Of a stretch of DNA of 46,450 nucleotides, positions 1-46,450 are shown piece by piece. This stretch comes from a virus. The stretch lies in IMG/VR virus record IMGVR_UViG_3300034104_006069, positions 1 to 46,450 of that record, one strand, 5' to 3'. The notes beneath the pieces are model-generated. The model worked only from the letters and a program-made list of their open reading frames with translations. It made no database searches and was not told the origin of the DNA. A program made the translations under genes and the position numbers. Positions within the stretch are counted from its first letter, which is position 1. Each line of letters begins with the position of its first letter.

Positions 1-49
1 TAATACTTAGAGATAAAACTTAGTAACTTATTTTTGTGTATCATATATT

Positions 50-1009
50 TTAAATTTCAAATGAAGATAATGAATTTAGATGGGGATTCAAATCTAAAGA
101 CCACCCTAAGTCAGAAAAGAAACCTTCAAGTTTATTTAACAAGATGCTATCAAACACTTGTTGCTTATCAGCGTAGGCATCTAGAAACTGTTTAATTTTA
201 TCTGGCATATCATAATCTAGAAATGCTAGAGCCTCTATTTTATATGAATTATCTTTTAGATAGATCCATTTAACTTTATCAGACATAGTTATTAAATTGT
301 GTTTTTTATCTAAACCCCATAATCTTAATAAGTCATTGTATCGAGTTGCTGCTCGAACAGGAGCAGGTGCTCCTTTTTCTATTTGCGTAAATACTTCCCC
401 TGCTCTAGGTTTTTTGGTTGTGTATTTTTCTAGCTTTTTAACTGAAGTAGGGTTACCTAATTTGTTAATAGATATTTCTCCGTTAAGTACTTGCTTTTTA
501 AAGGTTTTAATTTGATTTAAAATATCTTTATGTTGTGCACCTTTTAGTACTTGTTCTAATATGCTATTAAAGAACTCTCCAAAGATAGGAGGGAAATTAG
601 CTTTCATAAACTCTAGACCTTTAATGTCTAGTTCCTCCTTAGTAATACCTTCCTTTTTAGTAATCCACTGAGCGTATCGTCTTGTAGCTCTGAAGTAAGC
701 TGAGCGAATAACACACTCAGTTTTCATTTCTAAACGGTGTTTATGCTCTTCCTCTCCAATAAAGTCAGGCACATTAAAACATTCTTTAGCTAAAACATTA
801 TAATGTTCAGTTATAATATTTTGATATTTAAGTGCTATTTCCTCTAGTATTTCATCTTTTTTTCCGTCATCAAAAGATTCAAAATCAGGGTATAGATATT
901 TTAAAAGTGGTTCGGCATTAAAGTAATTAGAATCTGTGTCAATGTAGGCACAAAAGTTAGTATCTCCTTCATCACAAACAAACCAAGGTGTTTCCTCTAA
1001 ATGTTTCAT
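50..1009 (-). CDS. Family B DNA polymerase, C-terminal part (split gene, subunit B)
   Basis: 319 aa. This is the palm motif C and thumb part of a family B replicative polymerase. Motif C reads YIDTDS near residues 22-27 with the two catalytic aspartates. RRYAQW (about 110) resembles the KKRYA motif, and DIKGLEF (about 128) resembles the KIMGLE segment of T4/RB69 gp43. The C-terminus ends in LSSFEI, a possible clamp-binding tail like the SLFDMFDF end of RB69 gp43. The ORF starts at an ATGA overlap with the stop of the upstream part, so the two are probably translationally coupled. Together they cover a normal polymerase with no obvious gap, so the two chains probably assemble. It could instead be an assembly frameshift, but the ATGA junction looks like a true gene start. 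Confidence 0.88.
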   Translation of the reverse strand: MKHLEETPWFVCDEGDTNFCAYIDTDSNYFNAEPLLKYLYPDFESFDDGKKDEILEEIALKYQNIITEHYNVLAKECFNVPDFIGEEEHKHRLEMKTECVIRSAYFRATRRYAQWITKKEGITKEELDIKGLEFMKANFPPIFGEFFNSILEQVLKGAQHKDILNQIKTFKKQVLNGEISINKLGNPTSVKKLEKYTTKKPRAGEVFTQIEKGAPAPVRAATRYNDLLRLWGLDKKHNLITMSDKVKWIYLKDNSYKIEALAFLDYDMPDKIKQFLDAYADKQQVFDSILLNKLEGFFSDLGWSLDLNPHLNSLSSFEI

Positions 1010-2712
1010 AGCGTTATTTGTCCTTTAATTACCTTGTTCATGTGACGATTTGCTGCTAAAGCAGATTCTTGAATAATTCTCCATCCACTCAATGTAATAG
1101 CCTCACTTAAGATAGAAAAGCTCATTCCATACCTAAATGAAGGTAAAGCTGTAGCACCATAGAGTGAGTTAAGTAGAATTTTCATTGTATATTGCATCAA
1201 ATGGTAATATTCACCTTTTTCTTTATCTCCTGCTTTATATGCTTTTTTCATCAAGTTTTTGTAGTCAACTCGTTCTTGGAACCATTTTTTCAATATAGTT
1301 GCTAAAGTAGATTCGCGATCGGTTTTAAACATAGACCCATTAGCTGAAATGGTCCATTTTTGTGTTTCTATAATGTTAATAAGTTTTTCTATCTCTACTC
1401 GAGCTTGCTTACCTTTAGGATTTTCAACTAGTACTGTATCATTTGGATCCATTTGCTTTAGATCTCCAAGACCTAATCTATTGTTTCTATCGTCAGCATC
1501 CAAAATTCTTCCAGTATATGTTTCTTTACCAATGTTTAAAGATATGATGATTGAAGGGTATAGTGAAGTTAAATCTTCATCAAACATATACTTGTACAAA
1601 CCTGCTTTAGGACAAAACAAATATCCACCAGCATATCCTTTTTTACTTTGTGGATTTGGATCTCTACGAGGTGGGATAATACCATTTCCTAATAAATAAG
1701 CTGAAATTGCTCCATCTTGGGTTACACTGTTTTGGTATACTTCACTGTAGTTATGTTTTCCTTTGTGAGCCAAGTTTTTTGTTAAACCAATGTATTGGAG
1801 TTTTTCGTCCAACGCTTTAAGGATTTCAACGTCGCGAAAGTTATATTCTATAAACTTGTGAATGTCAGTAGCAAATAATTGATCTAAATTTCCATCAAAT
1901 TCAATTTTATTTAATCCTGCATATTTTTCTCCAATAGCATCTAATTTCCAGGATGGTTCATCTTTCCAACTATATTTTTTATGCAAGCGCATATAGTCTA
2001 AAGATTCAACTCCTACAATTTGAACGTACTGATTTTCAACATACCAATAGTCATTACCTTTTTTGCATGTTATTTGGTTAATTGGAGATAAATAACTAGC
2101 TACTTCACTACCCAAAACATTGCACATTCGGTAGTATAGGTAAGGAATATCAAAGAAATCACTGTTGTATCCTATTAGTATGTCTGGATCAATTGATCTA
2201 AAATGTTCAATAAATTTAGTAAGCAATTGCCTTTCGGTAGCAATAGGGATAATTTCTTTATCTTCGGATTTAAAGGGTTGTAGTTGGTTTTGTTTGTCTA
2301 AAATTAAAATCACCCATTTGTTTGGGGTTTTATCCCAATACGCTATAGAGGTAATAGGCATAGGAGCCTTTTCAATGTATTCTTCAGTTAAAGCACCTCC
2401 AATTTCGCACTCTATATCGAAAAACAATTCTCTATGTCCTTTGGATGGAGTATCGTCTGTCTTATATCTTTCAATAAGGAATTTTTGGTGAGGTTTCATG
2501 TCATGAAAATGCAAATGGGTAGTGTTTTTATCCCATTTATAAACCCGTTTTAGGGGCTCATAATTTAAGCCCCTAAATTCAGATTCACTTTCATCACATT
2601 CTTGATAAGCGGCATTAGACCACTCAATCTCATCATAACCAGCTTCATCCCATAAGTGAATTTTATATTTATTTCCACCTAATCGAGTAGCATAACATTT
2701 TTTATAACTCAT
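1006..2712 (-). CDS. Family B DNA polymerase, N-terminal part: 3'-5' exonuclease, motifs A and B (split gene, subunit A)
   Basis: 568 aa. Exo I is FDIE at residues 98-101, Exo II is YNSDFFDIPY at 182-191, and Exo III is YNFRD at 290-294, so proofreading looks intact. Pol motif A is DLTSLYPSI from D380, and motif B is KILLNSLYG at 511-519. The protein stops about 50 residues after motif B, before motif C, which is the first recognisable element of the next ORF. It overlaps the preceding small gene by 4 nt and the downstream polymerase part by 4 nt (ATGA). Split gp43 genes are known in some T4-like Aeromonas phages. Function: phage genome replication together with the SSB, helicase and UvsX encoded further right. 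Confidence 0.92.
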   Translation of the reverse strand: MSYKKCYATRLGGNKYKIHLWDEAGYDEIEWSNAAYQECDESESEFRGLNYEPLKRVYKWDKNTTHLHFHDMKPHQKFLIERYKTDDTPSKGHRELFFDIECEIGGALTEEYIEKAPMPITSIAYWDKTPNKWVILILDKQNQLQPFKSEDKEIIPIATERQLLTKFIEHFRSIDPDILIGYNSDFFDIPYLYYRMCNVLGSEVASYLSPINQITCKKGNDYWYVENQYVQIVGVESLDYMRLHKKYSWKDEPSWKLDAIGEKYAGLNKIEFDGNLDQLFATDIHKFIEYNFRDVEILKALDEKLQYIGLTKNLAHKGKHNYSEVYQNSVTQDGAISAYLLGNGIIPPRRDPNPQSKKGYAGGYLFCPKAGLYKYMFDEDLTSLYPSIIISLNIGKETYTGRILDADDRNNRLGLGDLKQMDPNDTVLVENPKGKQARVEIEKLINIIETQKWTISANGSMFKTDRESTLATILKKWFQERVDYKNLMKKAYKAGDKEKGEYYHLMQYTMKILLNSLYGATALPSFRYGMSFSILSEAITLSGWRIIQESALAANRHMNKVIKGQITL

Positions 2713-2918
2713 AGCTCCATAGCAAGTTCAAATACCTCTTTAATATTAATATCATCAATATCAATAGGTACGAACCTTTCTTTGTTAAAGCAAGTATGAG
2801 GTGCAGGAGGGTTAACTCTTAGCAATACAAAATGTCCATTTTCAGTGACCATACATGCTTCATATATTTGTCCCTCTTCTAGAATTCCTGGGTGGCCTTT
2901 AATACATTTTAAGAACAT
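2709..2918 (-). CDS. Small hypothetical protein upstream of the DNA polymerase
   Basis: 69 aa, no family recognised. The N-terminal half (FLKCIKGHPGILEEGQIYEA) has the look of a small beta-barrel of the kind found in short phage proteins, with an acidic C-terminal half. Its end overlaps the polymerase start by 4 nt, so it is probably cotranslated with it. No signal peptide or membrane segment. Confidence 0.6.
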   Translation of the reverse strand: MFLKCIKGHPGILEEGQIYEACMVTENGHFVLLRVNPPAPHTCFNKERFVPIDIDDINIKEVFELAMEL

Positions 2919-2928
2919 AACATTTTTT

Positions 2929-3636
2929 TTAAATTATAGTATCTGAATCGTGTTTTGTTTCGCAATCTTTCATTTCTGTTACACTAAAGAATTGCGTTAA
3001 ATCAGGTTTAAAATAATTGATAGATTTCATTACTTTGCGATCGCGTGAACGATAAACTACATAGTAATCACCTTTTTCCTCGTAATGACACGGTTCACCT
3101 TGTTCTTTAGAGCGCAATTCTACGGTTTGTCTTGCTTCTTCTTCGGTTACACAAGATTTTGACATGTTTGAGGCTTGAACCTCAGCATATGCTGGTAAGA
3201 TTTTGCGTCTAAGTCCATGCAACATAACCCCATTACCTAAAGAAACATACGTAATATCACAAAGAGCATCTAAAACTCCAACAATATCTCCACTTTCACA
3301 TGCTTCTTTATACTCTTCTAGTTCCTCTAAAACAAAGTTGTAGACAAACTCCCACTCATTTCTACTTGGAATATTTGGTTTATAGTTATTAGGTTTACCA
3401 AATGTAGCATTAAATTTTTCTACTTCATCTACAAATGGTACTTCTTGAGACTTATCATAAACCATATAATAAACAAAATCGGGTTCGATTTTAGTCAATT
3501 TTTCATTCTTTCCAATAGCTTTTCTGATTGCATCATCATCTGGATGAGTATTAAGCCAATAGTGTTGAGTATGATATTTACCATCAATAGTTTTATACTG
3601 GATGCAGTATAAATACTTTAGATTGTTACTGTTCAA
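2929..3636 (-). CDS. MazG-like nucleotide pyrophosphohydrolase domain protein
   Basis: 235 aa. Residues about 95-160 match the all-alpha NTP pyrophosphohydrolase pattern: EWEFVYNFVLEELEEYKEA, then DALCDITYVSLGNG and a YAEVQASNMSKS segment; these are the E..E and D..D metal-binding helices. The C-terminal part (KGDYYVVYRSRDRK) resembles the extension seen in Bacteroidota phage and host homologues. Likely role: hydrolysing (d)NTPs or an alarmone to adjust nucleotide pools. The first codon is TTG and no ATG exists before residue 58, although conserved-looking sequence begins at once, so the TTG (or another rare start) is probably real. It overlaps the preceding gene by 11 nt. Confidence 0.72.
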   Translation of the reverse strand: MNSNNLKYLYCIQYKTIDGKYHTQHYWLNTHPDDDAIRKAIGKNEKLTKIEPDFVYYMVYDKSQEVPFVDEVEKFNATFGKPNNYKPNIPSRNEWEFVYNFVLEELEEYKEACESGDIVGVLDALCDITYVSLGNGVMLHGLRRKILPAYAEVQASNMSKSCVTEEEARQTVELRSKEQGEPCHYEEKGDYYVVYRSRDRKVMKSINYFKPDLTQFFSVTEMKDCETKHDSDTII

Positions 3637-3832
3637 TGTTAATTACTTTTAGAATTTTAGACTTAGCTACTTTTTCAACTGTAAAGTTACTTTCACCTTC
3701 AAATTCTTTATAGATAACAGCTTCGGCTTCAGTTGCAGAAAATGCTTCTACTAGATATTTTTCGGTAACTTTTTGAACTTTACCCCGATCGTTTGTAAAC
3801 TCGAGTTTTACATCTACTTGCCAGTACATCAT
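3626..3832 (-). CDS. DUF4494-like small protein
   Basis: 68 aa. The pattern YWQVDVKLEFTNDRGKVQKV followed by TEKYLVEAFSATEAEA resembles DUF4494, a small Bacteroidota family of unknown function; this one is shorter than host copies. Two adjacent ATG codons make the start uncertain by one residue. It lies in a tight operon between a 47-aa ORF and the MazG-like gene. The family match is from memory of the pattern. Confidence 0.6.
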   Translation of the reverse strand: MMYWQVDVKLEFTNDRGKVQKVTEKYLVEAFSATEAEAVIYKEFEGESNFTVEKVAKSKILKVINIEQ

Positions 3833-3849
3833 AACTTTTAATTTTTAGT

Positions 3850-3993
3850 TTATAGATTATTTAATTTTTGTTTTCTTCGTTCGCACCCACAATCTTCTTT
3901 ACCTAACAGTTTAGCTATGTAGGTTGCGATCTTTTTACCTTGGTTAAAGGTAATAATAGAAATTAGCTTTTCCAACAAATCTCCTAACTTCAT
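3850..3993 (-). CDS. Short conserved-looking phage protein with a DCGC motif
   Basis: 47 aa. The start codon forms an ATGA overlap with the stop of the phosphoribosyltransferase gene. It begins MKLGDLLEKLISIITF, an amphipathic or weakly hydrophobic helix, and has a C-terminal KEDCGCERRKQKL segment with two cysteines and basic residues. The DCGC plus basic tail recurs, from general familiarity, in small proteins of flavobacterial phages. Function unknown. Confidence 0.55.
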   Translation of the reverse strand: MKLGDLLEKLISIITFNQGKKIATYIAKLLGKEDCGCERRKQKLNNL

Positions 3994-4385
3994 TGTTTAT
4001 AGTCTTGAAGGGTTTTTGCTCTTTCATTTTCCCAAGGATAGATAATCCATTCATCTCCACTATGAACTCTAGCATATAAAGTAGGTTTAAAAGTGGCTGT
4101 GTGGGGCTTGTAATATAAAACTGCTGTGTAAACTCCTGCGTAATTAGCTAGTGTTTCTCCACTATCACAAATATCGTCCACCACCAAAGTGTTAGGGAAT
4201 ATCTCGTAAGTCCACGGTAAATTTAATTTATGAGATATCATAACGGAGGGAATTAATCCCCCACGTTTGATACCATGAATTGAGTCAATGTTGGGTAAAT
4301 CTTTTAGGATTGAGGCACATAATTTGTCTACAAGACTACCTACATTTTCCCAATTTAATATGATTTTATTTCCTGCTTTTAACAT
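3990..4385 (-). CDS. Type I phosphoribosyltransferase (hypoxanthine/xanthine/guanine PRTase-like)
   Basis: 131 aa from the ATG at 4385, which lies directly after the folE stop; a longer reading to 4427 needs a TTG start inside folE and is less likely. The PRPP-binding loop is LVVDDICDSGETL, the hallmark VxxDDxxxSGxT of type I PRTases, and IHGIKRGGLIPSVMIS is the upstream pyrophosphate-loop region. It probably attaches ribose-phosphate to a purine-like base. Sitting next to folE suggests guanine or 7-deazaguanine salvage, but that is inference. It is short for the family (usual length about 150-180), so the hood domain must be small. Confidence 0.78.
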   Translation of the reverse strand: MLKAGNKIILNWENVGSLVDKLCASILKDLPNIDSIHGIKRGGLIPSVMISHKLNLPWTYEIFPNTLVVDDICDSGETLANYAGVYTAVLYYKPHTATFKPTLYARVHSGDEWIIYPWENERAKTLQDYKQ

Positions 4386-4386
4386 T

Positions 4387-5115
4387 CTATACCGGGTGGT
4401 TTCCATTATTGATCTTGATACTATCAAAAAATTCTTTGCGTGCTTGGTTGCTATTGTCCATAAATACGCCAGAAGCTTTTGTTGTCACCATAGATGCACC
4501 TTGATGTTTAACACCTCTACATGAAACACAATTGTGTGTTCCTACAACTGTAACAATTACACCTTTATTGTTTTCAGTAATTTTATCTACTGCTTGGTGG
4601 ATTGCAGAGGTAAGTTGTTCTTGAATTGCCCCTCTACGACCAAAGTGTTCTACAATTCGGTTTAGTTTAGAAAGACCAATTACTCTACCTTCTAAACCTA
4701 CCACGTAACCAATATGAACTACTCCTCCAATTGTTTGGTGGTGATGAGAACACATTGAAGTAAGTGGAATATTTCTTTCAATTACAATTCCGTCATATCC
4801 ATCACTTGGGAAAGATGTAATTTCAGACATTGGAGAAAATCTACCTTTCCACAAATCGTGAACATATGCTTTAGCTACTCGTTTAGGGGTATCAGCTGAA
4901 TTGGGGTCATTTTCCCAATCACAACCTAATGCAGTTAAAAATTCTCCATATGCTTTAGTAGCTTTTTGGATAATATCATTTTTTTCTATTTCAGTTAGCT
5001 CAGTTGCTTCTCCAAACAAAGCACGTTTAGCTGCTAATTGAGTTGAAATACCATTTGCAAACCCTACAGGTACTACCTCTAAATTTGTGTGTTTTTTCTT
5101 TCTATTATTTTCCAT
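4387..5115 (-). CDS. folE: GTP cyclohydrolase I (first step of 7-deazaguanine synthesis)
   Basis: 242 aa. It converts GTP to 7,8-dihydroneopterin triphosphate. The zinc and active-site motif is MCSHHHQTIGG with the Cys-His pair, and the second zinc cysteine lies in CVSCRGVKHQGASM, both typical of the T-fold enzyme. Length matches bacterial FolE including an N-terminal helix. The start is an ATG about 18 nt after a TTG-N20-TATATTTAC promoter, so folE is the first gene of a transcription unit that runs on to the PRTase and small genes. QueE lies just upstream. Phage folE normally serves DNA hypermodification rather than folate synthesis, which fits queC, queD, queE and dpdA here. Confidence 0.93.
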   Translation of the reverse strand: MENNRKKKHTNLEVVPVGFANGISTQLAAKRALFGEATELTEIEKNDIIQKATKAYGEFLTALGCDWENDPNSADTPKRVAKAYVHDLWKGRFSPMSEITSFPSDGYDGIVIERNIPLTSMCSHHHQTIGGVVHIGYVVGLEGRVIGLSKLNRIVEHFGRRGAIQEQLTSAIHQAVDKITENNKGVIVTVVGTHNCVSCRGVKHQGASMVTTKASGVFMDNSNQARKEFFDSIKINNGNHPV

Positions 5116-5132
5116 TAACTATCTTATTTTTT

Positions 5133-5164
5133 GTAAATATACGAATCCTGATTTGAGATCCCAA
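5133..5164 (-). promoter_or_regulatory. Host-type promoter for folE
   Basis: Minus strand: TTG (5164-5162), exactly 20 nt, then TATATTTAC (5141-5133), matching the Bacteroidota TTG / TAnnTTTG pattern. The ATG of folE is about 18 nt downstream. Confidence 0.7.
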
Positions 5165-5165
5165 A

Positions 5166-6020
5166 TTAAACACAACGTTCAGTACCAAAAGCCATAATAT
5201 GTTCTCTACCTGTAAACTTGTAACCATTATCTCTACAGTAGTTCATTACAACAGGGTAAGATTCAAATAGTGCAGGTCTATCATCTCCTGCAGGCATCAT
5301 CCAAGTATTGAATTTTAACATGTCTCGAATGTCATCTACATCAGATACTGTATAAAAGAATGCCTCTTGTACATCTCTTATACTCTGTAATTCTACAGCT
5401 AGTTTATCTAAAAATTCCTCGTATTCAGGGATAATAGCTAAATCCTTGTCAATAACTGGTTTTAGATGATAACTTTTGTGGTACGCAATCATTCTAGCAA
5501 TTGAACTATAGTTCAATCTAAATTTGTTGTGTTGATCAATCATTTTCTGGTCTGTGATCTTTCCCTGCGGGGTAGCAACCCCAAGAACGGGGACACTATT
5601 AGCAAACTTAGGAGAAATGCTAACGAGACCAATAGGATAATCGGTAGGGAGAAAATGCGATCCCTCAGTTTCAATGGTGATGAATATGTTTCTTTCATTT
5701 GCGAAATGTGTTAGTTCGTTTACTAAAGCAGGGTGCATAGTTGGAGCACCGCCTGTTAACATCATTTCTGAAATGTGAGGATTAGTGTCATACATTTTGA
5801 TGATGTCGTTAAAGGTAAATGTACCTTTTTCTGGATGGATACTTGTATACCAGCTGTCGCACCATCCACCTTCTCCAAAGAAACATCTGTGGGTACAACC
5901 TGTAGTTCTAATAACTATAGTTGGATAACCTGCTCTACTTCCTTCGGATTGAACCGCTGTATATAGTTCTACAATAGGTAATACCTTATTGTAGTCTTCA
6001 ATTCTACCTAATTTGTCCAT
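5166..6020 (-). CDS. queE: 7-carboxy-7-deazaguanine synthase (radical SAM)
   Basis: 284 aa. It forms CDG from 6-carboxytetrahydropterin. It starts with the QueE-like VELYTAVQSEGSRAGYPTIV, then has a radical-SAM cluster with TTGCTHRC followed by a third cysteine in GGWCDSW. The spacing is CX3CX7C instead of the usual CX3CX2C. The glycine-rich SAM motif is TGGAPTMH rather than TGGEP, and later ETEGSHF and SISPKF match the family. It sits between a small membrane protein and folE. The altered cysteine loop and the E-to-A change in the GGEP motif make the catalytic details worth testing, but the pathway context is strong. Confidence 0.88.
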   Translation of the reverse strand: MDKLGRIEDYNKVLPIVELYTAVQSEGSRAGYPTIVIRTTGCTHRCFFGEGGWCDSWYTSIHPEKGTFTFNDIIKMYDTNPHISEMMLTGGAPTMHPALVNELTHFANERNIFITIETEGSHFLPTDYPIGLVSISPKFANSVPVLGVATPQGKITDQKMIDQHNKFRLNYSSIARMIAYHKSYHLKPVIDKDLAIIPEYEEFLDKLAVELQSIRDVQEAFFYTVSDVDDIRDMLKFNTWMMPAGDDRPALFESYPVVMNYCRDNGYKFTGREHIMAFGTERCV

Positions 6021-6031
6021 GTATTTTTAAT

Positions 6032-6304
6032 TTAAACCAATTCCTCGTAAACTCCAATCAATTCAGCTAAAAATAAGCCTAGAAAACCTATTTCATACAT
6101 TCCCGCAAATCCTAAAAGACAAGCTGCAATTCTAACTCCAGATTTAACAAATGAAACTTGCTGATGGAGTTTAGGATTTGGAATATCCTTTAGTTTTTGT
6201 ACTGATTGTCTTTGACTAGCATCAAATAACTCTTTTTCAATTTCCTCGTTAAGGGATTTTTTTCTTCTACTCCTCATAACTTGCTGCATTTCTTTCGTTT
6301 TCAT
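6032..6304 (-). CDS. Small basic protein with one C-terminal membrane segment
   Basis: 90 aa, unrecognised. The N-terminal 45 residues are charged (SRRKKSLNEEIEKELF), followed by a hydrophobic stretch from about residue 58 to 85 (IAACLLGFAGMYEIGFLGLF). It overlaps the end of queD by 38 nt; internal ATGs exist at residues 6 and 10, so the true start may be slightly later. Lying between queD and queE suggests co-expression rather than shared function. Confidence 0.5.
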   Translation of the reverse strand: MKTKEMQQVMRSRRKKSLNEEIEKELFDASQRQSVQKLKDIPNPKLHQQVSFVKSGVRIAACLLGFAGMYEIGFLGLFLAELIGVYEELV

Positions 6305-6731
6305 ATACTTCTACTTTTGCTGCTTTTACTCTACCATCGGTTTCTACTGCTAGGAATTCATTAATAACTTCATAAAGATATTCTGCAAACTTTTCACATC
6401 CTGTAGCAGGTAAAATTCTTAGTTGTACTACTCCTGCTTCATCCATTCGTTTGAATGATTCTAGAAATGGATCATCTTCAGCTATAATCATAGTGTGATC
6501 TAGTAAAAAGGCAAAAAAATCTTTAGGTGATTTACCTTCAATGGTGTGTTTGGCTCTTTTCATACCACCAAAATCCCAAACCCAATTTCGCTCATCTAGT
6601 TCACCTTCGAACCATACTCTAAAAGATATAGCATATCCGTGTAGATATTTACAATGTGTAGTATCTGCTTTCCATTGTCTAAAGACGGTAGAATAACCAT
6701 CAAATAACTTACTTGATTTAAATGTTCCCAT
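6267..6731 (-). CDS. queD: 6-carboxy-5,6,7,8-tetrahydropterin synthase, QueD/PTPS family
   Basis: 154 aa. It converts dihydroneopterin triphosphate to 6-carboxytetrahydropterin. THCKYLHGYAISF is the zinc/active-site segment (usual form CxxLHGH), followed by VWDFGGMK, DHTMII and PATGCEKFAEYL, matching the DF, DH and PTxEN landmarks. The usual first zinc histidine is replaced in YSTVFRQW, and LHGH is LHGY; the histidine before the cysteine (THC) may serve instead. This FRQW...HC...LHGYA form looks like a real QueD subfamily rather than a dead enzyme. It lies 6 nt after the thioredoxin gene and overlaps the next small ORF. Confidence 0.85.
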   Translation of the reverse strand: MGTFKSSKLFDGYSTVFRQWKADTTHCKYLHGYAISFRVWFEGELDERNWVWDFGGMKRAKHTIEGKSPKDFFAFLLDHTMIIAEDDPFLESFKRMDEAGVVQLRILPATGCEKFAEYLYEVINEFLAVETDGRVKAAKVEVYENERNAASYEE

Positions 6732-6737
6732 AACTGA

Positions 6738-6983
6738 TTAGCTATTATAAAATTTTAGAATTTCAGGTGCTTGGTGTACTCCTACTAATCTGTTTTTTTC
6801 AACACCGTTTTCAACCAAAACCAAAGTAGGTACACTTCTAACTTTGTATTTAACCGCTAAATCTTGCTCAACATCTACATCTAGTTTTGAATAGTTAACT
6901 TGTCCTTTTACAGATTCTATAATAGGACCTAACATACGACAGGGACCACACCATGAAGCGGTGAAGTAAAGAATTTGTTTCAT
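6738..6983 (-). CDS. Thioredoxin-like protein
   Basis: 81 aa, a compact thioredoxin fold. The active site WCGPC is at residues 11-15, a conserved cis-proline segment VRSVPTL sits near 55, and KLDVDVEQDLAVKYKV is the central strand-helix. It is shorter than E. coli thioredoxin (108 aa), like T4 NrdC/glutaredoxin-size phage proteins. Probable role: reducing the phage ribonucleotide reductase, whose large subunit in this window ends in a CIACHA redox tail. Confidence 0.88.
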   Translation of the reverse strand: MKQILYFTASWCGPCRMLGPIIESVKGQVNYSKLDVDVEQDLAVKYKVRSVPTLVLVENGVEKNRLVGVHQAPEILKFYNS

Positions 6984-6986
6984 AAA

Positions 6987-7130
6987 TTATTGTTTATTTT
7001 TAGTAAAATATTTGTATTTAATGTACGAATAAATACCCGTAAATCCAACTCCACTTGCAAATAAAGTGAAAATGTTTGGATGAGAGTGTTCCCCACACAA
7101 CCCAAAAGTATGTCTTACAATTTCTAGCAT
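6987..7130 (-). CDS. Short protein with FGLCGEHSHPN motif
   Basis: 47 aa, below common gene-finder cut-offs. The ATG lies 4 nt from the end of the preceding gene and the stop is 4 nt before thioredoxin, so it fits the operon exactly. It contains FGLCGEHSHPN followed by a hydrophobic stretch (IFTLFASGVGFTGIYSYI) and a lysine-rich tail, suggesting a single-pass membrane protein. No known function. Confidence 0.55.
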   Translation of the reverse strand: MLEIVRHTFGLCGEHSHPNIFTLFASGVGFTGIYSYIKYKYFTKNKQ

Positions 7131-7134
7131 ATTT

Positions 7135-7533
7135 TTATTTTTCGATATCTTCAGTTACAAGCAAATACCCACTTTCTTGGGGTTCAATTCCTACAACGAT
7201 TTTTCCCATCCATTCCATTCCTGTACCAATATAAGGTCCTCCTGAAGGATCAACCATATCAAGTTTGGAAGTATCTGATTTTACTAGGCTTATTAGCTCT
7301 CTACCCATAACATATTCTTTTTTTACTTCATCCCATTCATGAACTTTTTTCTTAAATTCATTTAAGGGCATAGTTCCACCTTGCTCAAGGTAGGCATTGT
7401 AAGCATCTGTGTAGTCATTGGGCCATGCAAATCGTGTATAGCTAAAACTACCTTCCCATAGAATATTACCATCACCTGTGGGAGTGAATGTGTAAATGTC
7501 TCCGTACCTGTTTTTGTATGTTTCTTTTTCCAT
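7135..7533 (-). CDS. Hypothetical acidic cytoplasmic protein
   Basis: 132 aa from the ATG at 7533; a longer reading to 7587 would start inside the upstream gene's terminator and is rejected. Aromatic-rich N-terminus (ETYKNRYGDIYTFTPTGDGN), then a region rich in W, Y and charged residues. No family recognised. It is the first gene after a terminator-promoter overlap, so it probably opens the unit that continues through thioredoxin and queD. Confidence 0.6.
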   Translation of the reverse strand: MEKETYKNRYGDIYTFTPTGDGNILWEGSFSYTRFAWPNDYTDAYNAYLEQGGTMPLNEFKKKVHEWDEVKKEYVMGRELISLVKSDTSKLDMVDPSGGPYIGTGMEWMGKIVVGIEPQESGYLLVTEDIEK

Positions 7534-7536
7534 GAT

Positions 7537-7568
7537 GTAAATGTAAGAAAAAAAGCTTGGGATTCCAA
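7537..7568 (-). promoter_or_regulatory. Host-type promoter overlapping a terminator hairpin
   Basis: Minus strand TTG (7568-7566), 20 nt, then TACATTTAC (7545-7537). The TTG lies in the first arm of the hairpin at 7553-7572, and most of the hairpin falls inside the 20-nt spacer. It would drive the gene starting at 7533, but the -7 element ends only 3 nt before that ATG, so the transcript would be leaderless or nearly so. Confidence 0.55.
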
Positions 7569-7572
7569 GCTT
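7553..7572 (-). terminator. Rho-independent terminator
   Basis: Perfect 8-bp inverted repeat AAGCTTGG / CCAAGCTT with a 4-nt loop, followed on the minus strand by a T-rich run. It overlaps the stop codon of the gene ending at 7571. Confidence 0.75.
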
Positions 7573-7858
7573 ATTTGTTAAAATCACTAAACTTTAGCCC
7601 CCACATTAGAGAAACCATTCCCATTTCTCTTTCAGCCATTACAGTACTGTATTTAAACTGTTTTTTAATTTCAGCTACACCCCATTTCCTCCACTCCTCA
7701 CTTTGGTCCATAGTCATAGTCCATTGGGCATACCAATTGTCTTGTCTACCTTTTATATCATTGTAAGTGACATCGTGTCCTGCAATCTCAAACATTTTGT
7801 TGATTGCATTTTCAATGAATAAATTTTGTTTTTCTGCTAGTGTTAATCTTTTTGCCAT
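7571..7858 (-). CDS. Hypothetical protein
   Basis: 95 aa, unrecognised. It starts MAKRLTLAEKQNLFIENAIN, a helical charged N-terminus, followed by a W-rich centre (DNWYAQWTMTMDQSEEWRKW). No signal peptide or membrane segment. Its TAA lies inside the terminator hairpin that closes this transcription unit. Confidence 0.55.
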   Translation of the reverse strand: MAKRLTLAEKQNLFIENAINKMFEIAGHDVTYNDIKGRQDNWYAQWTMTMDQSEEWRKWGVAEIKKQFKYSTVMAEREMGMVSLMWGLKFSDFNK

Positions 7859-7869
7859 AACCTTATAAT

Positions 7870-8091
7870 TTAAAATATTTGATTGTTTTCTTTAATATTG
7901 TTTGATACTTTAATCCCCAACCAAATATCTTTAAAGAACCGTTTTAATTTTTTTCTAAATGTATTATCTTGCTTGTAATTTATAATTACTTCATCCTGGA
8001 TTATTTCTAACATCTTTCCATAAGATATATATTCTTGATCTCTAAGGAGTTCAATTTCTTTAAAAAACGCAGTTTTAAGATACTTTGCCAT
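7870..8091 (-). CDS. Small basic hypothetical protein
   Basis: 73 aa from the ATG at 8091, chosen because the upstream ATG at 8121 lies deeper in the neighbouring ORF and is followed by a run of lysines. Mixed charged helices (KTAFFKEIELLRDQEYISYG; FRKKLKRFFKDIWLGIKV). It overlaps the end of the preceding membrane-protein ORF by 17 nt. Function unknown. Confidence 0.5.
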   Translation of the reverse strand: MAKYLKTAFFKEIELLRDQEYISYGKMLEIIQDEVIINYKQDNTFRKKLKRFFKDIWLGIKVSNNIKENNQIF

Positions 8092-8233
8092 CTTCTTTTT
8101 CTTCTTCGTCAAACAAATCATAACCTTTATAATCTGGGTAGTTTTTATCCATATAATTAATTCCTCGTACCCAAAGAACAGATATCATACCTGTAAATAT
8201 TAAAATAACTCCAATTGCAACTATAGTTCCCAT
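8075..8233 (-). CDS. Small single-pass membrane protein
   Basis: 52 aa. An N-terminal membrane helix (TIVAIGVILIFTGMISVLWV, residues 3-22) is followed by a cytoplasmic tail MDKNYPDYKGYDLFDEEEKE. The YPDYKG tail after a membrane helix looks like a conserved small-protein pattern in flavobacterial phages. The ATG lies 1 nt after the stop of the zinc-ribbon ORF upstream, consistent with coupled translation. Confidence 0.55.
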   Translation of the reverse strand: MGTIVAIGVILIFTGMISVLWVRGINYMDKNYPDYKGYDLFDEEEKEDGKVS

Positions 8234-8234
8234 A

Positions 8235-8393
8235 TTATTTTTCTATTTGGTTTATAGTAGTACATACACTACATTTTCTCTTATTTTCAAATACCAATCC
8301 AAATTTAGGAGTGTGCCAAGTTTCTTTTTTACATTTAGAACAGTATTGATATCCCTGTTCTGTAGCTTTCATATTCCTATTACTAGTTCCCAT
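8235..8393 (-). CDS. Small zinc-ribbon protein
   Basis: 52 aa. Two CxxC knuckles (YCSKCKKETW and KCSVCTT) about 25 residues apart form a classic zinc ribbon. The rest is basic. It could bind nucleic acid or a transcription complex, but no family is recognised. The stop is immediately followed by the ATG of the membrane-protein gene. Confidence 0.55.
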   Translation of the reverse strand: MGTSNRNMKATEQGYQYCSKCKKETWHTPKFGLVFENKRKCSVCTTINQIEK

Positions 8394-8420
8394 TTTAAAT
8401 AGCCAATAATCAATTCTAAA

Positions 8421-8483
8421 TCACCATTTAGTTGTCTTGTGTGTGTTAGTTTTATGAACGGGAGAAAATAAACTTGACCCCAT
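8421..8483 (-). CDS. Possible 20-aa micro-ORF
   Basis: ATG to TGA encoding a 20-residue basic peptide that starts MGSSLFSP and ends HKTTKW. It fills most of the otherwise empty 97-nt gap between two genes and starts 6 nt after the stop of the upstream gene. Very short, so it may be chance. Confidence 0.3.
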   Translation of the reverse strand: MGSSLFSPVHKTNTHKTTKW

Positions 8484-8489
8484 ACTTCG

Positions 8490-8705
8490 TTAATCGATAT
8501 TTTCATTTTCTTCGTAGGTTTCTTTGTAATACTTTTCTAATTCATATCTATGTAAAATTGTAGCTGATGCCCCGTGTAAATTTGCCCTTTCAATTTGCAT
8601 CTTCTCTCTTTCCTTAGCTTCTTTTAAAATACTTTGCCAAGTAAACTTATCCTTTGGTGTCTCCCACAATCTGTTGAATAACCAATCTACTGCTGTCTGT
8701 TTCAT
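8490..8705 (-). CDS. Hypothetical helical protein
   Basis: 71 aa, mostly helical and charged (KEAKEREKMQIERANLHGAS), acidic C-terminus EENENID. One nucleotide separates it from the stop of the upstream 165-aa gene. No family recognised. Confidence 0.55.
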   Translation of the reverse strand: MKQTAVDWLFNRLWETPKDKFTWQSILKEAKEREKMQIERANLHGASATILHRYELEKYYKETYEENENID

Positions 8706-8706
8706 A

Positions 8707-9204
8707 TTAATCCCACCAATATTGAATATTATGTTCTACAAAATCCCAAAGTAATTTGTGTGCTCGTTTTTGTTTTTCTTTGGATTCTAAAAATAGTTTT
8801 TTTCTAACTTCGTCAATTTCTTCTGAATTATCCCATTTCTCATATTCCCATCTCAAAAAAGTTGAACCATCACCTTCACCTGTATCTTCAAACCAAAAGT
8901 CTAATGCATTATCACCATATAGTTGTTCTAGTTTATCTTGATATTCACTACCATAGTCTTCATTATAAACTTTATCCATCAAGTGGATTGCGGTTCTGAT
9001 TCGTGAAGCATTTTGTTTTGATCTATCTGAATTTTGTGCCTCTGATTCAAATAATTTTGCTTGTCTTTCTAGACTTTTCTTAAAGAGGTCAACTGAATAG
9101 CTGTAATCAAAATCAAATCCTTTCCAAATGATTGGTAAGAAATCAATTACTCGTTCTACTTGCCTGTACTTTCTTTTGAAGAAATATTTAATATCTTTTA
9201 CCAT
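8707..9204 (-). CDS. Hypothetical protein rich in aromatic and charged residues
   Basis: 165 aa. Pattern: FFKRKYRQVERVIDFLPIIW near the N-terminus, a central RIRTAIHLMDKVYNEDYG segment, and a C-terminal WDFVEHNIQYWWD. This arrangement is familiar from uncharacterised proteins of T4-like phages, but no function is known. It is the first gene after a host-type promoter with a 20-nt spacer and heads the unit 9204 to 7571. Confidence 0.6.
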   Translation of the reverse strand: MVKDIKYFFKRKYRQVERVIDFLPIIWKGFDFDYSYSVDLFKKSLERQAKLFESEAQNSDRSKQNASRIRTAIHLMDKVYNEDYGSEYQDKLEQLYGDNALDFWFEDTGEGDGSTFLRWEYEKWDNSEEIDEVRKKLFLESKEKQKRAHKLLWDFVEHNIQYWWD

Positions 9205-9219
9205 AACATTTTATTTTAT

Positions 9220-9251
9220 ATAAAGATAAAAAAAAGAGCTTGGGTCTCCAA
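9220..9251 (-). promoter_or_regulatory. Host-type promoter overlapping a terminator hairpin
   Basis: Minus strand TTG (9251-9249), 20 nt, TATCTTTAT (9228-9220). The TTG is in one hairpin arm and the rest of the hairpin forms the spacer. The ATG at 9204 is about 15 nt downstream. Confidence 0.55.
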
Positions 9252-9255
9252 GCTC
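9228..9255 (-). terminator. Rho-independent terminator after the small lipoprotein gene
   Basis: 8-bp inverted repeat GAGCTTGG / CCAAGCTC with a 4-nt loop (9236-9255), followed on the minus strand by eight T (9235-9228). Confidence 0.8.
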
Positions 9256-9281
9256 CTTAATTCATCTTGTGAACTGCTTTA

Positions 9282-9458
9282 TTAGAGAGCAGCTTCAACA
9301 GCAGCGCTGTCAGCAACTACAACAGCAGTGCTATCAACAGCAGTAGTGTCAGCTTCAACTGCTACAGAGTCAACTACTACTTCTTCAGTTTTCTTAGCTC
9401 CACAAGATACTACAGCAAACATTACTGCTGCAGCGAAAATCATTGTTACTTTTTTCAT
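9282..9458 (-). CDS. Small secreted lipoprotein, Ala/Val/Asp/Thr-rich
   Basis: 58 aa, missed by a 60-aa cut-off. It begins MKKVTMIFAAAVMFAVVSCG, a signal peptide with lipobox VVSCG (Cys at 19), then KKTEEVVVDS and a low-complexity repeat of the form (V/T)DS(V/T)AV / ADTTAV. It has its own upstream ATATTTATAA motif (9481-9490) and a strong terminator, so it is a monocistronic, probably well-expressed unit. Its GCT/GTA-rich codons differ from the AT-rich neighbours. Flavobacteria encode similar tiny AKKTE lipoproteins, so it may be host-derived. Confidence 0.7.
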   Translation of the reverse strand: MKKVTMIFAAAVMFAVVSCGAKKTEEVVVDSVAVEADTTAVDSTAVVVADSAAVEAAL

Positions 9459-9480
9459 GATTTGTAAATTGGTTTGTTTG

Positions 9481-9490
9481 TTATAAATAT
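9481..9490 (-). promoter_or_regulatory. ATATTTATAA late-type motif
   Basis: Exact ATATTTATAA on the minus strand, 22 nt before the ATG of the small lipoprotein gene. Confidence 0.5.
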
Positions 9491-9508
9491 AATAAGTTTA
9501 ATTAATAG

Positions 9509-9592
9509 TACCAGGAGCGGGAATCGAACCCGCACTCGCGTTGGCGAACAAGATTTTAAGTCTTGCGTGTCTACCTATTCCACCATCCCGGC
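9509..9592 (-). tRNA. tRNA-Leu (anticodon TAA)
   Basis: 84 nt class II tRNA. 5' GCCGGGA pairs with the 3' TCCTGGT (including G-U). The anticodon loop CTTAAAA gives TAA. The T-loop is GGTTCGATTCC. A long variable arm is present, as expected for Leu. CCA is not encoded. Confidence 0.92.
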
Positions 9593-9604
9593 ATTTAACA
9601 TAAT

Positions 9605-9636
9605 ATAAAGGTACGAAATGGAGTTTAAGGGACCAA
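9605..9636 (-). promoter_or_regulatory. Host-type promoter for tRNA-Leu
   Basis: Minus strand TTG (9636-9634), 20 nt, TACCTTTAT (9613-9605). The -7 element ends about 13 nt before the tRNA 5' end. The TTG lies within the end of the 58-aa ORF upstream. Confidence 0.65.
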
Positions 9637-9801
9637 TCTATTTTTTCTTTTCTCTAGCTCTTTTTCAATTGCTTTAATTTTTCTCTTTATTTTGTCAATT
9701 CTGATGCTTACATACCATTTGCCCATGTTGTTTACAGGTTTATAGTCTACCCAGTATTGCAATTCTTCTTGTAATTCTTTTAAATCTTTAAATAGTGCCA
9801 T
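9625..9801 (-). CDS. Small coiled-coil basic protein between tRNA genes
   Basis: 58 aa, just under usual cut-offs. It starts MALFKDLKELQEELQYW, has a central tryptophan pair and a C-terminal lysine-rich helix (IDKIKRKIKAIEKELEKRK). It lies between tRNA-Leu and tRNA-Glu with only 14 nt to the latter. No known function; a small helical RNA- or DNA-associated protein is possible. Confidence 0.5.
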   Translation of the reverse strand: MALFKDLKELQEELQYWVDYKPVNNMGKWYVSIRIDKIKRKIKAIEKELEKRKNRLVP

Positions 9802-9815
9802 ATGTTTTTGATTTG

Positions 9816-9887
9816 TACTCGATACGGGAATCGAACCCGTGTTTTATCCGTGAAAGGGATACGTCCTAACCCCTAGACGAACCGAGC
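9816..9887 (-). tRNA. tRNA-Glu (anticodon TTC)
   Basis: 72 nt. Acceptor GCTCGGT / ATCGAGT, anticodon loop CTTTCAC giving TTC, T-arm CGGGTTCGATTCCCG. Discriminator A. Confidence 0.92.
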
Positions 9888-9936
9888 GGGATATGACCTC
9901 TATGCTGTTCTTACGGTAAGCAACGAAGTACTGTTG

Positions 9937-10008
9937 AGCTCCCACTCGGAATCGAACCAAGTTATCATGATTACAAGTCATGCGCATCGCCAGCAATGCT
10001 TTAGGAGC
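9937..10008 (-). tRNA. tRNA-Thr (anticodon TGT)
   Basis: 72 nt. Acceptor GCTCCTA / TGGGAGC with one G-U pair, anticodon stem CATGA/TCATG with loop CTTGTAA giving TGT, and T-arm CTTGGTTCGATTCCGAG. The D-loop is slightly unusual (contains GCTGGC). Confidence 0.88.
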
Positions 10009-10014
10009 TGGTGC

Positions 10015-10164
10015 TGTAGAGGAAGGAGTCGAACCTTCACGGGGCAATTAGGTAAAGGACAAATAGCGCTTGCAAGCCGGTGGTCTACCCCAATATCCTT
10101 ACTTTATTTCGTTATCCCCGCCCACGAGACAGGTGGGCATGTCTGCCAATTTCAACACTCTACA
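10015..10164 (-). tRNA. 150-nt tRNA-like element, unusual; identity uncertain
   Basis: The ends form a perfect 7-bp acceptor (TGTAGAG / CTCTACA), with a normal T-arm (GAAGGTTCGACTCCTTC) and a Leu-like D-arm (TTGAAATTGGCAGACAT). Between them are two anticodon-like hairpins: CCCAC-CTGTCTC-GTGGG (loop would read GTC) and a GGCTTGCAAGC segment (TGC or GCA). A CGGGG / CCCCG pairing could close an exceptionally long variable arm of about 80 nt. It may be a class II tRNA with an insertion, two fused 5' halves sharing one 3' half, or a degenerate gene. It sits 6 nt from tRNA-Thr. Confidence 0.5.
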
Positions 10165-10194
10165 ATACAGAGATAATACCTTTCAATTTTTCAA

Positions 10195-10488
10195 TTACCC
10201 TTTTGGTACTTGAGTTTTTTGTCTACTAATTCTAGATTCTAGTTTATCTAATCTTGAGTCTAATTGAGAAAAAATTTCTCTTTCATTAAAATCTATTTTA
10301 GTACGCAATTCTCTAACTTCATCTTCAATTCTACGATGTATATCATTTACTACATCATTTGAACCTCTTTCTAAATGTTGAACTTTTTCTTTCAACTCTT
10401 TTACTAGAGTACCTACTCTAACAATAACCACAACTCCTAATATCAATAAAACTGTGACTACTCCTAAAACAAAATATACTACTTCCAT
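10195..10488 (-). CDS. Membrane-anchored coiled-coil protein
   Basis: 97 aa. An N-terminal membrane helix (VYFVLGVVTVLLILGVVVIV, residues 4-23) is followed by a long charged coiled coil (EKVQHLERGSNDVV...EREIFSQLDSRLDKLESRI). Topology suggests an inner-membrane anchor with a cytoplasmic or periplasmic coil; a spanin-like or host-membrane role is possible but unproven. It lies inside the tRNA cluster. Confidence 0.6.
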   Translation of the reverse strand: MEVVYFVLGVVTVLLILGVVVIVRVGTLVKELKEKVQHLERGSNDVVNDIHRRIEDEVRELRTKIDFNEREIFSQLDSRLDKLESRISRQKTQVPKG

Positions 10489-10542
10489 AATTTTCCTTTC
10501 TTTTTTAGTTTATAAATTTATTTAAGAAAGGTACTATCTCTG

Positions 10543-10616
10543 TGGGCCTTGCAGGAATCGAACCTGCCACCTTAACATTATGAGTGTTCTGCTCTAACCG
10601 AATGAGCTAAAGGCCC
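10543..10616 (-). tRNA. tRNA-Met (anticodon CAT)
   Basis: 74 nt. Acceptor GGGCCTT / AAGGCCC, discriminator A, D-arm GCTC...GAGC, anticodon loop CTCATAA giving CAT, and T-arm GGCAGGTTCGATTCCTGC. It looks like an elongator Met tRNA; a lysidine-modified Ile tRNA is the alternative. Confidence 0.9.
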
Positions 10617-10621
10617 GTATG

Positions 10622-10692
10622 TTATCCTACAAGGATTCGAACCTCGTCTAAGTGGACCAAAACCACTTGTGCTACCGTTACACCATAGGACA
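10622..10692 (-). tRNA. tRNA-Gln (anticodon TTG)
   Basis: 71 nt. Acceptor TGTCCTA / TAGGATA, anticodon loop TTTTGGT giving TTG, and T-arm CGAGGTTCGAATCCTTG with one G-U. It lies 5 nt from tRNA-Met. Confidence 0.92.
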
Positions 10693-10699
10693 ATCGTTA

Positions 10700-11053
10700 T
10701 TAGAAACTGATTGTAAATAGTTCTTTAATTACTGTAGTTTCAGGATCAAAATCTGCATCTAATTGTTTTGCAACGATTAAATCAATTGATGTTCCATTTT
10801 TTTTCTCAACCCACAATTCTTTTACGAATTTAGTTGAATTAATTTCATTTGTGTCTACATCTCTTGTGATTGTAAATACTGCTACTTTTACTTGGTTTAG
10901 TGTCATGTTTTCGGTTGAAATTGATGGGATTGTTATTAGATTTGTACCTGTTAATCCTAGGAAAGTATCTGTTGGTCCTTGGAAAGTAATACCATTTGAT
11001 ATTGTTCCGGTTCCTGTAATTCCTGAATATCCTAATGTTGTTGTTTCGAACAT
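10700..11053 (-). CDS. Hypothetical beta-rich protein
   Basis: 117 aa, Thr/Gly/Ile-rich N-terminus (TLGYSGITGTGTISNGITFQ) followed by a beta-pattern segment (LNQVKVAVFTITRD; KFVKELWVEKKNG). This resembles small virion decoration or fibre-type proteins, but nothing specific is recognised. It sits between queC and the tRNA genes with a 4-nt gap to queC. Confidence 0.5.
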   Translation of the reverse strand: MFETTTLGYSGITGTGTISNGITFQGPTDTFLGLTGTNLITIPSISTENMTLNQVKVAVFTITRDVDTNEINSTKFVKELWVEKKNGTSIDLIVAKQLDADFDPETTVIKELFTISF

Positions 11054-11057
11054 AATT

Positions 11058-11930
11058 TTAATTGTTATGGTTGTTTAATACTTGTTCTACGTGTGCTTTA
11101 GCTACTTCCCAAGTTACAGGTCCGGTTTCGTCTGCATAAGCAACTGGATCTGGTTTACCTAATTTAATAAAGGCTTCTATCCTCTCCACGCTACTTGCAC
11201 TTTTATAGTCACTAAACCACACTGGAATTTGTTGCATTTCTTTAAGGCTAGCCAATACACTAATTTCTTTTTCTACTAGGTGCTGGATTGGTTTGTATGA
11301 AGTATTTGTTCTTGAATATACTTCGTTAAAGTCCAAACCTAATTTTTCACACAACATTTCTCCATCTTGTAGAATACCGAACTTGTCTGTGTGTAGATAA
11401 GGTGTAAAGTGTCCAACTCTTCCAACATCCCAATTTCCAACTCTAAATGCTTGATCATCTGCATCTCTCCATTCTTGTCTGCAGTCTGGATAAATTGCAT
11501 GATCGCCTGCGTGAATACCTAATGCAATGTCACAAGTAGATTCGGTTTGAGTAGCAGTAGACAAAGCAATTGCTTGTACAATTGAGCTAAAGATTTTGTT
11601 ACGGTTAGGAACAACTGTAGCTTTCATGTTGTCTTGCTCGTAATGGCCTTCTGGTACTTCAGCTCCACCAGTTACGAGAGCAGAGTTAAGTAGTGGAGTT
11701 AAACCATCAAGCCTAATAACTTGATATTTAACTTTTCCATAAGGTTCTCCAACTCTATATAATAGGGTATTGATATAACTAACTAACTCTTGAGCTCGTT
11801 CAAGCTCCACCCTATGTTTCTGCCCATAGTCAAAAGATATTGCAATTACATTATCATATTCAGATAATGCTCTCAATAATAATGTTGAGGAATCCATTCC
11901 TCCGCTTAGTGATACTACTACGCTTTTCAT
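11058..11930 (-). CDS. queC: 7-cyano-7-deazaguanine (preQ0) synthase-like, zinc-cysteine cluster lost
   Basis: 290 aa (typical 220-240). It makes preQ0 from CDG with ATP and ammonia. The N-terminal PP-loop is LSGGMDSS (8-15), then ISFDYGQKH, VVPNRN and IYPDCRQE, all QueC signatures. In normal QueC a C-terminal SCY...CGxCxxC provides four zinc-binding cysteines. Here the equivalent region reads TNTSYKP, then an insert of about 30 residues, then SASSVERIEAF and GKPDPVAY, so the flanking sequence is conserved but all four cysteines are replaced. No glutamine-amidotransferase domain is fused. It belongs with folE, queD, queE and dpdA in a DNA-modification pathway. Confidence 0.85.
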   Translation of the reverse strand: MKSVVVSLSGGMDSSTLLLRALSEYDNVIAISFDYGQKHRVELERAQELVSYINTLLYRVGEPYGKVKYQVIRLDGLTPLLNSALVTGGAEVPEGHYEQDNMKATVVPNRNKIFSSIVQAIALSTATQTESTCDIALGIHAGDHAIYPDCRQEWRDADDQAFRVGNWDVGRVGHFTPYLHTDKFGILQDGEMLCEKLGLDFNEVYSRTNTSYKPIQHLVEKEISVLASLKEMQQIPVWFSDYKSASSVERIEAFIKLGKPDPVAYADETGPVTWEVAKAHVEQVLNNHNN

Positions 11931-11982
11931 TTGTTTGTATAATTTTTAATTTTACCAGGTATTTTAAACGTATAGGCAAACG

Positions 11983-12159
11983 TTATTTTTTAGATAAATA
12001 CTCTAGAGTTTTAATATCCTCTTTTGTCAAGTTGTTTTGGTTGTTCCAAACTTTAGCAAGCATTTCCTTCAAATCTTCTTGACTAGAAGTAATACCTTCG
12101 TTTAGGTTGGATGGGAATTTAACTCCCATGTCTAAAGCACCTTTTAAGTACAGTCCCAT
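11983..12159 (-). CDS. Small hypothetical helical protein
   Basis: 58 aa from the ATG at 12159; the longer reading needs a TTG start inside the upstream gene. Amphipathic (YLKGALDMGVKFPSNLNE; EDIKTLEYLSKK). It lies between queC and the 65-aa ORF in the dpdA operon, with a 1-nt gap to the upstream stop. Function unknown. Confidence 0.5.
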   Translation of the reverse strand: MGLYLKGALDMGVKFPSNLNEGITSSQEDLKEMLAKVWNNQNNLTKEDIKTLEYLSKK

Positions 12160-12160
12160 A

Positions 12161-12358
12161 TTATTTAACAAATATTTTTTGCACTAGAAAAAACTCATCC
12201 AAAAACTCTTTGGGATACAAGGCAACTATTCCTTTGTATGCTGGGTTTTCTATTGTTCTAAATCCAGAAACTACTCCTCTAATAAGAGAATATTGCCAAA
12301 CTTTTCCCCCAAGTTCTCTACCTGCGGCTTTTCCTAAATAATCATATAGTGAAATCAT
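12161..12358 (-). CDS. Small hypothetical protein coupled to dpdA
   Basis: 65 aa, unrecognised; contains LYDYLGKAAGRELGGKVWQY. It overlaps the dpdA stop by 4 nt (ATGA), so translation is probably coupled. Its position between dpdA and queC makes an accessory role possible but unproven. Confidence 0.5.
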   Translation of the reverse strand: MISLYDYLGKAAGRELGGKVWQYSLIRGVVSGFRTIENPAYKGIVALYPKEFLDEFFLVQKIFVK

Positions 12359-13143
12359 AACTCGTTAATTTTTTTAAATGTTTTTACGTTATATAATACT
12401 AAATTTAAATTTACTTTTGTAGAATCGATATTAAAATAATCATTCATGTTTGCTTTAGGTTTATAATCTAAACCTGTATCTGAATATTTGATACCCTCCA
12501 AAGCAGCCATAACTGGGTTTGAAGTATCAATTGACTCAATGTACGAACAATTATTATACCATCCAAATTCTTGTGGTAAAGAACAACCTAGAAGGTGTAC
12601 TCTATCGTCTTTTTTAATAGTGCCATTGTAAAACATTTGCTTTACAGCTGCAATTCTACCAAACATTTTGGCTTTATCTATTTTAAATCCCGTGAATTTT
12701 TCAGCGTACCAATCTGCCCCATATGACATAGCAATTTTCTTGTATCCCATGTTTTTCAATGTAAGATAACATTGCTCTGCTTCCTCAAAGCTTTTGCTTT
12801 GCACTACCGCTACTGGAGTTGTGTTCTTAGGATATTTGAATTTAATCCATTCTTTCGCGTTTTGAATAGTAGAAGCCGCATCCATCCAAACATCGGGTAC
12901 AATAAATTCATCAGGTTCAAGCTCATTTACCCAGAACATTAAACGTTCGTGGTCATATGCCTCTCCTAGTTCATGTAACGAATTGTCCATAATAATATAC
13001 CCACCTGATTTTTTAAAATCATAGAAGTGTTTTTTATAGACTTCATCTTGATCTAGCAAATGGGGCAAGCAATACTGATAATCGTTAAATTCAAGGGATG
13101 TTTTCAATAAACATCTAGGTACTTCATGTGAAACTTTAATCAT
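12355..13143 (-). CDS. dpdA: DpdA-like DNA-guanine transglycosylase (TGT superfamily)
   Basis: 262 aa. TGT-superfamily landmarks in order: IIMDNSLHELGE and FIVPDVWMDA (first catalytic Asp region), VAVVQS, then HLLGCSLPQEFGWY (equivalent to the LMGVGxPxDL strand of TGT) and YIESIDTSNPVMAA, where the Asp is the likely nucleophile (FDCVMPTR in TGT). The zinc-binding CxCxxC...H of tRNA enzymes is missing, as in phage DpdA. DpdA exchanges guanine in DNA for preQ0 or a derivative. It is flanked by ATGA overlaps with a 167-aa partner upstream and a 65-aa ORF downstream, in one operon with queC. It is identified from motif order, not by search. Confidence 0.8.
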   Translation of the reverse strand: MIKVSHEVPRCLLKTSLEFNDYQYCLPHLLDQDEVYKKHFYDFKKSGGYIIMDNSLHELGEAYDHERLMFWVNELEPDEFIVPDVWMDAASTIQNAKEWIKFKYPKNTTPVAVVQSKSFEEAEQCYLTLKNMGYKKIAMSYGADWYAEKFTGFKIDKAKMFGRIAAVKQMFYNGTIKKDDRVHLLGCSLPQEFGWYNNCSYIESIDTSNPVMAALEGIKYSDTGLDYKPKANMNDYFNIDSTKVNLNLVLYNVKTFKKINEL

Positions 13144-13643
13144 ATATTTTTCTTTTTACGTCCGCGTCTGTTTGGATTAGGTACTTTTTGGTATCTAACT
13201 CCCATATAATAATAAAACTCTCCTAAATTACCAACAAATCTTAGCATTTCTTCCTCAATTTGTTCTTTGGTTACAGCAAAGTTTTTAGTAAACTCTTTAA
13301 ATATTCTATCTAACTTATCGTTTTCTTCTTTTTCAAAATCATCAAGCAATCTTTTTCTTTTAGCACGTAATAGCGCACTTTTTTCTCCAAATTTTTCATT
13401 GTTACCACCACATTTTTGAGCCAATTCGTTTAGCTCGTGTTCTACCAGTTCAGCCTGGAGTTTGTAGTGTGGGTAATCATAGTCACCATTTAAGATTTTA
13501 TCAATCAACGGAGCTTTGTTTGGCAAAGGTAAAACAGGATTGTCGTACATTCTCCACCATCTAAATTGGTTGTATTTTAGTTTGCGAAGCTTGGATAGCT
13601 TTTCTTGGATGTACGGCTTTGGAAATGTCGGAGAGTAAATCAT
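13140..13643 (-). CDS. Hypothetical basic protein coupled to dpdA
   Basis: 167 aa, strongly charged. N-terminus IYSPTFPKPYIQEKLSKLRK, a central helical KRKRLLDDFEKEENDKLDRI and a basic tail PNPNRRGRKKKNI suited to nucleic-acid binding. First gene after the promoter at 13658-13689, and its stop overlaps the dpdA start (ATGA). No family recognised. A DNA-binding helper of the modification enzyme is a reasonable but untested idea. Confidence 0.55.
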   Translation of the reverse strand: MIYSPTFPKPYIQEKLSKLRKLKYNQFRWWRMYDNPVLPLPNKAPLIDKILNGDYDYPHYKLQAELVEHELNELAQKCGGNNEKFGEKSALLRAKRKRLLDDFEKEENDKLDRIFKEFTKNFAVTKEQIEEEMLRFVGNLGEFYYYMGVRYQKVPNPNRRGRKKKNI

Positions 13644-13657
13644 AACTTTTATTTGAT

Positions 13658-13689
13658 GTAAATGTACGAACCCTGTTTTAAAAAGCCAA
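13658..13689 (-). promoter_or_regulatory. Host-type promoter for the dpdA-queC operon
   Basis: Minus strand TTG (13689-13687), 20 nt, TACATTTAC (13666-13658). ATG at 13643 is about 14 nt downstream. Confidence 0.7.
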
Positions 13690-13690
13690 G

Positions 13691-14710
13691 CTAGTATGTT
13701 TTTGTTTCATCTTCTTCTCCAACTTTAGATTTTAAAGAATTAATTTGGTTTTTTACCTTTTTCAACCACCATCCAGATAGAGATTTAGTTTCGATGTTAT
13801 GCTCTAATTCTTCTATTTTTTGTTTAGCAATTGCCATTTCACTTTCATCTACAATCCCATCTTTATTTAAGTCCAAAGGATCATATTGCTGTTCTTCTTT
13901 TATAGGATTTATTTGAGAAAATGCAAAGTTAGCTGCTATTACTAAAGAAATTGCTAATGGGTCAAACACAAATATAATGACTAAAAGTAGTACATTTATT
14001 ATTTTATCCATTGCTATACCCGTAAGACCTGAAAGGTATTTTAATGGTCCTAGTTCTCCAGCAAGATCATTCCCAGTTTTAATTTCTACAATTTGGGTTT
14101 CGTATTCAAAAAGTTGAGTATTTAATTCATCAACTTTAAGATTAACGTCAGTTTGTCTAGTTACTGCTTGATCTAATTGTTTTTCTAAAGCATTACGTGT
14201 AGCTGATGAGGTAGAGGTAATCATATTACCATCCTTGTCTTTGTATTGTATAATATTATTAGCTAGTCCTGCCCGTAGATCAGCAATAGCTTTAGTAATG
14301 TTTTCTTTCTCGAGCGTGTATACTGTAAGTTGCTCTTTAACGTTATCTCGTTTGACTTCTACCAAAGATACTTGAGCATCCATGTTGCCTGCCTTATTAG
14401 CTGTTTCTTGGTAAGCAGCAGACAAGAAACCATATATTCCCATAGAGGTAATGAGAATTAATATTACTGTAGCTACCATTAGATAGGTACGTAATACTTT
14501 GTTTATAGTATTCCAATATTGGTATAGTAAAGAGGCAATTACTAGTTTAGCTATTTCTAAAGAACTAGCCATGACTATTACCTCAAATGAAGCTCCCGCA
14601 AATAGTTTGCTTAATCCACTTATAGAATAAAAAGCAGCAGAAGCACTAACAGATAGCGCAGAAAATGCTATAATAAATGGGAATATACTTTGTTTTAGAT
14701 TTTTTAACAT
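13691..14710 (-). CDS. Multi-pass membrane protein with coiled coil and EF-hand-like loop
   Basis: 339 aa from the ATG at 14710; a longer reading from a TTG at 14746 would start inside a terminator. Membrane helices near residues 10-35, 42-62, 72-100 and 240-268 (ALSVSASAAFYSI; IINVLLLVIIFVFDPLAISL). Residues about 110-215 form a long coiled coil between helices 3 and 4. After the last helix comes DLNKDGIVDESE, a good match to a calcium-binding EF-hand loop, then a basic tail. The layout resembles DUF4407-type and T4-like phage coil-containing membrane proteins. It sits right after the lysis genes, so membrane remodelling or superinfection control is possible. Confidence 0.62.
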   Translation of the reverse strand: MLKNLKQSIFPFIIAFSALSVSASAAFYSISGLSKLFAGASFEVIVMASSLEIAKLVIASLLYQYWNTINKVLRTYLMVATVILILITSMGIYGFLSAAYQETANKAGNMDAQVSLVEVKRDNVKEQLTVYTLEKENITKAIADLRAGLANNIIQYKDKDGNMITSTSSATRNALEKQLDQAVTRQTDVNLKVDELNTQLFEYETQIVEIKTGNDLAGELGPLKYLSGLTGIAMDKIINVLLLVIIFVFDPLAISLVIAANFAFSQINPIKEEQQYDPLDLNKDGIVDESEMAIAKQKIEELEHNIETKSLSGWWLKKVKNQINSLKSKVGEEDETKTY

Positions 14711-14712
14711 AT

Positions 14713-14722
14713 CTATAAATAT
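14713..14722 (-). promoter_or_regulatory. ATATTTATAG variant of the late-type motif
   Basis: One mismatch to ATATTTATAA, directly after the terminator at 14728-14750 and only 2 nt before the ATG at 14710. The spacing is tighter than at the other sites, so it may be chance. Confidence 0.3.
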
Positions 14723-14727
14723 AAAAA

Positions 14728-14750
14728 AAGGTTGGATAAAATCCAACCTT
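14728..14750 (-). terminator. Bidirectional-looking terminator after holin
   Basis: 10-bp inverted repeat AAGGTTGGAT / ATCCAACCTT with a 3-nt loop, flanked by A/T runs on both sides (T-run on the minus strand after the hairpin). Confidence 0.78.
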
Positions 14751-14756
14751 ATTTTT

Positions 14757-15176
14757 TTAGGATCGCTCCCCTTTATGTTTATCTATTTTATCCAGTATTT
14801 TGTTTAATTCATCTATCTTAACAAATCCTGCCATTGATGCATTTTTTAGAGCACTTATTAGCTGGAATATGATTAGAGGGGTAATTATAGTTTCACTTAA
14901 CCAAAATGTCCCACTAAAATTAGCTTCAATTCCTAGTATTACAGTTAAAAATATGATCCAAAATAGTAGATTTTTTAATATTTTAACTGCTTTGTAGGTT
15001 TTAAATCCCTCTCTTTTTACTCCTGCAATTACTCCAAAAAATCCATCAGCAAATATTAGAGCTGTAATAGCTAAATATTGTTCGGCGTTTTGCATTGTAA
15101 TTTCCATAAAATATGAACATACAAAAGCTGCAGTCATGCTAACAGAAGATAAAATTAAACTTAAGCTGGGTTTCAT
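14757..15176 (-). CDS. Phage holin (toxin-secretion/holin family 4-like)
   Basis: 139 aa with three to four membrane segments (residues about 5-22, 33-50, 68-90, 96-115). The GFFGVIAGVKREGFKTYKAVKILK segment after a membrane helix and a charged C-terminus (KILDKIDKHKGERS) match the phage holin family with a DxxxGxxxA helix then a basic loop. It lies 9 nt after the endolysin gene. It would permeabilise the inner membrane for the GH19 endolysin. Confidence 0.75.
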   Translation of the reverse strand: MKPSLSLILSSVSMTAAFVCSYFMEITMQNAEQYLAITALIFADGFFGVIAGVKREGFKTYKAVKILKNLLFWIIFLTVILGIEANFSGTFWLSETIITPLIIFQLISALKNASMAGFVKIDELNKILDKIDKHKGERS

Positions 15177-15185
15177 TCTAAAATA

Positions 15186-15800
15186 TTATTTTAGATAGCC
15201 GTAGTACTTAAGTGTTTTTTCTTCTCTATCAGCTAGTCCGTGAGTTCCACCGTTGATTCTCTTAGTAAGAGCTAGGATTGTGTCTTTGTTTACACCTTTA
15301 TCGCAGATGTCCCATAGCTTATTTCTGTCAAAGAAGAAAATTGCTGATTCGAAAGCAAATTCAGTTGCTACTAGATCAGGATTAGTCATGATTTCTGGTT
15401 TTTTCAAGTATTCAGAGAATACCTTATAGTTGTCTTTACCAGTCAATTGTAGAGCACCTCTACCTCTAAACTTAAATCCATCACCTGAAGCCTCATCACC
15501 ATTACCCATACGAGAAGCGTAAACTAAGTTAGCAATTTTTTCAGGCTTGCGTTCGTAAAGTAATGCTTTTTCTGTGGTTGGGAAATATTTTTTAAATATT
15601 CCGGTTAAACCAGCAGCACCGTAATTCAAATTCTCGGAAAATGCCTTAAAGTTTCCACTTTCGTGAGCGGTTTGGGCAAAAAAGTGAGCAGCTCTTTCAG
15701 GTGTCATTTTATAATAGGCCATAGCTGCTTTTAAAGTACCAGGTCCAAATGCACCATCTGCGGCAACTCCAATTTTAGCTTGCAATGATTTTAAGCTCAT
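15186..15800 (-). CDS. Endolysin, glycoside hydrolase family 19 (chitinase-like muramidase)
   Basis: 204 aa. The N-terminal 30 residues (SLQAKIGVAADGAFGPGTLK) look like a peptidoglycan-binding repeat. The catalytic domain has FFAQTAHESGNF, with the general-acid Glu at 47 in the GH19 HE motif, then FSENLNY and GFKFRGRGALQLTGKDNY, all GH19 landmarks. It cuts glycan strands of peptidoglycan. No signal peptide, so it depends on a holin. The start overlaps the small holin-like ORF by 4 nt (ATGA). Confidence 0.92.
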   Translation of the reverse strand: MSLKSLQAKIGVAADGAFGPGTLKAAMAYYKMTPERAAHFFAQTAHESGNFKAFSENLNYGAAGLTGIFKKYFPTTEKALLYERKPEKIANLVYASRMGNGDEASGDGFKFRGRGALQLTGKDNYKVFSEYLKKPEIMTNPDLVATEFAFESAIFFFDRNKLWDICDKGVNKDTILALTKRINGGTHGLADREEKTLKYYGYLK

Positions 15801-16066
15801 AGTTCTTCTTCTTTTTTGTCTTTACTAAAGATTTTAGTTACTCCATCAATACCAAAAGAACCCAATGTAATGATTACAAATGAGTTGAAGATGATATCGG
15901 TAATTTCTAACGGCATACCTAATATACCAGTTACAATGTCTGCGGCTGCAAATACTGCCATTACCGCAAATGATCCAAATCCTACGATGTTTTTTTCGTT
16001 GTAAGAGTTGTTGTCTTTAAAAATGTCCTTGAAAGCCATCCATTTATTTTTTAAATAGTTTAACAT
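15797..16066 (-). CDS. Small holin-like membrane protein
   Basis: 89 aa with two membrane helices (about 30-50 GFGSFAVMAVFAAADIVTGI and 55-75 IIFNSFVIITLGSFGIDGV) and a charged tail FSKDKKEEEL. Two-helix size, acidic/basic end and ATGA overlap with the endolysin gene support a holin or antiholin. Another holin candidate lies after the endolysin. Confidence 0.7.
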   Translation of the reverse strand: MLNYLKNKWMAFKDIFKDNNSYNEKNIVGFGSFAVMAVFAAADIVTGILGMPLEITDIIFNSFVIITLGSFGIDGVTKIFSKDKKEEEL

Positions 16067-16111
16067 GGCACAACATATTTGAGTGAAACATTATTTTATC
16101 TATTATACATA

Positions 16112-17398
16112 TTAAAATTGAAATCTAGAACCAATAGTTACAGCATAGGTAGTTGGAAATTCATTAGATAAAGATGAAGTAGCCATTATACCTAAGTTAG
16201 CTACAAATCTTTGTGTTATAGCATAGTTAAAGTTATTTCCTGTTAACAATATATGTGAATGAGGCATATTCATTGTTTTGGTAGTAAAACTATATGTAAC
16301 TAGATTTGAGGCTAAAGCAGCTAATGGTGCTAAAGATAATCGAGTAAAGTTATAGGATTTAGTATAGAAAAATACAGTATTAAAAGACCCAGATAAGTCA
16401 CGTTGTAAAGGAGCTAGCTCTACAGACATTACATTACTTGCAAAGTTGAATCCAAATACAGATCCATCTCTACCTGGAAATACTTTACCGTGACCTATTG
16501 AAACCAGATATGTTGAATACATTTTAGCTGCACTTATAGCAGTAGAGCTAATCATGTCTATTTCTCCATTTATTACGTGGGTTTTTGAATAATTTCCTGC
16601 TACTAGAAACTGTTTCATGTTAGACCACACCATACTATTTACTCCATAGGATTTATCCCCGAGTAAAGAAGATTTACTCATACCAAAAGATAGAGCAGTA
16701 GCCCATTTACCATCTAAACCTTGCATTGATGCTACGTTTGCAACTACTACAGGTGGAGTAGTGGATTTTTTCTTTTCTTCTTTTTTTTCCTCTTTTTCTT
16801 CTTCTGAAGAACTTTCTGAAGATTCTTCACTGTCTGAGGATTCAGATTCACTGCTACTTTCTTCAGAGCTACTACTCTCTTCTGATCCACCTGATTTTTC
16901 TTCTGTGCTACCACCACCCTTTTCTGCTTCTCCCCCACTTTTTTCTTGAGAGGAAGAACTAGAAGAGCTACTTGAGCTAGAACTAGATGAAGATGAACTA
17001 CTTGAAGATGTTGTTCCACCACTTGAAGGTGGTGGGTTTGAAGGTGGGGGAGGTGGGGGTGTTGGGATATTGGTAGCTACTGAAGTAGCAGTAGAGGCTG
17101 CTTGTTGAGCAGTTTGTTGTGCTGCAGTTGCAGTAGCTTGATTAGTAGAACATGGACTTAAATTTCTCCACCAAGCATATGTTTCTTCTAGCCAAGCGCG
17201 TAATACACCGTTAGTAAAGTCATTTGAGGTAAATACACGTGATTTATTGTAAAATACTACTACAGTTTGCCCGTTTGATGGCACCGAGAATGTAAATGTT
17301 TGTCCCGTACACCTGTCGGTATATGTTTGGGTAATAATGGGGGATTGGGCCAAGGCCACATTCCCCCATAGTAATAATATAAAAAGAAAATATTTCAT
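16112..17398 (-). CDS. Predicted outer-membrane beta-barrel with Pro/Ser/Glu/Lys linker
   Basis: 428 aa from the ATG at 17398 (MKYFLFILLLWGNVALAQ signal peptide, residues 1-18); the TTG at 17413 is inside the CsgG gene. Order: a small N-terminal domain with two cysteines (TDRCTGQTF, LSPCST), an Ala/Thr/Gln helix, PPPPPP, a run of about 20 serines, an acidic Ser/Glu tract, a KEEKKEEKKK tract, then about 200 residues of alternating beta pattern ending in RFQF. A terminal Phe is typical of barrel proteins. Codons in the Ser tract are mixed, so slippage is unlikely. It is co-transcribed with CsgG. Possibly a surface or envelope protein; function unknown. Confidence 0.62.
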   Translation of the reverse strand: MKYFLFILLLWGNVALAQSPIITQTYTDRCTGQTFTFSVPSNGQTVVVFYNKSRVFTSNDFTNGVLRAWLEETYAWWRNLSPCSTNQATATAAQQTAQQAASTATSVATNIPTPPPPPPSNPPPSSGGTTSSSSSSSSSSSSSSSSSSSSQEKSGGEAEKGGGSTEEKSGGSEESSSSEESSSESESSDSEESSESSSEEEKEEKKEEKKKSTTPPVVVANVASMQGLDGKWATALSFGMSKSSLLGDKSYGVNSMVWSNMKQFLVAGNYSKTHVINGEIDMISSTAISAAKMYSTYLVSIGHGKVFPGRDGSVFGFNFASNVMSVELAPLQRDLSGSFNTVFFYTKSYNFTRLSLAPLAALASNLVTYSFTTKTMNMPHSHILLTGNNFNYAITQRFVANLGIMATSSLSNEFPTTYAVTIGSRFQF

Positions 17399-17402
17399 TA
17401 GG

Positions 17403-18122
17403 TTAGTGATCAAACACGCCCTTTTGTATCATTCTTTTTACAACTTTTGCTACTGCAGTTTCTAGAGCTTTTTTAGTAGAAGTACCAATAGAGGATTGGT
17501 TAAATGCTACTTCCTCTAAATTTTGATCACTTAATAAAGTTAATTCACGAGTAGTAGTAGCGGTACCTAATCCTGAACCAGTCATGTATAATCCAGTTTC
17601 TGCATCTACTAGCTTTAACTGTAAGCCTAATCTAGTTACTAGTGTATTTTTTACACCATCTTTTAAATTTATAGTTTCGTCTTCTGAAATAGAAAAATCA
17701 TATACTTCAACATAGCCTAAATATTTGGCTAGTACAATATTTCCTTTTACCTCTATTTTATTTGCAGATATACCTTTATCTGAGGCTTTCATTTGGGCAA
17801 TCATTCTATCTTTTATTTCATCCTTTGTTTCTACAAATTCAAATCTAAAAGTTTCGTCCATAAAGGCTACTACAATATTTGCTAGACCTAGTCCTACTCT
17901 ATAGTCACCAAGTTCTGGGTATTGGGCTAGTACTTCATCACTTATACCAATTGTTAATAAAGCAACAGGTACAGGTTTACCATTATATTCTGGAATAGAA
18001 TATATGGAAGCAGATTTTTCAAATTCTGCTTGATAGCTTTCAGTTGAGGTTTTTCCTATTACTTGAGCAAATAAAGTAGTAGATAGGAAAAATAGGGGGA
18101 TACTTAAAAGATATTTTACCAT
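17403..18122 (-). CDS. csgG: CsgG-like outer-membrane export channel
   Basis: 239 aa. Signal peptide MVKYLLSIPLFFLSTTLFAQ without a lipobox cysteine; E. coli CsgG is a 277-aa lipoprotein. Family landmarks: PVPVALLTIG, YRVGLGLANIVVAF, FVETKDEIKDRM and a second half VKNTLVTRLGLQLKLVDAETGLYMTGSGLG (quoted in part) matching the CsgG amyloid-secretion fold. Nonamer pores of this family export curli subunits in bacteria. CsgG-like genes are known from some marine phages. Here it sits among several other signal-peptide proteins. No CsgA-like amyloid repeat was seen, so the cargo is unknown. Confidence 0.8.
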   Translation of the reverse strand: MVKYLLSIPLFFLSTTLFAQVIGKTSTESYQAEFEKSASIYSIPEYNGKPVPVALLTIGISDEVLAQYPELGDYRVGLGLANIVVAFMDETFRFEFVETKDEIKDRMIAQMKASDKGISANKIEVKGNIVLAKYLGYVEVYDFSISEDETINLKDGVKNTLVTRLGLQLKLVDAETGLYMTGSGLGTATTTRELTLLSDQNLEEVAFNQSSIGTSTKKALETAVAKVVKRMIQKGVFDH

Positions 18123-18319
18123 GAATGTAGTCGTTTTGTTTTTCCATCAATTTTCCAACCAAAAACCTTACGTAAACTAAACCATAAGGTAATGCTTATA
18201 GCAAAACTGATAAGGTATCCAAATGGACTATAAATACCATTCATGGCAGTATATAATCCAATACCGGGAATAACAAATAGGATACAAACTAATAAAAGGG
18301 AACTTATTACATTTTTCAT
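18116..18319 (-). CDS. Small two-helix membrane protein
   Basis: 67 aa with two hydrophobic helices (SSLLLVCILFVIPGIGLYTA and PFGYLISFAISITLWFSL) and a basic tail (GWKIDGKTKRLHSW). It overlaps csgG by 7 nt, so translation is linked. Function unknown; an inner-membrane helper of the cluster is possible. Confidence 0.58.
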   Translation of the reverse strand: MKNVISSLLLVCILFVIPGIGLYTAMNGIYSPFGYLISFAISITLWFSLRKVFGWKIDGKTKRLHSW

Positions 18320-18322
18320 AGA

Positions 18323-18934
18323 TTATTTAAGTTTATGTTTTTCTGATTTACACAACATACCTGCTCGTTCAAACTCGTATTCAGGTCTTTGGTTTAAGAA
18401 AACATAACATCTCCATTGTTTGGAGTTTTCAAAGTAGATGTGCTTTTCCATATGGTCTGGAATAGCAGCACCTGTTGGTACTCTTTTTACAGATTTATCA
18501 AAATAAGTTTTAATTATTACAGTCAATGGTTCTTCATCGTCCCATTTTCTTTCTTGTTCCTCTAACATTCTCCAACTACCTCTGTTTAAGTATTGATTCT
18601 GCATTATAGAGTTTAGATATGAAAATGTTTGCTTGAGATTTTCTTCATTATCGGAAAACGTAGCAGCTGGAGCTCCATGTCCTTTATCGTATACATTTGT
18701 TTTATAATCTGCATCATCAGAGGTGTGTACATCTTTTTCTTTATAGAAATTCATGTGGCCTCTATTTACATTTGTAGGACGGTTTGTAGACCTGTATTTA
18801 ATCCAAAGAGGTTGCTCTAAAGTTTCAGAATACATTACTGTAAAGACAGGTGTCTCTACTAAAACAGAATCCCTCTTGGTTTGTGCCAAGAGAGATTGTA
18901 TTGTTAAAATAAAAAAAAGTAGTGTAAGTCTCAT
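18323..18934 (-). CDS. Secreted beta-beta-alpha-metal (DNA/RNA non-specific) endonuclease
   Basis: 203 aa with signal peptide MRLTLLFFILTIQSLLAQ (1-18). The catalytic motif is YDKGHGAPAATF, the DRGH motif of NUC-family nucleases with the general-base His at 86. It is followed by QTFSYLNSIMQNQYLNRGSW and LEEQER, which match the PQ...LN..W..LE pattern with the metal-binding Asn near 117. The enzyme probably cleaves DNA and RNA in the periplasm or outside the cell. It lies in the CsgG cluster. It may degrade incoming or host DNA, or clear DNA at lysis; this is not shown by the sequence. Confidence 0.78.
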   Translation of the reverse strand: MRLTLLFFILTIQSLLAQTKRDSVLVETPVFTVMYSETLEQPLWIKYRSTNRPTNVNRGHMNFYKEKDVHTSDDADYKTNVYDKGHGAPAATFSDNEENLKQTFSYLNSIMQNQYLNRGSWRMLEEQERKWDDEEPLTVIIKTYFDKSVKRVPTGAAIPDHMEKHIYFENSKQWRCYVFLNQRPEYEFERAGMLCKSEKHKLK

Positions 18935-19032
18935 TACATTTTCTTTTTATACAGTCCAGACTTTTGTTGAGCCTTAATAGTGGCTTTAGCCATTGCTTTT
19001 CTGTTTTTGTCTTTTGTTTCGCGGTTTGTCAT
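18934..19032 (-). CDS. Very small basic protein upstream of the secreted nuclease
   Basis: 32 aa, almost half lysine and arginine (MTNRETKDKNRKAMAKATIK). Its TAA overlaps the nuclease ATG (TAATG), and its start overlaps the preceding gene's stop by 4 nt, so the spacing argues for a real, translation-linking ORF. Confidence 0.42.
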   Translation of the reverse strand: MTNRETKDKNRKAMAKATIKAQQKSGLYKKKM

Positions 19033-19349
19033 TTTTCTTCTGTTGAACTTGTGTTTGATAAAGAAACTCCATCTTCTTCGTCCATTTTCTGGACTAACAT
19101 TTTATCTTTATCTGTATCCGAGAACCAGTAATCAATGATTTTACCATAAGAACCGATAAATGCACCTAATAACAATAATAGTAACTCTTTCCATTCCTGC
19201 CCTACAGCAGTGTCAACGTGAATAGAAATCATTATACCTAATGTTATAAACATAAAAGTAATCAAGACGATTAAGGTCATTAACCATCTTCTTTGCATCA
19301 TAGAGTTTAGTAATTGCTTAAACCCTGAAGGTTGTGTGTTGTTTTCCAT
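19029..19349 (-). CDS. Two-helix membrane protein
   Basis: 106 aa from the ATG at 19349, which overlaps the upstream stop by 1 nt (TAATG); the alternative TTG start is two codons earlier. Membrane helices at about residues 23-46 (LMTLIVLITFMFITLGIMIS) and 58-78, then an acidic, Ser-rich tail. No function recognised. Probably inner membrane, in the CsgG cluster. Confidence 0.58.
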   Translation of the reverse strand: MENNTQPSGFKQLLNSMMQRRWLMTLIVLITFMFITLGIMISIHVDTAVGQEWKELLLLLLGAFIGSYGKIIDYWFSDTDKDKMLVQKMDEEDGVSLSNTSSTEEK

Positions 19350-19684
19350 TACCAATCTAGCCCCTCTTCTTTACGTTTTTCTGTTTCAGTCTTTTTAGGT
19401 GGAGCTTTTTTCTCTACAGGTGCAGCTGCTTGTTCCTTAATAACCACAGTTTTAGTTTCTGCAGGTTTTTGTTCTGGAATGTTAATTACTACGTTTTGTT
19501 GTTGTTGATTGTTCTGTTGAGTACCTTGTACTTGCTCAGTCTCATCTTCTTCAATACCTACTATAGATTTGATTTCATCTATAAAAATGGTTCCAAGAGT
19601 AGTTAAAATAACTCCTGCTCCTGTAATAATTTGGTTTTTTAATTGGCTAAAGAAACCACCACTTTGTTCTTGTTCTTCACTCAT
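19349..19684 (-). CDS. Single-helix membrane protein with Gln/Pro/Lys-rich tail
   Basis: 111 aa. One membrane helix near residues 16-36 (IITGAGVILTTLGTIFIDEI), then a low-complexity periplasmic- or cytoplasmic-type tail with QQNNQQQQN, PEQKPAETK and KKAPPKKTETEKRK. The Pro/Lys tail recalls TonB-like or cell-wall-spanning linkers, but no TonB domain is present. In the CsgG cluster. Confidence 0.55.
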   Translation of the reverse strand: MSEEQEQSGGFFSQLKNQIITGAGVILTTLGTIFIDEIKSIVGIEEDETEQVQGTQQNNQQQQNVVINIPEQKPAETKTVVIKEQAAAPVEKKAPPKKTETEKRKEEGLDW

Positions 19685-19694
19685 AGCTGTTTAG

Positions 19695-20063
19695 TTAATA
19701 TAAATTTACAATAGTTTCTGCTAACCTAACATTTTTGGAGTTATATAGAGCAATAGTATAAGGTTCTTTAGGAAGTGCCCCTGTATACAATTTTAGTATA
19801 TTATCTCCAGCCTGTACTTTTACTTCTTCTTTGGATACAATTCTGCCGCTTATGTGATGTATCTTCACGGTATAAATACCAGAAGTTTCTGTTTTTACAT
19901 TCATTGCTACCTCTTCAGTAGCAAATACTGATTCTAGTTTTATACCTACTTGCTCTTTTATTTCTAAATTATTAGCAGGTAATTCAGGCTCATATATGTC
20001 TTCTTGAAAACATCCACCTAATAATAGAATTGAGGCAATACTTAAATATTTTAATGATTTCAT
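19695..20063 (-). CDS. Secreted lipoprotein with a T9SS-CTD-like fold
   Basis: 122 aa. Signal peptide MKSLKYLSIASILLLGGCFQ with lipobox LGGC (Cys 18). The mature part has GIYTVKIHHISGRIVSKEEV, then GDNILKLYTGALPKEPYTIALY, a pattern like the immunoglobulin-like C-terminal sorting domain of Bacteroidota type IX secretion substrates, although the protein is lipid-anchored. Co-transcribed with the cohesin-like protein just upstream. May dock surface proteins; inferred. Confidence 0.6.
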   Translation of the reverse strand: MKSLKYLSIASILLLGGCFQEDIYEPELPANNLEIKEQVGIKLESVFATEEVAMNVKTETSGIYTVKIHHISGRIVSKEEVKVQAGDNILKLYTGALPKEPYTIALYNSKNVRLAETIVNLY

Positions 20064-20064
20064 T

Positions 20065-21633
20065 TTATTGTATGTTTAGAATTATTTTATCACCATTTAC
20101 AGCAACCGCTTCGGCAAATTCAATAAATACTAAACCTGTTGTATTAGATATTGTAGATTTTGTTTTAAATATAAGTTTATAGGGCATACCTGGTTTTACT
20201 TTAGATGTACCTAAATTATCAATAGAGCCAAATACTACAGCATTATCTCTTGGAGTAGAGAAGTTGGTTATATCCCTTCCAGCATCAAATACTACTTCTT
20301 CTAATTCTAATTTGTTAACATCGTATCGGATTTTGTATTGGGCTCCAGCTAAATCGGTTTCTTCTAGCTTTATTTCTACTACTACTTTACTATTAACTAA
20401 TTTAGTTGTAATAGCAGTATTGGCTTGTCTATTAGTTGTTTCTATTCGGTTTGTTCTATTAGCTATGCTAGTAACTGTTTTAGGTGTAGAGTGAGAGAAA
20501 TCTAAATCACCTGCCCATGCATACCCAAAATCAAATCTATGGGATGGGCCTGTAATGTTTATAAGCCCGTTAAATACCCCTTGGTTAAATGTATCAATTT
20601 TTCCAGAATAAAATCTTATATTAGAAGAAGTGGAAGTAGGTATAGTAGAGGTTTGGGATACATTTATACCCATTACATAAGCAAACAGATTATAAGAATC
20701 ACTTAAATCAAATGTATTATCACCTAATGTTACATTACCTACTTTATATTCTATAGGTGTAGTAAAATAGTTTTGATCTAAGTTTAGACCTTTATCTGAT
20801 ATTTGTAAAAATGCTTTGTAAGCATCTGCTACTGTTACAATATCATTCATAAAAGATTGTTGAGTAGCAGGAGTAATTAAAGCATAGTAATTTTTTCCGG
20901 TTTGTAATGTTGTTATTAGTGCTTGACCTGCCCCATCTAAAGGAGCAGAAGTTACAATAGAATTAAAATTAGGGGTGTTATTAGCATCTACATTTACTAT
21001 TTGAACATTATGTTTAGCAATATCATATCCTGCAGGAAATGCTACTCTAAATGTTACCGCCGAAGAAGCACCAGATACGTTGTTTAAACTTAACTGCAAT
21101 ACTTGAGATCCAACTGGAGTTTTTTGCTGATTAGCTGAGTTTCGAGCATCAGCCATATCTAGTTTGTGTATATTATTAAAAGTTAATTGGTCTTTTATAA
21201 CAAATTTTTGTCTTACCCATTCTCCAGTAGGAAAATCTGTTGGGGTTTGCACATTAAGTTGGACAATATTCCAGTTTTGATCTAGTACATACTGGTATCC
21301 TCCTTCATTTAATTGTCGGTTTAATTCTCCTACACCTATGTTAGGGTTTTGATTAAATCTATATCCTACCCATTGATAAAAGTAGGTTTGTCTTGTAGAA
21401 GCATTAACAAAGACAGTTGAGTTAGGTACTAGTTGTAAATGTTGATTAGAATATTGTAATCTTAACCAAAAATACCTAAAATCAGGTTGACCTGTAAGGT
21501 TTTGTAATGTGTATCGAATTGTAATAGTATCTCCTACTTGATAAGGTGGAGCTTCAACTACTTCTTGGTTAACAATAATTTGACCAAAAGAAAGTGTTGG
21601 TAATAGTAATAAAAGAATTAATAGTTTTTTCAT
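20065..21633 (-). CDS. Secreted cohesin-like domain protein
   Basis: 522 aa. Signal peptide MKKLLILLLLLPTLSFGQ (1-18). Two beta-rich segments look cohesin-like: residues 25-170 (VGDTITIRYTLQNLTG...) and 390-522 (KVVVEIKLEETDLAGAQYKI, RYDVNKLELEEVVFD, VKPGMPYKLIFKTK), where the second follows the cohesin pattern of strands then YDxxxLEL. A Thr/Ser-rich central part may be another domain. Single-nucleotide gap to the lipoprotein gene and 4-nt overlap upstream. Likely exported to the periplasm or surface; binding partner unknown. Confidence 0.6.
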   Translation of the reverse strand: MKKLLILLLLLPTLSFGQIIVNQEVVEAPPYQVGDTITIRYTLQNLTGQPDFRYFWLRLQYSNQHLQLVPNSTVFVNASTRQTYFYQWVGYRFNQNPNIGVGELNRQLNEGGYQYVLDQNWNIVQLNVQTPTDFPTGEWVRQKFVIKDQLTFNNIHKLDMADARNSANQQKTPVGSQVLQLSLNNVSGASSAVTFRVAFPAGYDIAKHNVQIVNVDANNTPNFNSIVTSAPLDGAGQALITTLQTGKNYYALITPATQQSFMNDIVTVADAYKAFLQISDKGLNLDQNYFTTPIEYKVGNVTLGDNTFDLSDSYNLFAYVMGINVSQTSTIPTSTSSNIRFYSGKIDTFNQGVFNGLINITGPSHRFDFGYAWAGDLDFSHSTPKTVTSIANRTNRIETTNRQANTAITTKLVNSKVVVEIKLEETDLAGAQYKIRYDVNKLELEEVVFDAGRDITNFSTPRDNAVVFGSIDNLGTSKVKPGMPYKLIFKTKSTISNTTGLVFIEFAEAVAVNGDKIILNIQ

Positions 21634-22103
21634 AGAAGTAAGTTATCAATAAGTTGCTCACAAACCTTTTTAAGTGATGTTGAAACTCCTGTTTGTGAAA
21701 ACTGACCTCCCTGATCTATAATTAAAGTTGCAGTAGAGATGTCTTTGGCTTGACCTTTTGCCTCAGTTGTTTTAATTATTTTACCATTTTCAATTAAATA
21801 AGCTTTAGCTATAACTACAGTTATGCTTAAATTTTTACCAAATGCACCTAATTGTACATTATTTTTTAATATATCAAAATATACTATTTCTACTTTAATG
21901 CTACGAGGTGATGCATCATCTAGATCCCATCCTTTATCTTGGATTGTTTCTTCTAGTATGTTTTTAACCCCAAAAGCTAAATCTCGGTTATTAGCTAGAG
22001 GACCGAGTATAATTTTATTTTCTACTCCTTCAATTCGTATGGTTCCTTGACCATAAAGGTTCATGCTTAATAACAAAGCAAAAAACAAATATAATAATCT
22101 CAT
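21630..22103 (-). CDS. Secreted hypothetical protein heading the export cluster
   Basis: 157 aa. Signal peptide MRLLYLFFALLLSMNLYGQ. The mature domain (IRIEGVENKIILGPLANNRD; KNILEETIQDKGWDLDDASP; LSITVVIAKAYLIENGKIIK) alternates strands and helices as in LptE/YajG/CsgG-accessory-type envelope proteins, but no family can be named. It is the first gene of the cluster after the terminator and late-type motif, and overlaps the next gene by 4 nt. Confidence 0.58.
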   Translation of the reverse strand: MRLLYLFFALLLSMNLYGQGTIRIEGVENKIILGPLANNRDLAFGVKNILEETIQDKGWDLDDASPRSIKVEIVYFDILKNNVQLGAFGKNLSITVVIAKAYLIENGKIIKTTEAKGQAKDISTATLIIDQGGQFSQTGVSTSLKKVCEQLIDNLLL

Positions 22104-22165
22104 TCTAACTTGGGTTTAAAGTTAAAACAACCATTATATAACAGTAGGAAAAACGTGGGATTTGT

Positions 22166-22175
22166 TTATAAATAT
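22166..22175 (-). promoter_or_regulatory. ATATTTATAA late-type motif for the export cluster
   Basis: Exact motif on the minus strand immediately after the terminator at 22182-22202; 62 nt before the ATG at 22103. Confidence 0.5.
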
Positions 22176-22181
22176 AAAAAA

Positions 22182-22202
22182 GAGGGGCGCTTTGCGCCCC
22201 TC
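22182..22202 (-). terminator. Strong rho-independent terminator after nrdA
   Basis: 9-bp GC-rich hairpin GAGGGGCGC / GCGCCCCTC with a 3-nt loop, followed on the minus strand by TTTTTT. Confidence 0.88.
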
Positions 22203-22228
22203 CAAAAAATGTAATATAAAAAATATAA

Positions 22229-23953
22229 TTAAGCGTGACATGCAATACAGTCATCCATTCTGGAGAGTGTATCACCTCGTAAAACTGATTCTGTTCTCAT
22301 GTAATATAAAGTCTTGATACCTAGCTTCCACGCTTCTTTGTGCACTTGAGAAATCCACTTTGGCGAGTCATTTGGATCAAAATTTAAATTAAGAGAAATA
22401 GCTTGGTCAACGTAAGGATAAGAAACAGCAGTTTGTTGGATAATACCTAACTGGTTGATTTCTTTGAATGTTAGAAATACTTCTTTTTCCTCTTGTGTCA
22501 AGATGTAATCAGGTAATCCTAGTACAGATCCTTGATCTTTTAGGATTTGATCCCAAACACTATCAATGTTGTAGCCTTTAGTTTCAAGTAGTTCTTCAAG
22601 AATTCGGTTTTTCTTGATAAACACTCCTTTAGCGGTTTTAAGGTTGTAAACATTTGCGGGAATTGGTTCTACTGAAGGGGATACACCACCTGAAATGTGA
22701 GCATTACTTACAGTTGGGGCAATTGCAATGTGGTGAGAATGTCTTAAGCCAGTTCCTTTACACCATTCAGGTTCACCCAATTCAATTGCTTGTGCTTTGG
22801 AAGCTTTAATTGCTTCATCGTAAATAAACTTAGAGATTTGTTTACGTAAAGCAGAAGAAGCAACGCTAACAAACGGTAATTCTTTGGTTTGTAACAATGT
22901 ATGCCATCCTAGCACCCCAATACCAATTGCTCGGCCTTTAATGGCAGATCTAACGGTATTTTCCATGAATTTCATACCCTTAGCGCGGTCAATAAACTCT
23001 TGCAATACACCATCCAAAAACCAAGTGGTAAGTTCAGGCAACGACATACCATTTTCAAACTTGTAATCTTTCCATTCATCCCAACGTGCCACGTTTAAAG
23101 AAGATAGACAGCAAATGAAGGAATGCAATTCATCTGTGTACAAGGAAATTTCGCTACAAATATTGGTCATTGAAACCTTTAAATTGTTTTGCTTGTACGC
23201 CTCAGGATTAGCATTATTTACATTATCTTCGTACATAATGTAGGGTTCGCCAGTTTCAAGTCGAGTTTTTAGAATTTCGCCCCACAATTTTAATGCTTTA
23301 GGTTCTTTGTTTTCAACATCATTCATAAACTTATCATCAATTACAACGCATTGATGTAGGTTCAAACATTGTCTGTTAACATCACCTTTTGGACGCCTAA
23401 TACCCAAAAACTCTTCAATATCTGGGTGGTGAATTGATAGGTTTACAGAAGCAGCACCCCTTCTTACTGAACCTTGGTTAGTTGCTAAAATAGTTGAATC
23501 AAAAATTTTAGCCCAAGGAACTACACCTTCAGATACACCATTATCCTTAATGGCTTTACCTCTACCTCTAATACGAGATACTCCAATACCAACTCCCCCA
23601 CCTTGAGAAGATAATCTCATTAGTTCGGAATTTGACCCTGCAATTCCTTCAATAGAATCTTCTACGTCAATACCGAAACAAGAAATGGGCATTCCACGTT
23701 CAGTACCTAAGTTAGATAATACTGGAGATGCTAAACATAGCCAGTTTTTTTCAATTGCCTCATAGAATAGAGGTTGGAGTTCTCGTTTGCGAAGTCGTCT
23801 TGCGGCTGCTTTACTTACTCGAGTAAAAGCCTTATAAACGTCTTCACCTGGTAGAAGGTATCCTTTAGAGATAATGCTAACTGCAATATCATCCATCCAT
23901 TCAGGATAATTTTTTCCCTTTACCCATTTGCTGGTATCTACTTGTGTGCTCAT
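22229..23953 (-). CDS. nrdA: Ribonucleotide reductase class I large subunit, lacks ATP cone
   Basis: 574 aa versus about 760 in E. coli and T4. The N-terminal ATP-cone is absent: catalytic landmarks start within the first 110 residues (ASPVLSNLGTERGMP, then SCFGIDVED). Further on, NICSEISLY holds the NxCxE active site and CCLSSLNVARW follows. The C-terminus CIACHA is the redox-active tail reduced by thioredoxin. It makes dNDPs with NrdB encoded just upstream. Without the cone it should escape dATP feedback inhibition through this subunit. Confidence 0.92.
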   Translation of the reverse strand: MSTQVDTSKWVKGKNYPEWMDDIAVSIISKGYLLPGEDVYKAFTRVSKAAARRLRKRELQPLFYEAIEKNWLCLASPVLSNLGTERGMPISCFGIDVEDSIEGIAGSNSELMRLSSQGGGVGIGVSRIRGRGKAIKDNGVSEGVVPWAKIFDSTILATNQGSVRRGAASVNLSIHHPDIEEFLGIRRPKGDVNRQCLNLHQCVVIDDKFMNDVENKEPKALKLWGEILKTRLETGEPYIMYEDNVNNANPEAYKQNNLKVSMTNICSEISLYTDELHSFICCLSSLNVARWDEWKDYKFENGMSLPELTTWFLDGVLQEFIDRAKGMKFMENTVRSAIKGRAIGIGVLGWHTLLQTKELPFVSVASSALRKQISKFIYDEAIKASKAQAIELGEPEWCKGTGLRHSHHIAIAPTVSNAHISGGVSPSVEPIPANVYNLKTAKGVFIKKNRILEELLETKGYNIDSVWDQILKDQGSVLGLPDYILTQEEKEVFLTFKEINQLGIIQQTAVSYPYVDQAISLNLNFDPNDSPKWISQVHKEAWKLGIKTLYYMRTESVLRGDTLSRMDDCIACHA

Positions 23954-23974
23954 ATTTTAGTGTTAATTAATAAA

Positions 23975-24931
23975 TTATAGATCGGACCAATCTCCTGTTG
24001 ACTTTGAATAGTCTGTAACTCGATTTGCAAAGAAATCTTGGTGTGTTTTTCCAGATGTTAAGTGACCAAACCATTCCATTTGCTTCAATAGTGCTGGGTC
24101 AATATCATTATAAACTGGGTTGTATCCAAGTTCTTTCATTTTATCGTTTGCTCTTGCTTTGATAAAGTTCTTGAGTTGTTCTTTATTTAAACCTTCAATT
24201 TCACCCATTTCAAATGCTTTATCAATAAAGTCAAATTCAAGTTTAACAGATAAGTTACATGCCTCAATAACATTATTTCGCATTTCTACCGTATCTAGCT
24301 CGGGACTTTCCTGCATCAATGTACGGAATAGCCAACAGCCCGCTTGTGAGTGTAGCGATTCATCTCGCACGGACCATTCAACGATTTGGCCTGTTCCTTT
24401 AAGCAAATTGCGTAGTTGGAAAGACATTAGGATAGCAAAAGAGGAAAACAAGTTTACACCTTCGGTAAAGGCAGAAAAAATAGCTAATGCCAATGCTTTT
24501 TCCTCTAGTGTTTCGGAAGGGGTTTCAAGCAATCTTTCAATTTTGTTACGAGATGCTTCATCTTCCATAAACGCTTGAAAATCATCCAAACCTAATTCAT
24601 CGTTCAATCTAGCATATGCTTCGGCGTGAATTGCTTCAAATGCACCAAATGAACCTGCCATAGCAACAATTTCAGGCTTAGGAAACCATTGTGAGATTTT
24701 TCCAGACCAATAATCATTTACGTGTACTTCTGTTTGAGCAAAACTTTTTAAAATATTTCCAATTAGATTTTTTTCACTTTCGTTCAAATTCAACCTCCAG
24801 TCATTCAAATCTGAAGCTAATGGTACCTCATCTGCAAGCCAGTGTGCTCTATGTTGGTTCTTATAGAATTCAAATGCTTGTTGGTATTCAAATGGCTTAT
24901 AAAAATGACGGGGTTCTGTAAGTTTGCTCAT
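23975..24931 (-). CDS. nrdB: Ribonucleotide reductase class I small subunit
   Basis: 318 aa. Diiron and tyrosyl-radical segment EAIHAEAYARL fits ExxHxxxY, so the radical tyrosine is probably present. EGVNLFSSF and RDESLHSQAG supply further iron ligands. Stop lies 21 nt before nrdA. Part of the replication and nucleotide unit. Confidence 0.93.
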   Translation of the reverse strand: MSKLTEPRHFYKPFEYQQAFEFYKNQHRAHWLADEVPLASDLNDWRLNLNESEKNLIGNILKSFAQTEVHVNDYWSGKISQWFPKPEIVAMAGSFGAFEAIHAEAYARLNDELGLDDFQAFMEDEASRNKIERLLETPSETLEEKALALAIFSAFTEGVNLFSSFAILMSFQLRNLLKGTGQIVEWSVRDESLHSQAGCWLFRTLMQESPELDTVEMRNNVIEACNLSVKLEFDFIDKAFEMGEIEGLNKEQLKNFIKARANDKMKELGYNPVYNDIDPALLKQMEWFGHLTSGKTHQDFFANRVTDYSKSTGDWSDL

Positions 24932-24945
24932 ATTTAATATATTGT

Positions 24946-26313
24946 TTAGTCGTTTAGTTCAAAGAATTTCTTCCTTAATAATTCTTTATCGTAGTCATCT
25001 ACATCGTCAAAAGAATTAGATTTAGATTTGGGAGATGGTCTGTCTTCTTCATCTTGGTCGTGGTATTCTGTTACCTCAAAATGCCCAGTTGAAGTATCGG
25101 CATTAACCATGAATGTCAAACCATCTGTCCCATATCTATTTTTCATAATATGGAACCGTCCTGTTCCATTTACTTTGTCTTCTTTCTTTCTCGAAAGAGA
25201 CATTGCAAAGTCAGCAATCATCATTTTATCATATGATCCTGCTGCTTTATCCCCCTCAATAATTTTATCTTGTGCACCAGATCTATTGACTTGTGAAACA
25301 GACCAAATTGGTATGTTCAATTGACGAGCCAATCCTTTAGTGCTTTGATAAATATCATCGATTTCTTCTTTACGCTCACGATTCTTTTTCTTGGAAGACA
25401 ACAAATCCACATAATCTATTATAATGAGATCAGGTTTAACACCTAGATCTGAACATTTGCTAATATGGGATTCGATTGTGGAAATCGTAGCTTTACCAGT
25501 AGGAAATTCTTTTATAATAAGTTGTCCTGGTAATTGGGGAATTAATTCCTCAATTTTGTGTTTAAAACTATCAATTTTAGTAACCGAAATTTTAGAGAAG
25601 AATGCATCATATCGTTTACCAACATAATTTTCTCCTAGTTCTAAAGTATAGTGTAAAACATTATATCCTAACTTTACGGCATAGCCTCCTAAAGCTACTA
25701 GCGACCAAGATTTTCCACCTCCTGGATTACCAAATATAAGGCCAAAATCTCCATTTCCCAGTCCACCCTGGAGTAGATTGTTAATAAGTTCCCAAGGCGT
25801 AGGTATAACAGCTCTTGAGTCTTCTCTATAGCGATCTTCAATATCTTTAACATATTCGTGTCCTAAATTTTTATCATTACCTGCTTTTAAAGCATTGTCT
25901 ACTAAATTTCTAATACCATCAAAATCTCCAGCCTTAAGTAAATCAACAGAAGTTAATAGCGCTTTCTTTAATTGTTGGTTTTTACAAAAATTTGTAAATT
26001 CTTCTTGCACATATTGTAAATCCGCATCTGAAGAAATGTATGCTTGTTTAAGTTGATCTTTGATCGATATTTGTAGTACCTCATTTTCTACTTTTTGCAA
26101 TTCAATTTTAAGAATTTCTAGAGTAGGAACTGTATGGTACTTATCAAAGTAATTTAAAATCTCACCAACACACCATTTTACCGCTTGATTATCAAAATAT
26201 TCATCCGAGATAATATCATGAATGTTTATTAGAAATTCTTTATGTGTTAATAGAGAGGATAATACCTTAATTTGAAAATCGTGTCCGTAAGCACTAAGAG
26301 AATTTAACGTCAT
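24946..26313 (-). CDS. Replicative DNA helicase, DnaB/T4 gp41-like
   Basis: 455 aa. RecA-like motor with Walker A GNPGGGKS (195-202) and Walker B LIIIDYVDLL (about 296-305), and the SVSQVNRSG segment typical of DnaB motif H3. The N-terminal about 150 residues are helical, like the primase-interacting domain. ATGA overlap with the upstream nuclease gene. Unwinds the fork for the split polymerase. No primase was recognised in this window. Confidence 0.9.
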   Translation of the reverse strand: MTLNSLSAYGHDFQIKVLSSLLTHKEFLINIHDIISDEYFDNQAVKWCVGEILNYFDKYHTVPTLEILKIELQKVENEVLQISIKDQLKQAYISSDADLQYVQEEFTNFCKNQQLKKALLTSVDLLKAGDFDGIRNLVDNALKAGNDKNLGHEYVKDIEDRYREDSRAVIPTPWELINNLLQGGLGNGDFGLIFGNPGGGKSWSLVALGGYAVKLGYNVLHYTLELGENYVGKRYDAFFSKISVTKIDSFKHKIEELIPQLPGQLIIKEFPTGKATISTIESHISKCSDLGVKPDLIIIDYVDLLSSKKKNRERKEEIDDIYQSTKGLARQLNIPIWSVSQVNRSGAQDKIIEGDKAAGSYDKMMIADFAMSLSRKKEDKVNGTGRFHIMKNRYGTDGLTFMVNADTSTGHFEVTEYHDQDEEDRPSPKSKSNSFDDVDDYDKELLRKKFFELND

Positions 26314-27353
26314 TTATTTTTGTAACCTTTAAAATGTAAGAAATTATCCTTCAACCAATAATCTACGTTTTTGATCATTCCACCCAGCTTATCTTCCTCG
26401 TACATTATAGTAAAGTTCTTAGAATTAAGCTCAGGTAGATCAGATTCAACCATATTGTTAATATAAGCTATGTCTCGTTCATCTACCATTGGTTTTGACA
26501 AATCCATAATCTTGTAATTAGTCTCTAATCGTCTTTGATCTTGTAATATTCTTGAATATACTACATGGTCTTTAAATTTCCTAGCCGAGATTTCAAATAT
26601 ATCATCTAAAGTAAGGGGTTGAGTTTTTAATTCAGGAAATTTTTTAAATATACCTTTTTGACCCAATCCTTTAACTCCTTGCACTTTATCGGAAGCGTCC
26701 CCAAGTAGTGTTTTGTATAAAATAAAATTTTCAGCTAGTACATCAAATTTTTCTGTTACTGTTTTAGGGCTGTAGTATTCCTTTTCCATTGGACGATATA
26801 CTACAACTTTATCATTTACTAGTTGAATAAAATCCTTATCTGAGGAAACTATGAATACTGTGGAATTATATTTTTTAACTAAATCCATAGATAACACCGC
26901 AATTATGTCATCTGCTTCTACCTTATCAATAGCTAGGGTTTTAACAGGTAATTGCTTTAAATACTGGATTAAACGTACAATTTGATCAATTTTAGAATCA
27001 TGTTCATCATCTAAATTATCAAATATTTCCCAGTTAGTTACCCTTTGAGTATGCCGTTCAGATTTGTACTCGGGGACAAGGTTCTTTCTATTGCTAGAAG
27101 ACCCTGCCCCATCGAATACAACATAAACAGCGGTGGGTTGGATTTGTTTAACTAAAGAACCTAGTGAACGGAGGAACCCACCTAATCCTCCAACATGAAC
27201 TCCATCGGGGTTTACCATGTTTAACATTGCAAAGTTTCTAAAGAATAGATTTAATCCATCTATCAATAAAACTCTATCGTGTCTTTTAGGTAAGGATTCA
27301 TTCCCCTCCTCCTTGATATCATCAAGAAGTTTAAATAGTTCTTTGTGTTTCAT
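26310..27353 (-). CDS. 5'-3' exonuclease, FEN/T4 RNase H-like
   Basis: 347 aa from the ATG at 27353, one nucleotide after the UvsX stop; a longer GTG reading would run into uvsX. Metal-binding acidic motifs LLIDGLNLFFRN, VVFDGAGSS, VEADDIIAVL and SSDKDFIQL, then the helix-hairpin region GDASDKVQGVKGLGQKG. It removes RNA primers and flaps from Okazaki fragments. Confidence 0.88.
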   Translation of the reverse strand: MKHKELFKLLDDIKEEGNESLPKRHDRVLLIDGLNLFFRNFAMLNMVNPDGVHVGGLGGFLRSLGSLVKQIQPTAVYVVFDGAGSSSNRKNLVPEYKSERHTQRVTNWEIFDNLDDEHDSKIDQIVRLIQYLKQLPVKTLAIDKVEADDIIAVLSMDLVKKYNSTVFIVSSDKDFIQLVNDKVVVYRPMEKEYYSPKTVTEKFDVLAENFILYKTLLGDASDKVQGVKGLGQKGIFKKFPELKTQPLTLDDIFEISARKFKDHVVYSRILQDQRRLETNYKIMDLSKPMVDERDIAYINNMVESDLPELNSKNFTIMYEEDKLGGMIKNVDYWLKDNFLHFKGYKNK

Positions 27354-27354
27354 G

Positions 27355-28434
27355 TTATTCTGGTTCTTGTTCGAATTGGGATACAACGCTTGCTTCCTCG
27401 TTTTCCTCAATGATTGAGAAATCTCCACCACCTAAAATGCGAGCCCATTCCTCGGCATACATGTTTTTGTATTCCTTAATAGCTTTATCATCATCCATAA
27501 TAAAACCATGTGGAGTCATTACAATTTTACCTCGGGTAGTAACACCATTAACGTGGTTTTTATCAATTTGGAGGTTTGTACGTTTAGCAAATTCTACTTC
27601 TTTACCATTTTTAATGGCTTTGATTTTAGAAGTACCAGCAGACATAATGTTTCCAAATGTAATTACAAATGTTGCATCATACCACATTGCATATCCACCT
27701 TTATTCATCAATTTGGGCTGACCCATTGGTGATTCGGGTTTTAAAGTCCATACCTTGTTTACTACTACAAGTGTATTAGTATAAGGTGAAGATTCTTTAC
27801 GAGACATTACAATTTTTTGGTTTACGTTATTGCCAAATTGAGTTGACATCGCACCTGCATTCCATTCATTGTTATTTTTGTTAGAACGAATTGATAGATC
27901 ACAAGGAATAGAACCAATACTGTCCCACAAAAACAACAAATCATACGGTAGATTACCTTTCTTCTGCTCATCCAACAAATCTAGGATAAACGCAGCAACA
28001 TCTTCAATAGAATTTAACGTTTCTCGATCAACGTAAATAAAATTACCTTCATAATCAATAATTTCTTTTGTTTCTGGATCTCGAGTAATATTAATATCTA
28101 GTCCCATTTGTACGGCATGATCCCAATTCCATTTCATTTCTGTAATAATGAATACGGGAAGAATACCATTGGTTTGGGCTGATACAGCTGCTTCAATCAT
28201 TGCAGTTGTTTTTCCTGTATCGGAATGTCCTCGGAGCATAATAATATGACCCATAGGAATTCCAGGGATAGAGCTAACTTCTTGGAAAGCAGGAGATAAA
28301 GGAATCCACTGTTGATCTTTAAATTTAACGTTTTTATCTAAGCCTTTCTTGGTTTTAAATTTGCTTAGATCAAAGTTAGATTTAATTTCCGCGGACACTG
28401 CCGCGGAAAGTGATGTGTTTCTTTTTTTAGCCAT
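27355..28434 (-). CDS. uvsX: UvsX/RecA-like recombinase
   Basis: 359 aa. Walker A GHSDTGKT (69-76) and Walker B LLFLWDSIGS. The N-terminal 40 basic residues and an acidic C-terminus (EENEEASVVSQFEQEPE) are like T4 UvsX. It catalyses strand exchange for recombination-dependent replication and repair, working with the SSB encoded 5 nt upstream. Confidence 0.9.
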   Translation of the reverse strand: MAKKRNTSLSAAVSAEIKSNFDLSKFKTKKGLDKNVKFKDQQWIPLSPAFQEVSSIPGIPMGHIIMLRGHSDTGKTTAMIEAAVSAQTNGILPVFIITEMKWNWDHAVQMGLDINITRDPETKEIIDYEGNFIYVDRETLNSIEDVAAFILDLLDEQKKGNLPYDLLFLWDSIGSIPCDLSIRSNKNNNEWNAGAMSTQFGNNVNQKIVMSRKESSPYTNTLVVVNKVWTLKPESPMGQPKLMNKGGYAMWYDATFVITFGNIMSAGTSKIKAIKNGKEVEFAKRTNLQIDKNHVNGVTTRGKIVMTPHGFIMDDDKAIKEYKNMYAEEWARILGGGDFSIIEENEEASVVSQFEQEPE

Positions 28435-28439
28435 AAATG

Positions 28440-29303
28440 TTAATCTTCATCCTCCTCAAACAAGGCGTTGAATTGATCTCCTTTAGATTGTTTTACTTTG
28501 GTAGTGTTCAAGCTATAGTTAGCTTGCTTTTTAGGTTGTGTTTCTGGTTCTTCTTCCCAAGGTAACTTACTAACCGGAGCTTCATCTTCAAAGCCATCAT
28601 TAGCCTCGTCAATAATATCACCTTCTTCAGCCTCATCTTCAGGAGACAACCATTTTTCCAAAGCAGATTTCATTTCATCAAACGTATATTTCTTAAATGA
28701 ATCTGTTGGGTTAGGTTGATCAGACAACCAACTTTCTACTTGAGCTTTATTTTCACTCAATGGGGAGGTTTTCAACTTAACACGTACTGAAGATTTATTG
28801 TATTTAGTTCCTGTTGACTCAGGTCCTACAGTTTCAACTGTAATGTCTCTACCATTTACAATATCGGTATAGTCACCAATTTCTTCATCCATAGCTAAGC
28901 TTAGCAATTCCTCGTATACTTGCTTTCCAAACTGCCACAATCTAACACCCATATCTTCTTCACCACGTACAATTACGGGGGCAAAAATACGAGCTTTAGG
29001 GTCAAGTTTTTTAGCTAATACGAAATTTTCCTTGTTGTATTCGCCTCTAAGTTTTGCGGCAAATAGAGCAATCGGATCCTTTTCTCCAAAATTTGTAGGA
29101 GAAATCATAACTTTGTTTGTAATACCGTAATAAATTTTAAGTTCCGTGAATGGGTTTGCTTTATTAAAAGCAGAAGGAACAATACGGATTTGTTGTTTTC
29201 CTACCTTAGGTGACCAATAAATTTTAGAGTAATCGGTTTTTTCCTTAGGTGATGTTTTCTGTTGAAGACCATCTAACTTCTTTTTCAATAGTGATAAATC
29301 CAT
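28440..29303 (-). CDS. Single-stranded DNA-binding protein, T4 gp32-like
   Basis: 287 aa. The basic N-terminal segment (DLSLLKKKLDGLQQKTSPKE) is the likely self-association element. The core begins KIYWSPKVGKQQIRIVPS, as in gp32 (though the CxHxC zinc motif is not obvious), and the C-terminus is highly acidic (EDEAEEGDIIDEAND; NALFEEDED), as in SSBs that recruit partners. Own host-type promoter upstream. First gene of the unit ssb-uvsX-FEN-helicase-nrdB-nrdA. Confidence 0.85.
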   Translation of the reverse strand: MDLSLLKKKLDGLQQKTSPKEKTDYSKIYWSPKVGKQQIRIVPSAFNKANPFTELKIYYGITNKVMISPTNFGEKDPIALFAAKLRGEYNKENFVLAKKLDPKARIFAPVIVRGEEDMGVRLWQFGKQVYEELLSLAMDEEIGDYTDIVNGRDITVETVGPESTGTKYNKSSVRVKLKTSPLSENKAQVESWLSDQPNPTDSFKKYTFDEMKSALEKWLSPEDEAEEGDIIDEANDGFEDEAPVSKLPWEEEPETQPKKQANYSLNTTKVKQSKGDQFNALFEEDED

Positions 29304-29329
29304 AGATATAACTGTTTATGTTTACAACC

Positions 29330-29361
29330 CTAAATGTAATAATTCTTTTTACGAAAGCCAA
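29330..29361 (-). promoter_or_regulatory. Host-type promoter for ssb
   Basis: Minus strand TTG (29361-29359), 20 nt, TACATTTAG (29338-29330); ATG at 29303. Confidence 0.7.
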
Positions 29362-29370
29362 ATGTAAATA

Positions 29371-29388
29371 AGCCCTCTTTCGAGGGCT
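29371..29388 (-). terminator. Terminator before ssb
   Basis: 7-bp inverted repeat AGCCCTC / GAGGGCT with a 4-nt loop. T-run TTTTTTT follows on the plus strand and TTATTT on the minus strand, so it may act in both directions. Confidence 0.65.
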
Positions 29389-29401
29389 TTTTTTAAGTAA
29401 A

Positions 29402-29620
29402 TTATAATGCTCTTTTAATTTGCTCTACATAATAATAAACATCCTCAGCAAACTTAATTAGATCTGTATTATCTTTTAAGTTTGAATTTCTTGCAATACT
29501 ATCTGCTTTTTGACTTAAATACTCAAGATCTCTTGTGATTTGAGCTGAATTAAGGCTCCATGCTTCTTCTAAAGATTTTTCTTTTTTTAAAAATTCTTTA
29601 AATGTCTTTAACTCTTTCAT
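29402..29620 (-). CDS. Small helical hypothetical protein
   Basis: 72 aa, all charged helices (MKELKTFKEFLKKEKSLEEA; LIKFAEDVYYYVEQIKRAL). A four-helix or coiled form is likely. Ends at the terminator before ssb, so it closes the PolA unit. Confidence 0.52.
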   Translation of the reverse strand: MKELKTFKEFLKKEKSLEEAWSLNSAQITRDLEYLSQKADSIARNSNLKDNTDLIKFAEDVYYYVEQIKRAL

Positions 29621-30054
29621 ATCTCTATAATTTTAAAAATCTTAGTGTTTAATTGGTTTAACTCATTATGTTGGGTAAGTAAAATACAATTCTTATAGTG
29701 GTTCCAATTAATAGCAAATTTAGTATCAACTACACCACCATTCAATTTTTTAATTAGCTCGTTCAAAGCATTAATTGTATATAGTGTGTTTGATTCCTTC
29801 TTTCTATGAACCAAAATAGTATTTTCAGGTATATAGCTTACGTTTGCATGTTCAACATTGTAGGTAATAACATATTCTTCTTTACCTATAATTTCCAAAA
29901 CAAACATTTTATTGTATATAATGCTGTATTTTGCTTTTATATCCTCAATTAGTACATCTAGATTTTTTGGGTCTGTGAATGTACAAAATAGCTTATTGTT
30001 CAAATCTTTTATTGTATTTAAATCCGTGATAACATCGTATTGCGGATTATACAT
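29617..30054 (-). CDS. Hypothetical protein after the family A polymerase
   Basis: 145 aa from the ATG at 30054, one nucleotide after the polymerase stop; the first ATG at 30084 overlaps that gene by 29 nt. Alternating strands and helices (YSIIYNKMFVLEIIGKEEYV). 4-nt overlap with the next small gene. No family recognised. Confidence 0.52.
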   Translation of the reverse strand: MYNPQYDVITDLNTIKDLNNKLFCTFTDPKNLDVLIEDIKAKYSIIYNKMFVLEIIGKEEYVITYNVEHANVSYIPENTILVHRKKESNTLYTINALNELIKKLNGGVVDTKFAINWNHYKNCILLTQHNELNQLNTKIFKIIEI

Positions 30055-30055
30055 A

Positions 30056-31333
30056 TTAGTTGCTTTTTCCAAAGTCATAGTCATAACCTGTTTTTTCTTT
30101 TGTGTTTAGTTTGTATTTTTTAAATATATTTTGAATTTCTAGCATTTCATTCTGTTCTTGTTCATCCCAATCCAACAAAAACGAATCATATGTGTACAGA
30201 ACCAATTTCGTATTCTTTCCCATTAAGATACGCAACATATCCCACAATATCAAAATATTCTGAGCTGTTTCGTATCCTTGTAGCAAATAATTAAACAATT
30301 TTTGTGGGTTCATTTCCCCCACATTATTTTTTTCAATTTTATATCCAGAGATTGGCACCTCTATACTTCCCGTGTTTTCAAATTGCTCCCAGTTTTTCTC
30401 AATATATACCTGGCTTTTCTTAAAGAAATCAATATTTTTGTAAGATTCAAAAACTCCTCCATATAACTGCTTGAATGTAAGTTCTTTTGCCTTTGCGTAG
30501 TCCACTTTATATAAGGAAGCAAAATGAGCATGAATATCATCAACGGGAAAAACATAATCAATGAGACGAGCAGCCAAGCTAGGATGGTAAGCAGAAATAT
30601 CAATTTCAACAAATTTATCGTTACGTGGTATAAAGCTTTTTCTACAACCGTTTTCTTTATTGAGAGCCGCATAGTTAATTCCTCCAAATGTGTTTGATGG
30701 TCTTGTTGTTGTTGTTTTTAAATTGTATTGTGTATAGACAAAATCCGAATTTGTTTTAGTAAAATAATTTTCAAATTCGGGTTTATTGATATGTATCCCG
30801 TTTTGTTCAATAGCGTTAAACACTACTGTTACTTTATTGTTAAAAAACTTGTGATATTGTGTTTTGGGCTCACACATGTTTGGTAGCAAATCATTATACA
30901 TTTGCTCACACACCTCATAGTGTTTAACAATAGGGATAATTTTGTTTACCTCTATGTTTGAACCGTGGTTTCTATAAAATAGATCGTGTGTTGTTGTGGT
31001 TGGTCGTATATACGGATGAGGAGGGGGTGTGATGTCGAGCAAATGCTTAATTGGAAAATAATGTAATATTTCTTTCTTATCCCTACAATACAACACATCA
31101 AACTTTTGTAGAATTGCGGTAATGTGTTGCGATATTTCGTTTAGCGTTTCGCTATGGGACACCCCTAGCATAAAGCCTTTAGTTGCTAAAAGCGGGCGAA
31201 TATACACCAAAGATACAGTGTTTTGGATTGGGTGGATTTTATCATTTGAAGGTATTATCTCTATGAATGCTTCCTTGTATCCTAAATTGTAGAAACTTTT
31301 AAGTTGGTCTATGTCTTCTATTAGCCAGTACAT
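30056..31333 (-). CDS. Compact family A DNA polymerase
   Basis: 425 aa. Palm and fingers motifs are in family A order. TTTTRPSNTFGG (207-218) equals the TGRLSS segment. VEIDISAYHPSLAARL (242-257) is motif A with Asp245. KAKELTFKQLYGG (281-293) is the O-helix motif B with Lys and Tyr. LQGYETAQNI precedes motif C YTYDSFLLD with Asp383 (usual form VHDE). Residues 1-170 are probably a reduced exonuclease-like domain without clear catalytic acids. The usual thumb is short. It coexists with the family B polymerase. Possible roles: repair, primer replacement or DNA modification-related synthesis. Confidence 0.78.
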   Translation of the reverse strand: MYWLIEDIDQLKSFYNLGYKEAFIEIIPSNDKIHPIQNTVSLVYIRPLLATKGFMLGVSHSETLNEISQHITAILQKFDVLYCRDKKEILHYFPIKHLLDITPPPHPYIRPTTTTHDLFYRNHGSNIEVNKIIPIVKHYEVCEQMYNDLLPNMCEPKTQYHKFFNNKVTVVFNAIEQNGIHINKPEFENYFTKTNSDFVYTQYNLKTTTTRPSNTFGGINYAALNKENGCRKSFIPRNDKFVEIDISAYHPSLAARLIDYVFPVDDIHAHFASLYKVDYAKAKELTFKQLYGGVFESYKNIDFFKKSQVYIEKNWEQFENTGSIEVPISGYKIEKNNVGEMNPQKLFNYLLQGYETAQNILILWDMLRILMGKNTKLVLYTYDSFLLDWDEQEQNEMLEIQNIFKKYKLNTKEKTGYDYDFGKSN

Positions 31334-31349
31334 TGCGTAACCTTTATTT

Positions 31350-31359
31350 GTATAAATAT
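31350..31359 (-). promoter_or_regulatory. ATATTTATAC variant of the late-type motif
   Basis: One mismatch to ATATTTATAA, right after a terminator, 16 nt before the PolA ATG. Confidence 0.4.
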
Positions 31360-31364
31360 AAAAA

Positions 31365-31381
31365 GGCTCTTTTTGAGAGCC
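31365..31381 (-). terminator. Rho-independent terminator after the virion region
   Basis: 6-bp hairpin GGCTCT / AGAGCC with a 5-nt loop, then TTTTT on the minus strand. Confidence 0.7.
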
Positions 31382-31412
31382 TAGTTATTTGTAAAATTCA
31401 ATGGTATGGTTT

Positions 31413-31958
31413 TTAACCACGTCTCATGTATTTATCTAAATATTTATCTAAAATTTCTTTTGGAACTGGTGTATTAATCCATTCATCTCTTAGTTCATAA
31501 TCAGTGTATCCACTTTTTGGGTCTTGATTGTATTTATGTACTTTTCCATCCATATCAGTATAATGATATGTGTTAGCAAGTTTATAATATTTACTATCAG
31601 GAGTTCCAGAACTGTTGTCTATGAATAGGGGTAAAAGATTATTTTGATAACGATATTTGATTTCCTCTTGTTTTTCTTTATCTTGTTTTTCAAATCTTTC
31701 TTCTGAGTATTGAAGTTGGTATTGATTTACTATTTTAGTAATTTTAGATTTTTCTTGAGGGGTTAATGAGCGACCTATTTTATTTTCAATATGTTTTTTA
31801 GCTAGCACATCAACATAAAGTTTATTTTCTTCATCAATTGGGTTATTTTTAAAGAAAGAATCTAGTTCAAGATTAAGATCAAAATCAAATTCTTCTTTTA
31901 GCAATCCTGCTAGTTTTTGCATTCTGCAGAATTCTTCGCTTAAAATTTGATGTGACAT
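31413..31958 (-). CDS. Hypothetical protein with shared MQKLAG N-terminal leader
   Basis: 181 aa. It begins HQILSEEFCRMQKLAGLLKE, which is almost the same as the start of the next upstream gene; the rest (SYYK-type charged helices, DLNLELDSFFKNNPIDEE, YTDMDGKVHKYNQ) is unrelated. The shared leader looks like a tag or interaction peptide. Last gene before the terminator of the virion region. A virion or scaffold role is guessed from position only. Confidence 0.52.
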   Translation of the reverse strand: MSHQILSEEFCRMQKLAGLLKEEFDFDLNLELDSFFKNNPIDEENKLYVDVLAKKHIENKIGRSLTPQEKSKITKIVNQYQLQYSEERFEKQDKEKQEEIKYRYQNNLLPLFIDNSSGTPDSKYYKLANTYHYTDMDGKVHKYNQDPKSGYTDYELRDEWINTPVPKEILDKYLDKYMRRG

Positions 31959-31973
31959 GATATGAATTGTAGT

Positions 31974-32375
31974 TTATTTATCCAGTAATAACTTTGATTT
32001 TTGTAATAAAAAATCTAGAATATCTTTTTTCACTTGTTTAATTTCCTCGCTATCTCTTCCAGCATTAAAATCTGCAGTTCCTATATCATCAACTTCATCC
32101 CACCATATATTTATCAAAGAACGCAATTTTTTATCATCTTCTGGACTAAATCGCTCTATATTACCTATCTCTAATTTCTTCCTATCCCCATCTCCATATA
32201 AGGGCATACCATCTCTATACCAGTCTTGAAAATTACCTGGTGTAGAAGTATGAGCGATTGGATAATTAAATAAAAACTTAAAAGGTAATTGTGATATACT
32301 TAATTGCTCTTCATTAATAATGCCTGCTAATTTCTGCATTCTGCGAAATTCTGCGCTTAATATTTGCTGTGCCAT
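31974..32375 (-). CDS. Hypothetical protein with shared MQKLAG N-terminal leader
   Basis: 133 aa. Begins AQQILSAEFRRMQKLAGIIN; the first about 50 nt are roughly 84 percent identical by eye to the gene at 31413-31958, whereas the rest is unrelated. Own late-type motif upstream (32397-32406). Function unknown. Confidence 0.52.
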   Translation of the reverse strand: MAQQILSAEFRRMQKLAGIINEEQLSISQLPFKFLFNYPIAHTSTPGNFQDWYRDGMPLYGDGDRKKLEIGNIERFSPEDDKKLRSLINIWWDEVDDIGTADFNAGRDSEEIKQVKKDILDFLLQKSKLLLDK

Positions 32376-32396
32376 GTTTATAAATTTAAATATTTG

Positions 32397-32406
32397 TTAT
32401 AAATAT
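32397..32406 (-). promoter_or_regulatory. ATATTTATAA late-type motif
   Basis: Exact motif, 21 nt before the ATG at 32375. Confidence 0.5.
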
Positions 32407-32431
32407 AATAAAGATTTTTAGGAATACCTAG

Positions 32432-33034
32432 TTACTTGTAAAATTGAGTAAATTTACCTCTGAAATATTGTGTAAATCCTGGTAGGTTTTGTTCGCGTTC
32501 TGCTCTAGCTACTATGCTTTGGTTTACTTGGTAAACTTGTTTTTCTTCCCCTGTTAATATCCAGTTTATTTGGATTGGAGTGTAGAGCTCAAACATTACG
32601 TCTCTATCTTGGTTTACATATTTTCTATAGTCTTCTAGAGATATTTCTAGGAATTTGATTTCGTTGCCTTTTTTAACAAAATATCTCTGAAATTCTCCTA
32701 GTTTATAGTCGTTGTCAGTTACAATAGGATATGTTTGTTTTGGGGGAGATGGAGGAGTTTGATTAAAAGGTAAATTAGTAGATAGAGCATACCCCCCCTC
32801 TATTAAATAAAAATTGTCTCTTTCAAATTCAAAGGAGGTGGTTGTAACAGACTCATTTAAACTAACTTTTGTAAGTTTAAAAGAAGGAGATTCATTTGGG
32901 GTTTTACCGCTAAAATATTCCCCATTAGAGGTTTGATAATAGTATCCCCTATAAGGGGTACTTGAATTTGATATAATATATTCTCCCCCTTTAGTGTATA
33001 AATTAGTTTTAACTTGAGATTTTGGGTAGTACAT
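32432..33034 (-). CDS. Hypothetical virion-region protein
   Basis: 200 aa. Aromatic, Thr/Ser-rich N-terminus with short beta strands (YYPKSQVKTNLYTKGGEYII; YYYQTSNGEYFSGKTP), then a helix-rich end. Surface or structural protein style; family unknown. 8 nt from the hub-lysozyme gene, so probably co-expressed with the tail. Confidence 0.52.
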   Translation of the reverse strand: MYYPKSQVKTNLYTKGGEYIISNSSTPYRGYYYQTSNGEYFSGKTPNESPSFKLTKVSLNESVTTTSFEFERDNFYLIEGGYALSTNLPFNQTPPSPPKQTYPIVTDNDYKLGEFQRYFVKKGNEIKFLEISLEDYRKYVNQDRDVMFELYTPIQINWILTGEEKQVYQVNQSIVARAEREQNLPGFTQYFRGKFTQFYK

Positions 33035-33042
33035 TGCAAAAA

Positions 33043-36000
33043 TTAAACAGGAGATGTATAATAAGAAGGATATTCCTGAGGAACAGTATTTGAATAATTA
33101 ATTCGGGTTTGGATTATTATTTTAGCTATTTGTCTAATAGATATAGCTTTTGGTTTACTGTTTACAGCATCAAGGTAATATCCAGTATTTCCAGTTCCTA
33201 ATTCTACATTTCCTACTATGTTTCCATCTTCCCTTTTAATAGTAGGCATAGAGGCAAATAGTTGGGATAAGTCTTGGATTGCGGCTGATAACTGTGATAG
33301 TGTGCCTTGATTTTTTGCTGTTAAATAATTACCCAATGAGGTTTTATTTAATAGCATTTGCGTAAACATTTTTTCTTGGATATCTGGAGTGTATTTATCT
33401 GTATCTTTAAGTCCTAATTGTTTCCAAAGACCACCAGTTAAATTACCACCACCAAATAAAGTTATAGGTACAATTTGATATTTTCCAGCAGCAGATACTC
33501 TATTTCTATCACAAGGAGATGATGGAAGTTGCATTCGTCTTCTTAATTCCCTAAATTCCATATTTTCTACATTAGTCAAATTACTAAAAGTACATCCTTG
33601 AACTATACCTGTATTAGAAGCACCATAACCCTCACCTCCTGATTCGTATTTAGCAGCTATACTTTTAAGGGGTTCGAATTTTCCTGATTGACCAGGTTGA
33701 GGGGTTAAAGTACCTGTAATATTATTAGAAGAATTTCCAGTATTATTTACATTTCTAGTGTTTTCAGTATTTTCTGGGGTAGGTGTTTGGGGATATTTGT
33801 AAGGATTTGTTTCAGGAATAGAAATAGTAGATAATGAAGTATCCCAACTATTGTTTGATATGTTATGATCAACTTTAGTTATAACAAATTTTAATGATTC
33901 AGGATAATTTGAAGGTAAGAAGGTATTGTTAATATTTAATTTATTGTATATTTTTATACCTGATATTCCATCTAATACTAGATCAAAAGATAAGGGAATA
34001 AAGCCTACTTCACTAGAAGGAATATTTACAGCTCTAAATCGTTCAGTATTAAGATTATTTAAATAGTTTTGGTACGCTGATTTTCCTTGCGCAATAAAAG
34101 AATCATTAAATTCTAAATACCTAGAATTTTCAGCTGTTACACTATAGGGATAGGCTAAAGAAATTTTTAATTTATTTTTATTACTTGGATAAGGTATTTT
34201 ATATTCTTTAGTATTTCCACCAAAAGCATTTATTAAATATAAAAGATAATTTACACTTACTTTATCCTGAATTTCTTCTGCTGAATAGATTTTATTGTTT
34301 GCTAAATTAGTATCATATGCTAAAGCTCTACGATAAAATTGATCAAAAGTTAAAGATTCATTTAACATTGTAGGATATTTAGATCCTATTTTTCTCTTTT
34401 CAATTTTATCTAATTGTTGATTATTAGCTCTTAATGTAGCTTCAATACTTGCAATATCTGCAGAAGTAGCAGCGGCAGAATTTCTTATTCCTCTTCCTGA
34501 TCCTAAGGTAAAATTAGTAAAAAAAGATGCTAGACTTCTTACAGCAGCATTAACAGTATTGTTTATTCTTCTTTGAGTAGCATTACCACTAGTAGGAAAT
34601 CCTAGCCATATACTTCTATAGTGTTGTTCAGTTTGTTGTTGTTTTTGTTGAGCTTGTTGTTGTTCTAAAGAATCAAGCCCATTAGGTTCTAGCATTTCTT
34701 GAGAAAACCTATCTATTAACCCTTCACTCCACTTTGAAAATGCTGTTCCATCTACTTCAGCTGTTGAACTACCCGCAGCAGTAGCACCAATAGTAATCAT
34801 AGTGGCTAATTGTGGGGTAATTTTAGATTCAAACTTTATATCTTTTACAAAATTAGAAGTTTGTTTATCAGGATTATAACCATATATCTCTAATTCAACC
34901 TCATCTTTACGAGATGCTTGAGAGTAGGTTTGATCTATTAGTGTAATTATATAATCATTTTTTATAACAGGTTCTAATTTATTTACTCCCCCTAAAGCAT
35001 TATTTATGCCATTACATAAATCTTGTAAAAATTTAAATAAAGATAATTCTTGATCTGGTCCTCCGTTAGATAATAATAACTTGGAGATAAAATCAAAATT
35101 AACATAAATATTCATTAAATTACCATAGGTATAATCTCCTTTAGTAACAAGATAGTCTGCTAAACTTTTTAAATAATTTTTTTCTCCATCTAAAGCAGGA
35201 TTAAAAACTCCTTCTAAATCTCCATAAGTAGTAGTAGGAATATCACCATAATGTAATGGAAACTTAAAAACACAAACCTTAGGATCTAAAGATATTTGAT
35301 TAGGAAAATGAGATATATAACAATTTTCTTTTTCAAATTGAAGTTGAGGGGAAGAATTTCCACTACCTGGGGATGTACTTATTTGAGGGATTATTAGTGT
35401 TTCTAATTGTGCAAGAAATTCTTTAAGTCTTATATAAATTTGGATAGATTGGGTACTTTTTACAGTTGTTCTTTCTCCAATTCTTTTAAAAGGAGAAAGT
35501 GTAAGATAATTACCCACACCATCTGGACCTGTAAGACCGCCCAGTGCGGTTTGAGCAAAAACATTTGGGTCATTTCTAAATTCTAAATTATTTTTTGTAA
35601 TTAATCTAGAAAGTTCTATTGCTTTTTGATATAAGAAATAACCTATAGTATTTAAATATGATGCTTTAGTAATATTATTAGATTCGGGAGCAGGTGTTGT
35701 TGATTCACTTGGAGTGGGTGGCACTGGTAAGATTTTAGTAGAAGTATTTACTTTTAAAGATTCAATAACATCTCCAACTGTAATTAAATCTATTGAAATA
35801 TCATATGAACCATCAGGATTAAAACTCCATGTAAAATTAGATACTTTACCAAAAAAACCATCGTAATTGCCTGAATATTTTTCTCGGTAACTATTAATTT
35901 CATTAATCATTCCAATTTGAGAAATTCCATTACTTTCAAACCATAAATTTTCAATTATGGCATTACCCATAGGACTTAAAATAATTTCATTACTTTTATT

Positions 36001-36579
36001 ATCAATCTCTAGATATTTGTCCCATCCCCATTCTAACATCATTGTATAACCTAATCTTAGGTAAAGCAATTCAATAAGATTAAATTGGAATCTGTTGTGG
36101 GCTTTAAGTGTTACATTAGCTTTTCGAATAGAACCCCTATTTAGAGAATTAACTGTAACTCCTATTATACCCGGAGGAGGTTGAATGCCTTGATCTGTTC
36201 CACCTATTCCGTAAGCAAAATCATTATTCCATAAATCAGTGGTTTTAGCAATTCCTCCACGTTGAGAATTAAGGGGAGATTCAGCTTTGGTATAAGAAGA
36301 TAAAGTATTAAATAGTATCGCGGATTCAGCTAATTTTGTACCTAAATAGCTGTCGGGGTTTTGGATTTTTATACTTGTAAGTTTTTTTCTACCCTCATTA
36401 CTTGATGCTATTTTAACTGAAGAAGCAAGCTTTACCCAAGCATTTCTATTGTTAAGGTATTGTAATTGTTCAGGAGTACGAAGAGCATTTCCATATCCTG
36501 CAAATTGACTTGATTGTCTTACATCAATTTGTTCACTTACAAAATCCTCAAATGGTTCTCCTATTATATTCCCGGTCAT
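33043..36579 (-). CDS. Baseplate hub protein fused to a lysozyme-like domain
   Basis: 1178 aa. The N-terminal part has gp27-like hub character (SIRKANVTLKAHNRFQFNLI; LLYLRLGYTMMLEWGWDKYL) and long beta segments. The last about 210 residues are a glycan-cutting domain (SIAAKYESGGEGYGASN with likely catalytic Glu, then SAAGKYQIVPITLFGG). In T4 the lysozyme is on the gp5 spike, separate from gp27. Here hub and peptidoglycan hydrolase appear on one chain, with a Pro/Thr/Asn-rich linker. It would open the cell wall during DNA injection. Confidence 0.75.
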   Translation of the reverse strand: MTGNIIGEPFEDFVSEQIDVRQSSQFAGYGNALRTPEQLQYLNNRNAWVKLASSVKIASSNEGRKKLTSIKIQNPDSYLGTKLAESAILFNTLSSYTKAESPLNSQRGGIAKTTDLWNNDFAYGIGGTDQGIQPPPGIIGVTVNSLNRGSIRKANVTLKAHNRFQFNLIELLYLRLGYTMMLEWGWDKYLEIDNKSNEIILSPMGNAIIENLWFESNGISQIGMINEINSYREKYSGNYDGFFGKVSNFTWSFNPDGSYDISIDLITVGDVIESLKVNTSTKILPVPPTPSESTTPAPESNNITKASYLNTIGYFLYQKAIELSRLITKNNLEFRNDPNVFAQTALGGLTGPDGVGNYLTLSPFKRIGERTTVKSTQSIQIYIRLKEFLAQLETLIIPQISTSPGSGNSSPQLQFEKENCYISHFPNQISLDPKVCVFKFPLHYGDIPTTTYGDLEGVFNPALDGEKNYLKSLADYLVTKGDYTYGNLMNIYVNFDFISKLLLSNGGPDQELSLFKFLQDLCNGINNALGGVNKLEPVIKNDYIITLIDQTYSQASRKDEVELEIYGYNPDKQTSNFVKDIKFESKITPQLATMITIGATAAGSSTAEVDGTAFSKWSEGLIDRFSQEMLEPNGLDSLEQQQAQQKQQQTEQHYRSIWLGFPTSGNATQRRINNTVNAAVRSLASFFTNFTLGSGRGIRNSAAATSADIASIEATLRANNQQLDKIEKRKIGSKYPTMLNESLTFDQFYRRALAYDTNLANNKIYSAEEIQDKVSVNYLLYLINAFGGNTKEYKIPYPSNKNKLKISLAYPYSVTAENSRYLEFNDSFIAQGKSAYQNYLNNLNTERFRAVNIPSSEVGFIPLSFDLVLDGISGIKIYNKLNINNTFLPSNYPESLKFVITKVDHNISNNSWDTSLSTISIPETNPYKYPQTPTPENTENTRNVNNTGNSSNNITGTLTPQPGQSGKFEPLKSIAAKYESGGEGYGASNTGIVQGCTFSNLTNVENMEFRELRRRMQLPSSPCDRNRVSAAGKYQIVPITLFGGGNLTGGLWKQLGLKDTDKYTPDIQEKMFTQMLLNKTSLGNYLTAKNQGTLSQLSAAIQDLSQLFASMPTIKREDGNIVGNVELGTGNTGYYLDAVNSKPKAISIRQIAKIIIQTRINYSNTVPQEYPSYYTSPV

Positions 36580-36583
36580 AACT

Positions 36584-36886
36584 TTAAATTCTGTTTAATG
36601 CATTGTATTGGGTCATAATTCTGCTAATATTAGCAGGTATTCTAATTTGAGATCCTTCGGGTATATAATATGAACCTTGTGTTAAGTTAGTATTTGCTAT
36701 TGAAATTACCCACCATAAAGTAGAATCACTGTAATATTGTTGGGCCAATAAATCAAATCTATCACCAACTGTTGAATATACGTAAATATCATTAAAATCC
36801 AAAGGAATTTCAGGATATTTGGTAGTGCCATAATACTGTTTTCCAGTTGAATTTCTAAGAATTGATATGTCTTGATAACGGTTCAT
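36584..36886 (-). CDS. Baseplate LysM-like protein (T4 gp53-like)
   Basis: 100 aa. The segment YSTVGDRFDLLAQQYYSDST and LWWVISIAN with IPEGSQIRIP is a LysM-type fold seen in T4 gp53 and gpX-type tail proteins. Half the size of T4 gp53. 4-nt overlap with the next baseplate gene; 4-nt gap to the hub gene. Confidence 0.72.
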   Translation of the reverse strand: MNRYQDISILRNSTGKQYYGTTKYPEIPLDFNDIYVYSTVGDRFDLLAQQYYSDSTLWWVISIANTNLTQGSYYIPEGSQIRIPANISRIMTQYNALNRI

Positions 36887-38667
36887 TGTATAAAATTATC
36901 ATCAATATTTGATTTATTAAGATTATAATTAGTATCTGACCCATTACTTAAAGCTATGTATCTCTCATTTCCGAATGATGCTACACTTTCTTCATTTTGA
37001 ACATCAAGATATTTATTTTGTTGTAATCTAGGAACAAATTCGTGAATTGGGATAAATTGAAATCCTGTTACTTTAATTATATGAGGTAATTCTTTAACTG
37101 TACCATCTTTTATAACTAAACTATTATCAGGTCCATCACTTATACCAATTTCCCATGGAGATTCTTGTGGAACTGAATAGTTTATGCTAGTGATTATACC
37201 AGGTTGTTCATATAGATAGCCTCCTACAGTTAAGGTGGCTAAATTGCCTCTCATATATCCACCTACAGCTTTTATATCGTTACCCTTAACTGAAAAATCA
37301 GGGGCTAAAGATGAAGCTAAGAAGTTTAATTTTTGATACATTGGTATTAATTCCTCTTTAGATTGAGCTGCTACGGTCCAGCTTAAATTTATAGTACGGG
37401 AAAATCCATTGTATCTATAGAAATTTTCACCTCTACCCATATATTTAAAGGGATTCCATTCTGCATTATATTGATCATCCATTGAATCTAAAAATGCACG
37501 AAAGTGAATGTAAACTTTATTTTGAGGAGAATCATTTTCTATTATTCCTATTCTAAATTGAACTAAATCATTCAAGAGAGGATTAAATTCATTGGTATTA
37601 GTACCTAAAGCTCGAGAAGAATATAAAGAATAGGCATTAATTTTATCTAAAGGTTCTCCTAACCCTTGACGGTAACTGCTAACATTTTTATCTCTTCTAC
37701 CTGGATCTCCTAGATTAACTCTATCTTCAATTCTATTTAATTTATAATCTGGGGATTTAGATAGTATATTTTTCTTAAAGCCTGTGGTTTGTTGTGCTAA
37801 TAAATCTTTTCTAAAATCTTTAAAAGTTTCTAATCGAGTATTGTCTTTAGAAGTAGGTATATTACTAATTTGAGTAGAATCTAAGACATAATATCTACCT
37901 TGGAAAGTAGGGTTTTTAGCAAAATCTAAACCATCTGCGGTGTTACTTTTTCTTTTTATAGTAGTTCTGCCTATTCCTAATATGGAATTAGGTCCACCTG
38001 CATATTGTAAAATTTCACCTCTTTGGTCAGAAATTAATGGTGATTTTTTTATTTGTTCAAAAGCAGTAGAAGAAAGTATAGGATTTTGACCTACAGGAGA
38101 AGTAACAGGATTAACGTTTATCTTTAGTTTCCAGTTTGCTAGTTGAACTAATCTGTTATCTTCTTTTTCTTGATCTGATTTAACAACTTGAGCATATACA
38201 GGTAATCTTAAAGGACTTTGTATACCCAAAAAACCAGGTGTATCATCAGGAGAAGTATTTCTGAATGGGTTTAACCCTTGCTTGTTCAAATGGATACCAA
38301 AAGCATTTCCACCTGCTTGAAGTATAGTGGAGGCAGGAGTATATATTCCTTGGTTTATAATTCCACTAGCTTGGGTTTTTACACCTGATAAAGATAATAG
38401 GAATTGTTTAGCGATAAAAAGTGTTCCATTTGGAGACTTAGAATCTCTAAACATTTTAGTTAATCTAGAAACATCTTGAGCAGCTCTAGAAGGGGTTAAT
38501 GTTCCACCACGTAAAAGAAAATCAATCCCCCCATTACGGCCTAATTGGTTTCTATTTTCGGGAATGGGGGATTTAATATATGGTTGATTACTCTCCCCAC
38601 CACCTACTCTATCCTTTCCGTACCGTAAAGATTTTAGGTTTGTATTTTGGCTTATTAACGCGGCCAT
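36883..38667 (-). CDS. Baseplate tube-cap/hub-type protein (gp48/gp54-like)
   Basis: 594 aa. The N-terminal 170 residues are basic and Gly/Asn-rich. The C-terminal half has VQFRIGIIENDSPQNKVYIH, FYRYNGFSRTINLSWTVAAQ and TVGGYLYEQPGIITSINYSV, which is the strand pattern of T4-like tube-initiator proteins. It sits between tape measure and gp53-like genes, as in T4-like phages. It probably starts tube polymerisation on the baseplate. The T4 number is inferred from position and pattern. Confidence 0.65.
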   Translation of the reverse strand: MAALISQNTNLKSLRYGKDRVGGGESNQPYIKSPIPENRNQLGRNGGIDFLLRGGTLTPSRAAQDVSRLTKMFRDSKSPNGTLFIAKQFLLSLSGVKTQASGIINQGIYTPASTILQAGGNAFGIHLNKQGLNPFRNTSPDDTPGFLGIQSPLRLPVYAQVVKSDQEKEDNRLVQLANWKLKINVNPVTSPVGQNPILSSTAFEQIKKSPLISDQRGEILQYAGGPNSILGIGRTTIKRKSNTADGLDFAKNPTFQGRYYVLDSTQISNIPTSKDNTRLETFKDFRKDLLAQQTTGFKKNILSKSPDYKLNRIEDRVNLGDPGRRDKNVSSYRQGLGEPLDKINAYSLYSSRALGTNTNEFNPLLNDLVQFRIGIIENDSPQNKVYIHFRAFLDSMDDQYNAEWNPFKYMGRGENFYRYNGFSRTINLSWTVAAQSKEELIPMYQKLNFLASSLAPDFSVKGNDIKAVGGYMRGNLATLTVGGYLYEQPGIITSINYSVPQESPWEIGISDGPDNSLVIKDGTVKELPHIIKVTGFQFIPIHEFVPRLQQNKYLDVQNEESVASFGNERYIALSNGSDTNYNLNKSNIDDNFIQ

Positions 38668-38673
38668 TTAATA

Positions 38674-38853
38674 TTACTTGTTTCCTGTAAGATCCTGAGC
38701 TCTAGGAGTGTTAACAACAAAGTTCTGATATTGTCCCTTAGAAAAAGTATTGTTTATTTGGATTACATCTTTTACTAAAGTAGCTGTTGGTCTAGTACCT
38801 CTTAAAGGAGTTAATACTGTACCATCTTTTTTTAATTTATCTAATAGTGCCAT
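38674..38853 (-). CDS. Small hypothetical virion-region protein
   Basis: 59 aa, just under usual cut-offs. It starts MALLDKLKKDGTVLTPLRGT and ends QDLTGNK. Late-type motif 20 nt before the ATG and tight spacing to the baseplate gene show it is real. Function unknown. Confidence 0.6.
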   Translation of the reverse strand: MALLDKLKKDGTVLTPLRGTRPTATLVKDVIQINNTFSKGQYQNFVVNTPRAQDLTGNK

Positions 38854-38873
38854 TGTATATGGGGTTTAATTTA

Positions 38874-38883
38874 TTATAAATAT
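38874..38883 (-). promoter_or_regulatory. ATATTTATAA late-type motif
   Basis: Exact motif, 20 nt before the ATG at 38853. Confidence 0.55.
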
Positions 38884-38889
38884 TAAACA

Positions 38890-41046
38890 TTACTGAATTT
38901 GATAGCTATATTTGGATGTTGAAGTAAAGAATTCATCAGTTCCAATTTTAAATACTGATGGTCTTGCTGATAGTTTAGTTAGCTCATGTAGTGCTTGTAC
39001 AGATGATTCAAGTAGTTGATTGGTACGTTTTGTTTCTTGGTTTTCATTACCTCCCCCTAAATTGGTTCCTGCTACAACCATATCATCATTGTTTAATGCT
39101 ATAGTATCTTTACCTTTTTTAATTATAGTCTCACCATATCCAGCAGGAACTATTGCATCATCCGCAGTTGATACATATTTACTAATATCTCCTACAGCTC
39201 CTATAGCTCCCCCAATTATAGCACCAACTGGTCCTCCTACGGCCGCACCAGTTGCAATACCTGTTAAAGTTCCTATAAATGGATCTAGAAATTCTATAAT
39301 TTTTCCTACTATACTAAAAACATCTCCTAATACACTTAGTATAGGAGTTAATGCTGTAGCTACATCTACAAAAATAGCTTTTAATTTTTCTACGGTAGCG
39401 TTAAATTTAGTTTGAAGATCTTGAGCTTCTAGTCTATCAGCTAATTCATCTTTACCTAATGCTCGCAATTCTTTAGCTGATTTACCTTGTACTTCTTGCT
39501 GAAATAAAATATCAGCTAATTGGTCTGAAGTCATTCCCATAGCTTTAGCTAATGCTTCTTGCTGAATAACGTTCATTTTGGTAAAGTCGGAGAAAGTTCC
39601 AGCTTCTTTTTGTAATTCCTGTGCTAATGTAACTTGATCTCCTGCTAAAGCTGCTGCTCTTGCTCTTTCAAGATTTATATTTTTACCTAGCAATAATTCT
39701 GCTTCTAGTTCAGCAGTAATAGAAGATTCAAAGTCAAGTAAAGATTTACCAGCATTTGCTACATCTTGTAATGAAGCACCAAATAATTTAGCTTGTGTAA
39801 CTGCTGCAGCTATTCGTGAAGGATTAGCACCTAAATTAGCTCTAATAGTACCTGTCACTTTACCTGTTTGTTCTAAAATATCTCTTAGATCCATTTGAAC
39901 TCCAGATTGCATTTGGAGTTGGTAACTGGTAGCTAGTACATCTTTATAATTGGATTCAAAGCTTGTTCCTGTAACTTCGGAAGCTGCAGCTAAATTTCCT
40001 GCAGATTCAGAACTAACTCCTACTACTTCAGTTAACTTAGTCATTGTAACCAATGTGCCTGAAGCAAAATTGGTTATAAATCCAAATTGTTTATTTAATT
40101 CACCAAAGGATTTTGCTAATTTAGTAGCAGTTATATTTATATTACCTGATTGATTAGCAGCTTCTGTTAAACCCATTCTAAATTCTACAGCCTCACTTTT
40201 AGTGAGAGCCATAGATTTTTGGAGTTCAGTTGTTTCTTTATCAGCTTGTCCTAAAGCTTGAACAAATTCTGCAATTAAAGTTAAGGGACTAAGAGCTTTA
40301 AATAGGTTTTTACCTAAATTACCAACTAAGTTCCCTATAACCCTAAACTTATCTCCAGCTCGAGCAACTCCCTGATTACCATCTAATAAAGATTGAGCAT
40401 ATTCTTTACTTTTATTAATAGCATCATTAAGACCTAAAGCTTCACTAAATTTACTTCCTCCTAATTTTTTTAATACTCCATCTGCTCCTTCAGCTATTCC
40501 AAACATGCCGCCAGTAATTTTTTTCATTTCTTCAGCTTGACGTTGGATTTCTTTAATTTGTTTTTCTTGTTTAGCTAAAGTATCAAACTGATTAGCATAT
40601 AATTCAAGCAAATGTATTTCTTCATCCGTTAAATTATTTCTTTCATCATTAATTTTTTGGAAAATAAGAGCAGATTTGGACGCTGAGTCCATTTGGAGTT
40701 TTAATGAATCGTTTATATTTTGGTTAGAGAAAAGTATATTATCAACAACAGCATTAAATTCAGTATTTACACTAGAAACTGCCTGTTGTTGTTTTACTAG
40801 AGTATTTGCAAGAGTTTCTATTTTTCTAGAACCGCTAACTACTTCTTTCATTTCATTAGCAATTCTAGTTGTAATATTTGATACCCCCCTAAAGGCATCA
40901 GCAGTTCTTCTAGCACTTTCACTTGTACCTAATACTGCTCTGGCAGATCGTAATGCTTCATCTGTAAAACTACGTTGAAGAAATAGTGTTTCTTCTATCT
41001 CTTCCCTAAGTCTTCTTTGGTATTCTAATTCTTGCTGAGTAGACAT
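38890..41046 (-). CDS. Tail tape measure protein
   Basis: 718 aa. Long helical coiled coils at residues 1-190 and a central region rich in Ala, Lys and Glu, then hydrophobic segments (FVDVATALTPILSVLGDVFS; ATGAAVGGPVGAIIGGAIGA) near 570-640. It occupies the tape-measure position after the chaperone-like pair and sets tail length. Length is similar to T4 gp29 (590 aa). Confidence 0.85.
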   Translation of the reverse strand: MSTQQELEYQRRLREEIEETLFLQRSFTDEALRSARAVLGTSESARRTADAFRGVSNITTRIANEMKEVVSGSRKIETLANTLVKQQQAVSSVNTEFNAVVDNILFSNQNINDSLKLQMDSASKSALIFQKINDERNNLTDEEIHLLELYANQFDTLAKQEKQIKEIQRQAEEMKKITGGMFGIAEGADGVLKKLGGSKFSEALGLNDAINKSKEYAQSLLDGNQGVARAGDKFRVIGNLVGNLGKNLFKALSPLTLIAEFVQALGQADKETTELQKSMALTKSEAVEFRMGLTEAANQSGNINITATKLAKSFGELNKQFGFITNFASGTLVTMTKLTEVVGVSSESAGNLAAASEVTGTSFESNYKDVLATSYQLQMQSGVQMDLRDILEQTGKVTGTIRANLGANPSRIAAAVTQAKLFGASLQDVANAGKSLLDFESSITAELEAELLLGKNINLERARAAALAGDQVTLAQELQKEAGTFSDFTKMNVIQQEALAKAMGMTSDQLADILFQQEVQGKSAKELRALGKDELADRLEAQDLQTKFNATVEKLKAIFVDVATALTPILSVLGDVFSIVGKIIEFLDPFIGTLTGIATGAAVGGPVGAIIGGAIGAVGDISKYVSTADDAIVPAGYGETIIKKGKDTIALNNDDMVVAGTNLGGGNENQETKRTNQLLESSVQALHELTKLSARPSVFKIGTDEFFTSTSKYSYQIQ

Positions 41047-41064
41047 ATATTATCAAGGTATATG

Positions 41065-41074
41065 TTATAAATAT
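41065..41074 (-). promoter_or_regulatory. ATATTTATAA late-type motif
   Basis: Exact motif, 18 nt before the tape-measure ATG. Confidence 0.55.
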
Positions 41075-41076
41075 TA

Positions 41077-41415
41077 TTATTTATAATTTGTTTTACCTTT
41101 AAATTCTTTGGATGCTTTCATAAATTCAGGAGTATTTACAGTACCATCAGGGTTAACTAAACTTTTAACATTAGATGACTGTTGTTTTTTAGCAGTCTCA
41201 TTTTGCTGTTCATAGTACGTACGAATTTCATTAAACGTATATTTACGTAGCCATAACGGCATATTATAAACAGTATTCCAATCGTATCCACCTTGTCCGT
41301 GGAATACGATTTCATGAATCTGTTTAAATACTGTTAATCGAAATTCGGGTGCTGTATTAGAGGTCAGGCCAAAAAAAGTTAAGTCCAATTGGAATGTCGA
41401 CTCGGTTGTCCCCAT
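41077..41415 (-). CDS. Tail-assembly chaperone-like ORF, possible frameshift extension
   Basis: 112 aa if started at ATG 41415. It overlaps the gp26-like gene by 59 nt in the +1 frame relative to it. Contains LTVFKQIHEIVFHGQGGYDW and WLRKYTFNEIRTYYEQQNET, a helical pattern common in tail chaperones, and lies immediately before the tape measure. The overlap has two T7 runs (41423-41429 and 41371-41377), each within TTAACTTTTTTT, where ribosomes could slip by +1 or -2. The gene may be read only as a fusion with the gp26-like protein, as in lambda G/GT. Confidence 0.55.
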   Translation of the reverse strand: MGTTESTFQLDLTFFGLTSNTAPEFRLTVFKQIHEIVFHGQGGYDWNTVYNMPLWLRKYTFNEIRTYYEQQNETAKKQQSSNVKSLVNPDGTVNTPEFMKASKEFKGKTNYK

Positions 41416-42085
41416 TTTCGGGAAAAAAAGTTAAATCTACGTCTGGACTTAATTGTTTTATTTTTTCTCTTAATGCTCTTGAATCCTGAGCTAAGAGGTA
41501 ATTGTCTACAAATTCTCGAATTTTGGGTTTTTCTGTTTCCCCGTTAACGGAAAGAATTTGGTGTTTTAATCTGGTAGTGATTGTAGAAGAATTATTTTTG
41601 TTTATTTTACTTAAACCTTTCAATTCTTGCTCTATTTTTTTCTCATCACCATGAGTTAATAGTTTAAACGTAATTACATTACCTGAACCTGGGAGTGTGA
41701 GAGCAAATTCGTTGGATTTAGCTTTTTGTACCTCCTCGTGTAATGGAGCATTTTCTATTTTAGTTAAATCAACTGTTTCTTCTTCTCCACGATATATGAA
41801 TTTATAATCTTTACCATATCCTAAGATGCGAGCTGCAATCATGATTGCGTTTTTGTCTCCAATTAGCAAATCATCGTAGCTAATTTTAGTAACGATTAGA
41901 GATTGGAGCAATTTGTCCAATACTGTTCCGTTTTGAATATAGGATTGGTTAGTTAAGATATCCTCTTCTTTAGCGGTCATGTATTTCATTTCAATATTAC
42001 CACTAGCAAGTGGACTGTCGGAAGGATACAATAAGCCTTTTGAGGGTAATTCGATTGTTTCGGTAGGTAACTTAAATTCAGACAT
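41357..42085 (-). CDS. T4 gp26-like baseplate/tail-assembly protein
   Basis: 242 aa. N-terminus LPTETIELPSKGLLYPSDSP, then EMKYMTAKEEDILTNQSYI and NGTVLDKLLQSLI, the pattern of the T4 baseplate gp26 family (PF12322-type, from memory). In T4-like phages gp26 and gp51 sit near the tape measure and help hub assembly. Preceded by terminator and late-type motif. Confidence 0.75.
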   Translation of the reverse strand: MSEFKLPTETIELPSKGLLYPSDSPLASGNIEMKYMTAKEEDILTNQSYIQNGTVLDKLLQSLIVTKISYDDLLIGDKNAIMIAARILGYGKDYKFIYRGEEETVDLTKIENAPLHEEVQKAKSNEFALTLPGSGNVITFKLLTHGDEKKIEQELKGLSKINKNNSSTITTRLKHQILSVNGETEKPKIREFVDNYLLAQDSRALREKIKQLSPDVDLTFFPENGDNRVDIPIGLNFFWPDL

Positions 42086-42114
42086 ATACTTGTTTTAAAA
42101 TAACTTTTGTTCGA

Positions 42115-42124
42115 TGATAAATAT
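42115..42124 (-). promoter_or_regulatory. ATATTTATCA variant of the late-type motif
   Basis: One mismatch to ATATTTATAA; 29 nt before the ATG at 42085. Confidence 0.4.
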
Positions 42125-42137
42125 GAAGATAAGAAAA

Positions 42138-42157
42138 AGCTTGACAAAAGCCAAGCT
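42138..42157 (-). terminator. Rho-independent terminator
   Basis: 6-bp AGCTTG / CAAGCT stem with an 8-nt loop, T-rich tail on the minus strand (TTTTC). Confidence 0.6.
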
Positions 42158-42182
42158 ATTTTTCTTAATTTATGTATGTATT

Positions 42183-42824
42183 TTATACTAGTCTAATTTG
42201 TATAAAGCTTCCACTTCTATATAAACCACCTAATGGAACACCACCAGATGCAGCAGCTGTATCGTTTACAAAGTTTAAAGAAGCAGATATTTGAGGTAAA
42301 ACTGTAAAGCCATTAATGTTTGTGCTTCCGGATACTAAAAGTGAACCTGTTACCATTAATTTATGGGTTCCAGCTGTAAAACCAACTCTAGTATCTTGTA
42401 GTAAAAATAATTCATTATTATTTAAACCCATCTGCAATACATCAACGGTTGAACCGTCTTTTTCATATTGCATTTTAGCAGTTATATCATCTGCAAATAA
42501 TTTTAAAGCGATATTTTCAGAATAAGTATTATTTCTATGCCTTACTTCAAAAACAGAACTTCCTTGATCTGCAGCTATTGTATTATGTATAAATCTAACT
42601 GAGCTTGTTAAATCTCCACTACCTGATATAGCGGTAAAGGAACCAGTAATTGTTTGGTTTCCAATAAATCTATTTGATCCAGTTGTAGCAAATGAACCAG
42701 TAGCGGAGTTGAATGATCCTGTTGATAATTTATCTTGACTTAACCCTTCTAAATAGGTAAGGTTTCCATCCATTTCGTTAAAGGTCAGTTGTGAGCCTTT
42801 TTCACTTCTTAATACTAATGGCAT
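42183..42824 (-). CDS. Fibre- or tail-surface-like protein
   Basis: 213 aa. N-terminus MPLVLRSEKGSQLTFNEMD followed by DGNLTYLEGL is a common start in T4-like fibre and fibritin-type proteins. The middle is rich in SGS/TGS short repeats (TGSFNSATGS; TGSFTAISGS), then KLMVTGSLLVSGSTNING, typical of trimeric fibres. Probably a short tail fibre or decoration protein. Confidence 0.6.
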   Translation of the reverse strand: MPLVLRSEKGSQLTFNEMDGNLTYLEGLSQDKLSTGSFNSATGSFATTGSNRFIGNQTITGSFTAISGSGDLTSSVRFIHNTIAADQGSSVFEVRHRNNTYSENIALKLFADDITAKMQYEKDGSTVDVLQMGLNNNELFLLQDTRVGFTAGTHKLMVTGSLLVSGSTNINGFTVLPQISASLNFVNDTAAASGGVPLGGLYRSGSFIQIRLV

Positions 42825-42849
42825 ATTATTTTTTAGTTATAATTTTTTA

Positions 42850-43092
42850 TTACACGTATCCGTTTTCTACATACCCTTCTGCTACATAAAGCAAGTCTTG
42901 AACTGGAGGTTTAATTCCTGAATTGGCAACAGGAGAAAAAATTGAAGAAGGAATTCTTGCCGGAAATGGGAGCATAGTATTAAGATACTTTACTCGAGAT
43001 TTAGGGCTAAATGCTGAGAAAGTGGCTTGTTTAGCTAATCCTTCTTCATTATCCACACTAACTCTTACAGGTGGTTTGGTCTCCTTACTCAT
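42850..43092 (-). CDS. Small hypothetical virion-region protein
   Basis: 80 aa. Pro/Ser-rich and short of secondary structure (LPFPARIPSSIFSPVANSG), with C-terminus YVAEGYVENGYV. Placed between tube and fibre-like genes with its own late-type motif and terminator, so expressed separately. Function unknown. Confidence 0.55.
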   Translation of the reverse strand: MSKETKPPVRVSVDNEEGLAKQATFSAFSPKSRVKYLNTMLPFPARIPSSIFSPVANSGIKPPVQDLLYVAEGYVENGYV

Positions 43093-43104
43093 GCTATTAT
43101 TTTG

Positions 43105-43114
43105 TTATAAATAT
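43105..43114 (-). promoter_or_regulatory. ATATTTATAA late-type motif
   Basis: Exact motif, 12 nt before the ATG at 43092, directly after a terminator. Confidence 0.55.
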
Positions 43115-43121
43115 ATAAAAA

Positions 43122-43147
43122 AACCTACCCCGGAATAGGGGTAGGTT
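43122..43147 (-). terminator. Rho-independent terminator after tail tube gene
   Basis: 10-bp hairpin AACCTACCCC / GGGGTAGGTT with a 6-nt loop, then a T-run on the minus strand. Confidence 0.85.
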
Positions 43148-43171
43148 AAAAAATTTATATAAAAAATTGAA

Positions 43172-43660
43172 TTAAAAGTTCAATACACAGTAATCTGGTT
43201 GAACAGTCATTGTAATGTTAATAGCTGTACTTTCTGTGTCCCAACTATATTCACCAAAGTTAGCTTCAGTAATCAAAGCACCCTTAATAATCCATTCAGA
43301 TACTACATCACCTACTGGACCTAACACGTTGAATGTTAGATCTTTCTTGTAGAAATCAGAGTATCCATCTCTACCAGTTACTGATTCGTGGTGTAATCTA
43401 ACCCACTCCATTACAGCTTGTGCTCCAGATGGAGTGATTGGATCAAATAGGGTAAATTGGATTGTGTTCCAAGTAGTTTTACCCTTAACCATTCTACGAA
43501 CGTTAATATGGTTAAGAGCTACTACTCCTTGAGTCAATGATACCGCTCCCATACCTTTTACGGTATAGGAGGGAACACCATCTATATACATTATAAATCT
43601 ATTCGCCTGCTTTGGTTCAAAAGCTGTGAAGAATATTTCGTTTGGATCTAATACTGCCAT
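43172..43660 (-). CDS. Tail tube protein (T4 gp19-like)
   Basis: 162 aa (T4 gp19 is 163 aa). Contains QANRFIMYIDGVPSYTVKGM, then WNTIQFTLFDPITPSGAQAV and EWVRLHHESVTGRDGYSDFY, matching the T4-like tube family. It polymerises inside the sheath. Own late-type motif and terminator give a monocistronic, highly expressed unit. Confidence 0.9.
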   Translation of the reverse strand: MAVLDPNEIFFTAFEPKQANRFIMYIDGVPSYTVKGMGAVSLTQGVVALNHINVRRMVKGKTTWNTIQFTLFDPITPSGAQAVMEWVRLHHESVTGRDGYSDFYKKDLTFNVLGPVGDVVSEWIIKGALITEANFGEYSWDTESTAINITMTVQPDYCVLNF

Positions 43661-43680
43661 TTTATATATGCTTTATTTTA

Positions 43681-43690
43681 TTATAAATAT
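43681..43690 (-). promoter_or_regulatory. ATATTTATAA late-type motif
   Basis: Exact motif, 20 nt before the tube ATG at 43660. Confidence 0.55.
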
Positions 43691-43705
43691 CTAAATTCTA
43701 ACTTC

Positions 43706-45442
43706 TTATGCAGGGAAAACTGCACCAGTTGGCAACACGTTGAAATCCAACACAATGAATTCAGCAGTACGAGTTGGTTGTAAGAATATTTGACCTACTA
43801 GCTCGTTTCTATCTACTACATCGGCTGTGTTGTTAGTTTCATCCATTACTACTTTAAATGCATACAAACCTTGTCTTTGTTGTACAGATTCTAAGTATGG
43901 ATTTACTTGGCTCAAGAAGTTGTTTCTAGTAGCGGCTGTATTTTGTTCGAATACTAATCCTTCTGCTACTTGACCTATATAGCTCTTAAGGGCAATTAAC
44001 AATCTTCTTACGTTTATTCTGTCAAGTGCAGAAGCACGTTTCTGAAGTGTTTTTTGGCCATATACTGTTACTCCAGCTCCAACTCCACCAGGGAATGTAG
44101 CAATTGGGTTAACATTTGCTTCATATAGATCATCTCTGTTAGAGGCTGTTAATTTTCTTTCAGCTTTAATTACTTGACCTAATCCACCTCGGTTAATACC
44201 TGCAGGTGCAAACCATGGATCTGCAGAAGCATCTGTAAAGGCATATACACCTGGAATCATAGTTGAAGCTGGTACCCAAACAAATTCTGCTGTATTTGGA
44301 TCGATGGTTTGTAACCAAGGCCAGTATGTAGCAGCATAGCTAGAATCAAAAGCAGCAGCTTGGTTAATTACAGAGTTTATCTGAGAACCATATTCTCTTA
44401 AATCTACGATCGCGATTGCATCACCTCTTCCAATTGTGTTATTTACAATATTATTTACTTGAGTACCTTGATGCTGTTGAGTTAAGCCTGGAGCTGATAT
44501 TACATTGTATTTGTATTCATCAGTATTTGCTAATAAAGCAATTGCATTATTGTAATCAGATCCTGTTAATCCTTGGATATCAGTTCCAATATTCTGGTAG
44601 AATTTAGCAGTTTTACCTACTGGGATGTTAGATCCAATAGCGCTACCAAATGAACCAGAGCTTACACTTGGTAATGATCCTGTGAATTGGTTTTTAGCAA
44701 TACCATTATTATCAAAGTATTGTGGTGTATTAAATCTTATTTCTCTTACTCTTACGTACTTAGAAGCATTAGGGTAAGAACCAGTTTGTTGAATGTAATA
44801 TCCATCAGTTGTTACTAGGTTAAAAGTTGTATCACCTATTACTTTAGAAATATAGTTAGCAGCGTATGGATCTAGTGATAAGTTGTTGTAAGATTCTAGT
44901 ACTGTTTTTTGTACGTTATTGTCATCTCCTCTTCTAATCAATAAACTAAATGTTCCAGAAGCAGTGTTAACAGTTGGAATTTCCCATCTAACGTTATCGG
45001 CGGAGCCTGAAACTAGAGCACCATTAACTTCAGTTCCAGTGTTGTTCATAATAATACCTTCGGAAATTGTCTCAAGTACAAAAGGAGATCCACCAGTAGT
45101 AGGACCACCTGATCCAGTTGGGATTAGTGAACTAGTTGCAGGAGAAAAATTATCACCTGAACCAGATACTACTCTAGTTACTAATAAAGAAGTACCACCA
45201 TTTTGGAAGTAATTGCTAACTGCAATTGAGGTAAGGTAAGAATATACGTTAGATCCACTTTGAATAGCTCCACCAAAAACGTTGGTAAATTCGCTAAACG
45301 AACCTACTAGTGTTGGTATTTCAACTGGTCCTTTTGCGGTAGGGCCAATTATAGCTGCTCCTCTTTCAAGTGGCTGACCTTGTATAAAAGATTGATCGTT
45401 CTCTCTTGCTAATACACCGGGAGATAATAGAGTTTCTGCCAT
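43706..45442 (-). CDS. Contractile tail sheath protein
   Basis: 578 aa. Starts LLSPGVLARENDQSF, the usual sheath PGV-x-x-x-E/D pattern; then RGAAIIGPTAKGPVEIPTLV and FSEFTNVFGG, then near the end ASALDRINVRRLLIALKSYI (conserved sheath C-terminal helix) and FVVLPTGAVF-type end. Indicates a contractile-tailed phage. Followed by the tube gene. Confidence 0.95.
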   Translation of the reverse strand: MAETLLSPGVLARENDQSFIQGQPLERGAAIIGPTAKGPVEIPTLVGSFSEFTNVFGGAIQSGSNVYSYLTSIAVSNYFQNGGTSLLVTRVVSGSGDNFSPATSSLIPTGSGGPTTGGSPFVLETISEGIIMNNTGTEVNGALVSGSADNVRWEIPTVNTASGTFSLLIRRGDDNNVQKTVLESYNNLSLDPYAANYISKVIGDTTFNLVTTDGYYIQQTGSYPNASKYVRVREIRFNTPQYFDNNGIAKNQFTGSLPSVSSGSFGSAIGSNIPVGKTAKFYQNIGTDIQGLTGSDYNNAIALLANTDEYKYNVISAPGLTQQHQGTQVNNIVNNTIGRGDAIAIVDLREYGSQINSVINQAAAFDSSYAATYWPWLQTIDPNTAEFVWVPASTMIPGVYAFTDASADPWFAPAGINRGGLGQVIKAERKLTASNRDDLYEANVNPIATFPGGVGAGVTVYGQKTLQKRASALDRINVRRLLIALKSYIGQVAEGLVFEQNTAATRNNFLSQVNPYLESVQQRQGLYAFKVVMDETNNTADVVDRNELVGQIFLQPTRTAEFIVLDFNVLPTGAVFPA

Positions 45443-45469
45443 TTTATTAAGTTATTTTATATTGTTTTG

Positions 45470-45479
45470 TTATAAATAT
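45470..45479 (-). promoter_or_regulatory. ATATTTATAA late-type motif
   Basis: Exact motif, 27 nt before the sheath ATG at 45442. Confidence 0.55.
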
Positions 45480-45498
45480 GAGAAACCCTTTCAAAAAA

Positions 45499-45750
45499 CT
45501 ATCCTGCCTTAGTAAATTCTCCTGAGGTTATGTCTATTGTACCATCCCCATATTTTTGGGTAAGCTCTTGGGCTAGTTGATCTTGATCCTGTTGAATTTG
45601 GGAAAAACTAGCCAATAGAGATTTTTTATTTTCTTGCAGGAGAGATAATTGTATTTCTATTTGACCTAAAGATGCTACAATATCTGCTACTTTATTATTT
45701 AAATCTTGCAACTTAGATAGCTCCTCGGGAGCCAATTGAACTTTTTCCAT
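45499..45750 (-). CDS. Small coiled-coil protein
   Basis: 83 aa, Leu/Gln/Ser heptads throughout (LSKLQDLNNKVADIVASLGQ; LAQELTQKYGDGTID). Typical of small structural accessory proteins. 1 nt from the upstream gene. Function unknown. Confidence 0.58.
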   Translation of the reverse strand: MEKVQLAPEELSKLQDLNNKVADIVASLGQIEIQLSLLQENKKSLLASFSQIQQDQDQLAQELTQKYGDGTIDITSGEFTKAG

Positions 45751-45751
45751 A

Positions 45752-46210
45752 TTATTCAGCAGAAATTAACTTGAAAAATACAGGATAAACTTCAGCAGAT
45801 TCTACTAGTTCAAAATCCTCTAGTAAAAATTTACCGTGAGCAATTTCTTTGTTTTCGCTTAACAATTCGTTGAATTTTTCTTGAAAGTCAAGGAACTTTG
45901 GGTTAATTTCTTTAGAAACTACTTTGCCATCTTCATCTTTTACCTCATTGATAAATACAGGTAAAGAGATAGAACCAGTTTCATCTTCTTCGCCTAATTC
46001 TTTAACTAGTTGGTCTCGAACGGCTTCAATTTTCTTTTTTTCTTCTACCAAATCATCAGACAATTGCATTAGCCAGTATTTGGTTTTGAATTTAAGTACT
46101 TCCTTCATAAGGCCCTTAGAAACAACTTCACCAGTTTGAGTATTTATTACTCCATTTACTTCGGCCTCTAATTGTAAAATTTGTCCTAATTGTAACGTTG
46201 TGTTTTGCAT
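45752..46210 (-). CDS. Hypothetical virion-region protein
   Basis: 152 aa, charged helices with Lys/Glu pairs (LKFKTKYWLMQLSDDLVEEK; DFQEKFNELLSENKEIAHG). It may be a neck or chaperone-type protein near the sheath gene; nothing specific recognised. Late-type motif 67 nt upstream. Confidence 0.55.
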   Translation of the reverse strand: MQNTTLQLGQILQLEAEVNGVINTQTGEVVSKGLMKEVLKFKTKYWLMQLSDDLVEEKKKIEAVRDQLVKELGEEDETGSISLPVFINEVKDEDGKVVSKEINPKFLDFQEKFNELLSENKEIAHGKFLLEDFELVESAEVYPVFFKLISAE

Positions 46211-46277
46211 AAACGATTTAAAATTTAGTTTTATATGTTAATGTATGAAATGGAATTTGAGTTTCCAAACTGTATGG

Positions 46278-46287
46278 TTATAAATAT
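46278..46287 (-). promoter_or_regulatory. ATATTTATAA late-type motif
   Basis: Exact motif between the end of the LamG-domain gene and the 152-aa gene. Confidence 0.5.
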
Positions 46288-46293
46288 GGGGGA

Positions 46294-46450
46294 TTAGAAA
46301 TTAAATCGGGATCTATAAGCATTATAGGCTTGAGTTACTTCAGTAGCTGAAAGAGCTCTATTATACATTGTAACAGCATTTATTTCTCCTATCCAATTAT
46401 TACCTCCTCCTGAATATCTTGATCCTATATTTCGGTGAGTAGATCCTGCT
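46294..46450 (-). CDS. C-terminal end of a LamG/concanavalin-like surface protein (partial)
   Basis: The 5' part lies beyond the window edge. The visible 51 residues read WIGEINAVTMYNRALSATEV and QAYNAYRSRF before the stop. This is the last strand and helix of a laminin G-like/Con A-like jelly roll, common in adhesion proteins of Bacteroidota phages. Likely a host-surface glycan binder. Confidence 0.68.
   Translation of the reverse strand, partial: AGSTHRNIGSRYSGGGNNWIGEINAVTMYNRALSATEVTQAYNAYRSRFNF

What the first reader, a model, noticed from the sequence alone, without database searches (positions are those of the whole stretch)
50..2712. Replicative family B DNA polymerase split between motifs B and C
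Exonuclease and motifs A and B are on one ORF and motif C plus thumb on the next, joined by an ATGA overlap with no missing sequence. Two chains must build one palm. Similar splits are known in a few T4-like phages (gp43A/gp43B), where homing endonucleases were implicated; none is seen here.
Basis: partly seen in the sequence, partly recalled or inferred. Interest (0 to 1): 0.6.

Follow-up and report, generated by a model that had tools for sequence, protein, structure and literature searches.

The report
Phage DNA polymerase in two genes
This phage, and a large family of related aquatic phages that probably infect flavobacteria, makes its genome-copying enzyme as two separate proteins whose border cuts through the active-site domain, and most relatives carry extra genes in the gap, so the split is a stable, natural feature and not a sequencing error.

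Summary
In detail: window 2712-1006(-) encodes exonuclease, motif A and motif B of a T4-type family B DNA polymerase (568 aa), and 1009-50(-) encodes motif C and thumb (319 aa), joined by ATGA at 1009-1006. Relatives show it is real and old. All 221 fetched loci (148 distinct junctions) of one clade are split at this point, with both catalytic halves conserved (dN/dS 0.02-0.12); 26 have the ATGA overlap, most others carry 0.2-4.2 kb of co-oriented genes between the halves. The nearest unsplit relative (L249) reads straight through, with a methionine where chain B begins. The known gp43A/gp43B split lies elsewhere (between motifs A and B). In a sister clade the same spot is split again, in several lineages with GIY-YIG homing endonuclease genes in the gap. 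A read-through model of a relative folds like RB69 gp43 (Z 35.7), the junction being a floppy loop. Best reading: an obligate, probably non-covalent two-chain replicase, translationally coupled, split once in the clade's ancestor at a site that homing endonucleases also use. Intron, intein, frameshift and error explanations are disfavoured. New variant of a known kind; assembly and activity are untested.

The parts
1006..2712 (-). polB-A: N-terminal chain, 568 aa: N-terminal domain, 3'-5' exonuclease, palm motif A, fingers, motif B
   Evidence: ORF and motifs; PF03104, PF00136, PHROG 262; dN/dS 0.02-0.11
50..1009 (-). polB-B: C-terminal chain, 319 aa: rest of palm with motif C, thumb
   Evidence: ORF and DTDS; PHROG 262 565-851; YxDTDS kept in 188/188 clade members
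1006..1009 (-). ATGA stop/start overlap joining A and B
   Evidence: sequence; same in 26 of 148 distinct junctions
1555..1575 (-). motif A DLTSLYP (A residues 380-386)
1156..1182 (-). motif B KILLNSLYG (A residues 511-519)
929..940 (-). motif C DTDS (B residues 24-27)
956..1009 (-). conserved N-terminal leader of B (MKHLEETPWFVCDEGDTN), matched in the unsplit relative L249 by MKNLEDVPEYICNGDEGN
2709..2918 (-). upstream 69-aa ORF of unknown function overlapping the polB-A start by ATGA

Best explanation
The window encodes the replicative family B DNA polymerase of a T4-type phage as two obligate chains, A (exonuclease, motif A, fingers, motif B) and B (motif C, thumb), which probably assemble non-covalently into one gp43-like polymerase whose palm is shared by both. 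Shown: the two ORFs, seamless coverage of the family profile, purifying selection and conserved catalytic motifs in both, and fixation of the split at one point in a large clade of aquatic phages. Inferred: A and B are made in step by termination-reinitiation at the ATGA; the cut is tolerated because it falls in a flexible loop between the helix after motif B and the motif-C strand. Also inferred: the split arose once in the clade's ancestor, when a stop or frameshift appeared just before an existing internal Met, with or without a homing endonuclease; the junction then became a dock where coupled gene cassettes come and go.
For: 221 split loci, 148 distinct, none unsplit in the clade. One clade with 99% support; nearest outgroups unsplit. 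L249 is unsplit and colinear, with Met at the B start. Motif B in 187/188 and motif C in 188/188 members, dN/dS 0.02-0.12 in both chains. The read-through A-B model of relative L122 has pLDDT 89 and pTM 0.84 and matches RB69 gp43 over model residues 1-920 (Z 35.7, 794 aligned); the junction 576-632 lies between a helix and the motif-C strand, with 586-617 disordered. Coupled overlaps: A's stop is in ATGA (75/148) or TRATG (32/148), and the last cassette overlaps the B start by 4 or 1 nt in 89 loci. Occupied/empty pair: L001 carries a 123-aa DUF2452 cassette between TATGAAA repeats exactly at the window's junction, with flanks 96% and 99% identical. The site is re-split in the sister clade, with GIY-YIG/NUMOD endonuclease genes in some gaps. 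Precedent: phage 25 gp43A and gp43B co-purify and polymerise DNA (PMC2988022).
Against: No expression, complex or activity data exist. The fold was modelled as one chain of a relative (69%/68% identical to window A/B) with the stop read as Gln, so it shows fit, not assembly of separate chains. The homing-endonuclease origin is indirect: none is left in the window, and the L249 colinearity is equally consistent with a plain stop or frameshift. Whether the ATGA or the A-C0-B arrangement is ancestral is unresolved.
Confidence: 0.88

Rival explanations
1. Sequencing or assembly error, or a recent pseudogene: the stop is spurious or the gene is dead.
For: Metagenomic record; a single base would make such a stop.
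Against: The same ATGA is in independent contigs with many synonymous differences; 148 distinct split junctions; dN/dS 0.02-0.12 after the split; catalytic motifs intact.
Confidence: 0.01
2. One chain is made after all, by programmed frameshifting or stop read-through at the ATGA.
For: The overlap is only 4 nt, and the two frames differ by one step in the window.
Against: In about 118 of 148 relatives the halves are 0.2-4.2 kb apart with other genes between; B keeps a start codon and a conserved leader.
Confidence: 0.04
3. RNA or protein splicing rejoins the halves (group I intron or split intein, as in phage MIJ3 and Nanoarchaeum PolB).
For: Introns and inteins are common in phage polymerase genes (PMC2993671, PMC6892783); LR756508 has inteins in its PolB.
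Against: The window has no intervening sequence at all; no Rfam intron in the window or in tested relatives; no HN[CST] intein end in the first 40 residues of B in 75 members; B begins with a start codon.
Confidence: 0.02
4. The split polymerase is no longer the replicase; another enzyme, such as the divergent family-A-like protein at 30056-31333, replicates the genome.
For: A conserved family-A-like ORF exists in the same phages (5 of 19 homologues hit PF00476, best E 1.3e-5).
Against: Both PolB halves keep the catalytic motifs under strong purifying selection, alongside ORFs that by eye resemble T4-type UvsX, gp32 and helicase, and a 5'-3' exonuclease.
Confidence: 0.04

Closest known systems
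gp43A/gp43B of Aeromonas phages 44RR2.8t and 25 (Straboviridae)
   Same: T4-type gp43 homologue made as two chains from neighbouring genes, with a homing endonuclease in the gap of phage 25; the two chains of phage 25 co-purify and are active (PMC2988022).
   Different: Split between motifs A and B (in the fingers), so motif B is on the second chain there and on the first chain here; phage 25 also has a group I intron; described in a few phages. Here the split is between motifs B and C and fixed in a large clade.
PolB of Pseudomonas phage MIJ3 (split intein with HNH gene)
   Same: Phage PolB in two ORFs near motif C.
   Different: Cut inside motif C (DTD|S) by a split intein that could rejoin the chains; here no intein, and motif C is whole in chain B.
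Split PolB3 of Methanobacteriales and Nanoarchaeum equitans
   Same: Family B replicase encoded as two polypeptides (PMC7776575, PMC4104785).
   Different: Cellular; attributed to erratic intein excision or trans-splicing; the exact split position was not compared here.
Split NrdA of phage Aeh1 (mobE insertion)
   Same: Essential enzyme split by a homing endonuclease into working separate chains (PMC2988022).
   Different: Different enzyme; the endonuclease is still in the gap.
Split family A polymerase of OM43 phages MEP401/MEP402
   Same: Phage replicase in two ORFs with a small unknown ORF between, seen in most group members (PMC10580990).
   Different: Family A polymerase, about 43-kb genomes; cause unresolved there.

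Membership tests
T4-type gp43 (family B DNA polymerase) | exonuclease motifs plus palm motifs A, B and C | tested here: met
T4-type gp43 (family B DNA polymerase) | gp43 fold over the whole length | tested here: met
   read-through model of relative L122 vs RB69 gp43, Z 35.7, model 1-920 vs 4-901; a relative's sequence, not the window protein itself
gp43A/gp43B split of 44RR/25 | split in the fingers, before motif B | tested here: not met
   window split is after motif B
gp43A/gp43B split of 44RR/25 | homing endonuclease gene or untranslated insert at the gap | tested here: not met
   none in the window: the halves overlap by 4 nt; endonuclease genes present in some relatives
gp43A/gp43B split of 44RR/25 | chains co-purify and polymerise DNA | not testable with these tools
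   needs protein expression
Fractured gene with split intein (MIJ3 type) | N-intein on chain A and C-intein on chain B | tested here: not met
   no intein-type end in 75 clade members; colinear with unsplit L249
Group I intron-interrupted polymerase | intron RNA between the coding parts | tested here: not met
   4-nt overlap in the window; no Rfam intron hit

The most novel reading that the evidence does not exclude
A whole lineage of flavobacterial T4-type phages has turned its replicase into an obligate two-subunit enzyme divided between motifs B and C, and uses the split as a stable, translationally coupled insertion dock for cargo genes. A small conserved protein (C0, 87 aa) found between the halves in 111 of 148 loci may be a third polymerase-associated factor.
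Probability: 0.35. Interest if true: 0.72.

Novelty: new variant of a known kind. Interest (0 to 1): 0.6.

Why it matters
Split replicases are mostly known as rare cases tied to mobile elements. Here the split is fixed across deep divergence, the unsplit sister gene is known down to the Met that matches the new start, and the same loop is split again in related phages with endonuclease genes still in place. That gives a series from intact gene, to gene split with a mobile element, to a split gene free of it, and to a split gene used as a cargo site. It also offers a natural split-polymerase scaffold whose assembly can be tested directly.

Tried and rejected
Group I intron: no Rfam intron match in the window, five split relatives or seven re-split loci. 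Intein: no C-intein end on B. Assembly error: rejected by independent relatives. Identity of C0: no Pfam or convincing PHROG family, no convincing solved structure by profile; AlphaFold gives a small alpha/beta model at pLDDT 71 with no Foldseek match below E 1; left as unknown. C0 is not elsewhere in the window or in the 113-kb close relative holding L002. Phage collection: best identity to either half about 33-34%, so no cultured member of the clade was found there (very near records may be left out). The apparent missing piece in LR756508 turned out to lie in its N-half ORF after an intein. Paper searches found no report of this split; subscription papers, including Petrov et al. 2010 on gp43 insertions, were not readable.

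Full report
OBSERVATION. On the minus strand, window 2712-1006 encodes 568 aa with exo motif FDIECE, motif A DLTSLYP (380-386) and motif B KILLNSLYG (511-519), and 1009-50 encodes 319 aa beginning MKHLEETPWFVCDEGDTNFCAYIDTDS, with motif C at residues 24-27. The stop of A and the start of B share ATGA at 1009-1006. The PHROG 262 polymerase profile is covered at 79-567 by A and 565-851 by B, so nothing is missing. The gene upstream of A overlaps A's start by ATGA as well.

NOT AN ERROR. L002, L003 and L005, from other metagenomes, are 92.8-99% identical in protein, differ at 13-57% of synonymous sites, and keep the ATGA. dN/dS between the window and five relatives is 0.02-0.11 for A and 0.03-0.12 for B.

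THE CLADE. Scans of IMG/VR with each half and with profiles gave 221 split loci of the window's clade, 148 with distinct junctions; no fetched locus in the clade has a continuous gene. The scans are capped at the best 80 per call, so a rare re-fused member could have been missed. Gap sizes: 28 at or below zero (26 ATGA), 2 at +9, the rest 207-4214 nt. Motif B is kept in 187/188 and motif C in 188/188 complete members. Six contigs in a GTDB scan encode relatives; four are from MAGs named Flavobacteriales or Flavobacteriaceae, one from an unnamed bacterium and one from a Pelagibacter MAG. The host is therefore probably flavobacterial, though binning of phage contigs is weak evidence.

ORIGIN. 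A 148-row tree and a careful 32-row IQ-TREE both put all window-clade splits in one clade (99% support), with unsplit L249 as sister and unsplit L233-L237/L247 next. L249 reads ...NRDMNREIGNKEMTIQ-MKNLEDVPEYICNGDEGNYVAYCDTDS, against split ...NRHMNKVMKGEISLEI* MKHLEEVPWMVCDENDTNFCAYSDTDS in L142: the start of B matches an internal Met already in the unsplit gene. A one-base slip before such a Met could produce exactly an ATGA (inference).

RECURRENCE. In the sister (L148-like) clade the same stretch between motifs B and C is interrupted in L208, L218, L226, L240, L241, L242 and L224/L225, each beside unsplit neighbours; the trees need seven changes in all (bootstrap range 7-7). GIY-YIG or NUMOD endonuclease domains are in the gaps of L208, L226 and L240, and a SegE-type GIY-YIG ORF is in the gap of window-clade locus L294. 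Chain-A tails are shared within L208/L218/L226 and within L240/L241/L242, so some of these splits may have been moved between lineages by homing; seven is a count on the gene tree, not proof of seven separate events. LR756508, a distant jumbo phage, also divides PolB between motifs B and C and has inteins in both motifs.

STRUCTURE. In relative L122 the two ORFs are in frame 9 nt apart, so a read-through of the single stop could be modelled: pLDDT 89.2, pTM 0.84. It matches RB69 gp43 at Z 35.7 with 794 residues aligned over model 1-920. The junction lies between helix 544-575 and the motif-C strand 633-637; 586-617 is disordered. This shows that the two chains together make a complete gp43 fold and that the cut is in a loop; it does not prove that they bind as separate chains. 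For another split gp43, phage 25, co-purification and activity are reported (PMC2988022).

EXPRESSION AND CARGO. A's stop overlaps the next start as ATGA in 75 and TRATG in 32 of 148 loci; the last cassette overlaps the start of B by 4 nt in 66 and 1 nt in 23. Cassettes lie on the same strand and include DUF6165, a mannose-6-phosphate isomerase-type cupin, DegT aminotransferase, glycosyltransferase-like, methyltransferase-like, formyltransferase and DUF2452 proteins. A small protein, C0 (about 87 aa), is in 111 of 148 gaps and rarely anywhere else among fetched loci; its function is unknown. L001 against the window is an occupied/empty pair with TATGAAA at both cassette ends.

COMPARISON. 44RR gp43A (498 aa) lacks motif B, and its gp43B carries motifs B and C, so the known T4-type split is at another place. 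MIJ3 is cut inside motif C by a split intein. Archaeal split PolB is attributed to erratic intein excision (PMC4104785). The present case is therefore a new variant of split PolB: new position, no splicing element, fixed in a large clade.

VERDICT. A real, ancient, two-chain family B replicase. Steps shown: ORFs, junction, conservation, selection, single-clade fixation, unsplit colinear sister. Steps inferred: non-covalent assembly, coupled translation, origin by homing endonuclease or by a point change.

Noticed in passing
window 30056-31333 (-): 425-aa protein that looks like a divergent family A polymerase palm (TTRPSN..., DISAYHPS, YDSF); homologues at 50-98% identity in many of the same phages; 5 of 19 homologues hit PF00476. 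A second, unassigned polymerase-like enzyme.
   Followed up: partly
window 4387-5115, 5166-6020, 6267-6731, 11058-11930 (-): GTP cyclohydrolase I, radical SAM (QueE-like), PTPS/QueD-like and QueC genes: a 7-deazaguanine pathway, possibly for DNA modification.
   Followed up: no
L016:141-408, L142:1619-1897, L128:7670-7930 and others: C0, a conserved 87-aa protein of unknown function sitting between polB-A and polB-B in 111 of 148 loci; also 3.7 kb downstream of an unsplit pol in L192.
   Followed up: partly
L160:7998-15922 (LR756508.1): Jumbo phage PolB divided between motifs B and C over about 3 kb, with an intein in motif B and another in motif C.
   Followed up: partly
L018, L024, L027 (4.2 kb gap), L007, L008 (2.9 kb gap): Sugar/glycan-type gene sets (DegT aminotransferase, glycosyltransferase-like, formyltransferase or GNAT) inserted inside the polymerase gene pair.
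   Followed up: partly
L007, L008, L022, L024, L122, L135: Chain A carries extra C-terminal tails of about 25-45 aa (for example ...EQPRPMW*...ISPRPYGI*) in some lineages.
   Followed up: no
window 9508-10692 (-): Five tRNA genes (Leu, Glu, Thr, Met, Gln).
   Followed up: no

Follow-up and report, generated by a model that had tools for sequence, protein, structure and literature searches.

The DNA analysed here, a virus record of 46,450 bases (the window), comes from a virus of Flavobacterium-like bacteria and carries on its minus strand, between positions 16112 and 22103, a cluster of envelope genes whose conserved core is centred on a protein with a CsgG-like fold. We would give an even chance to the reading that this cluster is an accessory, exchangeable cassette, expressed late, which would remodel the outside of infected Bacteroidota cells. 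Its function, inferred from sequence, is best read as surface display, acting by receptor masking or by adhesion, and not as a lysis device. The original prediction of an envelope and export cluster is supported. The parts are recognisable and their combination seems undescribed: the claim of novelty held up against the literature searched, though CsgG is already known in phages (PMC7029224, PMC9599517, PMC9004378) and T9SS sorting domains have been reported in one (PMC7468147). To the earlier reading the present analysis adds a FapF-like barrel, a dockerin module, a sorting-domain lipoprotein with a surface-export signal, a terminator-bounded unit that includes the lysis genes, and an exchange of the cassette, wholly present or wholly missing, among close relatives. 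Alteration of the host surface by phages is known in itself; the novelty would be in doing it late, with a cassette that brings its own outer-membrane ring, barrel, surface lipoprotein and cohesin/dockerin cargo.

Gene content and transcription unit

Inspection of open reading frames, signal peptides and transmembrane segments gives nine minus-strand genes within 16112-22103. Six of them encode N-terminal signal peptides (the YajG-like, cohesin, lipoprotein, nuclease, CsgG-like and barrel proteins) and three encode small membrane proteins, as had been claimed. The earlier count of ten genes does not stand, the tenth, a small protein with two transmembrane (TM) segments (15797..16066, minus strand), lying just outside this interval; it is also retained in many phages without the cassette. 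The location on a single strand and the several overlaps (21630-21633, 19349-19355, 18116-18122 and 17403-17413) are confirmed. The three small membrane proteins, all on the minus strand, are a single-TM protein with a disordered tail and an invariant C-terminal Trp (19349..19684), a protein with two hydrophobic segments for which family searches gave no significant match (19029..19355), and a protein found in the nearest relatives only (18116..18319). The lysis genes said to adjoin the cluster were identified by Pfam profiles as a GH19-type endolysin (15186..15800, minus strand; PF00182, E 2e-6) and a Phage_holin_4_1-like holin (14757..15176, minus strand; PF05105, E 4e-4, just below its cut-off).

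An intrinsic terminator located 3' of nrdA (22181..22203, minus strand; GGAGGGGCGC-AAA-GCGCCCCTCT and then a T run) marks the upstream boundary of the unit. Directly after it stands a copy of the late-type promoter motif ATATTTATAA (22166..22175, minus strand), about 64 nt ahead of the first gene. A second intrinsic terminator (14728..14750, minus strand) closes the unit just after the holin gene, and a further TATTTATA motif is found beyond it at 14714-14721. On the basis of these two strong terminators and of the late motif, the envelope genes, the two-TM protein, the endolysin and the holin appear to constitute one transcription unit running from 22175 down to 14728. The window contains nine copies of the motif, each of them on the coding strand, a number reached in none of 100 shuffles, and the copy at 45470-45479 precedes the tail sheath gene. 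The terminator and the motif are also found, with small variations, upstream of the cluster in the close relatives L003, L005 and L022. Both the late-type motif noticed earlier and the late expression suggested by the neighbouring lysis genes are borne out by this arrangement, and the cassette is apparently switched on together with the genes that burst the cell.

An explanation in terms of outer-membrane lysis has to be weighed at this point. The ring, the barrel and the inner-membrane-anchored protein with the C-terminal Trp would then act together like spanins, breaching or destabilising the outer membrane at lysis. The presence of the endolysin and the holin in the same unit agrees with this proposal, as does the single-TM protein with its long, presumably periplasmic tail and its invariant Trp. 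No spanin was recognised by family profiles among the genes scanned, and a function in lysis was suggested for phage CsgGF by the authors of the Melnitz study (PMC9004378). A lysis module is nevertheless unlikely, in view of the close relatives described in the next section, which keep neighbouring lysis or late genes without the cluster; it also leaves the cohesin, the dockerin, the lectin and the surface-export lipoprotein unexplained.

Distribution and exchange of the cassette

Presence and absence were scored on relatives of the helicase, the contigs of the tail-sheath relatives being too fragmentary. Downstream sequence was sufficient in 39 close relatives, of which 11 possess the cluster and 28 are devoid of any core gene at the site. 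Twenty of the contigs lacking the site cluster were checked: one has the cluster elsewhere, and the other 19 contain no CsgG-like gene anywhere in the contig. Since contigs may be incomplete, this absence is strong evidence only in long contigs, three of the 19 being 138.7, 120.0 and 119.1 kb in length. At least six gains or losses are required on the helicase tree, four of them forced by well-supported branches. The persistence of the lysis genes without the cluster indicates that the latter is probably not required for lysis. Where the cluster is missing, the site may be occupied by a TonB-dependent receptor (in one relative), a 966-aa T9SS-sorted protein, glycosyltransferases, or a barrel-like protein accompanied by a lipoprotein, a single-TM protein and a thioredoxin; in a few relatives almost nothing separates nrdA from the endolysin. 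The site between nrdA (ribonucleotide reductase) and the lysis genes thus appears, from these comparisons, to be a swap point for envelope cassettes in Bacteroidota phages.

At least 130 relatives of the CsgG-like gene itself were found in viral contigs, and one more, at 51% identity, in the cultured Flavobacterium phage immuto. About 80 viral contigs repeat the gene order of the cluster, with identities of the CsgG-like protein as low as about 55%, and the arrangement is therefore far above chance. Two gene-order types share the core order cohesin-(lipoprotein)-small TM-CsgG-barrel, kept in about 80 loci. With Y for YajG-like, C for cohesin, L for lipoprotein, s for single-TM, G for CsgG-like, B for barrel, h for two-TM, N for nuclease and X for lectin, the window type reads Y-C-L-s-G-B and is followed by the lysis genes. 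The type of immuto and of large phages reads C-s-G-(h)-B-(N)-Y-X, with the endolysin mostly within a few kilobases; contigs of this second type longer than 300 kb exist (L062 and L073). On the bacterial side, 198 of 199 Flavobacteriaceae genomes are free of the CsgG-like family, and the remaining one carries it on a small contig, from which the family is phage-borne as far as sampled. The ordinary Pfam CsgG is found in 16 of 60 Flavobacteriaceae genomes, and no host curli were found in two MAGs carrying the phage CsgG-like gene.

In immuto (NC_055915), the homologous cluster corresponds to gp012-gp019, where the annotation names no more than a nuclease, a lectin, a cohesin and hypotheticals. 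It differs from that of the window by the second order type, by a T9SS sorting domain on the cohesin protein, by the presence of the lectin and by the absence of the sorting-domain lipoprotein. Together with its host Flavobacterium sp. LMO8, immuto provides a cultured pair with a homologous cluster, so that it can now be tested directly why exporters of the CsgG type are encoded by aquatic phages.

The CsgG-like protein and the outer-membrane barrel

The designation of the central secreted protein (17403..18122, minus strand) as CsgG-like is upheld by its CsgG/PelC/TraT fold and fails at the family level. The best PDB match of its predicted structure (pLDDT 71, a moderate confidence) in Foldseek is the E. 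coli CsgG 4uv2 (E 2.6e-8, probability 1.0, TM about 0.45), followed by PelC (E 8e-7), HpaA, FlgT and TraT (E 6e-5). In a viral fold library the best match is an annotated phage CsgG, which agrees with the fold and adds no function. At the sequence level, Pfam CsgG (PF03783) matched neither the window protein nor any of 36 family members, the family profile had no match among PDB sequences, and hhalign produced no alignment with the Flavobacteriaceae curli CsgG (0.6%) versus 86% with non-curli proteins of the CsgG family. The pore of curli CsgG is formed by two membrane beta-hairpins per subunit, whereas the window model shows one long hairpin (134-173), the second being absent from the model and the region 198-207 being of low confidence. 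Curli CsgG has a lipoprotein N-terminus, and a Cys that could provide one is missing from the N-terminal region of the window protein; some relatives have a lipobox-like Cys, for example LFSCKTAQAQ. Family profile searches recognised no CsgE, CsgF or curlin partner among the cluster genes. The curli-type channel of the original prediction is not supported by these results, Pfam, hhalign and the missing partner genes ruling out curli membership. The protein is a member of the CsgG superfamily, as judged from its model, which perhaps forms a ring; it is not a demonstrated curli pore. PelC and TraT, two CsgG-superfamily rings of the outer membrane, resemble it by remote fold only; PelC works with the PelB barrel, and TraT is a surface-exclusion protein.

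The first gene of the unit (21630..22103, minus strand) encodes a YajG-like, Lipoprotein_16-like protein with a signal peptide (PF03923, E 5.7e-5, 23.3 bits for a cut-off of 25). Its hhalign comparison with the CsgG-like family reaches 96%, which identifies it, from sequence profiles, as a remote and shorter paralogue of the CsgG-like protein. A search with the YajG-like profile matched only ribosomal protein S1, and this was judged to be chance.

The barrel-like protein announced earlier (16112..17413, minus strand; the start is perhaps an ATG at 17398) is confidently modelled by AlphaFold as a 12-strand barrel with a local pLDDT of about 88. The barrel is preceded by an N-terminal domain with two conserved Cys, a helix and a disordered linker (about 110-211); a possible plug helix at 199-210 is predicted at low confidence. 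Its top Foldseek match is FapF (E 1.2e-6), only marginally ahead of NanC and autotransporters. In FapF, a plugged barrel of 12 strands follows a disordered linker and a periplasmic domain at the N-terminus (PMC5557850). The modelled architecture agrees with it in the number of strands, the preceding linker and the existence of an N-terminal domain, which is a likeness of layout and not a demonstrated homology; there is no detectable sequence relation, the N-terminal domain is another one, the plug helix is of low confidence and no FapC-type amyloid is present. A family profile search found no match to the Fap families among the cluster genes.

Both the CsgG fold and the FapF-like barrel stem from amyloid export systems, and the CsgA/B of pelagiphages escaped notice until dedicated models were used (PMC9599517). 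Even so, it is highly improbable that the window carries a true curli-like (type VIII) system with an overlooked amyloid subunit: the nine genes gave no curlin match, in keeping with the original statement that an amyloid subunit gene is absent, the central protein is not of the curli CsgG family, and neither CsgE nor CsgF was recognised. The phage curli (T8SS) clusters of pelagiphages and of Melnitz are still the closest known systems, sharing with the window an aquatic phage, a CsgG-fold outer-membrane export cluster foreign to the host clade and an unexplained purpose. They combine a curli-family CsgG with CsgF, and with CsgA/B in later work (PMC7029224, PMC9599517, PMC9004378), whereas in the window the CsgG-like protein belongs to a separate family and is accompanied by a cohesin/dockerin protein, a sorting-domain lipoprotein and a 12-strand barrel; family, partners and cargo all differ.

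The barrel also resembles the oligosaccharide porins NanC and KdgM, which could point to nutrient uptake, the barrel importing macromolecules or oligosaccharides while the secreted nuclease frees nucleotides for the phage. The neighbouring ribonucleotide reductase and the TonB receptor found at the same site in one relative are in line with this idea. It is very unlikely, however, as expression with the lysis genes leaves little time for uptake, the cohesin, the sorting domain and the ring stay unexplained, and a relative of the nuclease is present in only 19 of 81 loci.

Proposed surface cargo and nuclease

The secreted protein proposed as surface cargo (20065..21633, minus strand) had been described as cohesin-like, and profiles support this: its Cohesin match (E 3e-4) is below the cut-off, and its family profile, searched against all PDB chains, retrieves cellulosomal scaffoldin cohesins at the C-terminus (423-474, E 9e-4; 427-508, E 0.011), with a weak match to the dockerin Doc8 in the centre (264-317, E 0.34). 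In immuto, gp015 matches Cohesin above the cut-off (E 5.9e-9). In relatives, 10 of 12 dockerin-like segments match Dockerin_1 (best 5e-5), and canonical F-hand loops are seen; the calcium-binding loop of the window protein is degenerate. Its mention as a possible cargo was plausible, and the missing cargo is probably this protein. No paper joining a cohesin domain, a dockerin and a bacteriophage genome was found in the literature searched.

The cohesin proteins of the immuto type end in a T9SS type A sorting domain (TIGR04183/PF18962, E about 1e-12), and a search with the same models found none in the window protein. Instead, the adjacent gene encodes a lipoprotein (19695..20063, minus strand) whose only domain is sorting-domain-like. 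The match to sorting-domain models is weak (E 0.064, and E 0.019 with PF18962 in another search), and hhalign gives 88-90% with the sorting domains of the relatives' cohesin proteins, a remote resemblance. Surface-exposed Bacteroidota lipoproteins carry the LES export signal (PMC5080379). The mature N-terminus C-F-Q-E-D of the window lipoprotein fits this signal, with polar and then acidic residues after the lipobox Cys, and the pattern C-x-polar-acid is found in 25 of 30 members of its family versus 3% in the background. The apparent fusion of the sorting domain in the immuto type and its apparent fission in the window type suggest that the cohesin protein and the lipoprotein act together at the cell surface. 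The T9SS genes of a cryophage likewise involve type A sorting domains in variable regions, the sorted proteins being an endoglucanase, a glycoside hydrolase and a PA14 protein (PMC7468147); here the protein concerned has cohesin and dockerin modules, and the window has a domain of similar kind standing alone on a lipoprotein.

In the preferred reading of a surface-remodelling cassette, the cohesin/dockerin protein would enter the periplasm by the Sec pathway, cross the outer membrane and be held at the surface. In the window type the lipoprotein would retain it there or be retained along with it; in the immuto type the host type IX system would export it by means of the fused sorting domain. 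The CsgG/PelC-fold protein would oligomerise into a ring at the outer membrane and serve, with the FapF-like barrel, as a conduit or assembly platform, linked to the inner membrane by the single-TM protein with the invariant Trp. A dedicated non-curli phage machine, in which this ring and barrel would export a self-associating cohesin-dockerin coat before lysis, is a possible but doubtful reading.

The displayed layer would most likely mask or alter surface receptors late in infection, keeping competing phages out or released progeny off debris. Superinfection exclusion usually acts early, and the late timing is odd for such a role. Adhesion, or sibling capture, is another possible benefit: the displayed cohesin and dockerin, possibly with the lectin, would stick infected cells or debris to cells or particles and help the progeny to find hosts. 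A polypeptide with both cohesin and dockerin could form head-to-tail assemblies, and in the second gene-order type C-type lectin and LamG modules occur with a dockerin-like module, the separate C-type lectin protein of immuto-type phages bearing the one found in the cohesin protein. A similar idea was put forward for the curli of pelagimyophages (PMC7029224). We consider adhesion rather unlikely, since no clumping was seen with Melnitz (PMC9004378), the dockerin loop of the window protein is degenerate and the cohesin-dockerin pairing is a prediction. The choice between receptor occlusion, protection of progeny from debris, and adhesion or aggregation is not decidable from sequence, and the exact benefit is a guess.

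The secreted nuclease predicted in the cluster (18323..18934, minus strand) is confirmed as a DNA/RNA non-specific endonuclease of the NUC1 type (PF01223, Endonuclease_NS, E 1.1e-19) with intact active-site motifs, DKGH and N..N..W..LE. The one weak match returned by PADLOC concerns this nuclease. In a surface-remodelling cassette it could destroy incoming DNA.

Envelope cassettes of related phages

The site between the ribonucleotide reductase gene nrdA and the lysis genes is occupied in related phages by alternative envelope cassettes (viral contigs L203, 8674-11214; L207, 14489-17389; L197, 14349-17924; L194, 14223-16731), whose contents include a TonB-dependent receptor, a 966-aa T9SS-sorted protein, glycosyltransferases, and a barrel-like protein with a lipoprotein and a thioredoxin. 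Alternative cassettes repeatedly include a single-TM protein of 94 aa whose tail resembles a coiled coil (L194, 16026-16310; homologs in L195, L222, L241, L259 and L260); this protein looks like an i-spanin. In the window, the single-TM protein encoded at 19349-19684 shares with its family one TM segment followed by a disordered tail that ends in an invariant C-terminal Trp. On contig L187, a GIY-YIG-like endonuclease gene directly follows nrdA (offset 35), in the place of the envelope cassette of other phages.

The second cluster type

The second gene order, that of the cultured Flavobacterium phage immuto, is present on contigs L062 and L073 (306-308 kb). The cluster is therefore also found in very large phages.

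Late-type motif and QueC homologue

The motif ATATTTATAA, similar but not identical to the T4 late motif TATAAATA, occurs strand-specifically in the window (minus strand; 9481, 22166, 32397, 38874, 41065, 43105, 43681, 45470 and 46278), often with late genes downstream, and is probably the late promoter of this phage group. The window gene at 11058-11930, a homologue of an immuto gene annotated QueC (7-deazaguanine synthesis), may hint at modified DNA or tRNA.
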